The notes beneath the pieces were generated by a model, which searched no databases, was not told where the DNA came from, and was given only the letters and a program-made list of their open reading frames with translations. Shown here one piece after another: positions 1 to 61,934 of a stretch of DNA of 61,934 bases. The position numbers and the translations under genes were made by a program. Within the stretch, counting starts at the first letter, position 1; every line of letters starts with the position of its first letter. This DNA is from a virus. The stretch lies in IMG/VR virus record IMGVR_UViG_3300031455_000003, positions 1 to 61,934 of that record. One strand, 5' to 3'.

Positions 1-143
1 CGGCGGTCGGACCGTCGGTTTCACAGGACACCGGCGGCTCACCGATCAACCGCATCCGGTTTCAGTTCGACCCTAGCCCGACCTACAGCGTCGACGGCTA
101 CGAGTGGGAATTCCGGGTGGCATCCGGCGACTGGGAATCCGGG
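1..143. repeat. Terminal overlap, left copy
   Basis: Bases 1-143 match 61792-61934 with one difference (G at 127, A at 61918, turning Gly into Asp). The reading frame of the tail gene continues exactly through the join, so this is an assembly overlap of a circular or circularly permuted genome and not a functional repeat. Confidence 0.9.
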
Positions 144-308
144 GGCTTCCTTGACGCCGAGACCCTGACGAGCGGCGGCAAGATCCGCGGCTACCTCAGC
201 TTCGTCAAAGAGGGCGAGACCTACGCGATCCGAGTGCGGGCGACCGCGGGCGGCTCGTCTTCCGACTTGCGAACGCTGACCGGCATCGTCGCGGGCAGCG
301 CGACCTAA
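1..308 (+). CDS. Tail tip protein, 3' end (continues from 60270-61934)
   Basis: The window opens inside this gene. Bases 3-308 read in the same frame as the gene that starts at 60270 once the 143-base terminal overlap is collapsed, giving one protein of 609 residues. The tail end resembles a fibronectin/Ig-like beta domain (FRVASGDWES, GETYAIRVRAT). It lies directly upstream of the first tail spike gene, with 10 bases between stop and start. The role is inferred from position. Confidence 0.8.
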   Translation, partial: AVGPSVSQDTGGSPINRIRFQFDPSPTYSVDGYEWEFRVASGDWESGGFLDAETLTSGGKIRGYLSFVKEGETYAIRVRATAGGSSSDLRTLTGIVAGSAT

Positions 309-318
309 GAGGGCATCA

Positions 319-3300
319 ATGGCAGCTCCGACTTTCAACCCGCCCTCTTCGGGCGGGTTTTCCGCGTTCACGGCCGAGGTTCAGCGCTGCCTGAACGCCA
401 TCGACGCAAGTGCGGTCAGCGGCAACCAGCGCAACATGCTGCATCGCCCCGGCGATTTCCCGGGCGGCTTTTCGCTGTCCAGCGGGCAGATCGTCGTCGG
501 GAACAATTCCGATGGCGATGTGGCGCGGATCACCGGACCGAACATCCTCTACAACCTTGGCCGGATCGACCTGACCACCACTTCGGCCGAGACCTACGAG
601 CTGCGCTTCGCCGTTCGCCGCCGCGAAAACCCTACCGACGCCGCCAACGACGCGGTCAAGTTCTGCGTCCGGTTCCTCGATCGGAACAAGGACACCGTCG
701 TCACCCGCACGCTGCGGACGATCACCGATCTCACCACGGCATCGGGGCGGGTCTACGAGACGTTCCGGGTTGCTCGAGGCGCGGGCCTGCCGAGCGACGT
801 CATCGCGCCGCCCGCGACCGGCGCGCCCCGCTACATGATGGCGCTGATCATCTTCGAGGGCGGCGCGAGCACCGTCACCGACGTGGAAATCCTCGGCATC
901 GAAGAGCTTGCCGTCGATCTTACCGCAGCCGAGGAAGCCCCCATTCTTCGGAACCTGGGCCACCGCCCCGGCGACACGCCCGGGGAATTCAACCTCCGCA
1001 TGGAGGGCGCTGCGGACGGCGTCGTCACGACCAACCAGAACGGCAAGGTCGTGCGCTTCACCGGCGTCGGCAGGCTTCTCAGCGAGGCCCCGCACAACAT
1101 CGAAGGAGACAACCTGTATCGGCTCAACTTCGCGTTCCGCCGGAACCTAGACAGTGATGATCCGAGCAACGACGGCGTGCGGATGCGCGTCCGGTATTTC
1201 GATCGGCTAAAGGAATATCTGTCCACCGCGACCCTGCAGAGCGTCACGGACCTGACCATTGCCAGCGGCCGGCTGACCCGCGCATTTTTCGTCGGGCGCG
1301 GCGCGGGGCATCCCGATGGAACCATCCAGCCGCCTATCGGGGCGTGCTACATGGGCGTCGCCGTCGACACGTTCGGCGTATCGTGCCGGACGGACATCGA
1401 GATTGCCGGCATCGAGCGCTTGCCAGCGCTTGCGCAGGGCGAGCAGGGCGTTCCCGGCGAGACGGGCGCTACCGGCACCGCCGGGCGCCGCGGTCCCCCG
1501 GGCGCGCCCGGGTCGTTCATGGGGTTCGAACTCGACGCCACCGGATCGTCACTGCCGGGCTCGGCGAGCAATGGCGACACCTTCGGCCTCATCAGCGGCG
1601 ACACCGTGACCAGCTACGTCTGGCTTGCGGGAGGCTGGAAACTCGTATTCCCGAGCACCCCGATGCACCATCCGAGCTACGGCCCTGCCGCCCCGAGCGT
1701 CTGGTCGATCCGTATCGTCGGCACGGGCTCGGTCGGCCCCTACAACATCGATTGGTCCGGGCCGATCATGCTGTTCGATCCGACCGGCGATTTCATCAGC
1801 CCCGACGACTACACGCGCACCAACGACACGGTGACGTTCGACAGCGCGATCGCCAATGCCGCCGTCATCTCCGGCATAGCCTTCGAGACCGGCGCGGGCT
1901 TCCAGGCGCAGGCGATCAGCATCACGGGCGACGGCACGGTTGGTCCCTATACCGTCCCGGCGAACACCGAGATCGTCATCCTGTTTTCGCCGGAAGGCCA
2001 GATCGCGCAGGAAGACTACACCCTGGTCGGCACTGATCTGACCTTCGACGCCGCGATCACCAACGGCGTCAAGGTGCAGGGCATCGGTATCGTCGGCACG
2101 CTCCGCAAGCAGCTGCCCGACGTGTTCGATAGCCGGGCCGAGGCGATCGCCTACGCCGTGCCGACCGGCATCGACACGATCCTGGTGCGCCACAACGGCG
2201 TTGTGCTGGCCTACAGGCGTGACGTCGACGGCGAGGCCCTGACCACGGCGGGCGGGATCAAGTGGGCTCCTGCGGGCAATCCGTCGCCGCTGCACTACGG
2301 CGCGCCCTGCAACGGGACCGACGATGACGCGCCCTACTTCTACACCTGCGGATTGGAGCACGGCCGCATCTACGGACTCGGCGCGACCTATCATTTCGAG
2401 ACGGGATGCGCTTGGCCGCGGGATCACCACGTGTCGGTCATCGACCTGACCGACACGACGATCAACCTCGACGCGTCGATGGGCTTCGTGCCGGCCTTCT
2501 CAATCCTCGGCTCTGGCCTTGCGGCGGGGACCGGAGGCGCGGGCATCCTCACTACTGCGGCCGAAAACATCGCGGCCGGCGTTCGCACCATCGAAGTGGC
2601 CGACGCCAGCGTGCTGGAAGTCGGCGGCGTCTACGAGATGGCGAGCGACGAATACTGGTCCGGCGTCACGGGCGTCTCGGGGTTCGGCGTGCAGCCGAAG
2701 GGCGAGATGATCCAGATCTCCGAGATCGCCGGAAACGACATCACGCTGCTGACGCCGACGCGGGACAGCTACGACAACGCCACCTACTCGGTTCGCTTCC
2801 GCCCGCTCAATCTGCTGCCCGGAGTGACCATTCGGGGCGGCACGATCAACGGGCTCAACCAGGATATCGGGGGCGAAGAGGGCGCGCTGGTCGAGGACTA
2901 TCCGACCGTCGCTCTGATCCAGTTCGCGCGCGACGTGACCATTGCCGGCATGAGCACGCGAGGCTTCGTCGCCTTCCAGATCAGGGCCTCGTTCTGCTTG
3001 AACGTCGAGGTCAGCAGCAACACCTTCCGCGGGCCGGACGTGGTGGAGGCGAACCTGCCCGAGCCGACGATCTACTGGGGCAAGGGTATCGAGGCCAGCT
3101 CCTGCGAGAGCGTCAGGTTTGTGAACAACTACGGCTGGCGTCTGCGCGCTCCGATCGACTGCCTCAGCTCGTCCACCTCGCTGATCTGCCGAGACGTGAC
3201 GATCGCAGGCAACGCCGCGACGGAGTGCTGGCGCGGCTTCTCCACGCACATGGTGGAGAATCTGACCGTGACGGGCAACGCCTGGCGCACGCGAAACGGG

Positions 3301-4389
3301 TTCTATTTCCGCGGCAAGAACCTGACGTTCGTCGGCAACACGCTCGACATCTACACCACCGATGAAGCCTACGCCTGCGGAATAGGCCTCGCGCCGATGA
3401 CCGTTGCGCACAGCGAGATCCCCGACGCGGGCCACATCGTCTTCAGCGACAACCTGATCGACTGCGGCGGGGCCACGGCGATCCGGGTCGCGACGTCGCT
3501 GCAGAGCTTCACCGCCGAGGGGAACGTCTTCAGTCACTGCGCCAGTGGCGTCCAGATCTGGGCGAAGTATGTCAAGAGCCTGCTGCTCCGGGGAAATACC
3601 TTCATTTCCAAGGAGGCGATGGACGCAGAGGCGACGAGCTACGGCGCGATCGTCACCAATCACGCCAACGTCCCACTGACCGAACTCGGGAACGTCGAGA
3701 TCGCCAGCAACAATTTCGTCGGGCGCTGGGGCTATGGCGTCGCGGTGCTCGGAACCGCCTCCGGCACAGGAGCGCGGCGGATCCGGATCATCACGAACAA
3801 CTTCGGCTCGCTTCGGCTGCGCGGCATCTCGTTCCAGGCGGATGGCTCGGACTACGGCAGCCACGGCAACTTCGCGGTCTCGCCGTTTGTCGATGACAAC
3901 GTGATCGACGTAGAGCCCGGCACCCCTGCCGACAACCTCGTCGTCCATCCGGCTGGGGGCGGCCCTGCCGCGGTCACCGGCTCGCGCCGCATGGGTGCGC
4001 CTCAGTATGTCGCGCGGCCCGAGGTTGCGACGGCGGATCCGCTGCTTGCTGTTTCCTACTCGGCCGGGATGCGCGAGCTCTTCGCGACGCCGATCGCTGC
4101 TGGCTACGAAGGGCGCGCCTGCACCGCTCCGGGAACCGGCCTGACGCTCTCCGGCATCACGGGCGGGATTTCCAGTGGCTCGCCGACGCTCGTCGTCAGC
4201 AGCGCCGCCGACATCTTCGTCGGCTCCTATCTGACCGTGGCCGGGTCCGGCCTCGCCAGCAATACGCGCGTGATCGCCAAGAACGGCACGACGCTGACCC
4301 TGAGCGGCAATGCCGCCAACACCGTCGCCGGCGCAGCCGTCGCGCGGCAAGCCCCGACTTTCAAGGGCTTCGGCGCAGTCCAGGCCTAA
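319..4389 (+). CDS. Large tail fiber/spike with collagen-like segment and beta-helix
   Basis: A 1356-residue protein. Residues about 40-200 and 215-375 are an internal duplication (HRPGDFPGGF and HRPGDTPGEF begin the two copies, each ending near VEILGIEEL/IEIAGIERL). A short collagen-like Gly-X-Y stretch follows (about 378-400, GETGATGTAG). Next come two copies of a beta module starting IRIVGTGSVGPYN and ISITGDGTVGPYT. From about residue 690 it has the Asn-rich turns of a right-handed parallel beta-helix (repeated xxGNxxxx, SSNTF, SDNLI). This architecture fits a trimeric receptor-binding spike. The start has the ribosome site AAGAGGG. The substrate is unknown. Confidence 0.85.
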   Translation: MAAPTFNPPSSGGFSAFTAEVQRCLNAIDASAVSGNQRNMLHRPGDFPGGFSLSSGQIVVGNNSDGDVARITGPNILYNLGRIDLTTTSAETYELRFAVRRRENPTDAANDAVKFCVRFLDRNKDTVVTRTLRTITDLTTASGRVYETFRVARGAGLPSDVIAPPATGAPRYMMALIIFEGGASTVTDVEILGIEELAVDLTAAEEAPILRNLGHRPGDTPGEFNLRMEGAADGVVTTNQNGKVVRFTGVGRLLSEAPHNIEGDNLYRLNFAFRRNLDSDDPSNDGVRMRVRYFDRLKEYLSTATLQSVTDLTIASGRLTRAFFVGRGAGHPDGTIQPPIGACYMGVAVDTFGVSCRTDIEIAGIERLPALAQGEQGVPGETGATGTAGRRGPPGAPGSFMGFELDATGSSLPGSASNGDTFGLISGDTVTSYVWLAGGWKLVFPSTPMHHPSYGPAAPSVWSIRIVGTGSVGPYNIDWSGPIMLFDPTGDFISPDDYTRTNDTVTFDSAIANAAVISGIAFETGAGFQAQAISITGDGTVGPYTVPANTEIVILFSPEGQIAQEDYTLVGTDLTFDAAITNGVKVQGIGIVGTLRKQLPDVFDSRAEAIAYAVPTGIDTILVRHNGVVLAYRRDVDGEALTTAGGIKWAPAGNPSPLHYGAPCNGTDDDAPYFYTCGLEHGRIYGLGATYHFETGCAWPRDHHVSVIDLTDTTINLDASMGFVPAFSILGSGLAAGTGGAGILTTAAENIAAGVRTIEVADASVLEVGGVYEMASDEYWSGVTGVSGFGVQPKGEMIQISEIAGNDITLLTPTRDSYDNATYSVRFRPLNLLPGVTIRGGTINGLNQDIGGEEGALVEDYPTVALIQFARDVTIAGMSTRGFVAFQIRASFCLNVEVSSNTFRGPDVVEANLPEPTIYWGKGIEASSCESVRFVNNYGWRLRAPIDCLSSSTSLICRDVTIAGNAATECWRGFSTHMVENLTVTGNAWRTRNGFYFRGKNLTFVGNTLDIYTTDEAYACGIGLAPMTVAHSEIPDAGHIVFSDNLIDCGGATAIRVATSLQSFTAEGNVFSHCASGVQIWAKYVKSLLLRGNTFISKEAMDAEATSYGAIVTNHANVPLTELGNVEIASNNFVGRWGYGVAVLGTASGTGARRIRIITNNFGSLRLRGISFQADGSDYGSHGNFAVSPFVDDNVIDVEPGTPADNLVVHPAGGGPAAVTGSRRMGAPQYVARPEVATADPLLAVSYSAGMRELFATPIAAGYEGRACTAPGTGLTLSGITGGISSGSPTLVVSSAADIFVGSYLTVAGSGLASNTRVIAKNGTTLTLSGNAANTVAGAAVARQAPTFKGFGAVQA
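339..361 (+). terminator. Terminator-like hairpin inside the start of the spike gene
   Basis: A perfect 7-bp GC stem, CCCGCCC (339-345) and GGGCGGG (351-357), with a 5-base loop is followed by TTTT. It has the shape of an intrinsic terminator but lies at codons 7-15 of the spike gene. It could act as an attenuator that translating ribosomes override. Confidence 0.5.
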
Positions 4390-4417
4390 CCCCCTTACCT
4401 CCGAGAGGAATTACGGC

Positions 4418-5719
4418 ATGGCAACAGGCACGCCTGTCCCGTTCGATTCCGAGGTCCACAAGCCTCAGGTCTGGAACGCCGAAACGAAGCGCCCGGAGAT
4501 AGTCGATCCGGAGACGATGAACCTTGGGGGCGGCGGTGGGGATGCCGACCTTACCGAGATCACGGAGCGTGTCGAGGCGGTCGAGACGGGCGTTGCTGCG
4601 GCGGCCGGCGTGGCTGCTGGCGCGGCGTCCGCCGCATCTGCCGCCGCCGCCGCCGCTTCGGCCGCGCAATCGACGGCGGACACGGCCAACGCCACCGCCT
4701 CGGCGGCTGCCCCAAAGCCGATCTTCGATACGGCGGCCCGCTTCACGAGCGGGGATGCATTCACCGAGCTTTCCCCGCCGCAGACGACGCTACTGGCCGG
4801 GCAGGAAGGTTACGAGACCGACACGGACAAGAGCAAGGTCAGCCCGGACGGAACGACGGCTTGGGGCGACCTCGACTACCGGGAGATCGGCGAGGGCGGC
4901 GGCGGCGATGATGCTGTCGCGCAGATGAATACCGAGGTCGGAAACCCGGTCACGGAGAAGATCGTCCAAACGACCGGCTCTGGCGGGTTCAAGTCGACGT
5001 CGGCGGGCGCTATGCTGTTCGCCAACGCCGCCGAGGTGCTGTCCGAAGCCGCCCTCCCCGTGGGCGTCTCCACGCTCCACGCGATGGACCTCGACAAGGC
5101 CGGCACGCCGCAGTTCGCCGCCATCGAACTCGGGCACGCGTCCGACACGACGATCACCCGAGTTTCTGCCGGCGTGATCGCGGTCGAGGGTGTAAATGTG
5201 CTCCTGTCGGGCGCATCGTCACCCGAGTTCACCACTATTCAACTCGGCCACGCCAGCGACACGACACTTGCCCGCGTCTCGGCCGGCGTGATGTCGGTTG
5301 AGGGCGCGACCGTGCTGGTATCTGGCGGGGCGCTCGGGACGCCCGCGTCCGGCGTTGCCACAAACATTACCGGGCTGGTCGCTGCGAACCTGCTCGGAGG
5401 CACGCTCGCCGCCGGCGTGGGTTACAAGGAGACCGTAGGCGCGGACGGAACCAAATCCTCCGGCACATACACTCCGGACGCCACCACCGGGAACATCCGC
5501 ACCGCGACGAACGGCGGCGCTCATACCCTCGGCGTCCCTACCGGAACCGGGACGGTGATCGTCCACTATACGAACAACGGCTCGGCGGGCGCGATCACGA
5601 CCTCGGGCTTCACCAAGGTCGTCGGGTCGTTCACCACGACGAACGGGCACAAGTTCTATTGCACGATCGTCACCATCGCGGGCGGCGACAGCCTGCTCAA
5701 CATCGTGGCGATGCAGTAA
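4418..5719 (+). CDS. Putative tail fiber protein with alanine-rich coiled coil
   Basis: A 433-residue protein read from the ATG at 4418, which follows the ribosome site GAGAGGA. Residues about 50-95 are an Ala/Thr coiled coil (TERVEAVETGVAAAAG). A repeated motif, IELGHASDTTITRVSAG and IQLGHASDTTLARVSAG, marks beta-repeats of a fiber shaft. The C-terminal part (from about 340) is a Gly/Thr-rich beta domain. It sits in a block of four adhesin-like genes and overlaps the next start (TAATG). Probably a side fiber; the receptor is unknown. Confidence 0.7.
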   Translation: MATGTPVPFDSEVHKPQVWNAETKRPEIVDPETMNLGGGGGDADLTEITERVEAVETGVAAAAGVAAGAASAASAAAAAASAAQSTADTANATASAAAPKPIFDTAARFTSGDAFTELSPPQTTLLAGQEGYETDTDKSKVSPDGTTAWGDLDYREIGEGGGGDDAVAQMNTEVGNPVTEKIVQTTGSGGFKSTSAGAMLFANAAEVLSEAALPVGVSTLHAMDLDKAGTPQFAAIELGHASDTTITRVSAGVIAVEGVNVLLSGASSPEFTTIQLGHASDTTLARVSAGVMSVEGATVLVSGGALGTPASGVATNITGLVAANLLGGTLAAGVGYKETVGADGTKSSGTYTPDATTGNIRTATNGGAHTLGVPTGTGTVIVHYTNNGSAGAITTSGFTKVVGSFTTTNGHKFYCTIVTIAGGDSLLNIVAMQ

Positions 5720-6459
5720 TGCCAGGCCTGATCACCCTCGATCGGCCGAAGCTGATCAGGCCAGCCGCGCCCTATCTGTCGCGCGCCCATGTGCGCGACA
5801 TCATGCGGCAGATGCGCAAGGAGGAGCGCGCAGGCCTGACGCCCGGCGGCATCGGTCTGATCGCCGGCACGACCAGCGCATCCGTTTCCCTCGCCGCCAA
5901 CCCCGAGGGCATCAACTCCGACCAGATCACCATGACGGCAGGCGCAAACCGGACCGCCGGCGCGCTCCTGATCACGATCGCCACGAACTTCAGCCTGACC
6001 ATCCCCGACGTCCCGGCCACATCCGGATCGTTCCTGTCGAGCCTCGGGACATGGAGCGCCAACAGCAACGCCGGGCGCGTGTCGGCCGGGATCATCCCCG
6101 GCGCATGGGACGGAGTGCTGGACGGCGACGGAACGCGCATCGCGGCGGCGGTGCTGCTGAACGCAACTGCGACCGCCAATTTCGTCTCTACCACGGCCGA
6201 GGGCTCGGGCGCGTCTTTCCCGTTCCCGACAATCACCCCGACCGGCTCCAAATTCTTGTGGCGCTTCTACTACGGCGCACAGGACGAGGTTCTGCCGGTC
6301 GTCGCTTCCGCGACCGCCAACCACGTATGCTTCGGCACTGGGTTCGGCGGGTCGCTCATCAGCTTCGCCTACCAGTCCCTGTCGTCTGGCTGGACCGCCG
6401 CGAACGGCTCGCGGGTCCTCTACGACTACATGGCCAGCGCCGGCGGCTCGGCGGCCTGA
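5719..6459 (+). CDS. Putative tail fiber-associated protein
   Basis: A 246-residue protein whose ATG overlaps the preceding stop codon. The first 40 residues are basic and helical (RAHVRDIMRQMRKEERAG). The rest is Thr/Ser/Gly-rich beta sequence, ending in a possible lectin-like or jelly-roll domain. No signature motif is recognised. Its place between fiber genes suggests a fiber tip or fiber adaptor. Confidence 0.6.
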   Translation: MPGLITLDRPKLIRPAAPYLSRAHVRDIMRQMRKEERAGLTPGGIGLIAGTTSASVSLAANPEGINSDQITMTAGANRTAGALLITIATNFSLTIPDVPATSGSFLSSLGTWSANSNAGRVSAGIIPGAWDGVLDGDGTRIAAAVLLNATATANFVSTTAEGSGASFPFPTITPTGSKFLWRFYYGAQDEVLPVVASATANHVCFGTGFGGSLISFAYQSLSSGWTAANGSRVLYDYMASAGGSAA

Positions 6460-6671
6460 TGGCGACCCGCGCGGAGCTCGAAGCTGAGATCGCGGCGCGC
6501 AAGGCGGAGGTCGCCGCTCAGCCGCGTGAGCGTGCCGCATGGCTCGATTGGGACGTGAAATACCACCGCGTCACAATCGCCGATCTTGTCTGGACCCGCC
6601 GCGGCTGGGTCGAGGCCGACATGATCGCCGAGGCGGACCGGGTCATCAAGACGCTGGAGGCCCGCGGATGA
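6459..6671 (+). CDS. Small coiled-coil protein in the fiber block
   Basis: A 70-residue protein, coupled by ATGA to the gene before and by an overlap of 4 bases to the spike after it. The N-terminal half is a charged helix (RAELEAEIAARKAEV). The C-terminal half is aromatic. It could be a fiber-attachment or assembly factor; no family is recognised. Confidence 0.6.
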   Translation: MATRAELEAEIAARKAEVAAQPRERAAWLDWDVKYHRVTIADLVWTRRGWVEADMIAEADRVIKTLEARG

Positions 6672-9600
6672 CGTTCTACCTCCAGGCCGACGGCACGTTC
6701 CCGGTCCTCGCCAACGGCGAGGGCGGCGTGCGGGTGGTGCTGGTCAGCAGCCCGACCGAGCAGAGCGTCGAGGGTCGGGCGGTGCTGCGGCTTGAACGCG
6801 GGTCCTTTGCCGGCGAAGGCGGTGGCGGCTCGGCGCTCGACGGCGTTCGCATCACGGTGGAGAGCGTTCCGGGCTCGGAGACCGTGGTCTACGGCGTCGG
6901 TCACGACGGGACGCGGTTCCAGGTCCCGGTCGATACGCCGGCGACCTTCACCTATGCCGAGGTGGGGTCGAGCCCGAACTCTCCGACGCTGTTCCTCAAC
7001 TTCAGCCTCAACGCGGACCTGCTTGGCCTGCAGGCGACGGAAGAGCTTGAGCTAATCCCGACCTTCGCCTGGACCGATCCGGCGGTCCCGGTCCTGACCT
7101 TCGTCAATGGCCCCTACGAGGGCGCAGGGCCGGTCCTGATCGACCTCGCGGTGGCGAACCAGGGCACGTTCCTTGACGTGATGATGCAGAGCCGCGTGGC
7201 CCCGGCGGGGCCGTGGAGCGCGTTCTTCCCCGTCTGGACCACCAGCATCCCGCAGTTCTTCGTGAACCAGCAGGTGCGCGTGCGCCAGCGGCAGCTGGAT
7301 GCGGACGGAGTAACCATACAAGAGGTCTACTCCGTCGAGAGCGAGACGATCCAGACGCCGCCGATCCAGCCGCCCGTCGCGCTGATCAGCGCCGACGTCG
7401 TCTTCGCGGATGGCCTCTGGGTCCCCGAGGATACCGAGCCGGTGTTCCGCCCGGTGCTCAAAATCCCCGGCCTGGTCGACGAGCCCTACGTTGCCGGCGT
7501 GCAGTGGACGAACTCGCCCGGCGACAACGTCCCTGACAGCCAGTGGGAAGATCTTCGCCTGGCGGCCGTGGAGTATGGCGACAGCTCCCCCGCGGATTGG
7601 ATGGACTTCGACGCCGATACCGAGTTCGCGCCTTTCCATTCGAACACGCCGGGCAGCAACACCGGCATCCCTCCCGAGCAGGGCGGCCCCGACTACAGCA
7701 CCTACATCGAGACGAGCGCGCGGCGGAACACCTTCTGGCTGCGGTGGAAGAAGGAGCCGCTACAGCCCTGGTCGCCCAAGTCCGTAATCTTCCCGATCCC
7801 GCTCCCGCCGGACGCGCCGGCTCCCGAGGTGCCGCCGCCGGATCCGACCGCGTTCCTGTGGCGGCAGCGCCCGCGGCGCATCGAGAGCCAGACGAGCGCC
7901 ACGGCGACCTTCGCCAACCCCGCGCCGACGGCGAACTATCCGCAGCACTACCCGAAAGGCCCCTACGGCGGCGAGGGGCTGCAGATCTGCTCCTGCTCGC
8001 ATCTCGCCTCCGACGGCACGCTCTGGCGCGGCGGCGACATGCACGGCCTGCGCTTCTCGCTCGATGATGGCCGGACCTGGGTCTACCCGGACGCGATCGG
8101 CTGCACCGCCTACATCATGCACTCGATCACCACCGACCCGGGCAACCCGGATGTCGTGCTCGTCGCGGGCATGGCCGGATGGGACGCGCGCGGCGCGAAC
8201 ACCGGCGGCATTTTCCGCAGCACGAACAAGGGCAAGACCTTCACGCTCGTCGTGGCGATGAACAACGCCCTGTGCGGCTTCCCGCAGGAGAAGTGCGACA
8301 GCTTCGCGGTGCAGCTCGGGGGCGGCGCGGCCTCGCGGCGCATCCGCTTCTGGCAGTGGAGCGACCGGCTCAGCTTTCAGTCCCGGTTCCATTCGTCCAA
8401 CGACAGCGGCATGACGTGGTCGTCGGTCGCCCTCGGTCTCGGGACGGAGCGATGCCACCGGCTCGAGCCGCACTCGACGCAGGGCACCTTCTACGCCGCG
8501 ACGACGGCAGGGCTGCGCAAGACCACGAACGACGGCGCGAGCTGGGCAACCGTCGGCGGCATGTCGGGCAACATCACCGACCTATGGGTGCTGCCGACGA
8601 ACCGGGATGTCCTCTTCGTCGCCCGCTACTCGGATGGCGTCTGGTATTCGAGCAACGGCGGGGCGAGCTTCACCCGCATCCTCGCGGTCAGCGACGTGAT
8701 GAACATCGCCGTCGGCGCGGTCGATGGCGCAGGCAAGCGGACCCTTGTGGCCGGACGGCACATCTTCACGCAGCGCATCGTCTACCACAACGACTGGACC
8801 GTCGGCACGACGCCGAACACGGGGATCACCGGCAACGCCGCAACCGGCTGGGCGACGAGCGCGCAGAACGGGCCGGACCCGAGCGACAATTCCGGCCACC
8901 TCGCGACGATGAACGGCGGGCCGATCGTCCATGTCGAGGGCCATCTCACCGATCCGAACATCTTCACCACGGACGGCTTCGCCCTGCCGTGGATCAGCAC
9001 GAACCGAGCTCGAAACTTCCGGGCTGCGGATGGCTATTGCGGGTCCAACCCGAGCTGCCTCGCCTTCATACCCGGGCAGGCGGGCCAGGTCGTTCTTGGC
9101 ATCGCCGACGAGCTGATCCACTGGCATTTCGACTACGGCCGCTATGGGACGCGGCCTGCCTATGGCGGCTCGGCTGCTCTCGCCGCCGCCATCGCAGCGA
9201 ACGCGACGCAGGGCAACAACTTCCACGGCATCACCGTCCTGCCGAACGGCCGGATCATCGCGCAGCTCGGCGGGCCGAACGGTGAGGGCTGCATCGTCTA
9301 CAAGAGCGCCGGGGCCGGGGACTGGGTGACCTTCTCCGGTCAGAACGAGGCGGCCGGCGGCCTTGTTCGCGTCAGCGGCAGCGCCACCGGGGCATCCTAT
9401 CGCCGGCGAGGCGGCTACCACCAGCAGAACCCCAACATCGTCTGGCTCGGGCCGAACCGCTCCACCAACGGCGGCCTGAGCTGGGGCAGCATGGGCTCGC
9501 TCGAATACGCCGCGCACTCGATTCAGAACAGCGACATCGTCTTCGGGATCAGCGGCAACACGATCATGCGGAGCGCCAACGCCGGCGCTTCCTGGGCGGC

Positions 9601-10114
9601 GTGGTATGCGCTCAGCCACAATCCCCGCAGCACCGGCGGCGAGCCGCACATCTGGCCGGCGCGGCACGATAGCAGCCTGGTCCTGACGACCCTGCCGAAC
9701 TACGACATTCAGCTGCTCAAGGGCACGACAAGCGTTACGGCGGCGATCGACCTGAACTTGGTCGGCTCGGGCAACCTGATCCCGGACAACCCCCACATCC
9801 TGACCCGGATGGCGACGTGGTGCCCGCTGGACCCCCTGCGGTTCTATGTCGGCTATCACAATCCAGGCGGCCCCGTCGTGATCATGGGCTATTTCAACGC
9901 CGCCTATACGGCCTGCACCTGGACCGATGTCACCCGCAACTTCCCGCGGACCGTGATGGGCGTCGGGGTTCAGTGCCACCCCGATACGGGCGAGCTGTTC
10001 GGCTATTCAGGCTGCGGCGTCTGCGTCCTCGCGCCCCCGACCGGCGCTCCCGTCGGCGGCCACTACGCTCAAGCTGCGCTGCCGTTCTTCAATGGCACGG
10101 TCTATGTGCCGTGA
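6668..10114 (+). CDS. Giant tail spike with sialidase-like (BNR/Asp-box) beta-propeller
   Basis: An 1148-residue protein from the ATG at 6668. The first 450 residues are beta-sandwich-like. From about residue 455 there are at least seven Asp-box (BNR) motifs, S-x-[DN]-x-G-x-[TS]-[WF], such as SLDDGRTW, SNDSGMTW, STNGGLSW and SANAGASW. These mark the blade turns of sialidases and sortilin-like propellers. The domain may bind or cleave a surface polysaccharide. Asp-boxes alone do not prove enzymatic activity, and no sialidase arginine triad was identified. Confidence 0.8.
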   Translation: MTFYLQADGTFPVLANGEGGVRVVLVSSPTEQSVEGRAVLRLERGSFAGEGGGGSALDGVRITVESVPGSETVVYGVGHDGTRFQVPVDTPATFTYAEVGSSPNSPTLFLNFSLNADLLGLQATEELELIPTFAWTDPAVPVLTFVNGPYEGAGPVLIDLAVANQGTFLDVMMQSRVAPAGPWSAFFPVWTTSIPQFFVNQQVRVRQRQLDADGVTIQEVYSVESETIQTPPIQPPVALISADVVFADGLWVPEDTEPVFRPVLKIPGLVDEPYVAGVQWTNSPGDNVPDSQWEDLRLAAVEYGDSSPADWMDFDADTEFAPFHSNTPGSNTGIPPEQGGPDYSTYIETSARRNTFWLRWKKEPLQPWSPKSVIFPIPLPPDAPAPEVPPPDPTAFLWRQRPRRIESQTSATATFANPAPTANYPQHYPKGPYGGEGLQICSCSHLASDGTLWRGGDMHGLRFSLDDGRTWVYPDAIGCTAYIMHSITTDPGNPDVVLVAGMAGWDARGANTGGIFRSTNKGKTFTLVVAMNNALCGFPQEKCDSFAVQLGGGAASRRIRFWQWSDRLSFQSRFHSSNDSGMTWSSVALGLGTERCHRLEPHSTQGTFYAATTAGLRKTTNDGASWATVGGMSGNITDLWVLPTNRDVLFVARYSDGVWYSSNGGASFTRILAVSDVMNIAVGAVDGAGKRTLVAGRHIFTQRIVYHNDWTVGTTPNTGITGNAATGWATSAQNGPDPSDNSGHLATMNGGPIVHVEGHLTDPNIFTTDGFALPWISTNRARNFRAADGYCGSNPSCLAFIPGQAGQVVLGIADELIHWHFDYGRYGTRPAYGGSAALAAAIAANATQGNNFHGITVLPNGRIIAQLGGPNGEGCIVYKSAGAGDWVTFSGQNEAAGGLVRVSGSATGASYRRRGGYHQQNPNIVWLGPNRSTNGGLSWGSMGSLEYAAHSIQNSDIVFGISGNTIMRSANAGASWAAWYALSHNPRSTGGEPHIWPARHDSSLVLTTLPNYDIQLLKGTTSVTAAIDLNLVGSGNLIPDNPHILTRMATWCPLDPLRFYVGYHNPGGPVVIMGYFNAAYTACTWTDVTRNFPRTVMGVGVQCHPDTGELFGYSGCGVCVLAPPTGAPVGGHYAQAALPFFNGTVYVP

Positions 10115-10147
10115 TGGGCGCGCTCCCGATCAGGTCAGGGGCCGCCC

Positions 10148-10723
10148 ATGCCACCCGATAATCGCAAGACGGGTAGCGACCCCGACGCGGTCGCCTTCGA
10201 CGCGCTCGGGCGGTTCGGCACGCCCGAGCAGCAGCATGCGTTCGCCACTGCCGTCGCCCGGAGGCAGGCCGTGACCGACGATCACACCCACCGCATCAGC
10301 GCGCTTGAGAGCGGCGTGGCGGCCGTCGTCAGCCGCGTGGCGGGGGTAGAGCGGACCCTGAGCGACATGAGCAGCGAGGCCGCCAGGAGCGGGGCCAGCA
10401 TGCAGGCGCGCGTGGACACCGTCGGCGCGTCCCTCACGGCCAAGATCGACGCGATGGCGAGCGTGGTCGACGGGGTCGCCAAGAAGCAGATCACGGACAC
10501 CGCGTTTCAGGCCGGGGTCGCGCAGCAGATGGCGGCGAGCGCGGCGGCGGCGGAGAAGGCGGCGGAGAGCCGGATGCAATGGCTCCGGCCGGTCTACGGC
10601 ATCGCCATCGCGGCCCTTGTCGGCGCGCTCGGCTCGCTTCTGGCGCTGGGCGTCATCCAGTTCGTTCGGGACACGGCCCGCGTGCCGACGCAAGTCGAGG
10701 TCGAGGTCGGGCCGGCCAAGTAA
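10148..10723 (+). CDS. Coiled-coil protein with C-terminal membrane segment
   Basis: A 191-residue protein. Residues about 45-140 form a long coiled coil (HRISALESGVAAVVSRVAG). A single membrane segment near residues 146-168 (YGIAIAALVGALGSLLALGV) precedes a short tail. It begins the lysis region, 34 bases after the last spike gene. A role in lysis (holin-associated or spanin-like) is possible from position, but the orientation does not match a classic spanin. Confidence 0.65.
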   Translation: MPPDNRKTGSDPDAVAFDALGRFGTPEQQHAFATAVARRQAVTDDHTHRISALESGVAAVVSRVAGVERTLSDMSSEAARSGASMQARVDTVGASLTAKIDAMASVVDGVAKKQITDTAFQAGVAQQMAASAAAAEKAAESRMQWLRPVYGIAIAALVGALGSLLALGVIQFVRDTARVPTQVEVEVGPAK

Positions 10724-10798
10724 TTCCGCGCAAAGCGGTTTCGCCTGCCCGAGCGTCAACGGGCCATGCCGCTGCGGCGGCAGACGGAGACTATCATC

Positions 10799-11047
10799 AT
10801 GATCGAATACAAGGTTCGCCCGGTCACCCGGTATGTCGTCACGCGCTTTGAGGGCCAGACCTCGAATGCCGACGGCTCGTGCAAGTGCGGGTCGTCGACC
10901 CACGGTGAGTTCGACAACTCCGAGACGGCTTATGCGGTCGCATATGCGCTTTGCCGGCTGGAGCACGAGAAGTCGGGCGAGCCACTCGACAGCATGAATT
11001 TCATCTATCCGACCGACCCCACCGTTACGGCGATGCGCGCTGACTAG
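10799..11047 (+). CDS. Conserved hypothetical small protein
   Basis: An 82-residue protein beginning IEYKVRPVTRY and containing the Cys pair SCKCGSS. The start at 10799 has only a weak ribosome site. It sits between the coiled-coil membrane protein and the endolysin. No function is recognised. Confidence 0.6.
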   Translation: MIEYKVRPVTRYVVTRFEGQTSNADGSCKCGSSTHGEFDNSETAYAVAYALCRLEHEKSGEPLDSMNFIYPTDPTVTAMRAD

Positions 11048-11055
11048 GCCACTGC

Positions 11056-11075
11056 GGGGCGGCTTCGGTCGCCCC
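11056..11075 (+). other. UUCG-capped stem-loop upstream of endolysin
   Basis: GGGGCGGC (11056-11063) pairs with GTCGCCCC (11068-11075), one G-T wobble included, around a TTCG tetraloop. There is no T-tract, so it is more likely an mRNA-stabilising or processing structure than a terminator. It lies 18 bases before the endolysin start. Confidence 0.55.
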
Positions 11076-11093
11076 CAACCTTCGGAGATTGCC

Positions 11094-11756
11094 ATGAAGG
11101 ACGTGCAGACCGCGCTGCGGGCCGCAGGCTTCGACCCAGGGGGCATCGACGGGAAGTTCGGCCCCGCGACCAAGCGCAGCATCCTCGCCGCCCTAGGGGC
11201 GCTCAGGGCGTCGCAGGGCGCATCGTCGGAGCCCCTTAGTGTCGTCCCTTTCGACTGGATGCCACAGGCCAAGATGGCTCGGGTAATCGTCCACTGGACC
11301 GCTGGCGCGCATCAGCCGAACCAGACCGACAAGGCGCACTACCACATCCTGATCGACGGGACCGGCAAGCTTCACCGGGGCGAGTTCAGCATCAAGGCGA
11401 ACGAAGCGCCGCAGCCGGGCAAGTATGCCGCGCACACGCTCAACGCCAACACCGGCAGCATCGGCGTCTCGCTCTGCGGGATGCTGGGCGCGCAGGAGCG
11501 TCCGTTCGAGCCCGGGCCGTTCCCGATCAACAAGGTGCAGTGGGCGAAGCTGCTCGAGGTGCTGCGCGATCTCTGCCGGCGCTACGGTATCGAGGTGGAC
11601 CAGCGCACCGTGCTGACCCATGCGGAGGTGCAAGCGAACCTCGGGATCGCTCAGCGGGCCAAATGGGATATCGCCGTCCTGCCGTGGATGCCGGGCGCGA
11701 GTAGCGCTCAGGTCATCGGCGCGATGATGCGCAACGAGCTGCGCGCGTTGGTGTGA
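11094..11756 (+). CDS. Endolysin: N-acetylmuramoyl-L-alanine amidase
   Basis: A 220-residue enzyme that would cut the amide bond between muramic acid and the peptide stem of peptidoglycan. Residues 1-35 resemble a peptidoglycan-binding motif (VQTALRAAGFDPGGIDG). The rest is an amidase_2-type zinc domain with the metal ligands likely in VHWTAG and THAEVQ. There is no signal peptide, so export would depend on the holin. The ribosome site is CGGAG. Confidence 0.9.
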   Translation: MKDVQTALRAAGFDPGGIDGKFGPATKRSILAALGALRASQGASSEPLSVVPFDWMPQAKMARVIVHWTAGAHQPNQTDKAHYHILIDGTGKLHRGEFSIKANEAPQPGKYAAHTLNANTGSIGVSLCGMLGAQERPFEPGPFPINKVQWAKLLEVLRDLCRRYGIEVDQRTVLTHAEVQANLGIAQRAKWDIAVLPWMPGASSAQVIGAMMRNELRALV

Positions 11757-11962
11757 TGCCCACCCGCGAGCGCCCGCCCCTGCGCAAGCTCACCCGCGCC
11801 AAGCTCAAGCCCAGCGACGGCCCGCTTGCCCGCATCGTCGCCGAGCATAGCGCGCTCCTGCCGCTCGATCGATCCTGCGGCCCGGACGGCTACAGGGTGG
11901 CCGTGGCGCTCGCGCGATGGCGGAAGGGAAATCTCATCACGTATCGGCCGGAAGGCGATTGA
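11756..11962 (+). CDS. Small basic hypothetical protein
   Basis: A 68-residue Arg/Lys-rich protein. Its ATG overlaps the endolysin stop (TGATG), suggesting translational coupling. No motif is recognised. It could be a lysis regulator by position only. Confidence 0.55.
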   Translation: MPTRERPPLRKLTRAKLKPSDGPLARIVAEHSALLPLDRSCGPDGYRVAVALARWRKGNLITYRPEGD

Positions 11963-12261
11963 TGCGCGGCGGGCCAGCAACAAGCGATTGGCTGATCGTG
12001 CCTAGCCCGAGGGGCGGCCCAGGGGCCTATTCGACACGCAAGACCCGCCGCAGGGGTCTTCATTTGCGCGCGGTGGGTATTGCGGCCTGCGTCCCAGCAA
12101 GACCCTCTGCCCGATACGCCGGTGCAGGTCTGGGCACTAGACCAGCGCCTCCGCGCGCAAATGCTAGCCGCGGGATGGGGCGCTAGCCCCTAGCACAACC
12201 GTCGTGCCGCCCGCCCGCGAACAATACCCCCAATCCTCTGAAACCGCAAGGAGAGCAGCCC
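11963..12261. other. Structured non-coding region between endolysin and holin
   Basis: No convincing gene in about 300 bases. It holds a 7-bp hairpin (AAGACCC 12040-12046 with GGGTCTT 12054-12060) and a perfect 13-bp inverted repeat (CATTTGCGCGCGG 12061-12073 with its complement 12151-12163). Further short stems lie inside the enclosed 77 bases, including CTGC/GCAG with AGAC/GTCT. Candidate structured RNA or DNA site; unidentified. Confidence 0.5.
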
Positions 12262-12564
12262 ATGGCTGACGAACCGCTAAACATTGCTGTGCAGGACAGT
12301 GCGCAGCCGACGAACAAAGTGGCTGCCGCATCCAATGCGGCCGGCGGCGTGGCGGCCGTGGTCGCTGGCGTGATGGCCGCCTACGGGGGCGATGCTATCC
12401 GCGAGATCATGGGTCCGCTCGCCCAGCAGTATCCGTCCGCAACCACCCTTGTCGTCCTCATGGCGACGGGCGTGGCCGCCTACTACGCCACCAAGTTCGG
12501 CGGTCAGGCGGCTGCCTACAACGTGCTCGACAAGCCCAACGTGCCGCTCGCCAAGGCCAACTAA
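12262..12564 (+). CDS. Putative holin
   Basis: A 100-residue protein with two hydrophobic segments, about 25-41 (AAGGVAAVVAGVMAAYG) and 60-78 (ATTLVVLMATGVAAYYATKF). A polar N-terminus and a Lys/Asn-containing tail complete it. Size and location just after the amidase fit a class II holin or holin-like protein. The ribosome site is AAGGAGAG. Confidence 0.65.
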   Translation: MADEPLNIAVQDSAQPTNKVAAASNAAGGVAAVVAGVMAAYGGDAIREIMGPLAQQYPSATTLVVLMATGVAAYYATKFGGQAAAYNVLDKPNVPLAKAN

Positions 12565-12667
12565 ACCGCTGGCGCGCCGAAACAGCGGGGCAATCCCTCT
12601 AATTCGGCGAAAACCCCTGCGCCATCATGGTCTTAGCCTTGGCGCGCCCCAAATCGGAGACTGCCCC

Positions 12668-13009
12668 ATGAAGAAGCTACTCCTCGCGGCCATCGCCGTC
12701 CTGTCCCTCGCCGCCTGCACGGACGGCTTTCGCCTCAAGTCCGCCGACCAGCTCGCGGTCAGCATCTCGCCGAGCACCAAGGCGAAGATCGACAACTTCT
12801 GCAGCGCCACCCTCGTCAGCGACAACATGGCGGCGATCCAAGGCTATGCGAACCTCTACACCGCCTACATCCAGCCGCTGAGCGACAATCTGCCGGCGCT
12901 CGATCTCGACGGGCTCACCAGCCGCGAGCAGGTGGTGAGCGTCGCGGAGATCCGCACCAAGGCGTGCGATCTCTATGTGGCGGGGATGGTGTTCGGGGTG
13001 GTCGGCTAG
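12668..13009 (+). CDS. Secreted lipoprotein, lysis region
   Basis: A 113-residue protein with a clear type II signal peptide: MKKLLLAAIAVLSLAAC, lipobox LAAC with Cys17. It would be anchored to a membrane after lipidation. It may be an outer-membrane spanin or an exclusion lipoprotein; no family was recognised. The stop shares the tetranucleotide CTAG with the stop of the convergent gene at 13006. Confidence 0.75.
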   Translation: MKKLLLAAIAVLSLAACTDGFRLKSADQLAVSISPSTKAKIDNFCSATLVSDNMAAIQGYANLYTAYIQPLSDNLPALDLDGLTSREQVVSVAEIRTKACDLYVAGMVFGVVG

Positions 13010-13221
13010 AACGACAGCGGCCCAAACCGCAGCGGTGCTATCTGCGCCCGGATGCGCATGATCTCGTCGCTCTCCCGGATATACTCCGGGCTCATCTGAG
13101 CTCCGGGCGCAGGATTAAGCGCCCGGAGGCGGGCGTAAGCGGCGTCCAGTTCAGCATCGAGCCGCGCCAGTTCCCCTGCCCGGCTCTCGCTCTCGGCAGG
13201 CCCTCGATACACTGACATCAT
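13006..13221 (-). CDS. Small hypothetical protein, convergent to lipoprotein
   Basis: A 71-residue acidic helical protein (RAGELARLDAELDAAYARL). It has a GAGAGGAG ribosome site before tandem ATG ATG codons. It points against the lipoprotein gene and the stops overlap at CTAG. Function unknown. Confidence 0.55.
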   Translation of the reverse strand: MMSVYRGPAESESRAGELARLDAELDAAYARLRALNPAPGAQMSPEYIRESDEIMRIRAQIAPLRFGPLSF

Positions 13222-13244
13222 CCTCTCCTCTCCAGGGTAATCCC

Positions 13245-13502
13245 ATGCCCTACACCGACGACCCGCACGACGCGCTATCTCGGCTCATCAACATGGCGAC
13301 CGGCGGCGACCCGGAGGAGATGTTCAGTAGCCGGACCTATCGCGAGCGGTGGGATCATCCGGTGAACGTCCTCGTCTGGATCGCCGTCGATGCCTATTTC
13401 TTCAAGCTCCGCCGCGAGTGGGCGCATTGCCGGAAGGCGTGCGCTCGGGAGCGTCAGGAGCGGGCGGAGATGCCGGATCGCTGCCGGGCGGCGGGGCTTT
13501 AG
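13245..13502 (+). CDS. Hypothetical protein
   Basis: An 85-residue protein (start MPYTDDPHDALSRL) with aromatic central helix and a Cys/Arg-rich end. It is divergent from the gene at 13006 and overlaps the reverse gene at 13402 tail to tail. Coding status is moderately supported. Confidence 0.45.
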   Translation: MPYTDDPHDALSRLINMATGGDPEEMFSSRTYRERWDHPVNVLVWIAVDAYFFKLRREWAHCRKACARERQERAEMPDRCRAAGL

Positions 13503-13635
13503 ACAGCGCCGCCTCAACGATCACACGGTATCTGGCGATCGTTGAGGCCCGGCTCGCCGCACTCATCGTCTGCCAGTAGCCCGGCACCAGGGCGGAAAGC
13601 GCCGCCGCAACCGCCATTTCATCCGTGCACTTCAT
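13402..13635 (-). CDS. Hypothetical protein with strong ribosome site
   Basis: A 77-residue protein starting MKCTDEMAVAAAL, preceded by AGGAGGTGAG. The N-terminal 45 residues are helical; the C-terminal third is a Pro-rich tail. It overlaps the forward gene 13245-13502 by 101 bases. Confidence 0.5.
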   Translation of the reverse strand: MKCTDEMAVAAALSALVPGYWQTMSAASRASTIARYRVIVEAALSKAPPPGSDPASPPAPDAPERTPSGNAPTRGGA

Positions 13636-13643
13636 CTCACCTC

Positions 13644-13931
13644 CTATATGGGCGGGGCGCTGCGGTCGCCCCAATACTCGCTTACGTCAAAGCTTCGCTT
13701 CTGCGGGTCGTGTCGAATGATGTCCCTACGCTTGATCGCCGCTGCGAGGCAATGATCGCACAGACAAAGCTCCAGCCAAGAACCGCCCTCCATGTCGAAC
13801 ACGGCTGATCCGTAGTGTCCGTAGGACATGAACGCGAGACCCCCGCTAGGCTGGAACGCCGCTTCCATGATGTTCGGCATTTTCACATCGCATCGGATGC
13901 AGGTGCACTGAAGCTTGTTCACCCCGTTCAT
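13644..13931 (-). CDS. Hypothetical protein with zinc-ribbon-like cysteines
   Basis: A 95-residue protein with CTCIRC near the N-terminus and CLCDHC near residue 57, a likely four-cysteine metal site. The first start codon is required to keep the first Cys pair although its AAGGAG is very close. The neighbouring segment 13932-14012 is non-coding and lies next to the integrase, a place where attP could be. Confidence 0.5.
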   Translation of the reverse strand: MNGVNKLQCTCIRCDVKMPNIMEAAFQPSGGLAFMSYGHYGSAVFDMEGGSWLELCLCDHCLAAAIKRRDIIRHDPQKRSFDVSEYWGDRSAPPI

Positions 13932-14012
13932 CTCCTTTTTCCGGTTCCGCCGCTTCCGACACCCTCATAACACATTGATATTGCTCGGCAATGGCACTAC
14001 CTCCGGGCCTAC

Positions 14013-14954
14013 TTACGCCTTTGAATCCTTTCGGCGATTCATCCGAAAAACGACCGGATCGGGCGCGCCCATTTTTTCCAGCTTCCCCGTTGCCGAGTCC
14101 GCAGCCCTCGCGCGATCGTAGTGCTTCGAGTAAGTCATCGCCTGCTTGATGTCCTCGTGGCCCAGGCAACTCATGATCTCGTGCGGCGTGCACCCGGCCT
14201 CGGCGAGCCTGCGCCCCATCGCCTTCCTCAGCCCGTGCGGCGCGAGATAGTGGCCATGCTCGTCCTTGCCGCCAAGCCCGGCCTTCGCCGCCCAGGCGCG
14301 CACGCTGTTGCCTAGTCCCTGCGACGACCGCACCAAGCCCGCGTCCGTCTCCAGAAACGTCATCCCCGTAGACCACCGCAGCGCGGCCGCCAGCGGCGGC
14401 AGAATGGCCAAGTCGACCCGAACGCCTGTCTTGTTGCGCCGGTAGAAGATGCGGCCTCCGCGGACGCTTCCGGGGCCGAGTAGCACAACATCGGACGCGG
14501 CAGCTCCTGTGTAGAGCATCAGCACGAGCGCGCGGTGGGGCAAGGTATCCGACCGGTAGTGGGCGAGGAACGCCTCGATCTCGTCCTCGCGCCATGCCCG
14601 GAAGCCATCCGGCTGCGCTGGGGGTAGCTTGCCGATTTTCGCCGCGACGTTCTCGCGAACCATCTCCAGATCGACGCCGTATTGCAGCAGCGCTCGGATC
14701 ACCTTCATCCAGTTGTTCGCCGCGCCAGGCGTGGCGCTCAGGCTGTCCCGCATCTCGAGCACGTTGCCACGCCGCAGCTGCGCGACCGGGATTTTGCCGT
14801 TCAGCGCCGCGAACTCGGCCAGCACCTTGTCGTTCTTCGCCTTCGTCGGATCGGCCCACGCGCGGAACCGCGGCGATTGGCGGAACTTCTCGACCAGATC
14901 GGAGATTGACCCCGGCTCCAGCTTCCCCCGCCGCTTCACTTCCGCGCCCGCCAC
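14013..14954 (-). CDS. int: Tyrosine integrase (GTG start)
   Basis: A 313-residue tyrosine recombinase, expected to insert the phage DNA into the host chromosome. Visible catalytic positions are the beta-hairpin Lys175 (RRNKTG), His240-x-x-Arg243 (HGLRKA), His266 (LGHED) and the nucleophile Tyr275 (MTYSK). The first catalytic Arg, expected after TG in the LYTG region, is not evident: the sequence reads TGAAASD (151-153 all Ala). It is the last gene of the leftward operon, overlapping the gene before it by 19 bases. Confidence 0.9.
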   Translation of the reverse strand: MAGAEVKRRGKLEPGSISDLVEKFRQSPRFRAWADPTKAKNDKVLAEFAALNGKIPVAQLRRGNVLEMRDSLSATPGAANNWMKVIRALLQYGVDLEMVRENVAAKIGKLPPAQPDGFRAWREDEIEAFLAHYRSDTLPHRALVLMLYTGAAASDVVLLGPGSVRGGRIFYRRNKTGVRVDLAILPPLAAALRWSTGMTFLETDAGLVRSSQGLGNSVRAWAAKAGLGGKDEHGHYLAPHGLRKAMGRRLAEAGCTPHEIMSCLGHEDIKQAMTYSKHYDRARAADSATGKLEKMGAPDPVVFRMNRRKDSKA

Positions 14955-15100
14955 TGATGCTCTTCGACCTTCGCCACCACCGCCCCCCGCTTCGCCGTGA
15001 TCACCAGCGTCCGGCTGGTCACCCTGACTACCGCATCATCGGCGTCCCCGCCAAGCAGGGCGCGCACGGCCTCTACGGCGGCGGCAAGCTGCGGGGTCAT
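14936..15100 (-). CDS. Small hypothetical protein
   Basis: A 54-residue protein, start MTPQLAAAVEAV, ending in a basic beta segment. Overlaps the integrase start and the gene before it, so it fits the leftward operon. Function unknown. Confidence 0.55.
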   Translation of the reverse strand: MTPQLAAAVEAVRALLGGDADDAVVRVTSRTLVITAKRGAVVAKVEEHQWRARK

Positions 15101-15321
15101 GGGCTGGGCGACTGAACTAGATCGACGCGCGTCCCGTCCGACTTGACGAAATAGACGCGCTCCCCCGCCTCGACGCGATCCATAATCGAAGCCAGGTCGC
15201 TGACGGCGGCCTCGAACATATCGCGCCAGAACTTCCGCTCCTGCTCCAGAAGGAGGAGCCGCAAGCGGTCCTCTGCCCTTTGGCTGTAGCGGTCCGGGTC
15301 TTGAATGTTCTCGTGGCTCAC
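15097..15321 (-). CDS. Small coiled-coil hypothetical protein
   Basis: A 74-residue protein with a charged helix (RYSQRAEDRLRLLLLEQE) and a short beta end. It overlaps both neighbours by 4 bases. Function unknown. Confidence 0.6.
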   Translation of the reverse strand: MSHENIQDPDRYSQRAEDRLRLLLLEQERKFWRDMFEAAVSDLASIMDRVEAGERVYFVKSDGTRVDLVQSPSP

Positions 15322-15602
15322 CCCTGCCTCCCCAGCGCTTCGGCGACGCGGACCCCAAGGGGTGAGAGCATCTCACCAACCTCTTCGCCGTTCGCCAGCC
15401 CGCTCGCGTAATCCCACGTGCGGGGCACGATCTGACCGTCAGGCGTTATCGCGGCCCAGCAAGTCAGGCCTGCCCGGTTGGCCTTGTATCCGACATTTCC
15501 GCGTGCGCGCTTCGCCGCCCCCTCTTGCTGCAGGGTCAGCAGCCACCGCTTGACGCCAGGCGTCAGCTCCCGCGCGATCTTCTCGGCTTCGGGGTCCGTC
15601 AT
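15318..15602 (-). CDS. Hypothetical protein, copy A of a duplicated gene
   Basis: A 94-residue protein that begins MTDPEAEKIARELT and ends GVRVAEALGRQG. The ends are nearly identical to those of the gene at 16275, while the middles differ. The shape suggests a small winged-helix protein. It is preceded by the 65-base repeat 15562-15626, which holds the ribosome site AGGGAGAG. Confidence 0.6.
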   Translation of the reverse strand: MTDPEAEKIARELTPGVKRWLLTLQQEGAAKRARGNVGYKANRAGLTCWAAITPDGQIVPRTWDYASGLANGEEVGEMLSPLGVRVAEALGRQG

Positions 15603-15626
15603 TCCCGCTCTCCCTGGTCCTGCGCG
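15562..15626. repeat. 65-base direct repeat, copy A (gene junction)
   Basis: Matches 16471-16535 with one mismatch. On the minus strand it encodes the end of one gene (AQDQGERE), a ribosome site, and the first codons of the next (MTDPEAEKIAR). Confidence 0.9.
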
Positions 15627-15871
15627 CGGGCAGCCTCCGGTAGATCGCGGCGGCGCTGGTCCTTCCGGCATGTTCCTGCGTCGGCCTCTCGGGCGGTCGC
15701 GGCATACCAGCACCCGTCGAAGCCCTCCGTCGTTGCGAAACCGTCCTCGGCGTGATCAAACCACGCGCCGCACTGGTCGCACCAGAACAGGCTGCTGTCG
15801 GCCGTCGCCGCGTCGAGCAACCGCTCGTAGTCGGCGCGTGGGATCGTCACAAAGCTCTCTGCGTCACCCAT
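15599..15871 (-). CDS. Hypothetical protein with CxxC motif
   Basis: A 90-residue protein, start MGDAESFVTIPRADYERLL, with a possible half zinc site WCDQCGAWFDH. It ends RAQDQGERE, the same tail as the zinc-ribbon gene at 16508. Function unknown. Confidence 0.55.
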   Translation of the reverse strand: MGDAESFVTIPRADYERLLDAATADSSLFWCDQCGAWFDHAEDGFATTEGFDGCWYAATAREADAGTCRKDQRRRDLPEAARAQDQGERE

Positions 15872-15974
15872 CGCCGTCCTCGGCCTCGGCGTAGGTCTCG
15901 CGCTCGACCTCGAAGGTCTCGTCGCGGAGTTCGCCGGCTGCGGTCCTATACGTGACGGTGATTTTCCAGAGCAT
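15864..15974 (-). CDS. Very small hypothetical protein
   Basis: A 36-residue peptide, MLWKITVTYRTAAGEL at its start, with a beta-hairpin-like first half and an acidic tail. It overlaps the next gene by 8 bases. The ribosome site is weak, so this call is tentative. Confidence 0.4.
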   Translation of the reverse strand: MLWKITVTYRTAAGELRDETFEVERETYAEAEDGDG

Positions 15975-15999
15975 GGGCGGGAGGATAGGACGGCGAAGG

Positions 16000-16278
16000 T
16001 CATGCGTCGATCCCATCACGGAGCCCGGCAAGGATGCCTTCGAGGACCGCCATGCCTTTGGGCTTGCGGATGCGGTAGCGGATGAGCCTGCTGGTTCGCA
16101 GGGCGTCAGGAGCAACGCTATGCCAATTCACCCAGCGCCAGCACCCCTCGTCCGCCGCTTCCCCTTCCGCTTCGAAAAAGCGGCCAGGCACACCCTCCAG
16201 AACGGCCTTTACCCAAAGCCCCACGCACGGACAGCCTTTGCCGTCATGTTCGACCCAAGGCCCCCACTCCCCGCTCAC
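16000..16278 (-). CDS. Hypothetical protein
   Basis: A 92-residue protein starting MSGEWGPWVEHDGKGCPC, rich in Trp. The N-terminal segment resembles the WxPWxHDGKGxP pattern seen in small phage proteins of unknown role. It overlaps its upstream neighbour by 4 bases. Confidence 0.55.
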   Translation of the reverse strand: MSGEWGPWVEHDGKGCPCVGLWVKAVLEGVPGRFFEAEGEAADEGCWRWVNWHSVAPDALRTSRLIRYRIRKPKGMAVLEGILAGLRDGIDA

Positions 16279-16511
16279 CCCTGCCTCCCCAGCGCTTCGG
16301 CGACGCGACGGCCGAGGTCGGAAAGCTCAAAGCATTCGCAGGAGTATTGCCGCCTGATCGCAAGGCCCTTGCGCACCAAAGCGTTGAACACGCGAGTTTG
16401 CCCTGCCAGTCCTTTTGTTGCCTGCGATGCTGTCGCCACCATGATCGACAGGTGAAACTGCTGCGGCTCCGTCAGATCCCGCGCGATCTTCTCGGCTTCG
16501 GGGTCCGTCAT
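16275..16511 (-). CDS. Hypothetical winged-helix-like protein, copy B of a duplicated gene
   Basis: A 78-residue protein beginning MTDPEAEKIARDLT and ending RRVAEALGRQG, matching the ends of the gene at 15318. The centre (FNALVRKGLAIRRQ) looks like the recognition part of a small winged helix. Its 3' end carries a 35-base exact repeat (16273-16307 and 15316-15350). Confidence 0.6.
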   Translation of the reverse strand: MTDPEAEKIARDLTEPQQFHLSIMVATASQATKGLAGQTRVFNALVRKGLAIRRQYSCECFELSDLGRRVAEALGRQG

Positions 16512-16535
16512 TCCCGCTCTCCCTGGTCCTGCGCG
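16471..16535. repeat. 65-base direct repeat, copy B (gene junction)
   Basis: Second copy of the junction at 15562-15626, with one mismatch. Together with the 35-base repeat at the other end of each gene, it flanks two diverged paralogs and offers sites for homologous exchange. Confidence 0.9.
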
Positions 16536-16720
16536 CTGGCGCGGAGAAGGCGCTGAACTGCGGGGAAGTGGTCGGCGCCGCACCTGCCGCACTCCCATCC
16601 GGTGTCGAGGCTGCCTCCGCACTTGACGCAAGCTCCTTCGTCAATGTCGAAGCCTGCAGGCAGGAGGAATACGATGTGATCGGCCCACGCCTGAGACGGC
16701 GGCCTGCGATCAGCACTCAT
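16508..16720 (-). CDS. Zinc-ribbon hypothetical protein
   Basis: A 70-residue protein with two CxxC pairs (CVKC and CGRC), a likely zinc ribbon. It ends SAQDQGERE. The gene after it is the winged-helix copy B, so the pair zinc-ribbon plus winged-helix occurs twice in tandem here. Confidence 0.6.
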   Translation of the reverse strand: MSADRRPPSQAWADHIVFLLPAGFDIDEGACVKCGGSLDTGWECGRCGADHFPAVQRLLRASAQDQGERE

Positions 16721-17228
16721 CGCCGTCCTCCTGCGCGCGGGCGAGATGGGCGGCGAGGGCGCTTACATTCTGCGCCATTCGCCCAAGCCGATCCATTTCG
16801 GCTATAGTTGACGCGCGCGATCGCTGCCGAGCATCTTCCTCCTCTGGCGTCAGGTCGGCGATTGCCTTCCACATGAAGGCGTGCGGGTGAACGCCATAGG
16901 CCTCCACATAGGCGAAATCGTAGGGCCATTTACCGGGGAAGTGGCCTGTGAAGATGCCCGTCGAGCCGAACTCGATCGCGGCGAAATCAGTGCCGTCCTT
17001 GGGGCAATAGCTGCCGTCCCGCCACCCAAGCTCGCGCAGCCGCTGCTTGCCGCCGCAGATGGCGTTGAGGGCCGCCGCGGTGTGCGGCAGGCGCGCCGCT
17101 AGGGCTGCCCGCGCCGCCTCCATGGCTTCCCACAGCGCCTTGGCCTCGTCGTGCGTCAGGGGAACATGGCTCCCGTCTACCATTGTCTTGTGGCCGGAGA
17201 AGCGCCGCGCGTCGTCAGCTTCGGTCAT
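16710..17228 (-). CDS. Hypothetical protein
   Basis: A 172-residue protein. A central segment has CGGKQRLRELGWRDG followed by YCPKDGTDF, and there is a C-terminal coiled coil. It overlaps the MazG-like gene by 4 bases. No family is recognised. Confidence 0.55.
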   Translation of the reverse strand: MTEADDARRFSGHKTMVDGSHVPLTHDEAKALWEAMEAARAALAARLPHTAAALNAICGGKQRLRELGWRDGSYCPKDGTDFAAIEFGSTGIFTGHFPGKWPYDFAYVEAYGVHPHAFMWKAIADLTPEEEDARQRSRASTIAEMDRLGRMAQNVSALAAHLARAQEDGDEC

Positions 17229-17542
17229 GGGCGGGGATCCGACTGCAGATACTTCTCAAGCTTGGCTTCCTTCTTGGTCGCCGCGTTCTCGATCAGGACC
17301 GGGTTCAGTATGCCGCCTTCGTCCGTCAAGCGCGCGAGAACAGCAATCAAGTCGCCGATCTCATCCGCGAGCCGCTCAGCGTTCGTGTGAGGCTGGCCCG
17401 GCTGGACCTCGCTGACGCCGAAGCGCAGCGCCTTGCTGGCGCGCTGGGTAACCTCGGCGCATTCCTCCATGAGGATCACCAGCAGTTCGCGCTCGATCCC
17501 CTCCGGCAGCGGCTCGGGGCTGATGAAACGATCTTCACGCAT
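17225..17542 (-). CDS. MazG-like nucleotide pyrophosphohydrolase
   Basis: A 105-residue protein. The motif EECAEV (about 26-31) followed by ADEIGDLIAV (about 59-68) forms the ExxE...ExxD metal site of MazG/all-alpha NTP pyrophosphatases. Such enzymes hydrolyse non-canonical or excess NTPs, and phage copies may also lower alarmone levels. It sits in the leftward early operon. Confidence 0.8.
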   Translation of the reverse strand: MREDRFISPEPLPEGIERELLVILMEECAEVTQRASKALRFGVSEVQPGQPHTNAERLADEIGDLIAVLARLTDEGGILNPVLIENAATKKEAKLEKYLQSDPRP

Positions 17543-17840
17543 CGCCGCTCTCCTCGGGCGCTAGGGCCATGACGACGAAGCCCGTCTCTATGCCGAGTTG
17601 CCCGCCGGTCAGGATGTAGGAAATGCGCCGGCGGACCGTGTCGGCAGCGCCGGGGATGACGGTGAACCTTCGCTGCAGGTATCCGATAGAGCCGGTGATG
17701 CTGTCGCGCCCGAACCGCCGCAGCACAAGCACGTCGCCCTTCTGGAAACCACGATCGTCTCGCCTGGACTCGAAATTCTTCTCGCCCGAGGCCAGCGCGT
17801 CGAAGTAGGCCGTATCCACTTTCAGTTCGTGCTCACGCAT
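17535..17840 (-). CDS. DUF3850/ASCH-like RNA-binding domain protein
   Basis: A 101-residue protein starting at the ATG at 17840. The sequence HELKVDTAYFDALASGEKNF then RRDDRGFQKGD is typical of DUF3850, a relative of the ASCH/PUA-like fold associated with RNA or modified nucleotides. Its start is preceded by the repeated junction (17842-17868). Confidence 0.75.
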   Translation of the reverse strand: MREHELKVDTAYFDALASGEKNFESRRDDRGFQKGDVLVLRRFGRDSITGSIGYLQRRFTVIPGAADTVRRRISYILTGGQLGIETGFVVMALAPEESGDA

Positions 17841-18261
17841 CGCGGCTCTCCTCGGGCTGGGGCGCGGCGCCACGAAAAGCTGCGTTGGCGCGGTCGACCG
17901 CGCGATCGAAATCGCCGACGCGCGTTAGGAAGAACGCATCGGTTTCCGCCTTGGGCGTGATGCCGGCGTATCGTCTAGCGTATTTGCGATACGCGCTCGC
18001 GGCTGCGGCGAGATTGGCCGCCGCGTCTATAAGCGACTCGCGTATGGCGTCACGCTCGGCCTCCGCTTTCATGCAGGCATTCAAGTGACTGTCACCGCGC
18101 GCCTTCGCCACTTCAATCTCGGCACGAACGACAGCCAGAACCCGGCGCATCGTCTTTCGCCCATAGTCAAGGCCATCGACGCCAAGCCCGAGAAGGGCGT
18201 CCTCGCGCGAGCCGCCGTATCCGGCCACCACCATCGCGTCGATCAGCTTGTCGTCGCTCAT
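17833..18261 (-). CDS. Hypothetical protein
   Basis: A 142-residue protein, start MSDDKLIDAMVVAGY, mainly helical, with a long central coil. It ends GAAPQPEESRDA, the repeated junction tail. Function unknown. Confidence 0.6.
   Translation of the reverse strand: MSDDKLIDAMVVAGYGGSREDALLGLGVDGLDYGRKTMRRVLAVVRAEIEVAKARGDSHLNACMKAEAERDAIRESLIDAAANLAAAASAYRKYARRYAGITPKAETDAFFLTRVGDFDRAVDRANAAFRGAAPQPEESRDA
17842..17868. repeat. 27-base gene-junction repeat, copy 1
   Basis: Identical to 18503-18529. On the minus strand it encodes APQPEESR at the end of one gene and contains GAGGAGAG placed correctly as ribosome site for the next gene. A diverged third form lies at about 17544-17563. Confidence 0.85.
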
Positions 18262-18500
18262 TTCCCACTCCCGCCGCTCGCGCCGTAGGCCAGTCGATCC
18301 TCGACGCCCGGCAGCAGCCCCTCGTTCAGCATCGCCACCGCCTTTCGGTGATCCCGATTGTGCGTCGCGAGCAGCACGGTGGCGACCAAGTGCTCCAGCG
18401 TAACCAAGATGCCGGCCTGATCCTGTTCGGGGTCGCGCCCGTCGATTATCGACCTTGCCGCTGCAAACGCGCGCTGAGTGTCCTTCTGCGCCTCGGTCAT
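18258..18500 (-). CDS. Hypothetical protein
   Basis: An 80-residue helical protein, start MTEAQKDTQRAFAAARSI. The ribosome site is provided by the 27-base junction repeat 18503-18529. No motif is recognised. Confidence 0.55.
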   Translation of the reverse strand: MTEAQKDTQRAFAAARSIIDGRDPEQDQAGILVTLEHLVATVLLATHNRDHRKAVAMLNEGLLPGVEDRLAYGASGGSGK

Positions 18501-18976
18501 TTGCGGCTCTCCTCGGGCTGGGGCGCGGCCGGCTCGCGGACATACGGCCCCGGTGGCAGCAGTCGATCCAGAGCGGTGATGTATTCGTCGTTGTCGATCT
18601 GGAACCAGTCCCCGCTCTCCGGACGCCTGTCCGTGGCGTAGAGGCGGTTGGACGTCACCATCGCGTGGCGGATGTCCTCCAGCGTCTTGCGCCAGTCTGT
18701 GGGCTGGGGCGCGGAGGCGAGGGATGCGGTCAGGGCGGCGCGCATCCCTCGTATGGATAGTCCACGATCTACCTCCGCGTAGGTCTTCATTGCCCGCTCC
18801 ACCATCTCGTCGGTGACCTCGGGAGCCTCCCGCAGAGCGCCTTGGGCGCTGAGGGCTTCGTCTATGCGATCCCTGACCGTCATGAGCGCGGCGAGCTTTC
18901 CGCCCTCGATCCGGCCTTGCAGGTCTCGCGTGACCAAGCCCAACAAACGGCGCGCCTCCACCAGTGCGTCACTCAT
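18497..18976 (-). CDS. Hypothetical protein
   Basis: A 159-residue protein from the ATG at 18976 (MSDALVEARRL); upstream ATGs at 18997 and 19015 are possible. The second half reads DWRKTLEDIRHAMVTSNR and ends APQPEESRK. It carries no clear catalytic motif. Confidence 0.55.
   Translation of the reverse strand: MSDALVEARRLLGLVTRDLQGRIEGGKLAALMTVRDRIDEALSAQGALREAPEVTDEMVERAMKTYAEVDRGLSIRGMRAALTASLASAPQPTDWRKTLEDIRHAMVTSNRLYATDRRPESGDWFQIDNDEYITALDRLLPPGPYVREPAAPQPEESRK
18503..18529. repeat. 27-base gene-junction repeat, copy 2
   Basis: Exact match to 17842-17868. It again joins an APQPEESR gene end to the ribosome site of the next gene. Confidence 0.85.
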
Positions 18977-18983
18977 CGGTGCG

Positions 18984-19238
18984 TCAGCGCCCTTCATGCT
19001 GGATGCTTCCGCCATCCCCGATGAACATCCAGTAGTGGTCGTTCACCGCGGCTTCGATCATGGCAGGGGACACACGAAACGTTAGCGCCGCCGCTGCCAC
19101 GGTGCTGGTCTCCGGGTTGCAGATGCTCCACACTTGAACCGCAATGCCCAAGCTGTGGAGCACCAGGCCGGTCTGCTGGCCGTCCTCATCGACCTCGTGT
19201 TGGTCTGGGAAGAGGCCGTCGTTCAGTTCGTCACTCAT
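18984..19238 (-). CDS. Hypothetical protein
   Basis: An 84-residue protein, start MSDELNDGLFPDQHEVDEDG. The second half (VSPAMIEAAVNDHYWMFI) reads like the stub of a small regulatory domain. Its start lies in the 23-base leader repeat 19229-19251. Confidence 0.55.
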   Translation of the reverse strand: MSDELNDGLFPDQHEVDEDGQQTGLVLHSLGIAVQVWSICNPETSTVAAAALTFRVSPAMIEAAVNDHYWMFIGDGGSIQHEGR

Positions 19239-19251
19239 CGGTGCTGTCTCC
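19229..19251. repeat. 23-base translation-leader repeat, copy 1
   Basis: Identical to 19584-19606. It contains GGAGACAG followed by the start ATGAGTGACG of a leftward gene. The same start context, slightly changed, precedes the gene at 18976. Confidence 0.85.
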
Positions 19252-19266
19252 GGAACGGTCGGACCA

Positions 19267-19593
19267 TCAGAAGTTTGGTTCGTCGGGGTCGTCCCCCTCC
19301 TCGGTCTCGATCTGTGGAACTGGCCGATACGTCACCGGGCGGGGCGGGCGCGGGTCGCGCGCCGCATAGTGGTCGCGCGCGACTTCCTCCGAGATCGGCC
19401 GCAGCGCGTAGATCGACGTGGCTCCGTAGTATTCGGTCGCGTAGTCCTCGCCCTCGGTGGGGATGTCGATCCGCAGCATCATGCCGCCGGCGATCTCTTC
19501 CTCGCGCGCCAAGCCGATGCGCTGGCGATGGCCCATGATCTCGAGCAGCGTCCAGCCGAAGTCGCGCGGCGTTTTGGTTTTGTCGTCACTCAT
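19267..19593 (-). CDS. Hypothetical protein
   Basis: A 108-residue protein, start MSDDKTKTPRDFGWTLLEI, using the second copy of the 23-base leader (19584-19606). It is acidic and Pro-rich at the C-terminus. Function unknown. Confidence 0.55.
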   Translation of the reverse strand: MSDDKTKTPRDFGWTLLEIMGHRQRIGLAREEEIAGGMMLRIDIPTEGEDYATEYYGATSIYALRPISEEVARDHYAARDPRPPRPVTYRPVPQIETEEGDDPDEPNF

Positions 19594-19891
19594 CGGTGCT
19601 GTCTCCCTCGGGGGTGGTGGATAGGGCGCGACGAGCGCGCCAAAGATCTTCCCGCTCGATGAGGCGATGCCCCGTGCCGGTCTCGAACCGGAACGGCCCC
19701 GGAGTGTCGCCGATCGCCCGGTCAGCCGCAGCAAACGGTCTCAGCGCCTCCACCAGCCCAGCGATCCGCGCATCCCTCTCGGCGAGGGCGGCGAGCAGGA
19801 AATTGACCTCGCCCATGAGGCGAATGATTTCCGCGCCCCGCCGTTCGATCTCGTGCATGGCGGCTTCGGCTGCGTCGCTTAGGTCACTCAT
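19586..19891 (-). CDS. Coiled-coil hypothetical protein
   Basis: A 101-residue protein with an N-terminal helix (SDAAEAAMHEIERRG) and the LVEALRPFA segment frequent in small phage early proteins. It overlaps the gene on either side. Function unknown. Confidence 0.6.
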   Translation of the reverse strand: MSDLSDAAEAAMHEIERRGAEIIRLMGEVNFLLAALAERDARIAGLVEALRPFAAADRAIGDTPGPFRFETGTGHRLIEREDLWRARRALSTTPEGDSTDE

Positions 19892-20024
19892 CCATCATCT
19901 CCATCACGCATGCCTCAGCGCACTGCCCAAGCAGCCCGCCGGCGACGAATGCCTGGAGCGTCCAGGCGGCGAACACGACCGCGAGCAGGCCTGCGAGGCT
20001 GGCGGTCCAGATGGTGCGGGTCAT
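19884..20024 (-). CDS. Small membrane protein
   Basis: A 46-residue protein, MTRTIWTASLAGLLAVVF at its start, with one membrane segment (residues 5-31) and a Cys-containing tail. ATGA overlap with the preceding stop. It may be a membrane-acting early peptide. Confidence 0.6.
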   Translation of the reverse strand: MTRTIWTASLAGLLAVVFAAWTLQAFVAGGLLGQCAEACVMEMMDE

Positions 20025-20140
20025 GATGCCACCACGGTGCAGATCGTTACCGCAACGATGATCCAGAACACCGGCCAGCGGATGATCTCCGCCACCGCGT
20101 CTATGATCGGCTGGATGGAGCAGCGCGGCTTGTCGGTCAC
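20021..20140 (-). CDS. Small membrane protein (GTG start)
   Basis: A 39-residue protein with one C-terminal membrane segment (WPVFWIIVAVTICTVV). Its GTG overlaps the DUF1364-like gene and its stop overlaps the next ATG, giving a tandem pair of tiny membrane proteins. Confidence 0.6.
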   Translation of the reverse strand: MTDKPRCSIQPIIDAVAEIIRWPVFWIIVAVTICTVVAS

Positions 20141-20457
20141 AACTTCGCCCCCTTCACGACTAGAAGTCCCTCGGCGAACAGCTGCGTCATGGTCTCGTAG
20201 AGCGCGCGTAGCCGGTCGTAATCGGTGCAGCCGAGGTTCATGCCCTCGCGATCGTGGCAGTTCGAACACGCCCGCACGCCCATAAAGTCCGAAGGCTTCT
20301 TCGCGATCCCGAGCGCCCATTTGCCCCGCAGGTGAGCGTGCACCGTGGTCTCACCGCCGCCTAGGCAGCCATCCAATCTCAGCGTGCAGTCCTTGCCGCG
20401 CGCGCTCTTGCGGATGGCCTCGGAGACGACGGTGAAGCTTTTCGGGACCGCGTTCAT
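20137..20457 (-). CDS. DUF1364-like HNH-type protein
   Basis: A 106-residue protein. KSARGKDCTLRLDGC, then THAHLRG-type residues and CSNCHDREGMN match the layout of DUF1364 proteins, a group of lambdoid early-region proteins with an HNH-like zinc site. It lies next to ninB and Rad52-like genes, which suits a role in recombination. Nuclease activity is inferred. Confidence 0.7.
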   Translation of the reverse strand: MNAVPKSFTVVSEAIRKSARGKDCTLRLDGCLGGGETTVHAHLRGKWALGIAKKPSDFMGVRACSNCHDREGMNLGCTDYDRLRALYETMTQLFAEGLLVVKGAKL

Positions 20458-20645
20458 GCCGCCACCTCGCGCCGGAGCGCGATCATGAGGTATCCGCGAA
20501 CCGGATGGTGGCGCGCGTCCAGCCAGCGCAGCCCCGAGGCGATCTCCCGATAGGACATTCCGGTTTTGACGTGGATGTCGTCCACCCCGTATCCCTCGGT
20601 GATCAGGTCAAGAATGCGGGCCGGGGCGATGGGCTTGGGGATCAC
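20454..20645 (-). CDS. Small helix-turn-helix protein
   Basis: A 63-residue protein; residues 10-42 (LDLITEGYGVDDIHVKTGM) have the spacing of a helix-turn-helix. It overlaps ninB by 4 bases. It could be a DNA-binding accessory factor. Confidence 0.6.
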   Translation of the reverse strand: MIPKPIAPARILDLITEGYGVDDIHVKTGMSYREIASGLRWLDARHHPVRGYLMIALRREVAA

Positions 20646-21043
20646 CGGAACGCCTCCTCATACCGCCGGCGGTCGATAGTGAACGCGACGCCGTGCTTCG
20701 CGCCGTAGGCGAAGGCGAACTCCAGACAGAGCGTCATCTGCGCGACGGTCAGGTGCGACGACCGAAACCCGATAGGAAACGCGCCCGAGCCGTCCAAGCC
20801 GATCTCGAAGCGGATTGCGTGGCCGGTGGCGTGGAGGATGGCGTCGCGCCAAGTCTCCTTCGTCCACTGGCGGCCCTCGGGTTTCGCCTCCTCAAGATCG
20901 GACATGACTTCCCAGAACAGATTGTTCTGCTCGACGCTGCGGGTGCGCTGCTTGATGCTCACCACCGCGCCATGCGGTGCCTGCTCGACGGCCTCGATAG
21001 CCCGGCGTCGGTCGCGCAGATCGCGGAGGGTGATCGGGCGCAT
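20642..21043 (-). CDS. ninB: NinB-like recombination protein
   Basis: A 133-residue protein. The sequence RTRSVEQNNLFWEVMSDL, and later FRSSHLTVAQMT, is characteristic of NinB (lambda Orf family), which binds single-stranded DNA and assists the phage recombinase. It directly follows the Rad52-like gene with a one-base overlap, forming a recombination pair. Confidence 0.85.
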   Translation of the reverse strand: MRPITLRDLRDRRRAIEAVEQAPHGAVVSIKQRTRSVEQNNLFWEVMSDLEEAKPEGRQWTKETWRDAILHATGHAIRFEIGLDGSGAFPIGFRSSHLTVAQMTLCLEFAFAYGAKHGVAFTIDRRRYEEAFR

Positions 21044-21741
21044 CAGTCGTAGACCGGCTCAAGGTCGGGCTCGTTCGGGAGCCCGAACGGCGTGCCGTCA
21101 GGGATGGCGAGGATTTCCGCCTTGCGCTTCTCCTTATCCCCCTCGACCGCTGTGGCGATAGCGGGGTGGTCTCGGTAAAGCCCGGCCCAGACCACCTTGA
21201 GCGTGGCGAGGTCCGGCGCGGTCTGAATTTGCGTCCTGGCGGCTTCGATCTGGAACCCGGACACGGCGCGGCTGTCCGCCGATATTGCCACGCGGGATGG
21301 CTCGCGCTTCGGCTTGGTGTCGTCCTCGACGTTGGCGCGGGTCTTGTCGTAGAGCGCGAGGCCGAAGGGGTTGCCGAAGGTCATCAGGGCGCGCTTTGTA
21401 GCGTCCGTCTCTGCCTCTTTTGCGGCGCTCTCGTAGGCGTCGCCCAAGTCCTTCGCGATCCCGGAGCCGTAGCCCGTGCCGTCGCGGAAGATGCCGCCGA
21501 CCGTCACGCGGACCTTAGCGATGAAGGCCACGCGGTGCTTGTCGCCGACGATCTCGGCGCGGACCTCCCGCATCTCCAGCGTCTCGCGTGTCCACCCATC
21601 CCAGCCGAAAATCCGGTTGGCTTCGGAGAGCGCGTCCCAGCCCTCGATGTAGCTCAGGGTCTGTCCTGCCTGGGAGCGAGACTTGACCCTGGATTGAGCG
21701 AGCGGCTTGGCGAGCTCGCCGGCGATCTCTTCGCGGTTCAT
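21043..21741 (-). CDS. Rad52-like single-strand annealing protein
   Basis: A 232-residue protein from the ATG at 21741. SYIEGWDALSEANRIFGWDG, the GTGYGSG turn, and EAETDATKRALMTFGNPFG match the Rad52/Rad22 core. It would anneal complementary strands during phage recombination. The C-terminal 80 residues are a variable tail that may bind partners. No exonuclease partner is recognised nearby. Confidence 0.85.
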   Translation of the reverse strand: MNREEIAGELAKPLAQSRVKSRSQAGQTLSYIEGWDALSEANRIFGWDGWTRETLEMREVRAEIVGDKHRVAFIAKVRVTVGGIFRDGTGYGSGIAKDLGDAYESAAKEAETDATKRALMTFGNPFGLALYDKTRANVEDDTKPKREPSRVAISADSRAVSGFQIEAARTQIQTAPDLATLKVVWAGLYRDHPAIATAVEGDKEKRKAEILAIPDGTPFGLPNEPDLEPVYD

Positions 21742-21920
21742 GCGTATGCCCTCGGGTTCTCGCGCCGCACCCGCTCGCCCCATGCGGCGGTGGCCGGGCT
21801 GATCTCTCCGCGCCAGACGAGCTCGTGCGCCTCGGCCAGGGTCAGGCGCTCCTGGCGGGCGATGACGATCTCGCCGTCAGGAAGCAACTTGGCGTCCTCC
21901 GGGGTGAGGCGGTCATTCAT
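21738..21920 (-). CDS. Small hypothetical protein
   Basis: A 60-residue protein, MNDRLTPEDAKLLPDGEIV at its start. The sequence LTLAEAHELVWRGEISPA resembles a short DNA-binding or excisionase-type domain. Function unresolved. Confidence 0.55.
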   Translation of the reverse strand: MNDRLTPEDAKLLPDGEIVIARQERLTLAEAHELVWRGEISPATAAWGERVRRENPRAYA

Positions 21921-22134
21921 CTTCGATCACTCCGTGCGCCTGAAGGCGGGCGTCCAGCGCGCTCCCGAACGCCTCCAGACGACGGCGAAGCTGCAGCATG
22001 TCCTCCAGTCCATCGGCCGAGAACGGATCGCCCCGACGCAAGGCGGTAGTGAGCCGTTCGATCCCCTCCAGCACCATCAGTCCGTAGGCGGTGCGAGGGC
22101 GGGTCAGGTCTGAGGCGCGGGGGAGGCCGTTCAT
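21913..22134 (-). CDS. Small hypothetical protein
   Basis: A 73-residue protein, start MNGLPRASDLTRPRTAYG, with a helical C-terminal half. It shares the first residues MNGL and the bases before them with the gene at 22131. Confidence 0.5.
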   Translation of the reverse strand: MNGLPRASDLTRPRTAYGLMVLEGIERLTTALRRGDPFSADGLEDMLQLRRRLEAFGSALDARLQAHGVIEDE

Positions 22135-22373
22135 TTCAGCCCCCACGCGCTCGCCAGCGCCTCGAACTGGTCCAGTTCCGCAGCGGTGATGCCGCCGAGC
22201 GTGAACGAGAACCGGGCGTCTTCTCGTGTCATCTCGATCATCTCCACAACGAGCCGGCGGGATGCCTCGGCCTGCGTTTCCTCGTGCAGGGCGCCGCCAG
22301 GGCGCTCGTCGGCCCAGAAGGAGCCCGGGGTGTTGCGGAGGGAGGGCGTTTCGCCAAAGGTGAGGCCGTTCAT
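22131..22373 (-). CDS. Small hypothetical protein
   Basis: An 80-residue protein, start MNGLTFGETPSLRNTP. No motif is recognised. It overlaps both neighbours by 4 bases. Confidence 0.5.
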   Translation of the reverse strand: MNGLTFGETPSLRNTPGSFWADERPGGALHEETQAEASRRLVVEMIEMTREDARFSFTLGGITAAELDQFEALASAWGLK

Positions 22374-22831
22374 GGCGTCACCGGCGGTTCTGGAAGGGGC
22401 ATCCAGTGCGTGGGATTGACCACGAAATCGTAGTCATCGTTGAAAAACGCAAACCACCACGGCGGCATCCAGTAGCCGGCGCCGTATTCGTCCACGGTTT
22501 CGTGCCATCCTGGCTTCCACGCTGCGATGCAACAGCCCTTGCCGTCGAGAAAGTCCCCGCCCTCGGCGTGCGCCGCATAATCAGTCAGCTTGCCGTCCCC
22601 AGCGTCATACGGGTCGGTAGCGTGATCGTAGTAGACTAGGACGTTTCGCCCGTCCTTCGGCGCGGTCTCGATCGGCTGCCACTCGCTCATTGCGTCGGTT
22701 AGCGCCGCGCAAAGCGCCGACGCGAGATTGTCGCATGCAGCGACCATCCCTTTCTCGGAACGGAACCACGTGCCATCGTCGCGCCAATCGCGTAGCGTTC
22801 TTGCGACAGCCCGCTGCATCATCTCACTCAC
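22370..22831 (-). CDS. DUF551-like protein with N-terminal RDWRDD domain (GTG start)
   Basis: A 153-residue protein. Residues 8-45 (RTLRDWRDDGTWFRSEKGM) match the start of the gene at 25241. Residues from about 48 (EWQPIETAPKDGRNVLVY) are a DUF551-like domain, a frequent small phage domain of unknown role, and match the gene at 25035. Here the two parts are one protein. GTG at 22831 is chosen because it overlaps the previous stop and follows GGGGAG. Confidence 0.7.
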   Translation of the reverse strand: MSEMMQRAVARTLRDWRDDGTWFRSEKGMVAACDNLASALCAALTDAMSEWQPIETAPKDGRNVLVYYDHATDPYDAGDGKLTDYAAHAEGGDFLDGKGCCIAAWKPGWHETVDEYGAGYWMPPWWFAFFNDDYDFVVNPTHWMPLPEPPVTP

Positions 22832-22974
22832 GACACACACTCCCCTATCGGTCGGCTGACACCGGCGAGAATGACGGACGCCTCGAACAGATCGCGCTGG
22901 CGGTCGATCTCGCGGCGCAGTTCGTAGGCGGCTCGGCGGCGCTCGGCGGCGGCTGAGAAGATGAGCGGCCTCAT
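22828..22974 (-). CDS. Very small hypothetical protein
   Basis: A 48-residue Arg-rich helical protein (MRPLIFSAAAERRRAAYEL) ending GECVS. It overlaps the genes on both sides by 4 bases, which supports its reality despite the length. Confidence 0.55.
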   Translation of the reverse strand: MRPLIFSAAAERRRAAYELRREIDRQRDLFEASVILAGVSRPIGECVS

Positions 22975-23456
22975 GGCGCTGCTCCTGCGATGCCAGCGGC
23001 CTCGTCATCATCTGCTAGCGCCTCACGAACACGCCGCTCGTATGCCCGGATGCGCTTTTTGAGCCAGACTTCCTCCGGCCCATTCATCGCTATGGGCTGG
23101 TTGAGCATGCCGCAGCCGTAGACCGCGATGTCCTCCATCACGGAGCGCAAGTTGGCGATGCGGGTCAGGGGCGTGGCGTAACCCAGATCAGCAAGGCGAT
23201 TGCGTCGGCGCTTTTCGTCATCGGAAAGCTGGTCGAACAGAGTGCCGCCGGTGGCGGCGCCCAGGCTAACAGCGGGTTGATCGTCTTCCGGCTCAAGCGC
23301 GTTCCAGCGCCGCACGATCTCCTGCGCCAGATCTTCCTGCAGTTGCCCCTCGCCAAGCTGAATTGCGAGCGGTCCGAACGAGATCACCGGCTCGCCGCCC
23401 CAGCCAAATCCGTCGCCACTGTGGACGGGGAAATGCGATAAGACCGCTTTAGGCAT
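22971..23456 (-). CDS. Hypothetical protein
   Basis: A 161-residue protein from MPKAVLSHFPVHSG. The C-terminal 60 residues are a charged helix (EEVWLKKRIRAYERRVREAL). No family is recognised. Confidence 0.55.
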   Translation of the reverse strand: MPKAVLSHFPVHSGDGFGWGGEPVISFGPLAIQLGEGQLQEDLAQEIVRRWNALEPEDDQPAVSLGAATGGTLFDQLSDDEKRRRNRLADLGYATPLTRIANLRSVMEDIAVYGCGMLNQPIAMNGPEEVWLKKRIRAYERRVREALADDDEAAGIAGAAP

Positions 23457-23721
23457 CACCCAGACCCCCAATGGCTGCGCGGATAGATTTACAGTCGGCG
23501 TCCACCTTGGCCGTATAGGCCTGCGCTCTAGCGTAGAGGCCGGGATAGTCCCGCAGCCCGAATGAAGTTCGGCGGGAGTCGTCCATGGCTTCCTCGGCGT
23601 AGGTCAACCCGAGACGCAGCGCATCCAGCGCTCCACTCAATGCCCCGGCCAGATCCGCATTTTTGCGGTGCACTGCGCCGTTCTCCTCCCGCAGCACATC
23701 AACCTCGCGATCGTCCGTCAC
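23449..23721 (-). CDS. Coiled-coil hypothetical protein
   Basis: A 90-residue protein with N-terminal coiled coil (REENGAVHRKNADLAGAL). Overlaps both neighbours. Function unknown. Confidence 0.55.
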   Translation of the reverse strand: MTDDREVDVLREENGAVHRKNADLAGALSGALDALRLGLTYAEEAMDDSRRTSFGLRDYPGLYARAQAYTAKVDADCKSIRAAIGGLGDA

Positions 23722-23915
23722 CGCTTCACCTCCTCGTCTGGATCAAGACCGAAGCGCCGGCAAAGCTGACGACTGAATGTCGAGCCTAGGGCGAAGGCGT
23801 CCATAACCGCCGTCCACCGCGGATGCTTCTCACCCCTGCGACAGTCGCGGGCGCGGGCGCTGTTCACAGCACGGCGCAATAGCGCCTCGTCCGGGATTGA
23901 CCCAACATCCCGCAT
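23718..23915 (-). CDS. Hypothetical protein
   Basis: A 65-residue basic protein beginning MRDVGSIPDEALLRRAV; its ATG overlaps the previous stop. The segment VMDAFALGSTFSRQLCRRFG resembles a small DNA-binding helix pair. Tentative. Confidence 0.5.
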   Translation of the reverse strand: MRDVGSIPDEALLRRAVNSARARDCRRGEKHPRWTAVMDAFALGSTFSRQLCRRFGLDPDEEVKR

Positions 23916-24190
23916 CAACGCGCTCCAAGCGCAGCGCGCAGTCGCGCAATTTCGTCTCTTGCCTCAAGAAGCTCGCGCATCGTCACTTTGTGACTGGCGC
24001 GCTCATCCTCGATCTCAGCACGGAGATGCTCGACCTCGTTGAGGTGACCGAAAAGCTCGTAGGCCGCGGCCCCATCGAAATTCGGTGCGCCCGGCTGAGT
24101 TTCGATGAAGTAAGGCCCATGTTCCTCGCCGGTCATAGCGCGGAGCATCTCGCCGTCCTTTTCGAGTGCGCGTCGCATCTCTTTGTCCAT
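23915..24190 (-). CDS. Coiled-coil hypothetical protein
   Basis: A 91-residue protein from MDKEMRRALEKDGEMLRAM; the last 45 residues are a coiled coil (EVEHLRAEIEDERASHKV). Function unknown. Confidence 0.55.
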   Translation of the reverse strand: MDKEMRRALEKDGEMLRAMTGEEHGPYFIETQPGAPNFDGAAAYELFGHLNEVEHLRAEIEDERASHKVTMRELLEARDEIARLRAALGAR

Positions 24191-24411
24191 CACCCCGCAT
24201 CCTCCGGGGCGATGTGCTCGACGGTGGCGGTGGCGGCGAGACGCTCGAGGTAAAAGACGAAAGTGCGCGACTGCCACAACGCAAGCGCACCACCCGTGAG
24301 CCAAAGTGCCTTGGCCCGATCCTCACCGCCTTCCCGCGCCTGATCCAGCACGTCGAGGAACATCGCCGCCTGTGCGGCTATGTCGGCGGCGGTGATGGGT
24401 GGCGGCGTCAT
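24190..24411 (-). CDS. Small hypothetical protein
   Basis: A 73-residue helical protein, start MTPPPITAADIAAQAAMFL. Start and stop overlap the neighbours. Function unknown. Confidence 0.5.
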   Translation of the reverse strand: MTPPPITAADIAAQAAMFLDVLDQAREGGEDRAKALWLTGGALALWQSRTFVFYLERLAATATVEHIAPEDAG

Positions 24412-24614
24412 TTCCCCCACCCCACGATAATGCCGAACTGCACAGTGATGCTGATCATGGCGTTGATCGCCCCGAGCATCTCGGCCGGGTGAACGACGCG
24501 GGATGCGTCGGGCGCGCTGATGTGGTGCGCCCGGCCCGCCCGGATGGTCAGCGCCAGATCGGCGTTGCTCCACGCTGGCGCGGCGATGGTGCGCTCGATT
24601 GTGCGGGTGGTCAT
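24408..24614 (-). CDS. Small hypothetical protein, possible membrane segment
   Basis: A 68-residue protein, start MTTRTIERTIAAPAWSNADL. The C-terminal 25 residues (GAINAMISITVQFGIIVGWG) are hydrophobic and may insert in the membrane. Function unknown. Confidence 0.5.
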   Translation of the reverse strand: MTTRTIERTIAAPAWSNADLALTIRAGRAHHISAPDASRVVHPAEMLGAINAMISITVQFGIIVGWGK

Positions 24615-24838
24615 GGCCGATCCCCCAGAAGATGGCCGCGCCCTGCGTTGATGACATCGTTCCGGTAGGTCTCGCCGCTGCGCTGGCACTCCTGCCGCCA
24701 CTCCCAGTCGGCCTCGGCCCGGGCCTCGAACTCGGCGACGAGATCGGCCGCGATGTTGCGGACCTGCTCGACGGTGAACTCCATTTCCTCGGCCTGCTCG
24801 CAGATCGAGGTGAGGAAGGTGTTGTGCGTGTCGGTCAT
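24611..24838 (-). CDS. Small hypothetical protein
   Basis: A 75-residue acidic helical protein, start MTDTHNTFLTSICEQAEEM. Overlaps both neighbours by 4 bases. Confidence 0.55.
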   Translation of the reverse strand: MTDTHNTFLTSICEQAEEMEFTVEQVRNIAADLVAEFEARAEADWEWRQECQRSGETYRNDVINAGRGHLLGDRP

Positions 24839-25038
24839 GGGTTGAACTCCTTCCCGGACCCCTTGCAGGCGTCACAAGGTCCGACTAGGCGCGGATGCGG
24901 ATCATTCGGGTGGCCGCTGTAGAGCGATCCCTCGCCGCCACACTTGTCGCAGTTGGGCAGCGTCTCGCACTCGTCGCACAGGTCGTTGCCAGTGAAGAAA
25001 TCGCAGACCGGGCAATATCCGCTGCTACTGCGGGTCAT
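24835..25038 (-). CDS. Zinc-binding DnaJ-like cysteine protein
   Basis: A 67-residue protein from MTRSSSGYCPVCDF. Four CxxC pairs (CPVC, CDEC, CDKCGGEG, CDACKGSG) resemble the DnaJ zinc-finger repeats CxxCxGxG. It could bind RNA, DNA or protein. No J domain is present. Confidence 0.65.
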   Translation of the reverse strand: MTRSSSGYCPVCDFFTGNDLCDECETLPNCDKCGGEGSLYSGHPNDPHPRLVGPCDACKGSGKEFNP

Positions 25039-25244
25039 GGCAGCACCGGAAGGTCGGGGAGGTTGTGCCACATGGGGTTGAGCCCCATGCCCTGAAAATC
25101 CCAGCACGCATCAATCTCGGCGTCATAGGCGCTGATCCGGCCCTTGTGCCAAGTCGCGATGTGCATGCCGGGCTCAAAGCCCTCGTCGGTGACGAGGTAT
25201 GCGCCCGTCTTCGGGAACGTCTCGATCGGCTGCCACTCGTTCAT
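25035..25244 (-). CDS. DUF551-like small protein
   Basis: A 69-residue protein: MNEWQPIETFPKTGAYLVTD then WDFQGMGLNPMWHNLPDLP, the layout of DUF551. Its start overlaps the gene at 25241. A fused version of both genes exists at 22370. Confidence 0.7.
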   Translation of the reverse strand: MNEWQPIETFPKTGAYLVTDEGFEPGMHIATWHKGRISAYDAEIDACWDFQGMGLNPMWHNLPDLPVLP

Positions 25245-25513
25245 GGCGCGTCACCGAGGGCGGCGCGGGCACAGTCCTGCATTCGGTAGACGACGCCGAG
25301 AAGGCCATCATCTCCGTGCTCGCGCACCTCTGTTGCGATGTCGGACAGCGCCTCTCGAAGCCGCGCGTTCTCCGCCTTCAAGTGGGAGAGGATGCGCGCG
25401 GCGAGATCGTCGCACTCAACGACCAACTCTTTCTCTGAGCGGAACCACCTTCCGTCGTCGCGCCAGTCGCGGATCATCGACGCAACGGTTTTCACGAGAT
25501 CACCATCCGTCAC
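25241..25513 (-). CDS. Hypothetical protein with RDWRDD domain
   Basis: A 90-residue protein; residues 12-40 (SMIRDWRDDGRWFRSEKEL) are shared with the N-terminus of the DUF551 fusion at 22370. A coiled coil follows. The paired domains here are separate genes that overlap by 4 bases. Confidence 0.6.
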   Translation of the reverse strand: MTDGDLVKTVASMIRDWRDDGRWFRSEKELVVECDDLAARILSHLKAENARLREALSDIATEVREHGDDGLLGVVYRMQDCARAALGDAP

Positions 25514-25707
25514 GTCCGCGCCCTCCGCAGGATCAGCTCAGCCTTCCGCACCCGCTCAGCGAAGCTGTCGCCACGGAGCACGGGGTTGACGCGCAAGCCG
25601 CTGGTGATGCGCCCGCCCTCGCTGATCGTCGCGGCGTAGGGCGTGGCGTCGATGATCTCGCCCTGGGCGAGGATGTGGCTGGCGATGCGGAGGGTGGCGT
25701 AGGTCAT
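25510..25707 (-). CDS. Small protein, ASHI-type domain
   Basis: A 65-residue protein, start MTYATLRIASHILAQGEII. It shares the pattern ATxxxASHIxAxGxxI with the N-terminus of the neighbouring gene 25712-26053, so the two are partial paralogs. It ends in a basic helix. Confidence 0.55.
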   Translation of the reverse strand: MTYATLRIASHILAQGEIIDATPYAATISEGGRITSGLRVNPVLRGDSFAERVRKAELILRRART

Positions 25708-25711
25708 GGCT

Positions 25712-26053
25712 TTAGCACCCCGAGTTGAAGCAGCCGGCCGGACGACCCTGATTGACCCCGTAGTTCGGGCTGTGGATCGCCGAGCCCTTGCGCGAGTAGG
25801 CGCTGGCTTCGTAGTCCCGCTGCTCGCTGACGGACCGGCCGTTGTTGTAGGTCTGCGTGTCCCGCTTCAGCGGGCCGGTGCTGTCGGTTCCAGCCAGCGC
25901 TGGCCCGGCGACGATGACGCCGATGAGCGCAGCGGTGAGCAGGCGGCCGGTGTAGGTGCGGCTGCCGTCGCGGACGGTGGCGGTGGTCCCGTCGCTCTCG
26001 ATCAGGTCGCCGACGGCGCTGATGTGGCTGGCGAAGGCGATAGTGGCGATCAT
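25712..26053 (-). CDS. ASHI-type domain fused to a membrane/secreted segment
   Basis: A 113-residue protein. Residues 1-36 match the small protein at 25510. Residues about 38-55 (LLTAALIGVIVAGPALAG) look like a membrane segment or signal peptide with an ALAG cleavage site. The rest is polar (KRDTQTYNNGRSVSEQRD). The hybrid form suggests a fusion of two short genes. Confidence 0.55.
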   Translation of the reverse strand: MIATIAFASHISAVGDLIESDGTTATVRDGSRTYTGRLLTAALIGVIVAGPALAGTDSTGPLKRDTQTYNNGRSVSEQRDYEASAYSRKGSAIHSPNYGVNQGRPAGCFNSGC

Positions 26054-26238
26054 CAGAATTCCTCCGCCATCTCGCGCCGCATCTCGTCGGCCTCGAAAAG
26101 GTCCCAGTAGATTTCGGCGGGGTCGTCGGCCCCGAACTCGCGCTCGATAAAGGCGAGCGCATCACCGAATTCCATTCCGAGGATGGCGCGCTGCTGCGCG
26201 CGGGTCGGGTAGGCCGGTTTAACGATGGTGGCGATCAT
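26053..26238 (-). CDS. Small hypothetical protein
   Basis: A 61-residue acidic protein, start MIATIVKPAYPTRAQQ. Its first codons repeat those of the next gene (MIATI). The leader contains GAGAGCAAGGGAG, which recurs before the gene at 26371. Confidence 0.55.
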   Translation of the reverse strand: MIATIVKPAYPTRAQQRAILGMEFGDALAFIEREFGADDPAEIYWDLFEADEMRREMAEEF

Positions 26239-26370
26239 GGTTCAGGTGGTCTCCCTTGCTCTCCCGTCAGCGGGGTGCGTCTGCGCCGTCTTTCCGGCTG
26301 TCACCCGCTGCTCGCCGGGGTTCGCGCCGGCACCCATACCGGAAGGGCTGCGGGTAGAGCCCCGGAGGGC

Positions 26371-26613
26371 TCAGGCCGCGAGCGTCATGGCCGCGACCCA
26401 CTTCTCGGCCCACGGTTCGATTTCGGACTTGCCTACTGCAGCCAAGGCCGCCGCCAGGACATCGGTGTCCTGGTAGGAGTAGCGGCACCCCTCGGCGCAG
26501 AGCTTCCGCACGGAAGCGATATGCGCGGCCTGCAGCGGCACGGCGGCGTCGAGGCGGGAAATGATCTCGTCGGCGGTGATCGATCCGGCGGGGCTGTAGA
26601 GACTGTAGATCAT
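26371..26613 (-). CDS. First gene of leftward early operon, hypothetical
   Basis: An 80-residue protein, start MIYSLYSPAGSITADEII, with ribosome site AAGGGAG. It is the first reading frame after the candidate leftward promoter and operators, the place of N or cIII in lambda, but resembles neither. The gap 26239-26370 holds only the repeated leader sequence and no gene I can see. Confidence 0.55.
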   Translation of the reverse strand: MIYSLYSPAGSITADEIISRLDAAVPLQAAHIASVRKLCAEGCRYSYQDTDVLAAALAAVGKSEIEPWAEKWVAAMTLAA

Positions 26614-26680
26614 ATGCGGCTCCCTTGCTCTCCCGTTTCAGCGGCCCGGCTGGGCGATCGGCGGGGTGGTGTTGGGAGCC

Positions 26681-26710
26681 AACATACGCTAAAGCGCAAA
26701 TCGCTGTCTA
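26681..26710 (-). promoter_or_regulatory. Candidate leftward early promoter (PL-like)
   Basis: On the minus strand TAGACA (26710-26705), an 18-base spacer and TATGTT (26686-26681). The operator copy 26684-26699 covers the spacer and -10, as expected for a repressible promoter. It would drive the operon starting at 26613. Confidence 0.5.
26684..26699. promoter_or_regulatory. Operator copy OL1-like
   Basis: ATACGCTAAAGCGCAA, 15 of 16 bases identical to the copy at 27246-27261. Near-palindromic, centred between the two -35/-10 hexamers of the leftward promoter. Likely bound by the CI-like and Cro-like proteins. Confidence 0.65.
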
Positions 26711-26718
26711 GAGGAATA

Positions 26719-26734
26719 ATGCGCTATACCGCAA
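26719..26734. promoter_or_regulatory. Operator copy OL2-like
   Basis: ATGCGCTATACCGCAA, the most symmetrical copy (TGCG-CTATAC-CGCA core). It lies just upstream of the leftward -35 and also overlaps the ATG of a rightward reading frame. Confidence 0.65.
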
Positions 26735-27018
26735 ATTCAGATATCGCTAACCTATGTGGCGCGACGGGCTGGCGCGAATCAGAAAATGGGCCTGACGCTA
26801 AACCGGGCGAATTTGAGAAGCCCATGGGGGGAGATTTTCGGAAAATGGGAGACGGCAGAAACGACGAAATCCGTAGCGCAATCACGGCACTAAGCAGGCC
26901 GGATCGCTCTCGGTTGCGGCAGCTTCTGGACGCTCTGCTTGCCTGGCCTACTTCCGGGGAAGGATCGCAGCCAGTCCGTCGCGCTCTCTCCGATCCAAAT
27001 CGCGCACCCGATCAATAA
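26719..27018 (+). CDS. Possible rightward gene opposite cI
   Basis: A 99-residue frame, start MRYTANSDIANLCG, with GAGG five bases before the ATG. The centre (NDEIRSAITALSRPDRSRL) reads like a real helical protein. It converges on cI, overlapping its last 71 bases. An operator covers its start codon. A later start at 26824 is possible. Coding status is uncertain. Confidence 0.4.
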   Translation: MRYTANSDIANLCGATGWRESENGPDAKPGEFEKPMGGDFRKMGDGRNDEIRSAITALSRPDRSRLRQLLDALLAWPTSGEGSQPVRRALSDPNRAPDQ

Positions 27019-27232
27019 GGGCCTGCGTCTCGGGGTCGTCGCGTTCGTCCTCAAACAAATCGAGCACATGGACTTCGAGAGCCTTTGCGATCGCCGCCAG
27101 CGTGCTCAGGCGCGGATTACCCTTGCCCGTCTCAAGCTCGGAAAGAGTTGCTGCGCGCACTTCCGCTTGGTCCGCTAAAGCCTCTTGGCTCAAGCCGGCC
27201 GCCTCACGAAGTGCCCTGATCCGTGTTCGCAT
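26948..27232 (-). CDS. CI-like repressor, HTH XRE family
   Basis: A 94-residue protein from the ATG at 27232 (a GTG at 27244 would add 4 residues). Residues 5-58 are an XRE helix-turn-helix (LREAAGLSQEALADQAEV, then LSELETGKGNPRLSTLAAI). It has no RecA-cleavage peptidase domain, being much shorter than lambda CI, so induction would need another signal. It faces the Cro-like gene across three operators. Confidence 0.8.
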   Translation of the reverse strand: MRTRIRALREAAGLSQEALADQAEVRAATLSELETGKGNPRLSTLAAIAKALEVHVLDLFEDERDDPETQALIDRVRDLDRRERDGLAAILPRK

Positions 27233-27245
27233 GATAATTGCCACG

Positions 27246-27261
27246 TTACGCTAAAGCGCAA
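27246..27261. promoter_or_regulatory. Operator copy OR3-like
   Basis: TTACGCTAAAGCGCAA, a 16-bp imperfect palindrome (arms TTACGCT and AGCGCAA) located 14 bases before the cI ATG. Suited to autoregulation of cI. Confidence 0.65.
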
Positions 27262-27270
27262 ACCCAATCC

Positions 27271-27286
27271 ACACGGTATAGCGCAA
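27271..27286. promoter_or_regulatory. Operator copy OR2-like
   Basis: ACACGGTATAGCGCAA, the reverse complement form of the copy at 27306. The two together make a perfect 15-bp inverted repeat (27273-27287 and 27305-27319) with 17 bases between arms. Confidence 0.7.
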
Positions 27287-27294
27287 GAAGGCGC

Positions 27295-27324
27295 TTGACG
27301 CGTCCTTGCGCTATACCGTATGGT
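27295..27324 (+). promoter_or_regulatory. Candidate rightward early promoter (PR-like)
   Basis: TTGACG (27295-27300), an 18-base spacer and TATGGT (27319-27324). The operator 27306-27321 fills the spacer and touches the -10. Expected transcription start is near 27331, almost exactly at the cro ATG (27332). Confidence 0.6.
27306..27321. promoter_or_regulatory. Operator copy OR1-like
   Basis: TTGCGCTATACCGTAT, placed inside the rightward promoter. Fifth copy of the same operator family. Confidence 0.7.
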
Positions 27325-27331
27325 TAAGGGC

Positions 27332-27541
27332 ATGACACATCCTCTCGAAAACTATCTCGAGCAGACCCGGACCACCGGACGGCAGTTCGCGGCCAAGGTC
27401 GGCGTTCGCGAGGCGACCGTCTCGGCGTGGAAATCTGGCGTTATCCCGAAGCCGGCTCAGATGCAGCGGATCGCCGAAGTGACCGCTGGCGCGCTTCCGG
27501 TGACGGCCTGGTTTCAGTCCGACCAAGGCGACGCGGCATGA
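27332..27541 (+). CDS. Cro-like regulator (HTH)
   Basis: A 69-residue protein from MTHPLENYLEQ. Residues about 13-45 (GRQFAAKVGVREATVSAW) form the helix-turn-helix of a Cro/CII-size regulator. An upstream ATG at 27320 falls inside the -10 of the candidate promoter, so 27332 is preferred; the message would then be leaderless. It is the first gene of the rightward operon. Confidence 0.75.
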   Translation: MTHPLENYLEQTRTTGRQFAAKVGVREATVSAWKSGVIPKPAQMQRIAEVTAGALPVTAWFQSDQGDAA

Positions 27542-28104
27542 GCCGGCCGATCTCTTTCTCGGGAGCGACCTATTCCGCGATCAATCCCGAAATGCCGAAG
27601 GCCGAGCGGGATCGTGCGCGCCGTAAGACTGCGAATGCAATCAAACGCGGAGATCTGGTTCGGCCGACGCACTGCGAGGCTTGCGGTGGCTCGGGCCGAT
27701 ATCCGATCCACGCGCACCACCCAGACTATCGCAAGCCGTTCGAAGTGATGTGGCTCTGCCGGCCGTGCCATTGGATCGAGCACAACCGGGTCAGCCGGGA
27801 GGCCAAGTTCGGTTACTACAGCCGAGATGATGTCCGCGAATACGCGCTGGCACGCCGGGAGGCTAGCGACGAGAACCGTGAGCGCAACCGCGCCGCGCAC
27901 CGAGCGCGGTGGGCCGCGATGCGCCCCTATAAGCGGCCGAACCGAGCAAAGCCCGGATCGCTCGCTCTCGCCAAGCGCATGGCAGCGGACGGGGCAACCC
28001 TTACCGCCATTGCGAAAGAGATCGGCCTGACGCTCTCCGGCGCACACCGATTCCTGAAGCGCAACGGCATCGAACGTAGCGCAACGCTCAAGGACGCAGC
28101 ATGA
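27538..28104 (+). CDS. HNH-type zinc protein with C-terminal helix-turn-helix
   Basis: A 188-residue protein coupled to cro by ATGA. CEACGGSG, then HAHHPDY and VMWLCRPCHWIEHN form a zinc-bound HNH site seen in phage endonucleases. The last 50 residues (MAADGATLTAIAKEIGLTL) are a helix-turn-helix. It could be a free-standing homing endonuclease or a DNA-binding regulator. Confidence 0.7.
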   Translation: MSRPISFSGATYSAINPEMPKAERDRARRKTANAIKRGDLVRPTHCEACGGSGRYPIHAHHPDYRKPFEVMWLCRPCHWIEHNRVSREAKFGYYSRDDVREYALARREASDENRERNRAAHRARWAAMRPYKRPNRAKPGSLALAKRMAADGATLTAIAKEIGLTLSGAHRFLKRNGIERSATLKDAA

Positions 28105-28352
28105 GGCGAGTGCGCAATCCTGTCGCGATTGCCAGCCCATCCGAACACCGGCGGGAATTCCTCCTTGCCGCGCAGCAGATCCCGCCCGGGGTTTCATGGC
28201 TGCTGCGCACAACTGGCCGGGGCGCTCGCGTCTCGGCCGCTTTTCTCCCTTCCGATGATCAGCCTCCCCCGTCCCCTGCGGGGTCCCTGCGCGCCCCTCT
28301 CGCTGACCCGCGCCCCGAGGCTGATCACCCGAACGGAGGAGTAGCCGCATGA
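28101..28352 (+). CDS. Hypothetical protein
   Basis: An 83-residue protein with a Pro-rich second half. ATGA overlap with the HNH gene and 4-base overlap with the next support translation. Function unknown. Confidence 0.45.
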   Translation: MRRVRNPVAIASPSEHRREFLLAAQQIPPGVSWLLRTTGRGARVSAAFLPSDDQPPPSPAGSLRAPLADPRPEADHPNGGVAA

Positions 28353-28540
28353 GCTTCATCGACCGCCTGCAGCCCGGCAGCTTCACCGAATACGCGCGGT
28401 GGACTTCGGCCGGCCGGCCTGACGCCGACACGCTGGCCGAGGCGAAGGCGCTAGCCGCCCAGGGGCGCATCCAGATCCGGCAGCGCAAGGAATGGGACGA
28501 TCTGGTCTATGAGGCGAGGCCCTGCCATGCGCGAGGATGA
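28349..28540 (+). CDS. Small hypothetical protein
   Basis: A 63-residue protein, start MSFIDRLQPGSFTEYARW, with a charged helix (DADTLAEAKALAAQGRIQI). Function unknown. Confidence 0.55.
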   Translation: MSFIDRLQPGSFTEYARWTSAGRPDADTLAEAKALAAQGRIQIRQRKEWDDLVYEARPCHARG

Positions 28541-28898
28541 GATGACGGCCGCGCTCAGCGGGGCATTCCAGGCCGTCTACGGACAGCCGGTCCCGATGAG
28601 GGAGTGGAGGACCTGGCGGAACGGCAGGATACTGGAGGACCTGAAAAAGGGCCTCTCCCCGAAGCAGGTCGCCGGCAGGTGGGAGCTCTCCCACAACAGC
28701 ATCAACCGGATCGCAGCCACCTTCCCAACCCTCCCAGCTCCGCGCGGACGGCGCGGGTCGCGCGCGCAGTCTGCCATGCGCCGAGCCGAGGTCGTTCGCC
28801 TCCGTGGCGAGGGCCGCACATTCACTGAGATCGCCGCGGTGGTCGGGATCACCCCCGAGGGCTGTGCGTATCTCTTCAAGAGGGGCGCGCAGGCATGA
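28527..28898 (+). CDS. Protein with two helix-turn-helix motifs
   Basis: A 123-residue protein from MREDEMTAALSGAF. HTH-like segments lie at about 42-60 (LSPKQVAGRWELSHNSI) and 97-115 (TFTEIAAVVGITPEGCAYL). It is probably a sequence-specific DNA-binding protein of the early operon. Confidence 0.65.
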   Translation: MREDEMTAALSGAFQAVYGQPVPMREWRTWRNGRILEDLKKGLSPKQVAGRWELSHNSINRIAATFPTLPAPRGRRGSRAQSAMRRAEVVRLRGEGRTFTEIAAVVGITPEGCAYLFKRGAQA

Positions 28899-29197
28899 AC
28901 ACCTATCGCCTCGCCATACTGCTCGCCTTCGCCGCGCTGCCTGCCGCTGCGCAGCAACAGACCTGCGGACCAGCCGCACAGGTCATGCACCGTCTGGCCG
29001 ACCAATACGGCGAGACGCTGCAGAGCGAGGGCTACAGTTCCGACGCCGGCATCATGCAGGTTTACGCCGCGCCCGAGGGCGAGCGGACGTGGACGATCAT
29101 CGTCCTTCGCCCGGACGGCAGCGCCTGCCTCGTCGCCGCTGGCGTGATGTTCGAGCAGATCGAGTCGGAGCCGATCAAGCCGGGAGCGCCGACGTGA
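28895..29197 (+). CDS. Secreted hypothetical protein
   Basis: A 100-residue protein with a signal peptide (MNTYRLAILLAFAALPAAA, cut before QQQ). The mature part has two Cys and a beta pattern. It would act in the periplasm. First of three exported or membrane-bound early products in a row. Confidence 0.65.
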   Translation: MNTYRLAILLAFAALPAAAQQQTCGPAAQVMHRLADQYGETLQSEGYSSDAGIMQVYAAPEGERTWTIIVLRPDGSACLVAAGVMFEQIESEPIKPGAPT

Positions 29198-29322
29198 AAA
29201 GGATCGGGTTCACTGACGAATATCTAGCCATCGTCGGCACTCGCCGGCAGCTTGTCTGGTATCCGATCGCGCTGGTTGCTGCCGTTGCTGTTGAGGTTGC
29301 GCTGCTGTGGTGGCTGGCATGA
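29194..29322 (+). CDS. Small membrane protein (GTG start)
   Basis: A 42-residue protein with one C-terminal membrane segment (YPIALVAAVAVEVALLWW). GTG overlaps the stop before it and TGA overlaps the ATG after it. Confidence 0.6.
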   Translation: MKRIGFTDEYLAIVGTRRQLVWYPIALVAAVAVEVALLWWLA

Positions 29323-29672
29323 TCCGCCTCTACGCCCTCTCGCTTGCCGCCGGGCTGGCGTTCTCGGCCGCGGTGCAGGTTGCGCACTCCCACAGCTTCT
29401 ATGACGCAGCCTGCTGCCACGATCGGGACTGCTACCCCATCGACAACCCGCGCGTCGATGTCCGGCCGGACGGCTACTTCGTCACCCTGTCCCCGGGCGA
29501 TCATCCGCTGGTGACGCGGACCGTCACCCGCCTGTTCCGCTTCAGCGACATGGACCCCGGCAACAACAACGTGGAGCCGCGGGAGGCCCGCCAGAGCCAG
29601 GACGAGAACTTCCACGCCTGCATGGTCGGCGGGGTGATCTTCTGCCTCTACGCGCCGCTGCAGGGGTATTGA
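29319..29672 (+). CDS. Secreted cysteine-containing protein
   Basis: A 117-residue protein with signal peptide (MIRLYALSLAAGLAFSAAV). The mature start HSFYDAACCHDRDCYPID has the CCxxxDC motif found in small exported proteins of alphaproteobacteria and their phages; more Cys near the end suggest disulfides. Could modify the host envelope. Role unproven. Confidence 0.65.
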   Translation: MIRLYALSLAAGLAFSAAVQVAHSHSFYDAACCHDRDCYPIDNPRVDVRPDGYFVTLSPGDHPLVTRTVTRLFRFSDMDPGNNNVEPREARQSQDENFHACMVGGVIFCLYAPLQGY

Positions 29673-29674
29673 GC

Positions 29675-30298
29675 ATGATCGCCGCGCTCTACGTCCAGGC
29701 GAATGGCTGCTACTTCGATGTGCCCGAAGTTATCCCGTGGTGTGAGAAGCGCGACGCTAGGCGATACGTGGGGCCACACCCGGTTGTAGCGCACCCACCG
29801 TGTCAGCGATGGGGCCGGTTCTGGCACGGTAGCACGCGCAAACCGCATCAGTTCAAGCTCGGCGACGATGGTGGTTGCTTCGCGGCGGCGCTGGAGGCCG
29901 TCCGCCAGTTCGGTGGCGTGCTGGAGCATCCCGCGGATAGCCGCGCCTGGGCGCACTTCAATCTGAATGCCCCGCCGCGTTCAGGTGGCTGGATCGGCGC
30001 GGACATGATGATGGGCTGGACCTGCTACGTCGAGCAGGGGCGATACGGCCACTTCGCCAACAAACCGACTTGGCTCTACGCCTGCGGAACCGACCTGCCC
30101 GAACTCCGCTGGGGCCGCGGCGAGCAGCGGCTGCATCCGATCGCCCTGGAGCGCCACGGCTACGCGAAGGCCAGACGCATCGGCATGATGGCGATGGTCG
30201 GCGGCAAGAACAAAACGCTCATCCGCGAGGCCACCCCACCAGCATTCCGCGACGTGCTGCTCTCGATCGCCGCAACGGCCCATGCGAGGGCAGCATGA
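29675..30298 (+). CDS. Cytosine methyltransferase-like protein, uncertain
   Basis: A 207-residue protein. HPPCQRWG resembles the Pro-Cys catalytic loop of cytosine-5 methyltransferases, and VLEHPADSRAW the ENV/ENP position, but the usual SAM-binding FxGxG start is not evident (IAALYVQANGCYF). It may be a divergent pyrimidine-modifying enzyme. ATG 29675 is preferred over TTG 29669. Confidence 0.5.
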   Translation: MIAALYVQANGCYFDVPEVIPWCEKRDARRYVGPHPVVAHPPCQRWGRFWHGSTRKPHQFKLGDDGGCFAAALEAVRQFGGVLEHPADSRAWAHFNLNAPPRSGGWIGADMMMGWTCYVEQGRYGHFANKPTWLYACGTDLPELRWGRGEQRLHPIALERHGYAKARRIGMMAMVGGKNKTLIREATPPAFRDVLLSIAATAHARAA

Positions 30299-30534
30299 TC
30301 ACCCTCACCCCGATCGAGACGGCCGCCCTGTCGCATCTGGCGACGCTCAGCGAGCCCTACAGGCCGCTCCGTGGCGCGGCTCCCTCTGCCACCTGCCTCG
30401 CCCGCCTCGTGCCCCACGGCCTCGTCACAGGCCAGCGGGAGCCTATCGACGCCGTCCGATGCAGGCGCAGGGAGGTGACCGTCTACAGCATCACCGTGGC
30501 GGGGCTGGCGGCTGTCGAAGCGGTGGCAGCGTGA
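30295..30534 (+). CDS. Small winged-helix-like protein
   Basis: A 79-residue protein, start MITLTPIETAALSHLATL, with a beta-wing end (VYSITVAGLAAVEAV) like a short winged helix. Coupled at both ends by 4-base overlaps. Confidence 0.55.
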   Translation: MITLTPIETAALSHLATLSEPYRPLRGAAPSATCLARLVPHGLVTGQREPIDAVRCRRREVTVYSITVAGLAAVEAVAA

Positions 30535-31475
30535 GCGTCACGATCCTGACTGGCGACTGCCGCCACGTGCTCGGCTCTCTGCCTGAGCAGAGCGTACAGT
30601 GCTGCGTCACCAGCCCGCCGTATTTCGGACTGCGCGACTACGGCATGGCGGACCAGATCGGCCTTGAGCAGACGCCAGACGCCTACGTCGCCGAGATGGT
30701 GGCGGTGTTCCGCGAGGTAAAGCGGGTGCTGCGGGATGACGGCACGCTCTGGCTGAACCTGGGGGACAGCTACAACAGCGGAACGCAAAGCAACCACGGC
30801 AAGGGTGGGACGATGAGCCGCGACGGGCTCGCACCTGAAGACGGGTGGGCTGGGCACCGTCCGCTTGTCCCCGGTCTGAAGCCCAAAGACCTGATCGGCA
30901 TCCCTTGGCGCGTCGCCTTCGCCCTGCAAGCGGACGGCTGGTATCTGCGCCAGGACATCATCTGGGCCAAGCCCAATCCAATGCCCGAGAGCACGAAGGA
31001 CCGCTGCACCAAGGCGCATGAATACGTGTTCCTGTTGAGCAAGTCGGCACGGTATTTCTACGATGCGAAGGCCGTTGCCGAGACGGCCACCAACCGCCCG
31101 CCTGGATCGAAAGCGATCGACAAGCACATCGCAGTCGCGCTTACCGATCCGAAGGCGCGAACCAAGGCCAACCTCCACAAGATCAAGGCCGTTGACGAGC
31201 GGAACCGCCGCTCCGTCTGGTCTATCGCGACCCGGCCCTACAGCGGCGCGCATTTCGCGACCATGCCGCCGGAACTCGCCGCGACGTGCATCAAGGCGGG
31301 CTCGCGGCCGGGCGACATGATCCTCGATCCGTTCGGCGGCGCCGGAACCACGGCGCTCGTCGCGGACCGGTTGCGGCGTAACGCCACCATAATCGAACTC
31401 AATCCGGCCTATGCCGATCTCGCCCGAGACCGCATCAACTCAGAGGCGGGGCTGTTCGCCCCGGCGGCAGAATGA
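30531..31475 (+). CDS. DNA methyltransferase, beta class (N4-cytosine/N6-adenine)
   Basis: A 314-residue enzyme (GTG start). The catalytic motif TSPPY is near residue 28, before the SAM-binding motif DPFGGAGTT near 266, the order of the beta class. It transfers a methyl group to the amino nitrogen of cytosine or adenine. No restriction enzyme is next to it, so it is an orphan, probably protecting phage DNA. Confidence 0.9.
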   Translation: MSVTILTGDCRHVLGSLPEQSVQCCVTSPPYFGLRDYGMADQIGLEQTPDAYVAEMVAVFREVKRVLRDDGTLWLNLGDSYNSGTQSNHGKGGTMSRDGLAPEDGWAGHRPLVPGLKPKDLIGIPWRVAFALQADGWYLRQDIIWAKPNPMPESTKDRCTKAHEYVFLLSKSARYFYDAKAVAETATNRPPGSKAIDKHIAVALTDPKARTKANLHKIKAVDERNRRSVWSIATRPYSGAHFATMPPELAATCIKAGSRPGDMILDPFGGAGTTALVADRLRRNATIIELNPAYADLARDRINSEAGLFAPAAE

Positions 31476-31837
31476 CCGCCCGCCAGAAATACAACGCCAA
31501 GCCGACCGTGATCGATGGCATCCACTTCGCCTCGAAAAAAGAGGCCGCACGCTACGGGCTGCTGAAGATGCTCCAGTCCGGCGGCGTGATCCGCAACCTT
31601 GAGCTTCAGCCGAAGTTCACTTTCGAGGTCAACGGGCGGCCCGTGCTGATCCGCAGCGAGGGCTATCCGAACGGCAGGCGCGCAAGCTTCAGGGCGGACT
31701 TTGCCTATGTCGACATCGCCTCAGGCGAGACGATTGTCGAGGACGTGAAGGGCGGCAAGGCGACGCTGACCGAGGCGAGCCAGCTTCGCCGGGCGCTGGT
31801 CGAAGCGCAGTTCGGCGTCGTGGTGAGGACGGTATGA
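31472..31837 (+). CDS. DUF1064 nuclease-like protein
   Basis: A 121-residue protein. KYNAKPTVIDGIHFASKKEA, RADFAYVD and VEDVKGG match DUF1064, a PD-(D/E)xK-type fold with the active site in D-x(n)-E-D-x-K. It may cleave branched or phage-recombination DNA. Follows the methyltransferase with a 4-base overlap. Confidence 0.8.
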   Translation: MTARQKYNAKPTVIDGIHFASKKEAARYGLLKMLQSGGVIRNLELQPKFTFEVNGRPVLIRSEGYPNGRRASFRADFAYVDIASGETIVEDVKGGKATLTEASQLRRALVEAQFGVVVRTV

Positions 31838-32181
31838 ACACCCCCGAGCATCCTTTCACGGCCGATCCCGGCGGCCGAGACGATCCAGTGCGCAAGTCAA
31901 CCGCCGTTGCTCGGGGGGGCATGCTATCGGCGGAACTGGATCATCCGGGCGCGGGCACGAGCGAGAACGCCAGATGGCAAGAGCCGGCCCGGCGCGCGAG
32001 GTTCAAGTATCAGCGCGCACGCATGCTCGCCCGCGCCGAGCGCATCCGCCAGATGCACGCCGCCGGCATGTCGTGGGCCGAGATGGGGCGCACGCTCCAC
32101 GTGGACAGCAAGGCGATCGGCCGGCAGGCACGGGCGCTCGGGCTCGCCGCCAACTTCAAGGGGCGGGTGAGAGTTCGGTGA
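31834..32181 (+). CDS. Helix-turn-helix protein
   Basis: A 115-residue protein; residues 70-105 (RIRQMHAAGMSWAEMGRTL) are a helix-turn-helix in a basic region. The first 45 residues are unstructured. Likely DNA-binding. Confidence 0.6.
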   Translation: MNTPEHPFTADPGGRDDPVRKSTAVARGGMLSAELDHPGAGTSENARWQEPARRARFKYQRARMLARAERIRQMHAAGMSWAEMGRTLHVDSKAIGRQARALGLAANFKGRVRVR

Positions 32182-32942
32182 GCGAGGAGCAGTGGTTCAG
32201 GATGCGCCCGTCCAAGTTCATGGCTGGCTGCCGTGGCCTCAATGCCAACGAGGTCAAGGTCTACATCAGCCTGATCTGCCGCATCATGGAACACGGCTCT
32301 GCGGTCGAGGAAGACCACGAAATTCTGGCGACCTATTGCGAGATGCGGCCAACGTCTTTCGCAACTGCACTCGACCGATTGGTGCGCCTGAAGAAGCTGA
32401 TCCGCACCGACGACGGGCACCTGACAAACGCGTTCTGCGACGGAGAAATTACGTGGCGCGCGTGCTACTCTGAAAATGCCAAGCGGGCCGGGCAGAAATC
32501 TGCGGAGAAACGCAAGGGAAATCAAGCGCCGACGGCAACGGATGTTGAACCGGCGTTCAACCATAAGAGAAGAGAAGAAGAGATAAGAGAAGAGGTAGGT
32601 TCTAACGAACCTACAGCGCGCAAGCGCGCCTTGTCTGCGCGTGACCATCTTGAGCCTGTGATCGGTGCGGATTTGGCGGCGGCGTTCTGCGCTCATCGCA
32701 CTGCACTCAAAGCCCAGATGACCCCGCACGCCGGCAAGCTCATGGCGTCGAAACTGGCCGCCATGCCCGACCCCGTGGCCGCCGTCACGCTCAGCTTGGA
32801 GCGGGGATGGAAGGGCGTTTTCGATCCCGAGCCCGCTCAAGTGCACCAGTTTCCCCGGAGAGGACGGATTTCAGATGGCGAACGACTTGATGACCTACTC
32901 GGCGATCTCACGGCCCGTGTGTCTCAGCAGCGCCTCGAATAA
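32178..32942 (+). CDS. Replication protein, DUF1376-like
   Basis: A 254-residue protein (GTG start). Residues 1-95 (MRPSKFMAGCRGLNANEV, with EDHEILATYCEMRP) form the winged-helix domain of DUF1376 replication proteins. A charged linker follows, then a helical C-terminal domain. It would recognise the origin and recruit the next protein, a helicase-loader candidate. The reading frames overlap by 68 bases. Confidence 0.75.
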   Translation: MSEEQWFRMRPSKFMAGCRGLNANEVKVYISLICRIMEHGSAVEEDHEILATYCEMRPTSFATALDRLVRLKKLIRTDDGHLTNAFCDGEITWRACYSENAKRAGQKSAEKRKGNQAPTATDVEPAFNHKRREEEIREEVGSNEPTARKRALSARDHLEPVIGADLAAAFCAHRTALKAQMTPHAGKLMASKLAAMPDPVAAVTLSLERGWKGVFDPEPAQVHQFPRRGRISDGERLDDLLGDLTARVSQQRLE

Positions 32943-33480
32943 CTACCAGGACGAGGCGGCCTACGGCGAATGCGACCAGGCGGTGCTCATCCGCTCGCTG
33001 CGGGATCTTCTCAGCCTCTACTACCAGCCCGACGAGACGCCGCAGATGCGCGCCCGGCAGATCGCGCTGTTCGTGAAGGACATGGCGGATTTCAGCGACG
33101 ACTGCGCCGGCTGGGCGATCGATGAGTGGCGGAGAAACCAAGACCGCCGCCCATCCCCGGCCTCTCTCAGGCAACTTGGGATGCGGCGCAAGCAGGAGGC
33201 GTTCGGCGCGATCAAATCCCGGCCAGAGCCGATGGTTCCGCACATCCCCTACGCCGAGCCCGATCTGGAGGAGCGGAAGGAAGTCATCGAGCGCATCAAT
33301 CGCAACCTCGGTCACGTCCTGCATCGGGGCCGCTACGTCTCCCCTACATACGTCGCCGACGACGTGCAGCCGCGCAAGCCGCACTGGTCGGAGACTGCCG
33401 CACCCGATGATCCGCGATGGGCTGCTCTGCGCAAATCCCGCGCCGCCAACGCGCTCATGAACCCGGAGGCCACCGAATGA
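32875..33480 (+). CDS. Putative helicase loader / replication accessory
   Basis: A 201-residue helical protein. The segment MRARQIALFVKDMADFSDD and WAIDEWRRNQDRRPSPASL is common in phage proteins encoded after DUF1376 replication initiators. No AAA motif is present. The assignment rests mainly on the neighbour. Confidence 0.5.
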   Translation: MANDLMTYSAISRPVCLSSASNNYQDEAAYGECDQAVLIRSLRDLLSLYYQPDETPQMRARQIALFVKDMADFSDDCAGWAIDEWRRNQDRRPSPASLRQLGMRRKQEAFGAIKSRPEPMVPHIPYAEPDLEERKEVIERINRNLGHVLHRGRYVSPTYVADDVQPRKPHWSETAAPDDPRWAALRKSRAANALMNPEATE

Positions 33481-33833
33481 AACTCCGCGACCGCCTCCTC
33501 AAACAGCCCCCGTGGATGTGCTGGGAGAGCATCCTTAGCCCGCTCCAGCACCGTCAGGGCCTGATGCCATGCGGCATCATGGCTAGCCCGCGCACCAGCA
33601 GCGCAGGCTCCACGGCCCCCTACACCGCCGCCGAGGACCGCACCATCCGCCGGCTGCACGCCGAGGGGTGGGGCTGGCTGGAGATCGCGGTTCATCTCGG
33701 GCGGGGCCGCAAGAGCGTAGGCACCCGCGGCCGTGAGGTGCTGCGCCTGGAGCCGATCGGCCGGGGCAAGCAGGCATACCAGCGCCGCGCCGAGGCCGGC
33801 TATCCGCAGATTGGGGAGACCGCAGATGAGTGA
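33477..33833 (+). CDS. Myb/SANT-like HTH protein
   Basis: A 118-residue protein. YTAAEDRTIRRLHAEGWGW then HLGRGRKSVGTR looks like a Myb/SANT-type helix-turn-helix that binds DNA. It may control the early-to-late change. ATGA overlap at start. Confidence 0.65.
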   Translation: MKLRDRLLKQPPWMCWESILSPLQHRQGLMPCGIMASPRTSSAGSTAPYTAAEDRTIRRLHAEGWGWLEIAVHLGRGRKSVGTRGREVLRLEPIGRGKQAYQRRAEAGYPQIGETADE

Positions 33834-34581
33834 CGCACCGGATCGGATTTGGATCGATACCGTGCGCGACACGGGGGCGCAATTGCTGGTCGCGGGTGGC
33901 GTCGAGCCGCTGGCTAACGGGACTTCGGTCGAATACGTCCGCGCCGACATCGCCGCCGCCCGCGAGGCCGAACTGCGCGCCGAGATCGCCGCACTCAAAG
34001 GCACGCACGACGAGGCTGTGCGCTGGGGACAATCCATCGAGGCCGCAGCATATCGCGCGGGGCTGGAGGCGGCGGCGGACTTCTGCGCCAAGCGATCGGA
34101 ACGGCTCGGCGAGTTCTGGCTTCACGCCGCTTCTGTGATCCGTGCGCTGGCGCAGGAAGCCCCGACCTTGCCGGGACAGCCTCAGGGACCGGAAAGCTCG
34201 ACTAGCGCTTCTAGCACGCCTCCCAGCGCCGCTAGGGTGGTGTCTGAGTGCTCATACGAAGGCTATAGCGCGCCCGGCGACTGGATCAGCGGAGCCGGCG
34301 CGCACCCCGCCGACGCGCAAGATCGATCCCAGCATAAAGTCGGGATCAATCCAGTAATCAAGCACCGCACCGACTCGCCCGGCGGGATGATCGCGTCCAC
34401 CAAGCAAGCGTTGAGCGTCGCCAAGGGCGAGACAGCCCACACATGCGTCGTGCCGAACTGTCAGGCCTGCCAGCCGCACCGCAGCGACACGGTCAACGGC
34501 AGGACCCCGGCCGAGTGGGACGCTTTGGTTGCCGCGGTCGTTCCCGGGCAGGGGCCGCTGGATCATGGGTGGGGCAAATGA
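33826..34581 (+). CDS. Hypothetical protein
   Basis: A 251-residue protein. Residues 1-110 (RIWIDTVRDTGAQ, EYVRADIAAAREAELRAEI) match a phage family with a beta start and a coiled coil. The C-terminal part has CVVPNCQACQPH, a possible metal site. The 75 residues between are low-complexity. Confidence 0.6.
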   Translation: MSDAPDRIWIDTVRDTGAQLLVAGGVEPLANGTSVEYVRADIAAAREAELRAEIAALKGTHDEAVRWGQSIEAAAYRAGLEAAADFCAKRSERLGEFWLHAASVIRALAQEAPTLPGQPQGPESSTSASSTPPSAARVVSECSYEGYSAPGDWISGAGAHPADAQDRSQHKVGINPVIKHRTDSPGGMIASTKQALSVAKGETAHTCVVPNCQACQPHRSDTVNGRTPAEWDALVAAVVPGQGPLDHGWGK

Positions 34582-34841
34582 GCGAGGACGAGAAGAAGGC
34601 GCTCTGGCGGCAGATCATGCCGGGCTGCGGCGAGATGGCCGAGCTGGTAGACGCGGCACTATGCGAGATGGCCGATCACTCCACGGTCGAGCCGGGATCG
34701 ACGTTCGATAGCCTGGTCCTCGTCGATGGCAGCTTCAGGCTGAGCGAAGTGCTCTCGTGTGTGCTCGCGGCGCGCTATGCGCAGATCGTTGGGGATGATC
34801 TCAGCTTGCCGCGCCGGCGGTATTCCGGTGGCGACGAATGA
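34578..34841 (+). CDS. Hypothetical protein
   Basis: An 87-residue helical protein, start MSEDEKKALWRQIMPGCG. Coupled at both ends. Function unknown. Confidence 0.6.
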   Translation: MSEDEKKALWRQIMPGCGEMAELVDAALCEMADHSTVEPGSTFDSLVLVDGSFRLSEVLSCVLAARYAQIVGDDLSLPRRRYSGGDE

Positions 34842-34984
34842 CCCCCGAGGAAATCGCCCTCGTCACCGAGATGCGCCACGAGCCGTCCGCGCCCCTGACC
34901 ATGCAGCAGGAGGGCTGGCTGCTCGTCGTCATCCTCTGCGTCGTGGTCCTGGCGGTGCTGGGGATCATGGGGGCGCAGGAGTGA
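34838..34984 (+). CDS. Small membrane protein
   Basis: A 48-residue protein, start MTPEEIALVTEMRHEPSA, with a membrane segment WLLVVILCVVVLAVLGIMG at its end. It overlaps the next membrane gene by 4 bases. Confidence 0.6.
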   Translation: MTPEEIALVTEMRHEPSAPLTMQQEGWLLVVILCVVVLAVLGIMGAQE

Positions 34985-35103
34985 CCCTGATCGTCGTGGT
35001 TGTCCTTGCGCTGGTGGGCTACGCTTTCGGCGGTAACGCTGCGCTGTTCGTCTCGTGCTGTCTGTTGGGGTGGTTCTTGGCAGAGCGTGAGGACCGCAAA
35101 TGA
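34981..35103 (+). CDS. Small membrane protein (GTG start)
   Basis: A 40-residue protein almost all hydrophobic (TLIVVVVLALVGYAFGG, FVSCCLLGWFLA), one or two membrane passes, ending EREDRK. Pairs with the preceding membrane peptide. Confidence 0.6.
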   Translation: MTLIVVVVLALVGYAFGGNAALFVSCCLLGWFLAEREDRK

Positions 35104-35318
35104 CCCCCGAAGCCGCCGCCCTGCACCGCCTCATAGCCTCGCTGACGATGATCGTGGACGAGGCGTCGGAGCACGTCGCGGGAGGCGTTGCGCTCGCCTA
35201 CGTCCTTGGCTGGTGCGTCTATCGGGTCGAGGCCGCCACGGAAGAACAGGCCGAGTCGGTCGAACTAGTCGCGGGTTACGTCGTCGGTCAACTGGAAGAG
35301 ATCTGGAGGATGAACTAG
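35100..35318 (+). CDS. Small hypothetical protein
   Basis: A 72-residue helical protein, start MTPEAAALHRLIASL. Function unknown. Confidence 0.55.
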   Translation: MTPEAAALHRLIASLTMIVDEASEHVAGGVALAYVLGWCVYRVEAATEEQAESVELVAGYVVGQLEEIWRMN

Positions 35319-35416
35319 TGCCCACCATCCCCATCCTCCCTACCGACGACGCCGAACTGATCAAGCTCAGCGAGGAGCAGATGCGCATCCTGATGCGGCG
35401 AGGAGACGAGAAGTGA
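35318..35416 (+). CDS. Very small hypothetical protein (GTG start)
   Basis: A 32-residue peptide (PTIPILPTDDAELIKL) with GTG overlapping the stop before it and its own stop overlapping the next GTG. Tight coupling supports it. Confidence 0.5.
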   Translation: MPTIPILPTDDAELIKLSEEQMRILMRRGDEK

Positions 35417-35796
35417 GCGAGACCGAGAAGGCTGAGATGCTAGCGGAAATAGCGCGGCTCCATGCGCGCCTGGAGGACGACCACGTCTATCGGATCAACC
35501 CGGAAGATCCTGACGGTGAGATGGTCCGTGAGGATGTTGCGCCCGGCAGCATCCCTGATGGGATTGAGGCCCGTGACGCCACAATCGGCTTGCTGGAGGA
35601 CGAGATCAAGCGCCTGCACCGGAAACTGCGAAAGCAGCGCGAGAAGGTCCACGGGCTGAAAAAGGCATACGGCCGCATCTGGCGGCACTGGCGGGTATCT
35701 CAGGACATGCTCGGCCAACAGTGGCTCACCATAGGTTGCGCAGGCTGCGCTGAGCTTGAAGCGATCCGGGCGCGCGCAACCGAGGGACAGAAATGA
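35413..35796 (+). CDS. Coiled-coil protein (GTG start)
   Basis: A 127-residue protein with two coiled-coil parts (MLAEIARLHARLE and LLEDEIKRLHRKLRKQREK). It overlaps the NusG-like gene by 4 bases and could be its partner, which is speculation. Confidence 0.6.
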   Translation: MSETEKAEMLAEIARLHARLEDDHVYRINPEDPDGEMVREDVAPGSIPDGIEARDATIGLLEDEIKRLHRKLRKQREKVHGLKKAYGRIWRHWRVSQDMLGQQWLTIGCAGCAELEAIRARATEGQK

Positions 35797-36431
35797 TGAT
35801 GCAATCCCCCACCGCCTTCGCCCGAGCCCGCGCATCCCTGGGCGAGACGCACTGGTATGCCCTGATGGCGACGCATCAGGCTGGCCTGCGTGAACGCACA
35901 TGGGGCGCCCGAAAGGAGCACGGCCGCTTCACCGGCGGCGAACTCGCCATGCCCGTCGAGCGGTTGCTCGAGGCCCGCGGCTTCAGCGTCTACGTCCCGG
36001 CCGAGACGAAATACATCCGCCGCAACAAATACCGGCGGCAGGAGAAAAAGCGGGTCTACCGCGCCCTGTTCCCCGGGCTCGTATGGGCCGAGATCGCCGA
36101 CGATCGCCAGTGGTATCGCGCCCTCACCACCCCGTTCGTCCGCGGCGTGCTCATGGGCGACAACGGCAAGCCCCGCCCGTTCTACGAGTTCGAGCTGTGC
36201 CAGATCGACGCGATGGTGCGGCAGAACACCGCCAAGCCGTACCACAAGCCCATGCCGACCAACCGCGCCTTCGATCCCGGCGACAAGGTGGAGTTTACCG
36301 ACGGGCCGATGTCCGGCATGGTGTTCGACGTGCAGGCGATCGACGGCGACATGGCGAAGATCACCGCGTGCCTGTTCGGCTCGGAGCGGCTGGTGAAGGC
36401 GCACCTGTCGAACTTGGCTAAGGTGGCGTGA
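35793..36431 (+). CDS. NusG-like transcription antiterminator
   Basis: A 212-residue protein. HWYALMATHQAGLRERTW, with VYVPAETKYIRRNKYRRQ and ALFPGLVWAEI, has the layout of a NusG N-terminal (NGN) domain. Residues about 160-210 (FDPGDKVEFTDGPMSGMVF) form a KOW domain. NusG-like proteins bind RNA polymerase and its transcript. Its location at the end of the early operon, before the packaging genes, suggests it promotes late transcription as Q does in lambda. Confidence 0.8.
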   Translation: MMMQSPTAFARARASLGETHWYALMATHQAGLRERTWGARKEHGRFTGGELAMPVERLLEARGFSVYVPAETKYIRRNKYRRQEKKRVYRALFPGLVWAEIADDRQWYRALTTPFVRGVLMGDNGKPRPFYEFELCQIDAMVRQNTAKPYHKPMPTNRAFDPGDKVEFTDGPMSGMVFDVQAIDGDMAKITACLFGSERLVKAHLSNLAKVA

Positions 36432-36433
36432 TA

Positions 36434-36775
36434 ATGAACTACGAGGCTGGTAGGCACTACCTAATCACGACAACGGACTGGTTTTTCGCTCCTGACGGAG
36501 AGAGTTACAAGGCCGCATATGGACCGCTGGTCGGCGTCTTCTCTAGCGAAGATACGCTCGGAGTTCGGACTAATTCTAGATCAACCAACTGGTATGTTCA
36601 TCTGGGAAACATGATGATTGCCGGTTGTCAAATTAACTATGTCATCCAATCCGACGATGTGAGCTTCGCACCACCGACCGCAGAGGCAGATTATAATGGC
36701 GAGCGAGTTGGAAGCCGTGCGCCGATCACGCGGATTTACGACGCTAGGCAGAGCAGCTTGGCGAAGGTGGCGTGA
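36434..36775 (+). CDS. Hypothetical protein of atypical composition
   Basis: A 113-residue protein from MNYEAGRHYLITTTDWFFA. It is visibly more AT-rich than its neighbours. Its last codons (LAKVA-stop) repeat those of the NusG-like gene (36413-36432 and 36758-36777), so it may have been inserted by recombination. Function unknown. Confidence 0.55.
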   Translation: MNYEAGRHYLITTTDWFFAPDGESYKAAYGPLVGVFSSEDTLGVRTNSRSTNWYVHLGNMMIAGCQINYVIQSDDVSFAPPTAEADYNGERVGSRAPITRIYDARQSSLAKVA

Positions 36776-36795
36776 TGGAGAGAAAGGAGACGCAC

Positions 36796-36912
36796 ATGGA
36801 AAGATCGGAGCGCTTGGCGCGCCGTTCTGAGCGGGATCTGCGGTTGTGCGCGCTCTGCCTAGGCATTGCCGCGGTTTGCCATCTAATGGCCTTAATTTCG
36901 AGGCTGACGTGA
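36796..36912 (+). CDS. Small membrane protein
   Basis: A 38-residue protein, MERSERLARRSERDLRLCAL at its start, with one membrane segment after a strongly basic start. AAAGGAG lies 7 bases before this ATG, better than an upstream ATG at 36775. Confidence 0.55.
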   Translation: MERSERLARRSERDLRLCALCLGIAAVCHLMALISRLT

Positions 36913-37088
36913 CGAAAGCGATCCCACCGCAGGAGGCAGCCAAGCGGATGAAGGAGATCGCGGACAATCCAGACAATCGTCATGATGACCACATCGCCGC
37001 CGACGCTCTTCTGTGCCAGGTGCTGCGGTCTCTGGGCTATGGCGAGGCGGTCTGCCAGTTCAAGCGCATCAAGAAGTGGTATTCATGA
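36909..37088 (+). CDS. Small hypothetical protein (GTG start)
   Basis: A 59-residue protein (TKAIPPQEAAKRMKEIADN). GTG overlaps the preceding stop. After it, 37089-37286 carries no gene I can see. Confidence 0.55.
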   Translation: MTKAIPPQEAAKRMKEIADNPDNRHDDHIAADALLCQVLRSLGYGEAVCQFKRIKKWYS

Positions 37089-37178
37089 GGCACTTGCATA
37101 ACGATTGCGCCTATGGCAATGTGCGCGGTGACGCTGCCGATAACAAAGAACCAAGTAGGATTGTGTCCCGGTTTCCTT

Positions 37179-37200
37179 AAATTCCATTTTTGGAATTTTT
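37179..37200 (+). terminator. AT-rich terminator-like hairpin
   Basis: AAATTCCA (37179-37186), loop TTTT, TGGAATTT (37191-37198), followed by TT. The 8-bp stem with a T-run fits an intrinsic terminator at the end of the rightward early operon. A NusG-like antiterminator is encoded just upstream. Confidence 0.55.
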
Positions 37201-37286
37201 GAGAAATCTGGGGCGAAGCTATGTCCGGCGTCAGGAATTCCCCTAGAGCGAGCCGCCACGGTGCGCTGGGGTAGCACATCCTCGTC

Positions 37287-37568
37287 ATGAGCGGCAGTAG
37301 CGAGCGCATCCGGGGACGCAGGGCCGTAGCCTTACGCCGTGCGCGCCTGAGAGCCGAGCCACTGTGCAGGGACTGCATGGCCAAGGGCCGCGTCACTGCA
37401 TCGACTGTGCCTGACCACATCGTGCCGTTGGACCATGGCGGCATAGAGGACGGGCTAGCGATAAGTCCGAACATCCGCTGTTTGTGTGACCCGTGCCACG
37501 CCAAGCGGACGCGCGAGCAGTTCAAGCATCAGCGCATGGAGCGCATGGATGGTTGGCGACCCCGATAG
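37287..37568 (+). CDS. HNH endonuclease of the packaging module
   Basis: A 93-residue protein. CRDC, then PDHIVPLDHGG and LCDPCHAKRT make the zinc-stabilised HNH site. HNH proteins beside TerS/TerL take part in DNA cutting during packaging in HK97-like phages. The 103 bases between it and TerS are G/C-rich and may hold cos or pac, which I cannot define. Confidence 0.85.
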   Translation: MSGSSERIRGRRAVALRRARLRAEPLCRDCMAKGRVTASTVPDHIVPLDHGGIEDGLAISPNIRCLCDPCHAKRTREQFKHQRMERMDGWRPR

Positions 37569-37671
37569 GGGGGGGCGGGTGAGAAACCCAGAGCGCCCCT
37601 AGCTGGAAACGCACCCCGCCCTGCAATTTCACCGAGAGCAGTTTTGAAGATGGGTAGGGGCTGCTGACCTA

Positions 37672-38055
37672 ATGTCAGATCGCATCGCGCAACCGCGGTA
37701 TGGGTCGATCTTCAGGGACGACCCCGAGAAGGCTGAGACTGCGAAGGCGAAGTGGGCCGAGGCTGTCGCGCACCTCAAACTGAACGATTGGGTTTCCCCG
37801 GGGCGTCTTGCGGTCGCGGATCGCTATGCGCGAGCCTACGCGGAATACGAGGCGCTTTACCCGATCGCAGCGGCAGAGGGGCCGGTGAAGGTCGGGCCGA
37901 ACGGCGGCGATGTGTTCAATTTCACCTGGTCTGCGGTCGAGAAGCTCAACGAGAGGCTGGCCAAGTTGGAGGCCAAGTTGAAGATTGACCCGAACGACGA
38001 AGGCGAGCGCGTTCCGGCCGCGCCAAAGACAGCTGCCGACGCCTACCTCGATTGA
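37672..38055 (+). CDS. terS: Terminase small subunit, P27 family-like
   Basis: A 127-residue protein. The helical core (WAEAVAHLKLNDWVSPGRL, AVADRYARAYAEYEAL) matches P27-type small terminases, which recognise the packaging site and load the large subunit. The C-terminal part is a coiled coil plus a basic tail. It overlaps the large subunit frame by 71 bases when the TTG start is used. Confidence 0.8.
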   Translation: MSDRIAQPRYGSIFRDDPEKAETAKAKWAEAVAHLKLNDWVSPGRLAVADRYARAYAEYEALYPIAAAEGPVKVGPNGGDVFNFTWSAVEKLNERLAKLEAKLKIDPNDEGERVPAAPKTAADAYLD

Positions 38056-40894
38056 TCGAACGGACGCCTACGCGAGGGATGTCGTCAGCGGCAAGATCGT
38101 TGCGGGTGAGTTCGTGCGCCGGGCGGCGGAGCGCCATTTGCGCGACAGGGTCGAGGGGCCGAAGCGCGGCCTCAAGTGGGATCAGGCGGCGGCAGACGAG
38201 GCGATCGACTTCTTTCCAGCGGTGCTGAGCATCACGGAAGGCGTAAAGGTAGGGCAGCCGTTCAGCCTGCTGCCTTGGCATGTGTTCGTGGTCGGCTCGA
38301 TCTATGGCTGGAAGGATCGAGACGGAAACCGGCGGTTTCGGTTCGTTTGGATCGAGACCGGCAAGGGTCAGGCGAAGGCATTGGCGCTTGATACACCGAT
38401 CCCGACGCCGTCCGGGTGGACCACCATGGGCGCGCTGCGCGACGGCGACACGGTGGTCGGCGATGACGGACAGCCTTGCCGGGTAGTTCAGGCGCATCCT
38501 GTCGTCACCGGGCAGGACTGTTACCGGGTTCGTTTTGACGACGGGACCGAGATTGTAGCGAATGCCGGACACCTCTGGCGCACGGAGATGCGGAGGTCCG
38601 GGAACAGTGGACGCGCGGCGACGACTAAAGGCGTCCCCTTGGCGCAGCGTGGGGCGTGGCGGAAGGGCATCAGAACCACGGCGGAAATCGCCGCGACTCT
38701 GACCTACAAGAACGGACGCTACGCCTCGGCCAACCACAGTGTCGGGATGACAGAGCCGCTGAATTTGCCCGACGCGGCCCTTCCCGTTCACCCGTATGTC
38801 CTCGGGGCGTGGCTCGGGGATGGGGATAGCGACGGCGCCCGCATGACGGTCGGAGATGAAGACGCAGCGACGATGACTGACATCTTGTCGGCGTGCGGCG
38901 TGGTCCTGTCTCCGCAAGGCGGTCATCGTTTCCGCTTCGGCCTTCGCTCCGGCAGAAGGTGGGGGGCGCGGGCCGAGAATCTGGGTAGCCGCCTTCGGGG
39001 GCTCGGGCTCTACGGGAACAAGCACATTCCACCCGCCTATCTACGGGCATCGCGGGATCAGCGCCTTGCGGTTTTGCAGGGCCTAATGGACACGGACGGA
39101 ACCATCGGGGTCGATGGCCAGTGCTGTCTCGGCGTCACGAACCGGCGGATCGCAGAGGGCGCATTGGAGATAGCGCTTTCCCTCGGGCTCAAAGCGACGG
39201 TGGGCACGGAGACGGCGCGCCTGAATGGCGTCGATTGCGGTGAGGTCTATAGGGTTCGGTTCTACGCGCCGGAGGCGCTGCCCGTCTTCCGCTTGCCGCG
39301 GAAGCTAGAGCGTCAGAAGGTGCGACACGGACGTCGGCGCCTCTCCGGCGAGAGGCGCATCGTGGCGTGCGAGCCGGTTGAAAGCGTGCCGGTCCGCTGC
39401 ATCACGGTGGATAGCCCGTCGAGCATGTTCCTCGCCGGTCGGGAGATGGTGCCGACACACAACAGCCCGCTGATGGCGGGGCTTGGCATCTATGAGATCG
39501 TAGGGCGCAAGAAGCAGCGCGCCGAGGTCTACGCCATCGGCGAGGACCGCAAGACCGCCAATGTGATGTTTCGGGATGCTGCGGCGATGTGTCGTGCCCC
39601 GATCCCCCGGAAGGGCGGGCTGACGCTGGAGGGCGCCGGCAAGGTCGTCATTCGCGGCTTCGGCGACAACGCGTGGAAGATCGAGCATCCGGGTAGCGGC
39701 TCAAAGTTCGAGCCCGTCGCGAACAGCGATGCGATCTCGGGACCGAAGCCAACGATGGTTCTCGGCGACGAGATCCACGAGATGAAGACGAACAAGGCCA
39801 TCTCGATCTGGCGCGCGGCCATCGCCAAGATGAGCGGCGACCCGATGATGGTGCTTGGAACCAACACGCCGTCCGTCGATCAGCAGGTAGGCACGACCTA
39901 CAGCGAGTATTTCCAGAAGGTGCTGCGCGGTGAGTTCACCGACGACGGCGCGTTCGCCTATATCGCCCGGACGGACAAGACAGACGATCCGTTCAATGAC
40001 GAAAGCTGCTGGATCAAGGCGCTTCCGGCGCTGGGGATCACCTATCCGGTCGAGAACATCCGCAAGGAGGTCCAGACCGCCAAGGGAATGATCTCCACGT
40101 CCCTGACGACGAAGCGGCTATACTTTGGCATTCCGGTTGGGACGGCCGGATTTTGGATCGATGAAACGGCCTGGCTGAAGATCCAGGGCGAAGTCGATGA
40201 GCGGGAGATGAAGGGACGCCGGCTGCATCTGGCGCTGGACCTTTCGCAGAAGAATGACCTCACGGCGCTTTCCGGCTGCTGGGAGGGCGAGCATATCCAC
40301 GTCAAGACGTGGTACTGGACCTGCGAGACGAGGCTCGCCGAGCGCAGCACCGCAAATCAGATTCCCTACCGGGAACTGGCGGAAGCCGGGCTGATCGAGA
40401 TCACGCCTACGCCGATCATCGACTATGAGTTCGTCGCGCTACAGGTGCAACGGCTGTGCCGCGAGCACGACGTGTTCCAGCTCGTGTTCGACCCGTCGTT
40501 CATCGGCGACTTCATGAAGGCGTGCGCAGACATCGGGTTTGATGTCTGGCGCTACGAGGGCGACGATAAGCCTGCAGGGGTCGGCCTGCGCCTGGTGGGG
40601 CACGGTCAAGGCGGCAAGGTCGTTTTCGAGGGCAAGCAGCTGTGCATGCCGGTGTCCATCCGGCATTTCGAGGATCATATCCTGAAGGGCACGGTCACTG
40701 TCGACCGCAGCAGGTTGACAGACATCTGCGCGTCGAACGCCGTCATCCAGGCGGATGCGCAGAAGAACAAGTTCTTCGAGAAGAACAAGTCTCGTGGCCA
40801 CATCGACGGGCTCGTGACGATCGCGATGGCGGTCGGGTCGGCGACTTCCGAGATGGAAGCCAACACGATCGACATCATGGCGATGATCGCCTGA
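37985..40894 (+). CDS. terL: Terminase large subunit interrupted by an intein
   Basis: A 969-residue precursor, 607 residues after splicing. It is the ATP-driven packaging motor and nuclease. The P-loop reads TGKGQAK then S once the intein (residues 132-493) is removed. Walker B is MVLGDEIHE (Asp595, Glu596). The RuvC-like nuclease carries acidic residues in LALDLSQKNDLTA, LVFDPSF and HIDGLVTI. The TTG at 37985 is the only usual start in frame; TerL homologs begin near TDAYARDVVSG, so a non-standard start near 38033 remains possible. Confidence 0.9.
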   Translation: MTRTTKASAFRPRQRQLPTPTSIDRTDAYARDVVSGKIVAGEFVRRAAERHLRDRVEGPKRGLKWDQAAADEAIDFFPAVLSITEGVKVGQPFSLLPWHVFVVGSIYGWKDRDGNRRFRFVWIETGKGQAKALALDTPIPTPSGWTTMGALRDGDTVVGDDGQPCRVVQAHPVVTGQDCYRVRFDDGTEIVANAGHLWRTEMRRSGNSGRAATTKGVPLAQRGAWRKGIRTTAEIAATLTYKNGRYASANHSVGMTEPLNLPDAALPVHPYVLGAWLGDGDSDGARMTVGDEDAATMTDILSACGVVLSPQGGHRFRFGLRSGRRWGARAENLGSRLRGLGLYGNKHIPPAYLRASRDQRLAVLQGLMDTDGTIGVDGQCCLGVTNRRIAEGALEIALSLGLKATVGTETARLNGVDCGEVYRVRFYAPEALPVFRLPRKLERQKVRHGRRRLSGERRIVACEPVESVPVRCITVDSPSSMFLAGREMVPTHNSPLMAGLGIYEIVGRKKQRAEVYAIGEDRKTANVMFRDAAAMCRAPIPRKGGLTLEGAGKVVIRGFGDNAWKIEHPGSGSKFEPVANSDAISGPKPTMVLGDEIHEMKTNKAISIWRAAIAKMSGDPMMVLGTNTPSVDQQVGTTYSEYFQKVLRGEFTDDGAFAYIARTDKTDDPFNDESCWIKALPALGITYPVENIRKEVQTAKGMISTSLTTKRLYFGIPVGTAGFWIDETAWLKIQGEVDEREMKGRRLHLALDLSQKNDLTALSGCWEGEHIHVKTWYWTCETRLAERSTANQIPYRELAEAGLIEITPTPIIDYEFVALQVQRLCREHDVFQLVFDPSFIGDFMKACADIGFDVWRYEGDDKPAGVGLRLVGHGQGGKVVFEGKQLCMPVSIRHFEDHILKGTVTVDRSRLTDICASNAVIQADAQKNKFFEKNKSRGHIDGLVTIAMAVGSATSEMEANTIDIMAMIA
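38378..39463 (+). mobile_element. Class 3 intein with LAGLIDADG homing endonuclease in TerL
   Basis: A 362-residue intein between Lys131 and Ser494. It starts with Ala (ALALDTPIPTPSGW), not Cys or Ser, and carries the Trp-Cys-Thr triplet of class 3: Trp198 in GHLWRTE, Cys472 in VRCITVDSP, Thr491 in PTHN. It ends in His-Asn followed by Ser. Residues about 270-450 hold two LAGLIDADG motifs (VLGAWLGDGDSDG and LQGLMDTDGTI), so the homing endonuclease is probably intact. Splicing is required to rebuild the P-loop. Confidence 0.9.
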
Positions 40895-40915
40895 CACCCG
40901 AAAGGGCCTCTCAAC

Positions 40916-42811
40916 ATGACCACCATTCGCAAGGCCGCGGCATCCGCCGTTGGCCCTGATCTCGAGTTTGTCCTCTCCGACGAGACCGTGGATCGCTACG
41001 GCGACAAGGTCATGGCGACGGGCTGGGTGCTCGCGAATTTCCGCAAGAACGCGATCGCGCTGTTCGGGCACGACAGCCATTTCCCGATCGGCACGTGGAA
41101 GAACGTGCGCGTCGAGGGCGGCAAGCTGCTCGGCAAGCTGGAGTTCGCGGCCGAGGGCACGTCCGCCCGGATCGATGAGCTCCGCAGGCTGGTCGAGCAG
41201 GGCGTCCTGCGTGCGGTCTCGGTGGGTTTTCGCCCGCTCGAAGACGAGCCGATGGACGAGAAGAACCCCTACGCCGGCCGACGCTACACCCGGCAGGAGC
41301 TGGTCGAGTGCAGTGTCGTAAGCGTGCCGGCCAACCCGGCGGCGCTGGCGAAGGCTGCCCAACTCGGAATTTCCGCTGACGTCATCACCTTAGCCTTCGG
41401 CGAGCGCGCCGATGGGGGCGGGGTGACGCGTCACGGCGCTAGCGGCGAGAGCGCCGCCCCCCGAAACGCCCCCAACATGAGGCACACAATGAAGACGCTT
41501 TCCCAGCGCATCGAGGATGCGCAGACCGATCTCGTCGCCAAGCGCGACAAGCTCGTGGAGCTGAATGCCGCGGACGCGCTCGATCTCGACGCGATCGAGG
41601 AACTGAACGCCCAGCTCGACATGCAGGAGCGCGCGCTCGCGGCCATGAAGTCGTCCGAGGCCAAGCTCGCCGGCACGACCACCAGGTCCGGTGAGCTGGC
41701 GGCTCCGCCGACCAACCGCCGGCCGCTGGGGTTCCAGCAGCGCGAGGTCGACGGCTTCGACTTGATCGTTCGGGCGGCCGTCGTCAACGGCGTCGCGATG
41801 TTCGGCGGCAAGTCGATCGACAAGGTGCTCGATGAGCGCTACCCGGGCCATGAGGCGACCGCGATCATCTCGAAGACGGATGCCACCATCGGCACGACCA
41901 GCGTCAGCGGCTGGGCTTCCGAACTGATGCAGACGAGCTACGCCTCGTTCGTGGACGCGCTCCGCGGCCGGTCGATCTACCCGGATCTTCGCCAGCGCGG
42001 CATGTCGCTGTCCTTCGACCAGTCCGGCACCGCCTATATCCCGAGCCTTACCGCTGGTGGGGCCAACGGCTCGTTCTTCGGGGAAGGCGCTCCGATGCGC
42101 GTCGGCCGCATCACCACTGCGGCGACCACGATGACCCCGCGCAAGCTGGGCGTGATCGTGCCGTTTTCGCGCGAGGCGGCGAAGCGCAGCACCCCGAGCC
42201 TCGAGGCGCTGGTCCGCGACGCGATCGTGCGGGACACTGCGGCGATCCTCGATGCGGCCCTTCTCGATGCGACGGCCGAAGACTCGGTGCGGCCCGCGGG
42301 CCTGCTGAACGGCGTGTCGGCAACCGCCAGCGGCTACGGCGGCGGCGACTACATGGCGGTGATCGAGGATATCTCGGCGCTCATGGCGCCGTTCGATGCC
42401 GCAAACGCCTCGGACGGGATCGTGCTCGTCATGCACCCGGCGCAGTCCCGGAAGCTAGCGATGATGGCGGGTCCGGACGGCACCTTCGGGTGGGCCGACA
42501 AGTTCCTGTCGGAGTTCACCGTCGTGCGGTCCACGCACGCCACGGCCGGCCGGTTGATCGCGCTCCGCGTCTCCGATTTCATCACGGCGGCGGGCGACGC
42601 CCCGCAGTTCGAGATGAGCACCCAGGCGACCGTGCACATGGAGGACACCACTCCCTTGGAGATCGTCGAATCCGACTCGCCCGACGTGGTCGCCGCGCCG
42701 GTCCGTTCGTTCTTCCAGACCGACACCATGGGCATTCGCATGGTGATGGACGTGTCGTGGAAGATGCGCCGCTCCGGCGTTATCCGGTGGATCAACAGCA
42801 CGAGCTGGTGA
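40916..42811 (+). CDS. Prohead protease fused to HK97-type major capsid protein
   Basis: A 631-residue protein. Residues 1-150 are a prohead protease (GHDSHFPIGTW with catalytic His, SVGFRPLED, ECSVVSVPANPAA). A linker and coiled-coil delta region (192-250, MKTLSQRIEDAQTDLVAKR) follow. From about 275 comes the HK97 capsid fold (FFGEGAPMRVGRITT, MTPRKLGVIVPFSREA). Internal ATGs at 41477 and 41489 lack any ribosome site, so a fused precursor cut by its own protease is likely. Confidence 0.9.
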   Translation: MTTIRKAAASAVGPDLEFVLSDETVDRYGDKVMATGWVLANFRKNAIALFGHDSHFPIGTWKNVRVEGGKLLGKLEFAAEGTSARIDELRRLVEQGVLRAVSVGFRPLEDEPMDEKNPYAGRRYTRQELVECSVVSVPANPAALAKAAQLGISADVITLAFGERADGGGVTRHGASGESAAPRNAPNMRHTMKTLSQRIEDAQTDLVAKRDKLVELNAADALDLDAIEELNAQLDMQERALAAMKSSEAKLAGTTTRSGELAAPPTNRRPLGFQQREVDGFDLIVRAAVVNGVAMFGGKSIDKVLDERYPGHEATAIISKTDATIGTTSVSGWASELMQTSYASFVDALRGRSIYPDLRQRGMSLSFDQSGTAYIPSLTAGGANGSFFGEGAPMRVGRITTAATTMTPRKLGVIVPFSREAAKRSTPSLEALVRDAIVRDTAAILDAALLDATAEDSVRPAGLLNGVSATASGYGGGDYMAVIEDISALMAPFDAANASDGIVLVMHPAQSRKLAMMAGPDGTFGWADKFLSEFTVVRSTHATAGRLIALRVSDFITAAGDAPQFEMSTQATVHMEDTTPLEIVESDSPDVVAAPVRSFFQTDTMGIRMVMDVSWKMRRSGVIRWINSTSW

Positions 42812-42886
42812 TCCTCCAGCGCGGGGCTTCGGCCCCGCGCAACCCCCTTTCATCTTGTGCGGGATAGTCCGCGGGAGAAGCTCCAG

Positions 42887-43258
42887 ATGGCAGTTCGCCG
42901 TTTCGTCGTTCCCATGACCGTCAATGCTGACGGCGACGGGACTTTCTACACGCCGCCCATCTATGGGCATCTCGTCTCGTTCCGCTACGTGAAGATCGAT
43001 TTCGCGGACGGCATCGACTTCGTTTGCACGCTGGAGGCCACGGGCGAAACGCTCTGGGCAGAGGACAGCGTGGATGCGTCGGCGACGCGCCATCCGCGCG
43101 CGGCGACGCACTCCACGGCGGGCGCGGCCTCGCTCTATGCGGCCGGTGGCGCTGCGGTGAATGGCCGGATCGCCATCGCGGGCGACCGGATCAAGATCGT
43201 CGTGGATGGCGGCGGCGTCTCCAAGAGCGGCACGCTTCACGTGACCGTGGACGGGTGA
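42887..43258 (+). CDS. Putative capsid-associated protein, paralog 1
   Basis: A 123-residue beta-rich protein from the ATG at 42887 after GGGAGAAG. It is paralogous to the next gene: both have YTPxxxG, YVKxDxxxGxDF, ATGE and AVNxRIAxxxDRxKIV. Position after the capsid gene suggests decoration, cement or vertex-associated proteins. Confidence 0.65.
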   Translation: MAVRRFVVPMTVNADGDGTFYTPPIYGHLVSFRYVKIDFADGIDFVCTLEATGETLWAEDSVDASATRHPRAATHSTAGAASLYAAGGAAVNGRIAIAGDRIKIVVDGGGVSKSGTLHVTVDG

Positions 43259-43264
43259 TCTGAC

Positions 43265-43645
43265 ATGGCACGCTCGCGCAAGTTCACCGTCGTCGCAACC
43301 TCGAACGGGTCGCAGGTCGGCACCCACTACACGCCGTGGCTCAGCGGCTTCATCGAGTCGATCCAGTACGTCAAGACCGACTACACCAATGGCGTCGATT
43401 TCGCTGTCACGTCGGACGCTACTGGCGAAGCGATCTGGACCGCCACCGACGCCAACTCGGCCGTGACGGTTCGCCCTCGCGCCGCGACCTGCAACACGTC
43501 CGGCGTCGCGGCGCTGCACGCGGCAGATACCGGCACGGCGGTGAACGACCGCATCGCCCTCAGTCGGGATCGGGTCAAGATCGTGCTGGCGCAGGCCGGC
43601 GCGAACAAGACGGGGACCTTCGTGGTGACCTTGTCCGATGCCTGA
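43265..43645 (+). CDS. Putative capsid-associated protein, paralog 2
   Basis: A 126-residue protein, second of the tandem pair (FIESIQYVKTDYTNGVDF, RPRAATCNTSGVAAL). Probably arose by duplication and may occupy a different capsid site. Function inferred from position. Confidence 0.65.
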   Translation: MARSRKFTVVATSNGSQVGTHYTPWLSGFIESIQYVKTDYTNGVDFAVTSDATGEAIWTATDANSAVTVRPRAATCNTSGVAALHAADTGTAVNDRIALSRDRVKIVLAQAGANKTGTFVVTLSDA

Positions 43646-43892
43646 TCCGGTCTGGTATATCCTGGACGGGGGCGATGTGGCGGATCCGCTTGACGTCGCC
43701 CCCGACGCCTCCGGGATCCTCAAGCACAAGGACGGCCGCGCGGTGGCTTACAAGCCGCACGGCCCCCGCGCGCGCATGGTCTCCGCCGACGAGGCGGAGG
43801 CCTATCGCACCCGCGAGATGCAGGCAGAGCCGCCACTGGCGGCGGAGCCACCCAAGCGGACCTACCGCACGCGCGAAGTGAAGGCGCGCTGA
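43638..43892 (+). CDS. Small hypothetical protein before the portal
   Basis: An 84-residue protein, start MPDPVWYILDGGDVADPL, with a basic C-terminal tail (RTYRTREVKAR). Perhaps a portal-binding or scaffold factor. Overlaps its upstream neighbour by 8 bases. Confidence 0.55.
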   Translation: MPDPVWYILDGGDVADPLDVAPDASGILKHKDGRAVAYKPHGPRARMVSADEAEAYRTREMQAEPPLAAEPPKRTYRTREVKAR

Positions 43893-43894
43893 CT

Positions 43895-45265
43895 TTGGGG
43901 AAGCGGGCCAAGCGGAAGGCCGTCAAAGGCGAGATCGTCAAGGCCGCCGAAGGCGAATATCGTTCCGGCCCCTATGTTCTGGACGACGGCTGGCTTCCGG
44001 CGGGCTCGGCGTGGAATTTCTGGCAGATGGGCCAGAACCCGCGCCCCTACGGCACGCACTCGGCCATGGTCGAGGCTTGCGTTTCGGCCTACGCGCAGAC
44101 GATCGCGATGTGCCCCGGCGACCACTGGCGCTTGCTCGGCAACGGCGGGCGCGAGCGGGTTACGACTTCCGCCCTGTCGCGGATCCTGCGCCGGCCGAAC
44201 GACTACCAGTCGATCAGCGATCTCAAGCTGAACCTAGCGCGCAATCTCTACGAGCACGGCAACGCCTACGCCTATGCGATCCGCAACGACCGCTACGAGA
44301 TCACCGAACTGCACCTGATGCGCCCGAGGCAGTGCGCCTGCTACGTGGGCGATGACGGCTCGATCTTCTACTCGCTCGGCGGGAACGAGATCGTAGATCG
44401 CCGGATCGGCACGACGATGGTCCCGGCTCGGGACGTGCTGCATGTGCGCCTCCACACGCCACGGCATCCCCTGAAGGGCGAGAGCCCCATTCTCGCGGCT
44501 GCGATCGACATTGCGGCGGGCAATGCGGCGATGGAGCAGCAGCTTGCGTTCTTCCGGAACCAGGCCAAGCCCGGCGTGATGTTGGCGACCGACGCCGCCA
44601 TGACCCGAGAGCAGATCAACGAGGCGCGCGAGCGGTTCCGGGACGTGACTACGGGTGAGAATGCAGGCGGGACGCCGGTGCTCGCTCACGGGCTTAAGCC
44701 GATCGTCGTCGCCACGAGCGCACAGGACGCGCAGCTGGCCGAAACGCTCAAGATGAGCGACCAGGCCGTGGCGCTGGCGTTCCGGGTGCCGCTCCAAGTG
44801 TTGGGAATCGGCGGCACGCCCTACGCGTCCACGGAAATGCTCATGCAGTCGTGGGTCAGCACGGGGCTCGGCTTTGCGCTGAACCACATCGAAGAGGCCT
44901 TCGACCGGCTGTTCAACCTGCGCGGCGTCCCAGAGGAATACGTGGAGTTCTCCACAAAATCCCTGCTGCGATCGGCGTTCAAGGATCGCCTGGAGGGGCT
45001 CGCGCGCGGCGTGTTGACGGGCATCTACAGCCCGGACGAGGCGCGGGCCGAGGAAGAGCTCCCCGAGGTCAAGGGCGGCTACGGCGAAGAGCCGCGAGTG
45101 CAGCAACAGGTCGTGCCGTTGAGCGCATGGGAGAAGGGGCAGATCGCCGCTCCTGCCCCCGCTGCTCCGCCGGCCCCGGCTGCGACAGACGAGGGCGAGG
45201 ATGCAGAACGGAATAGCCCAGACGCGATCTTCCGCCGCCTCGATGTCCTCCGCAGCCTACACTGA
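43895..45265 (+). CDS. Portal protein, HK97 family (TTG start)
   Basis: A 456-residue protein. HSAMVEACVSAYAQTIAMCP, then LYEHGNAYAYAIRNDRY, GESPILAAAIDIAAGN and STEMLMQSWVSTGL are typical of HK97-family portals, the dodecamer through which DNA enters. It lies downstream of the capsid gene, unlike the usual terminase-portal-protease-capsid order. The C-terminal 50 residues are Pro/Ala-rich. Confidence 0.9.
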   Translation: MGKRAKRKAVKGEIVKAAEGEYRSGPYVLDDGWLPAGSAWNFWQMGQNPRPYGTHSAMVEACVSAYAQTIAMCPGDHWRLLGNGGRERVTTSALSRILRRPNDYQSISDLKLNLARNLYEHGNAYAYAIRNDRYEITELHLMRPRQCACYVGDDGSIFYSLGGNEIVDRRIGTTMVPARDVLHVRLHTPRHPLKGESPILAAAIDIAAGNAAMEQQLAFFRNQAKPGVMLATDAAMTREQINEARERFRDVTTGENAGGTPVLAHGLKPIVVATSAQDAQLAETLKMSDQAVALAFRVPLQVLGIGGTPYASTEMLMQSWVSTGLGFALNHIEEAFDRLFNLRGVPEEYVEFSTKSLLRSAFKDRLEGLARGVLTGIYSPDEARAEEELPEVKGGYGEEPRVQQQVVPLSAWEKGQIAAPAPAAPPAPAATDEGEDAERNSPDAIFRRLDVLRSLH

Positions 45266-46781
45266 GGCGCTGGAGCGCGCGCTTGCCCGCGTCATCTCGG
45301 ATGCCGAGCGCCAGATGCAGGCTCTGGCGGCCCGCTGCGACGCCACGGTGGCCGCGATGCAGGCCAGAGTGACGGACGCGGAGACGCGGATCCTCGCGGC
45401 GGAGGCCGTTGTTGCTCGCCGTTTGGCGGCGACAGAAGCGGACATAGCGTTGCGCGTAACGGCGCGGCTGGCCGAGATCGAGCCCGTCGACGTCGCGGAG
45501 ACGGTGCGCGGCTTGCTGCCGCCTCCGCCCGAGCCGTTCGACCCATCGCCGCTGATCGATCGGATTGCGGCGGTCGAGGCGCGCGAGATGCCTGCGCCGT
45601 TCGATCCCGAGCCGCTCCGCAGCGAGTTCTATGGCAGCCTTGCCTCCGTCCGGAAAGAGGCAGCCGACGCGCTGGCGGCCATCCCAGAGCCGCAGGAGCC
45701 CGCGCCGCTGCCCGACATCCCCGGGCTGGTGGATGAGGCCGTGCGCGCCGCTGTGGTGGAGCTGACGGTCGAGATAGACGGCCGTAAGGACGCGGCATCC
45801 GCGGAAGTAGAGCGGATGGTTGGCGATGCCGTCGCGCGTGCTGCTGCTGCACTACCGCCGCCTGCACCGGGCAAGGACGCGGATCCCGAGGAAGTGCGGG
45901 CGATGGTGGCCGGCGCTGTGGAGGCGGCTGTGGCGGCTATCCCTGTGCCCAGCGACGGCAAGGACGCGGACATGGATCAGGTCCGCGCGTGGCTTGACGA
46001 GGCAGTTGCTGCGCTGCCTCCACCGAAGGACGGCGAGAGCGTCGACCCCGATACGGTCAAGACGATGGTGGACGAAGCGGTTGCCGCCATTCCTCCCGTC
46101 GATCTTGAGCCGCTGCGCGAGGAAATCGCTGCGGTGAAGTCGGCCATTCCGGTTCTGCCGGAGCCGGCTGACCTGAGCGGCTTCGCCCTGCGGTCGGAAC
46201 TGCCGGTGCTCCCGGAGCAGAAGGACTGGACGCCTGAGATCGAGGCGCTGCGCGAGGAAATCGCCGGCACGCGCACCGAACTCGGCGAACAGGTCGCCAA
46301 GATCGCCGAGCACCGCGGCGTGTTTCCGATCGCGAAGGAATGGGCTGACGCCGTCCACTACGAAGGCGCGGTTGTGCGGCACAACGGCTCGCTCTGGCAG
46401 GCTGTCCGGGACACGGGCAAAGCCCCGGGCGGGGACGATTGGGCATGCCTCGCGGCGGGTGGAGACAAGGGCGACCCAGGTGAGAGCATGATCGCCCGCG
46501 GCACGTTCGACCCGGCCGAAGAATACAGGCGGCTGGACGTGGTGGCCTACGACGGCGGTGGTTGGCTTGCCAGGACGGACAATCCTGGCGCGATCCCCGG
46601 CCCCGGCTGGCAGTCGATCGCCACGCGCGGCGGTCGCGGCAGGCAGGGCGAGAGCATCAAGGGCGATCCCGGCCCGGGCATCGTGGCTGGCGAAGTGTCC
46701 GACCAGGGGCTGGTGACGCTGACCAACGGGGACGGGAGCGAGGTCGAGATCGACCTGTATCCCGTGCTGGTGCGGCGATGA
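45201..46781 (+). CDS. Coiled-coil/collagen-like fibrous protein behind the portal
   Basis: A 526-residue protein overlapping the portal end by 65 bases (start 45243 is an alternative). Residues 15-110 are a coiled coil (EALERALARVISDAERQM). Residues 160-340 hold repeats of the type DEAVAAIPxPxDGKD. From about 375 there are two carbohydrate-binding-like modules (HYEGAVVRHNGSLWQAV, YRRLDVVAYDGGGWLAR) separated by GDKGDPGES collagen-like pieces. It looks like a surface fibre that might decorate the head or neck. Confidence 0.65.
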   Translation: MQNGIAQTRSSAASMSSAAYTEALERALARVISDAERQMQALAARCDATVAAMQARVTDAETRILAAEAVVARRLAATEADIALRVTARLAEIEPVDVAETVRGLLPPPPEPFDPSPLIDRIAAVEAREMPAPFDPEPLRSEFYGSLASVRKEAADALAAIPEPQEPAPLPDIPGLVDEAVRAAVVELTVEIDGRKDAASAEVERMVGDAVARAAAALPPPAPGKDADPEEVRAMVAGAVEAAVAAIPVPSDGKDADMDQVRAWLDEAVAALPPPKDGESVDPDTVKTMVDEAVAAIPPVDLEPLREEIAAVKSAIPVLPEPADLSGFALRSELPVLPEQKDWTPEIEALREEIAGTRTELGEQVAKIAEHRGVFPIAKEWADAVHYEGAVVRHNGSLWQAVRDTGKAPGGDDWACLAAGGDKGDPGESMIARGTFDPAEEYRRLDVVAYDGGGWLARTDNPGAIPGPGWQSIATRGGRGRQGESIKGDPGPGIVAGEVSDQGLVTLTNGDGSEVEIDLYPVLVRR

Positions 46782-47323
46782 GCCTGCGGCGGATCGAAGT
46801 GGCGACCTTGCCGATCTCTGTCGCGGAGGCGCGGGCTAACGGCCGGATCGATGCGGACACGGACGACTCCCTGGTGGAGATCCACATCCGGGCGGCGACG
46901 GCCCATGCCGAGCGGCTGTGCGGCTGCGCGTTCAGCCCGCAAGTGTGGGAACTTGTTCTAGATTCCTTTCCGTCCAAGGAGATCAGCCTCATCATGGGGC
47001 CGGTCTCCGAGGTCGTCTCGATCAAGGCCATCGACCTTGCGGGGGCAGAGCAGACCGTCGATGCCGCTGACTACGTGGTCGATACTGCGTCCCGCGTCGG
47101 CTGGGTCGTCCCGGTCGCATCATGGCCGGCGACGATGGAGACGATCAACGCAGTCGTCGTTCGGTTCATCACAGGAACGATCGAGCCCGATGCAAAGCAA
47201 GCGATCCTGTTGCTGACCGAGCACTACTACGAGAACCGGGCAGACGGCTCGGAGGCGAGCGTCACATCGATCCCGTTCGGGGTGCGCGAGCTCCTGTCGC
47301 TGCATCGCCGCTGGTTCATCTAG
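46778..47323 (+). CDS. Head-tail connector, gp6-like
   Basis: A 181-residue protein from MSLRRIEVATLPIS. VAEARANGRIDADTDDSLVE and HIRAATAHAERLCGCAF match the phage gp6-like connector family that binds under the portal. The C-terminus EHYYENRAD is typical too. ATGA coupling with the gene before. Confidence 0.85.
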   Translation: MSLRRIEVATLPISVAEARANGRIDADTDDSLVEIHIRAATAHAERLCGCAFSPQVWELVLDSFPSKEISLIMGPVSEVVSIKAIDLAGAEQTVDAADYVVDTASRVGWVVPVASWPATMETINAVVVRFITGTIEPDAKQAILLLTEHYYENRADGSEASVTSIPFGVRELLSLHRRWFI

Positions 47324-47414
47324 GCGACCCGCCAACGACTGAAGAAGTCGAGCGCAACTACAGTCATCGCAACCATCCAAACCGCCTACTGGCGGCCGAG
47401 TAGGAGCTAAGCCA

Positions 47415-47831
47415 TTGGCAACGTACGTGAAATACGAGCCCTTCGCACAGAAAATGTGGAACGGCGACCTCGATCTGTTCGGAACCGAGGACACGGTCAA
47501 GATTCTGATCGCGTCCGACGCGCCGGTTGTGGCAACCGATGACGAGGTCGCCGACGTAACGCAGGTCACCGGCACCGGCTACACGTCCGGGGGCGAGGAC
47601 ACGCAGAACAACTCCACGCGATCGGGCGGAACGGTCACCGGGACCGCGGTGGATGTCGTCTGGACCGGCGGCGCTGGCGGCTTCACTGCGGGGCGGTATC
47701 TGATCCAGTTCGATGACACTATTTCCGGAGATCCACTGCAAAACTATTGGGACTACGGGGCCAACTTTACTGTGGCTGTTGGTGAGACCTTTACAGTTGA
47801 CTACGGCGCGTCGGTCTATACTTTTACATGA
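47415..47831 (+). CDS. Structural protein, hypothetical (TTG start)
   Basis: A 138-residue beta-rich protein with AGGAG before its TTG. Sequence KMWNGDLDLFGTEDTVKILI recurs in phage virion proteins of unknown role. Probably a minor head or fiber component. Overlaps the next start. Confidence 0.6.
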   Translation: MATYVKYEPFAQKMWNGDLDLFGTEDTVKILIASDAPVVATDDEVADVTQVTGTGYTSGGEDTQNNSTRSGGTVTGTAVDVVWTGGAGGFTAGRYLIQFDDTISGDPLQNYWDYGANFTVAVGETFTVDYGASVYTFT

Positions 47832-48421
47832 TGGCGGAAGTTCTTGATGCTCGTCCCGCCTGGGTCGAAGAAACCCTCGCCCGCATCGGCTTCGTCCGCG
47901 AGGGCGTGACCTACTACAACGCCAAGACGCCGCAGGACTTCGAGGCGGTCCACTGGGACGAAACCCAGCGCCTCAATCAGCGCGTCGCCTGCAAGCGGAC
48001 CAAGGTCGCCAAGCTCGGCGCGGACGGGCTGCTCCGTTACAAGCCGTGGCTCGCCGATAACTGGATGGCTCAGAAATGGGTCGCCCAGCTCGAGCAGAAC
48101 CAGCTGCTCGCCTCGTGCTGCCGGCACCCGGAGAACCACGAGATCGGGGCGTTCTATTCCTCGGACGAGGATCAGGCCAAGGGCGTCCCGGACATCTACA
48201 TCTTCTTTTGCACCTGTGGTCGAATGCATCGCAAGTTCTGCGTCGGCGGCACCAAGGGCTTCAAGACCAACCACCTCGGCGAAGTCGAGCACGAGATGGT
48301 GCCGCTGGTCGACCCGGAAACCGGGCAGCCTGCTCTGAGCGAAGAGGGGGCGCCGGTCATGGTTTCGCGCCCCGTTCAGCTGCACGCTCCCCGCCCCATG
48401 TGGATGATCGACGGCAAGTGA
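47828..48421 (+). CDS. Hypothetical structural-region protein with Cys cluster
   Basis: A 197-residue protein. CCRHPENHEIGAFYS and FFCTCGRMHRKFC put five Cys and several His close together, a possible metal site. It stands between the small head protein and the beta-helix proteins. Family not recognised. Confidence 0.6.
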   Translation: MMAEVLDARPAWVEETLARIGFVREGVTYYNAKTPQDFEAVHWDETQRLNQRVACKRTKVAKLGADGLLRYKPWLADNWMAQKWVAQLEQNQLLASCCRHPENHEIGAFYSSDEDQAKGVPDIYIFFCTCGRMHRKFCVGGTKGFKTNHLGEVEHEMVPLVDPETGQPALSEEGAPVMVSRPVQLHAPRPMWMIDGK

Positions 48422-48422
48422 C

Positions 48423-49556
48423 ATGCCTCGCGCGCTAGGGATCAGGATCGGCGTCCCGGGGGCGGCCGAGGAAGCGCCGTCCTATACCTCCGGGCTCGCC
48501 TACGATCTGGAGTGGACGCAGAACACAGCGATCACGTCGATCAACCTGGCGACGTGCTTCAGCGGATCCACGGCGTCCTACAGCGTGGTTGAGGGCGCGC
48601 TGCCGAGTGGCGTCACGCTGTCGTCGGGGATCATCAGCGGCACGCCGACCGGCTTCCGGGGCCGGAACTGGATCACCATCCACGCGGAGAACGGCGCGGG
48701 CGAGGACGATCGCCGCTTCCTGCTCTCGGTGAAGCCGGATGAGGTGAGCGGTGCCTTCGGGACGCCCTACGCTACGATCTACGACCCGACGACGCTCGGC
48801 GTATCGACCATCAGCGCCCAGACCGTCGCGGATCTCAACGACGTCCTGATCCGCGACATGACGATTACGGGGCAGCTCCAGCTCCGCGGCGTTAACAACG
48901 CCTGCATCACCCGATGCGCGATCTCGCACTCGGCCGATGCGGACGGCCTGCGCCTTTCGCAAACCGGCTCCGGCTGCGACCAGATCGTCGCCTACGGCAA
49001 CAGCATAAACTCCAGCGGCCGGGACTCGATCGGCATCTCCGGGGATTGGCCGTTTCACGGTCCAGACCTGCACATTCTGAATAACTACATCTACAACTCT
49101 GGCAACAACGCCTCGCCCAAAGAGCACGGCATGTATATCATGACCATGTGCTATATCCACGGGAACATCGTCTATAACTCCGGCTACGGTAACGCGATCT
49201 CCACGCGCTCTTCGGCGGATATCCGGTGCAACTTCGTCTATACGGCAAACGACGCTGGCGTGAGCTACTACTGCGACCATCCGGAGTCAGACCCGAACAG
49301 CTGGATTTGCCGCGGCAACGTGGTGGTGAATGCCGGTCAGGACGGGATTTCCTACGACTTCCTGCTCCGCGACGTGCCGGACGCGAACAACCGGGTTTCG
49401 ACATTCGAGATCGTCGGTAACTGGGGCACGGCCGACGAGGGCCTCTACGAAGCGCAGACCGGCTACTCCGGCGCGAGCATCACGGCATCAGGCAATACAA
49501 CGCTGGCGAGCGATGCTGCTGGCCTGGCCATGTTCCCAGCGACGCCCTGGGTCTAA
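48423..49556 (+). CDS. Ig-like plus beta-helix fiber protein
   Basis: A 377-residue protein. Residues 20-105 resemble a putative Ig domain (GALPSGVTLSSGIISGTP). From about 120 a right-handed beta-helix follows (VLIRDMTITGQLQL, NSINSSGRDSIG, ILNNYIYNSGNN). Such proteins form trimeric spikes or enzymes acting on polysaccharides. It lies in the head-connector region, away from the tail-fiber genes. Confidence 0.7.
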   Translation: MPRALGIRIGVPGAAEEAPSYTSGLAYDLEWTQNTAITSINLATCFSGSTASYSVVEGALPSGVTLSSGIISGTPTGFRGRNWITIHAENGAGEDDRRFLLSVKPDEVSGAFGTPYATIYDPTTLGVSTISAQTVADLNDVLIRDMTITGQLQLRGVNNACITRCAISHSADADGLRLSQTGSGCDQIVAYGNSINSSGRDSIGISGDWPFHGPDLHILNNYIYNSGNNASPKEHGMYIMTMCYIHGNIVYNSGYGNAISTRSSADIRCNFVYTANDAGVSYYCDHPESDPNSWICRGNVVVNAGQDGISYDFLLRDVPDANNRVSTFEIVGNWGTADEGLYEAQTGYSGASITASGNTTLASDAAGLAMFPATPWV

Positions 49557-49576
49557 CCCCCACCTAGGAGACTATT

Positions 49577-49852
49577 TTGGCCCAGACCTTCAGCTTCCCC
49601 GTCGTCGGGGAGAACGAAACCGCGTTCATTTCGGGGACGTTGACCGTCACGCTCAAGGAGGCGGGGCCGACCTACATCCCGGTTCCCGGCCTGCCGGCGA
49701 CCACGATCACCAAGGGCGGCGCTCCGGTCGTGATCCCGGCCGCGCCGCACTTTAGCGGCGTCACGTCATGGTCGCTCGGTGCAGGCTCGCCGCCTTGGGC
49801 CAGCATCAACCCCGCAACCGGGAACGTCACCCTCACGCCACCGGCGGCCTGA
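49577..49852 (+). CDS. Ig-like domain, upstream half of a split fiber gene (TTG start)
   Basis: A 91-residue protein that ends in the middle of a putative Ig domain (SLGAGSPPWASINPATG, then NVTLTPPAA-stop). The missing strands are encoded by the next frame. The neighbouring gene 48423 has an uninterrupted version of this layout. The split may be a frameshift mutation, an assembly error or a recoding signal. Confidence 0.6.
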   Translation: MAQTFSFPVVGENETAFISGTLTVTLKEAGPTYIPVPGLPATTITKGGAPVVIPAAPHFSGVTSWSLGAGSPPWASINPATGNVTLTPPAA

Positions 49853-50712
49853 TGCCGCTGGTTACCGTCGTCGGCACGAACGAGAGTGGCTCGGTCTCCG
49901 CGTCGTTCAATGTGACGGTGAACGAGCCGTCCGGCCCCAACCCGGCCGACTACGGCCAGGTAATCGCCAACCAGAGCTTCCCGAGCGGCCTCTCGCTCGA
50001 TGGCGTGACCAATCGGGCCTACGTCAACTGCACCTTCGGCAGCATGGTGCAGTTGCGAAACTGCCACCACCTGCTGTTTCTCGGCGGAACCCGGATCGGC
50101 GGGGCAGAGCGGGGCTTCAAGATCCGCGAGACCGGCTCGCCGTGCAGCGATGTCATCTTCAGCGGCATCACGATCCGGGATATTCAGGGCGACGGCTTCC
50201 TGATCTCCAACCAGAGCGGGCCGCACACCGGCGTTCAGATCATGGATTGCCGGCTCGACAACATCGGGATCGCCCCGGCCGCCGTTGGATCGGGTCTGGT
50301 GCACGGCATCTACTCGTGGACGGAGGTCTACTTCGCCCGGAACAGGGTCACCCGCTGCGTCGGCGGCAACGGCGTTTCGCTCCGGGGCGGCGGCGTGGTC
50401 GAGGGGAACTGGATCGCGGACTGCCAGAAGGGCGGGATCACCTATTTCGGCGACCACCCGGCCGGGCCGTCGAACCGCTACGTGATCCGCGGCAACGCGG
50501 TGACTGTGCCGAACCCCGGCGGTGGATATGCCGACATCACTCTGCTGACCCCGCCGACCGCGTCCTACCGGGTCGGCAACTTCGAGATCCGCGACAACGT
50601 CATCACGCGGCCGGTGATGATCGGCTCGGGCTACGGCGGCGCGGTGATCACGCAGAGCAACAACCAGATCCGCACCGACGCGCAGGTGAGGGCGCTGTTC
50701 CCAGCGGGGTAG
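49852..50712 (+). CDS. Beta-helix fiber protein, downstream half of a split gene
   Basis: A 286-residue protein from the ATG at 49852, which overlaps the preceding stop (TGATG). The first residues (VVGTNESGSVSASFNVTV) complete the Ig-like domain begun upstream; then a beta-helix follows (VIFSGITIRDIQG, EGNWIADCQKGG, IRDNVITRPV). It could be translated alone by coupling, or joined to the upstream half. Confidence 0.65.
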   Translation: MPLVTVVGTNESGSVSASFNVTVNEPSGPNPADYGQVIANQSFPSGLSLDGVTNRAYVNCTFGSMVQLRNCHHLLFLGGTRIGGAERGFKIRETGSPCSDVIFSGITIRDIQGDGFLISNQSGPHTGVQIMDCRLDNIGIAPAAVGSGLVHGIYSWTEVYFARNRVTRCVGGNGVSLRGGGVVEGNWIADCQKGGITYFGDHPAGPSNRYVIRGNAVTVPNPGGGYADITLLTPPTASYRVGNFEIRDNVITRPVMIGSGYGGAVITQSNNQIRTDAQVRALFPAG

Positions 50713-50715
50713 CCC

Positions 50716-52926
50716 ATGGCTTTCGTCAGCGGCAGCTATCCCTACCTGAACCTTTCCGGGAATAGCGTAGCCAACGTTCCGATCGGCACGGCCTCGGCTG
50801 GTCGACTGGTTGTCGTTTCGATCATCTACACCGGCACGTTGGGGGCCGCGGGAACGATCGGCGGCGTCACCGCGGCCCGGATCAACACCGGGTCTCGCGT
50901 GCTAATGTGGGCGAACGTCCCGACTGGCACGACGGCGACGGTCGACTTGCCCAGCGTGACGCAGATCGGCGTTGCGGGCGTCTGGGAGTTTACCGGGCTG
51001 CTGGCGACAGCCTTCGATACCGCGAGCGGCACCACTACCACGTCGACCACGATCGACGTTGCTCAGGGTGGCGCGGTCGTCGCGCACTCATGGACATCGA
51101 GCGGAGGCGGAACCACCACCTGGGCCGGCGCGGCCGAGGACACAGACAGCCTGCTGGGGACGATCAACGTCCGCATGTCGGGCGCGAGCTCCACCGGCAT
51201 GTCGGCCGAGACCGGTCGCACGATCTCGTCGTCTCACAACACCGTCTCCCTGCTGGCGGTGTCTTTCGAGCCCGTAACCGCCTACACGGTTGCGGCGGAT
51301 GCCGGGTCCTATGCGGTGGCGGGTCAGACCGCCTCGCTCGAGTTCGGTTACGAGGTTGAAGCCGCCACCGGTGCCTATGCGGTAACCGGGCAGAGCGCGA
51401 CGCTAGCGCGGGCGCTGCCGATGGTGGCGGCGGCCGGTTCCTACGTTGCCACCGGACAAGCGGCCGATCTGGAGCACGGCTGGGAGGTTGACGCCGCTGC
51501 CGGGTCGTACGGCCTCTCGGGGGCGGCGGTCGACCTGGAGCACGGTTGGGCCATTGCTGCGGCAACGGGGGCCTACGCAGTCACCGGCGCTGATGCGACG
51601 CTGACCTACACGCCGATCACCGGCTACACGATCAGCGCCGATGCGTCGTCCTACGCCGTTACCGGCGTCGCCGCGGCGCTGGAGTTCGGCTTCGCCGTCG
51701 ATGCGGACGCAGGTAGCTACGCCCTGTCCGGGTCGGACGCGAGCCTGGAGCACGGCCGCGAGGTCGTGGCCGACGCCTCGGCCTATGAGCACCTCGGCGG
51801 GGCTTCGACTTCGTTCGAGCTGATCGGGTATCAGGTCGGCGCGGACACCGGTTCCTACGCTGTCACCGGCACGGCCGCGTCGCTGGAATTTGGCTACGCC
51901 GTTGACGCGGACGCCGCCGCCTACGCGGTCAGCGGTCAGTCCGCCGACTTGGAGTTTGGTCGGGAAGTCGCCGCAGACGCCGGGTCCTACGCTGTCGCGG
52001 GTTCGAGCGTGGGCCTGTCGCGCGGGCTGCCGATCTCCGCAGGGGCGGGCTCCTACGGTGTCGCCGGGCAGACTGCGGACCTTGAACTTGGCCGTGAGGT
52101 TGCGGCCGAGGCAGGCTCCTATGCCGCGACAGGCTCGGCGGTCGATCTTGAGTTCGGCTTCGCGATCGACGCGGATGCTGGTAGCTATGCGACCACTGGT
52201 CAGGCCGCCGATCTGGAGCATGGCTGGGCGGTCGACGCAGACGCCGGCTCCTACGGCATCACTGGCAGCGATGCCGCTTTGGAGCGAACGTATCTGCTCG
52301 ACGCCGCAGAGGGCTCCTACGGCGTCTCTGGCGTCGATACTGCGCTCACCTACGAGCCCATCGGCGCTTACGTCATCGGCGCTGACGCGGGCTCCTACGC
52401 GCTCGCGGGGGCCGATGCGGCGCTTGAGTTCGGTTACGCGGTCGATGCCGATGGCACGGCCTACGGGATCGCCGGGCAGGATGCCTCGCTTGAGTTCGGT
52501 TTCGCGGTAGACGCGGACGCTGGCGGCTACGGTGTTTCGGGCGCGGCGGCCTCGCTCTACCACGTCCGCGTGATCGATGCTTCGGTCGGGGCGTACCTGA
52601 CCACCGGCTCCGATGTCGGTCTCGCGCAGGCCAGAGCGCTCGCGGCGATCGAGGCGGAATACCTCGTTGCCGGTTCCGATGCCGGTCTTGAAGTCGGCTA
52701 CATGGTCGACGCGGAGGCCGGTTCCTACGGCATATCCGGCGCTGACGTTGAACTGTTCTACGGGCTCACGATCGGCGCAGCGCCCGGCTCCTACGGCGTC
52801 ACCGGCGCTGATGTTGATCTCACCTACCGTGCTCTAAGGCGGCCGACCGGTCGAGGCGTCCTGCGCCCCGCCAGCATCTCAACTCAATCGCGCCCCGCGG
52901 CGCTGTCTACACACAGGAGGCCCTAG
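50716..52926 (+). CDS. Repeat fiber protein with 23 tandem 22-residue units
   Basis: A 736-residue protein. Residues 1-189 are a beta domain (SAGRLVVVSIIYTGTLGAAG). Residues 190-704 are 23 tandem copies of a unit whose core reads AGSYxVTGxxAxLEFG; most are exactly 22 residues, and three carry 2-4 extra. The alternating beta pattern with conserved Gly, Tyr and Leu suggests a repetitive beta fold forming an extended shaft. The last 30 residues are basic. Its stop overlaps the antitoxin stop at CTAG. Confidence 0.7.
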   Translation: MAFVSGSYPYLNLSGNSVANVPIGTASAGRLVVVSIIYTGTLGAAGTIGGVTAARINTGSRVLMWANVPTGTTATVDLPSVTQIGVAGVWEFTGLLATAFDTASGTTTTSTTIDVAQGGAVVAHSWTSSGGGTTTWAGAAEDTDSLLGTINVRMSGASSTGMSAETGRTISSSHNTVSLLAVSFEPVTAYTVAADAGSYAVAGQTASLEFGYEVEAATGAYAVTGQSATLARALPMVAAAGSYVATGQAADLEHGWEVDAAAGSYGLSGAAVDLEHGWAIAAATGAYAVTGADATLTYTPITGYTISADASSYAVTGVAAALEFGFAVDADAGSYALSGSDASLEHGREVVADASAYEHLGGASTSFELIGYQVGADTGSYAVTGTAASLEFGYAVDADAAAYAVSGQSADLEFGREVAADAGSYAVAGSSVGLSRGLPISAGAGSYGVAGQTADLELGREVAAEAGSYAATGSAVDLEFGFAIDADAGSYATTGQAADLEHGWAVDADAGSYGITGSDAALERTYLLDAAEGSYGVSGVDTALTYEPIGAYVIGADAGSYALAGADAALEFGYAVDADGTAYGIAGQDASLEFGFAVDADAGGYGVSGAAASLYHVRVIDASVGAYLTTGSDVGLAQARALAAIEAEYLVAGSDAGLEVGYMVDAEAGSYGISGADVELFYGLTIGAAPGSYGVTGADVDLTYRALRRPTGRGVLRPASISTQSRPAALSTHRRP
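51283..52827 (+). repeat. 23 x about 66-base coding repeat
   Basis: The DNA of the tandem units. Copies are clearly related at protein level but diverged in DNA, so the array is old and under selection for protein pattern. Confidence 0.85.
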
Positions 52927-53189
52927 GCCGCCCGCATCTCGATCGTCTTCCCCGCCGCGGCGAGGATGTTGATCAGCTTGTCGACGGAGAACAGGTCAAC
53001 CTTCCCGCGCAGAAGGTCGGAGATACGGGGCTGGGTCAGCCCGAGACGGCGCGCCGCTTCCGCCTGGGACCAGGCGCTCTCGCGGATAACGCGCTCGATC
53101 TCGCGCATCAGCTGAGCCCGAACCTTCATGTTCTCTGCCTCGGCGGGGGTATCCTCGATCGCGTCCCAGACGCTCTCGAACTCTTTCAT
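52923..53189 (-). CDS. HigA-like antitoxin (HTH XRE)
   Basis: An 88-residue protein from the ATG at 53189, whose ribosome site AGGAGG lies in the end of the toxin gene. Residues 35-65 (WSQAEAARRLGLTQPRIS) are an XRE helix-turn-helix. It would bind the toxin and repress their shared promoter. Toxin-first order is that of HigBA. Confidence 0.85.
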   Translation of the reverse strand: MKEFESVWDAIEDTPAEAENMKVRAQLMREIERVIRESAWSQAEAARRLGLTQPRISDLLRGKVDLFSVDKLINILAAAGKTIEMRAA

Positions 53190-53191
53190 GT

Positions 53192-53515
53192 TCAGCCTCC
53201 TTTCAGGTCGCGGAACCGTTTGGCCGCCAAAGCCTTGTCGGCCTTGCTCGTCTTCCCTGTCTTCTTCTGGAAGCAATGCAGCACATAGACGGCGTCGGCG
53301 ATCGTCGCAGTGTAGATGACCCGAAACGCCCCCGCCTCATCCCGGACGCGGATTTCGCGGACGCCCCGCCCGATCGACTGCATCGGCTTCCAGTCCGATG
53401 GGTCCTCGCCGTTCTGCACCTTGTCGATCTGATAGCCGGCTTCGCGCCTCGCGGCCTGCGGGAAGGCCCGAAGGTCTTCGAGAGCGCTACCGCAGAACCT
53501 GACCATCTTGCTCAT
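53192..53515 (-). CDS. HigB/RelE-like toxin
   Basis: A 107-residue protein: MVRFCGSALEDLRAFPQAAR, VREIRVRDEAGAFRVIYTA and AVYVLHCFQKKTGKT match the Gp49-like branch of HigB/RelE mRNA interferases. It would cut mRNA on the ribosome unless neutralised. The pair is reversed within the late structural operon and ends at the stop of the gene before. Confidence 0.85.
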   Translation of the reverse strand: MSKMVRFCGSALEDLRAFPQAARREAGYQIDKVQNGEDPSDWKPMQSIGRGVREIRVRDEAGAFRVIYTATIADAVYVLHCFQKKTGKTSKADKALAAKRFRDLKGG

Positions 53516-53521
53516 AGGATG

Positions 53522-53550
53522 GTTATACAGAATTACGCATAAGATGGCAA
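53522..53550 (-). promoter_or_regulatory. Toxin-antitoxin promoter with overlapping operator
   Basis: Minus strand TTGCCA (53550-53545), 17-base spacer, TATAAC (53527-53522). The -10 ends 7 bases before the toxin ATG, so the mRNA would be leaderless. Inside lies the imperfect palindrome TTATnCnnAATTnnGnATAA (53523-53542), a likely antitoxin operator. Confidence 0.75.
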
Positions 53551-53562
53551 GAGGAAACTGTA

Positions 53563-53976
53563 ATGAGCGACATCTCAATCACCGCAGCGAACGTCATTGC
53601 GGGCGCGAACTCCATCCGTGAGGCCGGCATCGCTGGCGCGACGATCACGGCGGGTCAGGTGGTCTACAAGGACGATACGACGCGCAAGTTCCTGTTGGCG
53701 GACGCTGACGGTGCGGTTGCGTTGCGGACGCCCTACGGCATCGCCCTTAACGGCGCGGCGCTCAACCAGCCGCTCGGGGTGCTCCGGGCCGGCGAGATCA
53801 CCATTGGCGCGACCGTGACGGCTGGCGTCGCCTACTACCTGAGCGACGACCCCGGCGGCATCTGCCCGCTCGCGGATGTGAGCGGCGGGGACTACATCGT
53901 GCAGATCGGCCTCGCCAAGAGCGCCACCGTCATCGTCGTGGACTTCCAGATCACTGGCGTCGCGACGGGGGCCTGA
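53563..53976 (+). CDS. Putative virion protein
   Basis: A 137-residue beta-rich protein with AAGAGGA before its start. Sequence GVAYYLSDDPGGICPLAD is frequent in small phage decoration-type proteins that follow capsid genes. First rightward gene after the toxin-antitoxin insertion. Confidence 0.6.
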   Translation: MSDISITAANVIAGANSIREAGIAGATITAGQVVYKDDTTRKFLLADADGAVALRTPYGIALNGAALNQPLGVLRAGEITIGATVTAGVAYYLSDDPGGICPLADVSGGDYIVQIGLAKSATVIVVDFQITGVATGA

Positions 53977-54143
53977 TGGCTTGTGAGGGCTGCAAGGCGC
54001 GCCGCCGCTACATCGTCAACGCCCTGGGCCGGCTGGTTCCCTACCTGAAGGACGACAGCGATGGCGACGATCGAAGCGGGAAAGCTGAAGCACCGGATCG
54101 CGCTGGAGCGCCGGCAGGAGATCAACCCCGACGCCCCGAATGA
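53976..54143 (+). CDS. Small CxxC protein
   Basis: A 55-residue protein beginning MACEGCKARRRYIVN with one CxxC pair. It overlaps the stop before it (TGATG) and the start of the head closure gene by 83 bases. Such short Cys proteins often lie before head-closure genes in alphaproteobacterial phages. Confidence 0.5.
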   Translation: MACEGCKARRRYIVNALGRLVPYLKDDSDGDDRSGKAEAPDRAGAPAGDQPRRPE

Positions 54144-54417
54144 CTACGGCAACACCGTGGCCGATTGGGTTTCCGAGGGTGAGGTCGCGGCGCAGTTCAT
54201 TGCGCTTCGCGGCGGCGAAGCCGTCATCGCGGGGCGGCTTCAGGGTCGCCAGCCGGTGGTCATCCGGGTTCGGGCCTCTGCGCTCACGCGGTCGGTCTCG
54301 TCGGACTGGCGCGTAACGGACGTGCGGAGCGGCGTTTCCTACGCGGTGCGGACCGTGACGGAGACCGAGGATCGGGCGGCGGTCGAGATACTGGCAGAGA
54401 GCGGAGTGGCGGCGTGA
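54061..54417 (+). CDS. Head closure protein (SPP1 gp16-like)
   Basis: A 118-residue protein. AGKLKHRIALERRQEINPD and the final SSDWRVTDVRSGVSYAV fit the head-tail adaptor family that seals the filled head. Confidence 0.8.
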   Translation: MATIEAGKLKHRIALERRQEINPDAPNDYGNTVADWVSEGEVAAQFIALRGGEAVIAGRLQGRQPVVIRVRASALTRSVSSDWRVTDVRSGVSYAVRTVTETEDRAAVEILAESGVAA

Positions 54418-54866
54418 CCGCAACGGCTAACATCGCCAACGCGGACCGCCTGCTGAGGAAGCTGCGCAAGCTGCCCGATGCGGCACGCCAGCAGATCAGG
54501 GCCGCAATGGCGGAGCAAGCCGAAGAGATCGTGGAGATGATGCGTCGACTGGCTCCGGCGCACATCAAGCCGACGCTGGGCTGGAAGTGGGGCGGCAGAG
54601 CACCGAAAGGTTCGATGTCGATCGGGCGGGTCCAGGTGCCTACAGGCGATACAGCGATGACGCTGACGATTTACGCCACCGAATGGACATCGCGCTGGTT
54701 CGAGTTCGGCACCGCCGAGCGGTTCCACAAGAGCGGTAAAAGCGTGGGCGCGATCACCCCGCACCCGTTCTTCTTTCCTTCATGGCGGGCTGGACGGAAA
54801 GGCGCAAAAGCGAAGATGCGCACGGCGATCCGAAAGGCCGCCCGAGACGTGGCGCGTAGCGGATGA
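54414..54866 (+). CDS. HK97 gp10-like tail-connector protein
   Basis: A 150-residue protein. LLRKLRKLPDAARQQIRAAM and WFEFGTAERFHKSGKS are typical of HK97 gp10-like proteins acting at the head-tail joint. Coupled on both sides by 4-base overlaps. Confidence 0.85.
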   Translation: MTATANIANADRLLRKLRKLPDAARQQIRAAMAEQAEEIVEMMRRLAPAHIKPTLGWKWGGRAPKGSMSIGRVQVPTGDTAMTLTIYATEWTSRWFEFGTAERFHKSGKSVGAITPHPFFFPSWRAGRKGAKAKMRTAIRKAARDVARSG

Positions 54867-55285
54867 GCCCGGCCCTTGAGCTTCAAGGCCTCATCGTCCC
54901 GCGCCTCAAGGCGGACGCAACACTGGCCGCGATCATCGGAGCGCGTGTGTTCGACCATGTCCCGCGCAGCGCCACCACTGGCGCGGTGACGGCGGAATAT
55001 CCCTTCGTTGGGATGGGATATTGGAGCGAGACGCAAGATGACGCGGACTGCATCGAAGGCGGCGAGATCTTCGGCCGCATCGAGTGCTGGTCGCGCAGCG
55101 TCGGCAAGCGCGAGGCGCTGCAGCTCGCCGAGGCGGTGCGGGCCTCGCTGCACAATGCCGACCTGACGTTGTCGGAAAACGCCCTGGTTCTGATCGAGTG
55201 GGTCCGGACCGACGTGAACATGGATCCGGACGGCCTTACCGCCCACGCCACGGTTGAAATCCGGGCGCTCGTAGAGCGGCCCTAA
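54863..55285 (+). CDS. Tail terminator-like protein (DUF3168)
   Basis: A 140-residue protein. LELQGLIVPRLKADATLAAI, VFDHVPRSATTG and IECWSRSVGKREALQLAEAV fit DUF3168, the tail completion/terminator family that caps the tube. Confidence 0.85.
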   Translation: MSPALELQGLIVPRLKADATLAAIIGARVFDHVPRSATTGAVTAEYPFVGMGYWSETQDDADCIEGGEIFGRIECWSRSVGKREALQLAEAVRASLHNADLTLSENALVLIEWVRTDVNMDPDGLTAHATVEIRALVERP

Positions 55286-55306
55286 ACCTCGCCATAGGAG
55301 ACAAGC

Positions 55307-55750
55307 ATGGCACAGCCGACCACCGCCCGGCCGGGCAAGATGCGCATCCTCCTTGGGAATGGAGGCGGCCCAGAGGTCTTTTCCGCTCCCTGCGGCATGA
55401 CGACCAAGGGCCTGACGATCACCAAGAACCTGTCCGAGGTCAGCATTCCCGATTGCGACGACCCCGACGCCGCCTTCTGGCAGGCGCGCGACGTCGAGAG
55501 CCTGTCGGCGGCGATCAGCGGCGAAGGCGTGCTCGCGGCCGAGAGCGAGGACGAGTGGAATGCCGCAGCGTTCAGCACGGACGCAATCAACGTCAAGGTG
55601 GAGATCGAGTTCTCCACCGGCACGCGGACCTATACCGGCGCGTTCCACATCGACAGCTTCGCCGTGTCTGCCCAGCAGGGCCAGCGCGTCAGCGCCAACA
55701 TCTCGATGCAGAGCGACGGGATCCTGTCCTCGGCTTGGGTCGCCGCGTGA
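55307..55750 (+). CDS. Major tail tube protein
   Basis: A 147-residue protein with GCCATAGGAGAC before it. Sequence LSEVSIPDCDDPDAAFWQAR and VEIEFSTGTRTYTGAFHI fits the GTA/phage tail tube family. Stacked hexamers would make the flexible tail. Confidence 0.85.
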   Translation: MAQPTTARPGKMRILLGNGGGPEVFSAPCGMTTKGLTITKNLSEVSIPDCDDPDAAFWQARDVESLSAAISGEGVLAAESEDEWNAAAFSTDAINVKVEIEFSTGTRTYTGAFHIDSFAVSAQQGQRVSANISMQSDGILSSAWVAA

Positions 55751-56163
55751 GCCGAGACGCCTCCCTGACCCTCGATTGGGCGGACGGAACTTATCCGTTC
55801 CGTCTCGCCATCGGCGAGCTGCGCGAACTGCAGGAGAAGGTGGACTGCGGCCCGCTCGTGCTGTTCCGCCGGCTGCAGGACGGGTCGTGGCGCGTCGATG
55901 ACATGGCTCAGATCCTGCGGCTCGGGCTCATTGGCGGCGGCATGACGCCAGCCGAGGCGCTGCGCCTGACCCGGGTCTATGTCGAGCAGCGCCCCCCGCT
56001 CGAGAACGTGCTCCACGCGCAGGGGGTTCTCTGGGTCGCCCTGGCGGGCGCGCCGGATGAAGCCGCAGTTCAAAAAAAAAGCGCAGGGAAACAGAGGCGC
56101 TCGCCGAACTCCCGCAAGGCAAATGGCGCTTCGCCACGATCTACGGAGCAGGTGGCGCAATAG
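55747..56163 (+). CDS. Tail assembly chaperone, first frame (GTA-like)
   Basis: A 138-residue protein (GTG start). LTLDWADGTYPFRLAIGEL, with MTPAEALRLTRVYVEQRP, matches the GTA-type tail chaperone. After the nine-A tract the zero frame becomes low-complexity basic sequence up to the stop, which suggests that a fraction of ribosomes is meant to leave it. Confidence 0.8.
   Translation: MSRDASLTLDWADGTYPFRLAIGELRELQEKVDCGPLVLFRRLQDGSWRVDDMAQILRLGLIGGGMTPAEALRLTRVYVEQRPPLENVLHAQGVLWVALAGAPDEAAVQKKSAGKQRRSPNSRKANGASPRSTEQVAQ
56073..56079 (+). other. Candidate -1 ribosomal frameshift site
   Basis: The heptamer A AAA AAA in a run of nine A (56072-56080), in phase with the zero frame (CAA AAA AAA AGC). 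Slipping back one base enters the frame that encodes the second chaperone domain. Confidence 0.75.
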
Positions 56164-56324
56164 GCTTTCCGCCCCGCGAGGTGGACGCGATGAGCCTCTG
56201 GCAGTTCAACGCTGCGGTTGAGGGCTACCTCGACGCGCACGTGCCGGAATATGGGTTAAGCCATGCCGAGGCAGATGAAATCTGGGCCTGGATGCAGGAG
56301 AAGGAAGGGCTGCGGCCGAACTAG
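56079..56324 (+). CDS. Tail assembly chaperone, -1 frame extension
   Basis: An open frame of 81 residues reached by -1 slippage, with coherent protein sequence (ETEALAELPQGKWRFATIYG, then MSLWQFNAAVEGYLDAHVP and HAEADEIWAWMQ), typical of small phage tail chaperones. The internal ATG at 56190 could give a separate 44-residue product. The fusion would coat the tape measure, like gpGT in lambda. Confidence 0.75.
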   Translation, partial: KRRETEALAELPQGKWRFATIYGAGGAIGFPPREVDAMSLWQFNAAVEGYLDAHVPEYGLSHAEADEIWAWMQEKEGLRPN

Positions 56325-56527
56325 TAGCGGTTCAGCTTCACGCCTTCGAGCGGATCCGGCGTCGAGATGCGCGTCTTTTCGACCCGTTGTGCGAAGGCGA
56401 CATAGGCCAGCGCGAAGATCCCGAACACCACGCCGAGCGCGAGCCAGACGAATACGTTGCGACCCTTGGCGGTGGCAACCACGGCAGTCAGCCCGCCGAA
56501 GAACAGCCAGAAGATGAGAAATTCCAT
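56321..56527 (-). CDS. Reverse-strand small membrane protein (moron)
   Basis: A 68-residue protein from the ATG at 56527, with AGGAGG six bases before it. Two membrane segments (FLIFWLFFGGLTAVVATA and VFVWLALGVVFGIFALAYVA). It lies against the late operon between tail chaperone and tape measure, and its stop overlaps the chaperone stop at CTAG. Expected to act in the host membrane, for instance in exclusion of other phages. Confidence 0.7.
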   Translation of the reverse strand: MEFLIFWLFFGGLTAVVATAKGRNVFVWLALGVVFGIFALAYVAFAQRVEKTRISTPDPLEGVKLNRY

Positions 56528-56592
56528 CCGGTCCTCCTGTTGCGAATGCAGGAGCAAATCGCGTCGGGATGCCGGGCATTCAAGGGGAACAA

Positions 56593-58623
56593 ATGGCGAC
56601 AGACCTCGAAAAGCTCGTCGTCAGCCTTAGCGCGGACTTCAAGAGCTACGAAAACGCAATGGCCAAGGCCTCCGGGATCACCCGGAAGCAGCTTGCGCAG
56701 ATCAAGGCGGATGCCGTCGCGGCTGGCGGCGGATCGGTCGTGGCGTTCGACGGCGCCGCCCGGAGCGCGAAGAAGTTCGGGAGCGGAGCGTCCGCAGCGG
56801 CCCGTCAGGTGGCGCAACTCAAGGGTCAGACGGGAAACCTGGCGGCGCAGTTCAACGATATCGGCGTGCAACTTGCCGGCGGTCAGTCGCCGTTCCTGAT
56901 CGCCCTTCAGCAGGGGACGCAGATCAACCAGGTGCTCGGCGGCGCGGGCGCGCGCGGCGCGGTGGCGGCGCTTGGCGGGGCGTTCATGTCTCTGCTCAAT
57001 CCCGTTTCGCTCGCGACGATTGGCATTATCGCCGCAGGCGGGGCGGCCGTGCAGTATTTCTCATCGCTCTTCCGCGATGGCGACAAGTCAGCCGAGGAAC
57101 TGAAAAAGCAATCCGACCTGATCCGCCAAGTGGCCAAGGATTGGGGCGACGCGGTTCCGGGTATCCGCGCCTACGCAGACCAGCTTGAGAGGGCGGCCCG
57201 TAGCGCCGACATTCTCCAGGCGGCGCAGTCGGTTCAAGATCAGATCGCCGGCAAGCTGCTTGAGAGATTCCGGGCGCTGACCGCAGAACACAAGAACGCC
57301 ATCAGCCTTATCCCGGACGTGAATCGGGAATACGGCGTTCTCGCCGGCAAGATGGAGAGCGGCGGAGCGACCACTGAGGATTTCCAGCGCATTTTGGACA
57401 TCCTTGCGTCGGTTCTCGATACCGAGACTAGCCCTGCGCTGGAGACCCTGCGCGCCGCGCTGGCCGCAATGCAGGCGCAAGCCGCGGGGGCGGCATCCTC
57501 GATCGCGCAAGTTGGTAATGAAGCGGCAGTGGCGGCCGGCAAGGTTCGCGACTTCGCGGCTGCGCAGGCGATGCGCGACAGCACGCGCTCGGTTCTGCAG
57601 GACCAGAAGGATTTCGTCGCCGAGCAGGATCGGCTGAACAGCCTTACGGCCGATCAATTGGCGATGGAGCGCGAGATTGCATCCGTCCGCTCGGACGCTG
57701 AGCGCGACGGAACGGTCATAGATGCCACCACCGCCACACGCCTGGCGCAGGATAGACTTGCGGCGGAGAAGGCCCGCGCTGAAGCCGCAAAGGCGGCGCG
57801 TAGTTCTGGCGGCGGCGGTGGTGGCGGACGCTCCGCGTCTGTCTCCGAGGCCGAGCGCGAGCGCGAAGCGGTCATCAAGCTGATCGAGGCGCTGCAGTTC
57901 GAACAGTCGCTGATCGGCGCTACCGACCTAGAGCGCGAGAAGGCGAACCAACTACGCCGGGCCGGAACTGCCGCAACGGCTGAGCAGCGCGCCCAGATCG
58001 AGGGCATCGTCACTGCGTCCTACGCAATGACGGAAGAGCTTGCCCGCACTGAAGAGCAGATGGAGGCGCTGAAGGATCTCAGCCGCGACGTGCTCGGCGG
58101 GATGGTGGAAGACCTGATCGACGGGGCGGACGCAGCGGATGTTCTGTCGAATGCGCTGGCCCGTGTCGGCGGATCGCTGATCCAGTCCGGTCTGGATGCT
58201 CTGATCGAGGGGGCGTTCGCCGGTCGAACTGGATCGGCTGGCGGCATTTTCGGTGGTCGGATCATCCCCGGCATCCTGCACAGCGGCGGCATCGCCGGCG
58301 TCGATGGCTATGGACATGGCCGCAGCGTTTCGCCGGCAGTGTTCGCCAACGCGCGCAGGATGCACACCGGCGGCATCGCCGGCCTGATGCCGGGCGAGGT
58401 TCCGGCGATCTTGCAAAAGGGCGAGCGGGTCATCCCGCGTGGCGGATCGGGGGGCGGCAACATGGATGTGCGCGTCTACGTCGATCAGGATGGCAACTGG
58501 CAGGCGGCGGTGGAGCGCATTGCCGGCGCGCGCGTGCGAGGCGAAGCCCCCCGGATCGTCGGCCAGTCGGTGAAGGCGGTGCGGGACGGCAATGCCGCGT
58601 CGGCGCGGTTCTTGAGTGGCTAA
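56593..58623 (+). CDS. Tail tape measure protein
   Basis: A 676-residue protein from the ATG at 56593 (ribosome site AAGGGGA). The start (LEKLVVSLSADFKSYENAMA) and QFNDIGVQLAGGQSPFLIAL are typical of tape measure N-termini. A hydrophobic stretch lies near 130-165, followed by coiled coils, a Gly-rich break (about 405) and a C-terminal region (LMPGEVPAILQKGERVIPRG). At 1.5 angstrom per residue it would set a tail near 100 nm. Confidence 0.9.
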   Translation: MATDLEKLVVSLSADFKSYENAMAKASGITRKQLAQIKADAVAAGGGSVVAFDGAARSAKKFGSGASAAARQVAQLKGQTGNLAAQFNDIGVQLAGGQSPFLIALQQGTQINQVLGGAGARGAVAALGGAFMSLLNPVSLATIGIIAAGGAAVQYFSSLFRDGDKSAEELKKQSDLIRQVAKDWGDAVPGIRAYADQLERAARSADILQAAQSVQDQIAGKLLERFRALTAEHKNAISLIPDVNREYGVLAGKMESGGATTEDFQRILDILASVLDTETSPALETLRAALAAMQAQAAGAASSIAQVGNEAAVAAGKVRDFAAAQAMRDSTRSVLQDQKDFVAEQDRLNSLTADQLAMEREIASVRSDAERDGTVIDATTATRLAQDRLAAEKARAEAAKAARSSGGGGGGGRSASVSEAEREREAVIKLIEALQFEQSLIGATDLEREKANQLRRAGTAATAEQRAQIEGIVTASYAMTEELARTEEQMEALKDLSRDVLGGMVEDLIDGADAADVLSNALARVGGSLIQSGLDALIEGAFAGRTGSAGGIFGGRIIPGILHSGGIAGVDGYGHGRSVSPAVFANARRMHTGGIAGLMPGEVPAILQKGERVIPRGGSGGGNMDVRVYVDQDGNWQAAVERIAGARVRGEAPRIVGQSVKAVRDGNAASARFLSG

Positions 58624-59335
58624 GGTCTACGCGTGGCCTCCGGTCTACGCCTTCGGTCCGGAGTGGACGATCGACGCTCCCATCAATTCATCGGCGGCGT
58701 GGCCGAGCGGTGCTCGCTATGCGTCGTCGGCCGGGCCGGTGCGGAGACTGGCGAGCCTCAGCGTCTCAGCGCTCGCCTGTGGGCGGCATGGCGCGGGCTA
58801 CATGGAGGCGCTGAAGCGGTATCTTGAGGGCGGCCAGCACTACGTGCGCCTGGTCTCGCGCCGGATCAACCGCGGCCCAGCCTATCCGGACGCGCTGCGC
58901 CAAAGCGGCGTCCTGACCTACAGCGGCGCGCCAGGAACATGGATCGGCCCATGGTATACCGGCACAGTCCTGACCGCGGCTCGCACGTCGCCGGACTTCA
59001 CGCTGCAGGTCGAGGGGCTGCCGCCCAGCACCACGGTCGCTTGGCCTGGCGAGTTTGTGACGGTCTATCGATCGAGCGATCAGGCCGAAAGCACGGTCAT
59101 GGTCTCCCGCCCGGCTCGGTCCGACGGCTCGGGCATCGCCAACATCCGCACGGTGACTGAGGCGGCATGGAGCGGCCGGATCAACATCGGCACGTCCGAA
59201 ACGGCGGTGTTCGCCGCCATGGGCATCCCGCGCTCGGCCCGGCCTCTGTCCGGCGATTGGTTCTACGACTGGAGCTTCCGCGAGGTCTTCGCGAGCGAGC
59301 TTTCCGGCGGCTTCGAGGAAATCGACCCTTGGTGA
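58616..59335 (+). CDS. Tail tip protein, distal-tail position (GTG start)
   Basis: A 239-residue protein overlapping the tape measure by 8 bases. WPPVYAFGPEWTIDAPINSS and HYVRLVSRRINRGPAYPDAL recur in siphovirus tail proteins after the tape measure, the place of the distal tail protein. Exact family not recognised. Confidence 0.7.
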   Translation: MAKVYAWPPVYAFGPEWTIDAPINSSAAWPSGARYASSAGPVRRLASLSVSALACGRHGAGYMEALKRYLEGGQHYVRLVSRRINRGPAYPDALRQSGVLTYSGAPGTWIGPWYTGTVLTAARTSPDFTLQVEGLPPSTTVAWPGEFVTVYRSSDQAESTVMVSRPARSDGSGIANIRTVTEAAWSGRINIGTSETAVFAAMGIPRSARPLSGDWFYDWSFREVFASELSGGFEEIDPW

Positions 59336-59901
59336 GCAGGGACGCTGGCGGGACGCTTCTGGCCGAGTTCGCCAAGGATTTCTTTCACCCGGTCGTGCTC
59401 GTCTACGTGGACTGGCCCGTAACACCGATCAGGGCGCACACCGGCCGCGGCACGATCGCATGGGGCGGGAACAACTGGTCCGGCGTCTGGCGTTTCGGGG
59501 CGGTTACCCTTCCCCCGGAGACCGGCGGCATGGCGACGGCGAGAGCGACGGCGAGCATCGTCGGCCAGCCGGAGGAAATCTACGCGCAGCTTGACGCGCC
59601 GATCCGCAACCGGGCGTGCGAGATGTGGTTCGGGGCAGTTTCGGAGCGTGCCGGGGACACCCTGGTCGGAACGCCGGTCTCGGTCTTCTCGGGCTACATG
59701 GACGCTGCCCGAGCGCCGATCCTCGAGACGGAGAGCGGCTTCGAAATGGCGATGGAGGTCGAGTTCGCGAGCGGCCCCCCGGCTCGAGCGCGCGGCTCCT
59801 ACTACCACAGCGATGCGGATCAGCGACGCGCCTACCCGACCGACAGCGCGGGGCGGCTGCTGATTTCCAACCTCGCCAGGTCAGCGACGCTGCGGTGGTA
59901 G
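59332..59901 (+). CDS. Tail tip hub-associated protein (GTG start)
   Basis: A 189-residue protein. FFHPVVLVYVDWPVTPIRAH, PPETGGMATARATASIVG and FSGYMDAARAPIL are common in minor tail proteins of alphaproteobacterial phages. GTGA overlap with the gene before. Confidence 0.7.
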   Translation: MSRDAGGTLLAEFAKDFFHPVVLVYVDWPVTPIRAHTGRGTIAWGGNNWSGVWRFGAVTLPPETGGMATARATASIVGQPEEIYAQLDAPIRNRACEMWFGAVSERAGDTLVGTPVSVFSGYMDAARAPILETESGFEMAMEVEFASGPPARARGSYYHSDADQRRAYPTDSAGRLLISNLARSATLRW

Positions 59902-60269
59902 GTCTGGCGGAAGAAATCATGTCCCGGCCGTTCGTCTGGGGCTGCTGCGACTGCGCTACGGCGGCCTGCGATGTCTACGCGGCCTTGCACGGGGTTGACC
60001 CGCTGGCTGCCTTCCGTGGGGCCTACAGCAGCCACGCAGGGGCCAAGGTGTTTGCAGATAGTCATGGGGGCATCCGCGCGCTGTTCGCCCGCCTGATGGC
60101 CGCCACGGGCGCTGTGCAGCGCGATCCGCTTCCGGGCGATCTCGCGTTGTCGCTCGGGTTTGCCGAGCAGTGTGTTGTGATCTGTGTCGCACCGGACGTG
60201 TTCATGTCGAAGGGGCTGCGGGGTGTCTGGACAAGCCATGCCGCAGAGCTCGCCTACGGCCCGGAATAA
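59895..60269 (+). CDS. NlpC/P60-like tail protein (DUF6950-like)
   Basis: A 124-residue protein (GTG start). PFVWGCCDCATAACDVYAAL places a Cys where NlpC/P60 peptidases have the nucleophile, and a His could be in HAAELAYG or SSHAGAK. Such tail-tip proteins help cut the cell wall at DNA entry. Overlaps the gene before by 7 bases. Confidence 0.7.
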   Translation: MVGLAEEIMSRPFVWGCCDCATAACDVYAALHGVDPLAAFRGAYSSHAGAKVFADSHGGIRALFARLMAATGAVQRDPLPGDLALSLGFAEQCVVICVAPDVFMSKGLRGVWTSHAAELAYGPE

Positions 60270-61934
60270 ATGCCGCCCCTGATAGCGGCGGCGGGCACCG
60301 CCCTCTCCGGCTGGGTCGCGGCCGGCGGTATCGCGGCTGCGGCAACCCAGCTTGCCATCGGCGCCGGCCTGACGCTCGCGTCGAGGCTGATCGTCGGCGG
60401 CCCGCCCACGCCGGAGGCTCCGAAGACAAATCTTCCGGTCCCGTCCTCGCGACCGGAGTATCGGTTCAACTACGGCGAGCGTTTCGTTGACGGCTCGCCG
60501 ATGTGGTGGCGGAAGGATGGCAAGCTCTACCTCTGCGCGATCCTGAACAGCAGGCCGAGCGCAGGGTCGTTTGCGTTCATGATCGACAAGCGGCCGGTGA
60601 CGCTGAAGGCCGGGAATATCTTCGACTTCAACTCCGGCGGCGTTGAAGTGTCGTCGCCGGAGCGATTGGACGGATACGCCTATCTCTGGATAGGGCGCGG
60701 CGATCAGGTATCGCCCCCCGCTGATATCCTGGCCGGCGACGGCGCGGCTTACTTCAACGCCACGGACGGCTGGCGCGGCAGGACGGTTCTCTGGGCCAGA
60801 TTCCAGAAGGGCGCAGCCAAGGATGCGGCCAAGCGGTGGCCCAACGGCGTCCCGGTGGTTCAGGTTTCGGCTCAGTGGTCGCGGGTCTGGGATCCCAGGA
60901 TCAGCAGTCAGGATCCCGACAACCCGAACACATGGACGTGGTCGGCAAATCAGGCCCTTTGCGTCCTTGACGCGCTGCGAACGAACCCGATCCGGCGGTG
61001 GCCGCTGAGCCAACTTTTGTTGCCGAGCTTCATCGACGCCGCGAACGTCGCCGACGAGAATGTGGCGCGCATTTACCCCGCCGGAACGGAAAAGCGATAC
61101 CGTGTCGACGGGCAGATCATCTTTCGCGACGGCGAACTGGAGGCTCAGATCGAGCCGCTCCTTGCGGCCGGCGCGTCGCGGCTGACGCACATCGGCGGCA
61201 AGCTCGGCATCGTGCCTGGGGCCTGGTCGGCGCCGGTCTACACGGCAAGCGCGACGATCGGCCCGCCCGCCTACGAGCGGTGGAAGCCCGGCAAGAGCCT
61301 GACGACGGGGGCGCAGCTTTCCTACGTCGATGCGGAGGGTGACGAGCAGCTGACGCCGCTCCCGGTCTATGAGGTCCCCGGCGCGATATCGGCGGACGGC
61401 GAGGAAAAGATAGCGACGGACGATCTCGCGTTCGTCATGTCGCCCGGGCAGGGACAGCGCGTGCAGAAGATCAGGGCGATGCGCGCCCGTGCTCAGCGAA
61501 GCCTGATCTGCACGCTTCCGCCGGCCGCCTTCAACGTGGTCGCCGGCTCCAACATCACCGTCGCCCTGCCGGCGCCCTACACCCCGGCGAACGGGGTTTA
61601 TGAGGTGACGAGTTCCGATCCCGGCGTGTTCCTGCGGGAAGATGGCGGCGTCGCGATGCGCGTCGAGGTCGAGGCGACCGAGACATCCGAAGCCGTCTAC
61701 GCGTGGAGCCCCGCGACAGAAGAGCGGGAAATGGCGGCTGCGGATTATGACCCGAACCCGCCAGAGATCGAGCGCGGCGGAGTCATCACGGCGGCGGTCG
61801 GACCGTCGGTTTCACAGGACACCGGCGGCTCACCGATCAACCGCATCCGGTTTCAGTTCGACCCTAGCCCGACCTACAGCGTCGACGGCTACGAGTGGGA
61901 ATTCCGGGTGGCATCCGACGACTGGGAATCCGGG
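60270..61934 (+). CDS. Tail tip/central fiber protein, 5' part (continues at 1-308)
   Basis: 555 residues here, 609 when joined across the genome junction. It starts with a hydrophobic helix (GWVAAGGIAAAATQLAIGAG), frequent in tip proteins. YRFNYGERFVDGSPMWWRKD and AARLYPAGT-type segments fit the TipJ-like position after the NlpC/P60-like gene. Downstream are the fibers, which it probably anchors. Confidence 0.75.
   Translation, partial: MPPLIAAAGTALSGWVAAGGIAAAATQLAIGAGLTLASRLIVGGPPTPEAPKTNLPVPSSRPEYRFNYGERFVDGSPMWWRKDGKLYLCAILNSRPSAGSFAFMIDKRPVTLKAGNIFDFNSGGVEVSSPERLDGYAYLWIGRGDQVSPPADILAGDGAAYFNATDGWRGRTVLWARFQKGAAKDAAKRWPNGVPVVQVSAQWSRVWDPRISSQDPDNPNTWTWSANQALCVLDALRTNPIRRWPLSQLLLPSFIDAANVADENVARIYPAGTEKRYRVDGQIIFRDGELEAQIEPLLAAGASRLTHIGGKLGIVPGAWSAPVYTASATIGPPAYERWKPGKSLTTGAQLSYVDAEGDEQLTPLPVYEVPGAISADGEEKIATDDLAFVMSPGQGQRVQKIRAMRARAQRSLICTLPPAAFNVVAGSNITVALPAPYTPANGVYEVTSSDPGVFLREDGGVAMRVEVEATETSEAVYAWSPATEEREMAAADYDPNPPEIERGGVITAAVGPSVSQDTGGSPINRIRFQFDPSPTYSVDGYEWEFRVASDDWESG
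61792..61934. repeat. Terminal overlap, right copy
   Basis: Matches bases 1-143 with one mismatch at 61918. Marks the closing point of a circular assembly. Confidence 0.9.

Follow-up and report, generated by a model that had tools for sequence, protein, structure and literature searches.

The packaging ATPase and its insert

How a phage can encode its packaging motor with the ATP-binding loop interrupted is the question raised by the terminase large subunit (TerL) gene of IMG/VR virus record IMGVR_UViG_3300031455_000003, 61,934 bases long in all (the window). The TerL open reading frame lies at 37985-40894 on the plus strand, as do all features of the gene given below, begins with TTG and encodes a precursor of 969 residues in which both Pfam TerL_ATPase and TerL_nuclease were detected. 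It matches phrog_9 (terminase large subunit) with an E-value of 1.3e-101 and is found within a packaging gene cluster, its neighbours being an HNH endonuclease, the terminase small subunit, a fused protease-capsid protein and a portal protein. Inside this frame, a stretch of 362 residues (38378-39463, ORF residues 132-493) splits the Walker A loop precisely between Lys131 and Ser494, and its sequence, its homologues and a structural model all identify it as a class 3 intein with a LAGLIDADG homing endonuclease. The original prediction had placed an intein at 38378-39463 of the packaging ATPase, and this location was confirmed down to the individual residues that it had named (Lys131, Ala132, Trp198, Cys472, Thr491, His492, Asn493 and Ser494).

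The N-extein (37985-38377) ends in the Walker A sequence ETGKGQAK, as delimited by gapless alignment to intein-free TerLs, and the C-extein (39464-40894) comprises the rest of the TerL ATPase and the nuclease domain, according to Pfam domains and alignment to the same kind of proteins. The predicted length of 607 residues for the spliced product is correct when counted from the TTG at 37985, but the true start is uncertain. Homology to relatives sets in at about residue 24, and opposite their ATG the window has a CTG, near 38033, which is possibly the actual start, so that precursor and product may both be about 16 residues shorter.

Several features of the surroundings were also observed. The HNH endonuclease gene is small (37287-37568) and immediately precedes that of the terminase small subunit, a single ORF of 631 residues (40916-42811) encodes prohead protease and major capsid protein as a fusion, and the portal matches (region 43895-46781) are split over two overlapping ORFs, 43895-45265 and 45201-46781, which look like a split or extended portal gene. 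An N6/N4 DNA methyltransferase gene is present at 30282-31475. In this TerL group, the Walker A sequence is GKGQAKS (38360-38377), in which Ala takes the place of the usual Gly before Lys; since this Ala is also found in nearly all intein-free relatives, the intein is not its cause. A search with the intein returned no second copy of it in the whole 61,934-base record.

Class 3 residues and splicing fold

The alignment contained 89 distinct relatives of the intein, drawn from viral contigs, phages and plasmids; as they were sampled by similarity, the counts given here and below, out of 89 or out of 90 with the window intein included, hold for the neighbourhood of that intein rather than for inteins at large. 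Position 1 holds no Ser or Cys nucleophile and is occupied by Ala, the residue also found there in 76 of the 89 relatives. The WCT residues are Trp67 (block position B:12, ORF Trp198, codon 38576-38578), Cys341 (F:4, ORF Cys472, codon 39398-39400), the class 3 catalytic nucleophile, and Thr360 (G:5), and they coincide with Trp67, Cys118 and Thr137, the WCT triplet of 6BS8 (PMC6195587). Together with the block B His65 (codon 38570-38572) and Asn362, all three are invariant across the 90 sequences. The C-terminal end reads THN/S, that is His-Asn followed by Ser (the slash marks the junction), and within this segment of Thr360, His361, Asn362 and the +1 Ser of the C-extein (39455-39466), His361 is shared by 85 of the 90. 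A misalignment of the named residues with class 3 positions had been proposed as grounds for abandoning the class assignment; they do align, both with solved class 3 inteins and with the 89 relatives, and the model agrees.

Homology and predicted fold led to the same assignment. In phmmer searches, the two splicing halves matched Mycobacterium chimaera DnaB1 (6RIX) with an E-value of 6e-30 and M. smegmatis DnaBi1 (6BS8) with 2.5e-29, the N-terminal half of the splicing (HINT) domain (38378-38593, block A with Ala1 to block B) reaching 4e-23 to 6BS8. The C-terminal half, with blocks F and G (39350-39463), was likewise recognised by homology and fold comparison. At full length, about 90 inteins were matched at 39-59% identity, and this resemblance to the class 3 family, judged from the sequences, is far beyond what chance would be expected to give. 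The AlphaFold model of the intein (mean pLDDT 83.9) superimposes on 6BS8 with a Z score of 23.4 and 1.1 Å rmsd over 125 residues at 54% identity, and on PI-SceI with a Z score of 27.5 over 343 residues, which indicates that splicing and endonuclease domains are both present.

Since the HINT fold is common to class 1 inteins as well, the insert could in principle be a class 1 intein that has lost its first Cys, or another non-class 3 element. This is extremely improbable, as the full WCT set is present and the E-values range from 4e-29 to 6e-30 for class 3 DnaB1 inteins versus 6e-05 to 0.002 for gp41-1 inteins; homology, the 90-sequence alignment and the fold comparison all contradict it. On the side of annotation, the PHROG terminase profiles phrog_15, 36964 and 19299 match the intein portion itself (38378-39463), meaning that these profiles include inteins and can wrongly label other intein-bearing proteins as terminases.

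Endonuclease domain and integrity of the intein

The endonuclease domain covers intein residues 125-300 (38750-39277, approximate bounds), where Hom_end (2e-06) and LAGLIDADG_3 (7.9e-05) both score above the Pfam cut-off and the model adopts a PI-SceI-like fold. Motif 1, VLGAWLGDG (38798-38824), contains the acidic Asp148, conserved in 88 of the 90, and motif 2, LQGLMDTDG (39074-39100), contains Asp240, where every aligned member having the endonuclease domain reads DTDG or DSDG. The intact look that had been attributed to the endonuclease, with its two motifs, is thus borne out.

One residue of the splicing domain departs from the consensus. The DxxH position of block B is Asn62 in the window intein (codon 38561-38563), and 82 of the 90 have Asp there, as does DnaBi1. 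Mutagenesis of a block B Asp in class 3 inteins raises C-terminal cleavage (cited in PMC6195587), so the window copy might splice less cleanly and Asn62 may affect splicing fidelity. Taken further, this substitution could point to a decayed intein that splices or cuts poorly, in a phage lineage that is losing it or is itself defective. Such decay is very unlikely given that the frame is open, all catalytic residues are kept, the full-length intein is still 59% identical to its nearest relative, and TerL could not function with a dead intein in its P-loop. Codon divergence speaks in the same direction: in comparisons with the four nearest relatives, differences are more frequent at third codon positions than at the first two, and this holds for the splicing part as well as for the endonuclease part. 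Against IMGVR_UViG_3300049732_000309, the values are 0.54 at third versus 0.23 and 0.22 at first and second positions for the splicing part, and 0.64 versus 0.41 and 0.33 for the endonuclease part, which fits purifying selection on both, with synonymous sites probably near saturation.

Empty sites and history of gain

The join itself was examined in 110 related intein-free TerLs, that of Azospirillum phage Cd included, the others having been found by C-extein similarity; the patterns searched for were confined to the C-extein and so exerted no selection for or against the intein. In nearly all of the 110, the counterparts of the N- and C-extein abut without a gap at GKGQAK/SP, so that the seamless join GQAK-SPLM anticipated by the original prediction is what intein-free relatives display. 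The DNA flanking the empty site is conserved, with 42 of 48 bases shared in the best relatives, and on this sequence evidence it is a plausible candidate for the homing target.

In an extein tree whose deeper parts are unsure and have long branches, the window TerL lies deep in an empty clade, where it forms a group with four intein-free TerLs (support 98), the nearest of them 83% identical to it. The nearest intein found, that of IMGVR_UViG_3300049732_000309 (59% identity, TerL join GKGQIK/SPLL), belongs on the other hand to a TerL outside this group. The nesting of the window TerL among empty ones points to a recent, sporadic gain, for which horizontal transfer of the intein would be the simplest reading. 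Four genomes with related TerLs were searched and contained no copy of the intein, a result that is uninformative alone.

Related inteins at the same join

The window intein is ordinary in kind, being a known type at a known site. Among the 89 related inteins, 84 sit at the Lys/Ser or Lys/Thr join of a P-loop-like sequence; at least 41 have exteins clearly homologous to the window TerL, and many others appear to be located in other P-loop ATPases. In mycobacteriophages, inteins are commonest in TerL, the Lys/Thr site was already called the "classic" P-loop insertion in 2016, and class 3 members occur among the inteins (Kelley et al. 2016, PMC5050341). Endonuclease activity on empty alleles was demonstrated for two mycobacteriophage terminase inteins in that study (PMC5050341).

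The TerL of Mycobacterium phage JeTaime (TerL1-a P-loop intein, cluster E type) resembles the window in its join, P-loop Lys followed by Ser or Thr, in the WCT residues and in the endonuclease domain, but it comes from another host phylum, its intein is about 42% identical and its TerL is only distantly related; from the position given in PMC5050341, we infer that this intein occupies the published site "a". Stenotrophomonas phage SOVA965 (PP079418, annotated only as "terminase") shares the TerL family, the site GKGNGK/SP and the class 3 residues, whereas its intein is 40% identical and begins with Pro1 instead of Ala1. The solved DnaB inteins 6BS8 and 6RIX have splicing domains 51-54% identical to that of the window in structural alignment, a P-loop site before Ser, and both Cys48 and the catalytic Cys, but they are mini-inteins without endonuclease in a helicase. 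Tori and Perler reportedly widened class 3 in 2011 and proposed a phage origin for it.

Two further loci were observed among the relatives. One (L013:2998-3465) carries, at a P-loop GGGK/T join, a 156-residue mini-intein of class 3 that has no endonuclease, likely a case of endonuclease loss. The other (L192, ORF from 1106) has a WCT intein with Cys at position 1 outside the P-loop (FDN/C ... HN/T), which may be a hybrid of class 1 and class 3 or reflect a boundary that was set wrongly.

Proposed regulation by splicing

The original prediction had also suggested that splicing could act as a timer between early and late phases, and this part found no support. The timer, like a redox switch that would rely on a disulfide between Cys48 and Cys341 as in DnaBi1, belongs to a reading in which the intein gates or delays TerL activation. 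The P-loop position does tie TerL activity to splicing, but any P-loop intein would bring such dependence with it. The redox variant draws on the presence of both Cys48 (codon 38519-38521), conserved in 86 of 90 near relatives (96%), and the catalytic Cys, the counterparts of which form a disulfide under peroxide in DnaBi1 (PMC6195587). However, mutation of Cys48 abolishes splicing in DnaBi1 (PMC6195587), so that its conservation requires no redox role, and in a wider, more distant class 3 sample the position is often Thr or another residue. The 110 related TerLs manage without an intein, and reporter assays of five terminase inteins from mycobacteriophages showed fast splicing (PMC5050341). 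Distribution and published splicing data thus speak against a conditional intein, and regulation of either kind is unlikely. Quite unlikely too is the more specific proposal that a Cys48-Cys341 disulfide would pause TerL splicing under oxidative stress and make the packaging motor redox-gated, a property that many phage P-loop class 3 inteins would share.

Cys48 was described as non-conserved in the DnaBi1 paper (PMC6195587). Near-invariant in the near set and replaced by Thr and others in the distant one, it marks a subgroup only, and its use as a signature of class 3 in general was rejected. It was also observed that Cys48 tends to accompany Asp62, while Thr48 accompanies Ser, Cys or His at position 62.

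Proposed mechanism and significance

Taken together, the Walker A loop of this phage TerL almost certainly harbours a mobile class 3 intein, one that would restore the ATP-binding loop by splicing and spread by homing. After translation, the intein would fold and Cys341 would attack the Lys131-Ala1 bond in a site shaped by Trp67, His65 and Thr360; the N-extein would then be transferred to the +1 Ser, followed by cyclisation of Asn362, and the exteins would be joined as GKGQAK-SPLM, by which the ATP-binding loop is predicted to be restored. Before splicing, TerL would lack ATPase activity, and it is sound to infer that the unspliced protein cannot hydrolyse ATP. The most likely role of the LAGLIDADG domain is to cut TerL genes without the intein at the same join in co-infecting phages or prophages, and repair of the cut allele would copy the intein in. 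The simplest reading is that of a selfish element whose insertion site discourages its loss and which profits, as we see it, from a place where imprecise loss would be lethal.

This case leaves the picture of intein or terminase function unchanged. What it would provide is a clear case of recent intein gain, with one occupied TerL within a clade of more than 100 empty ones, and an illustration of how inteins use one and the same P-loop join in unrelated ATPases. The TerL alleles with and without the intein form a ready pair for a homing assay.
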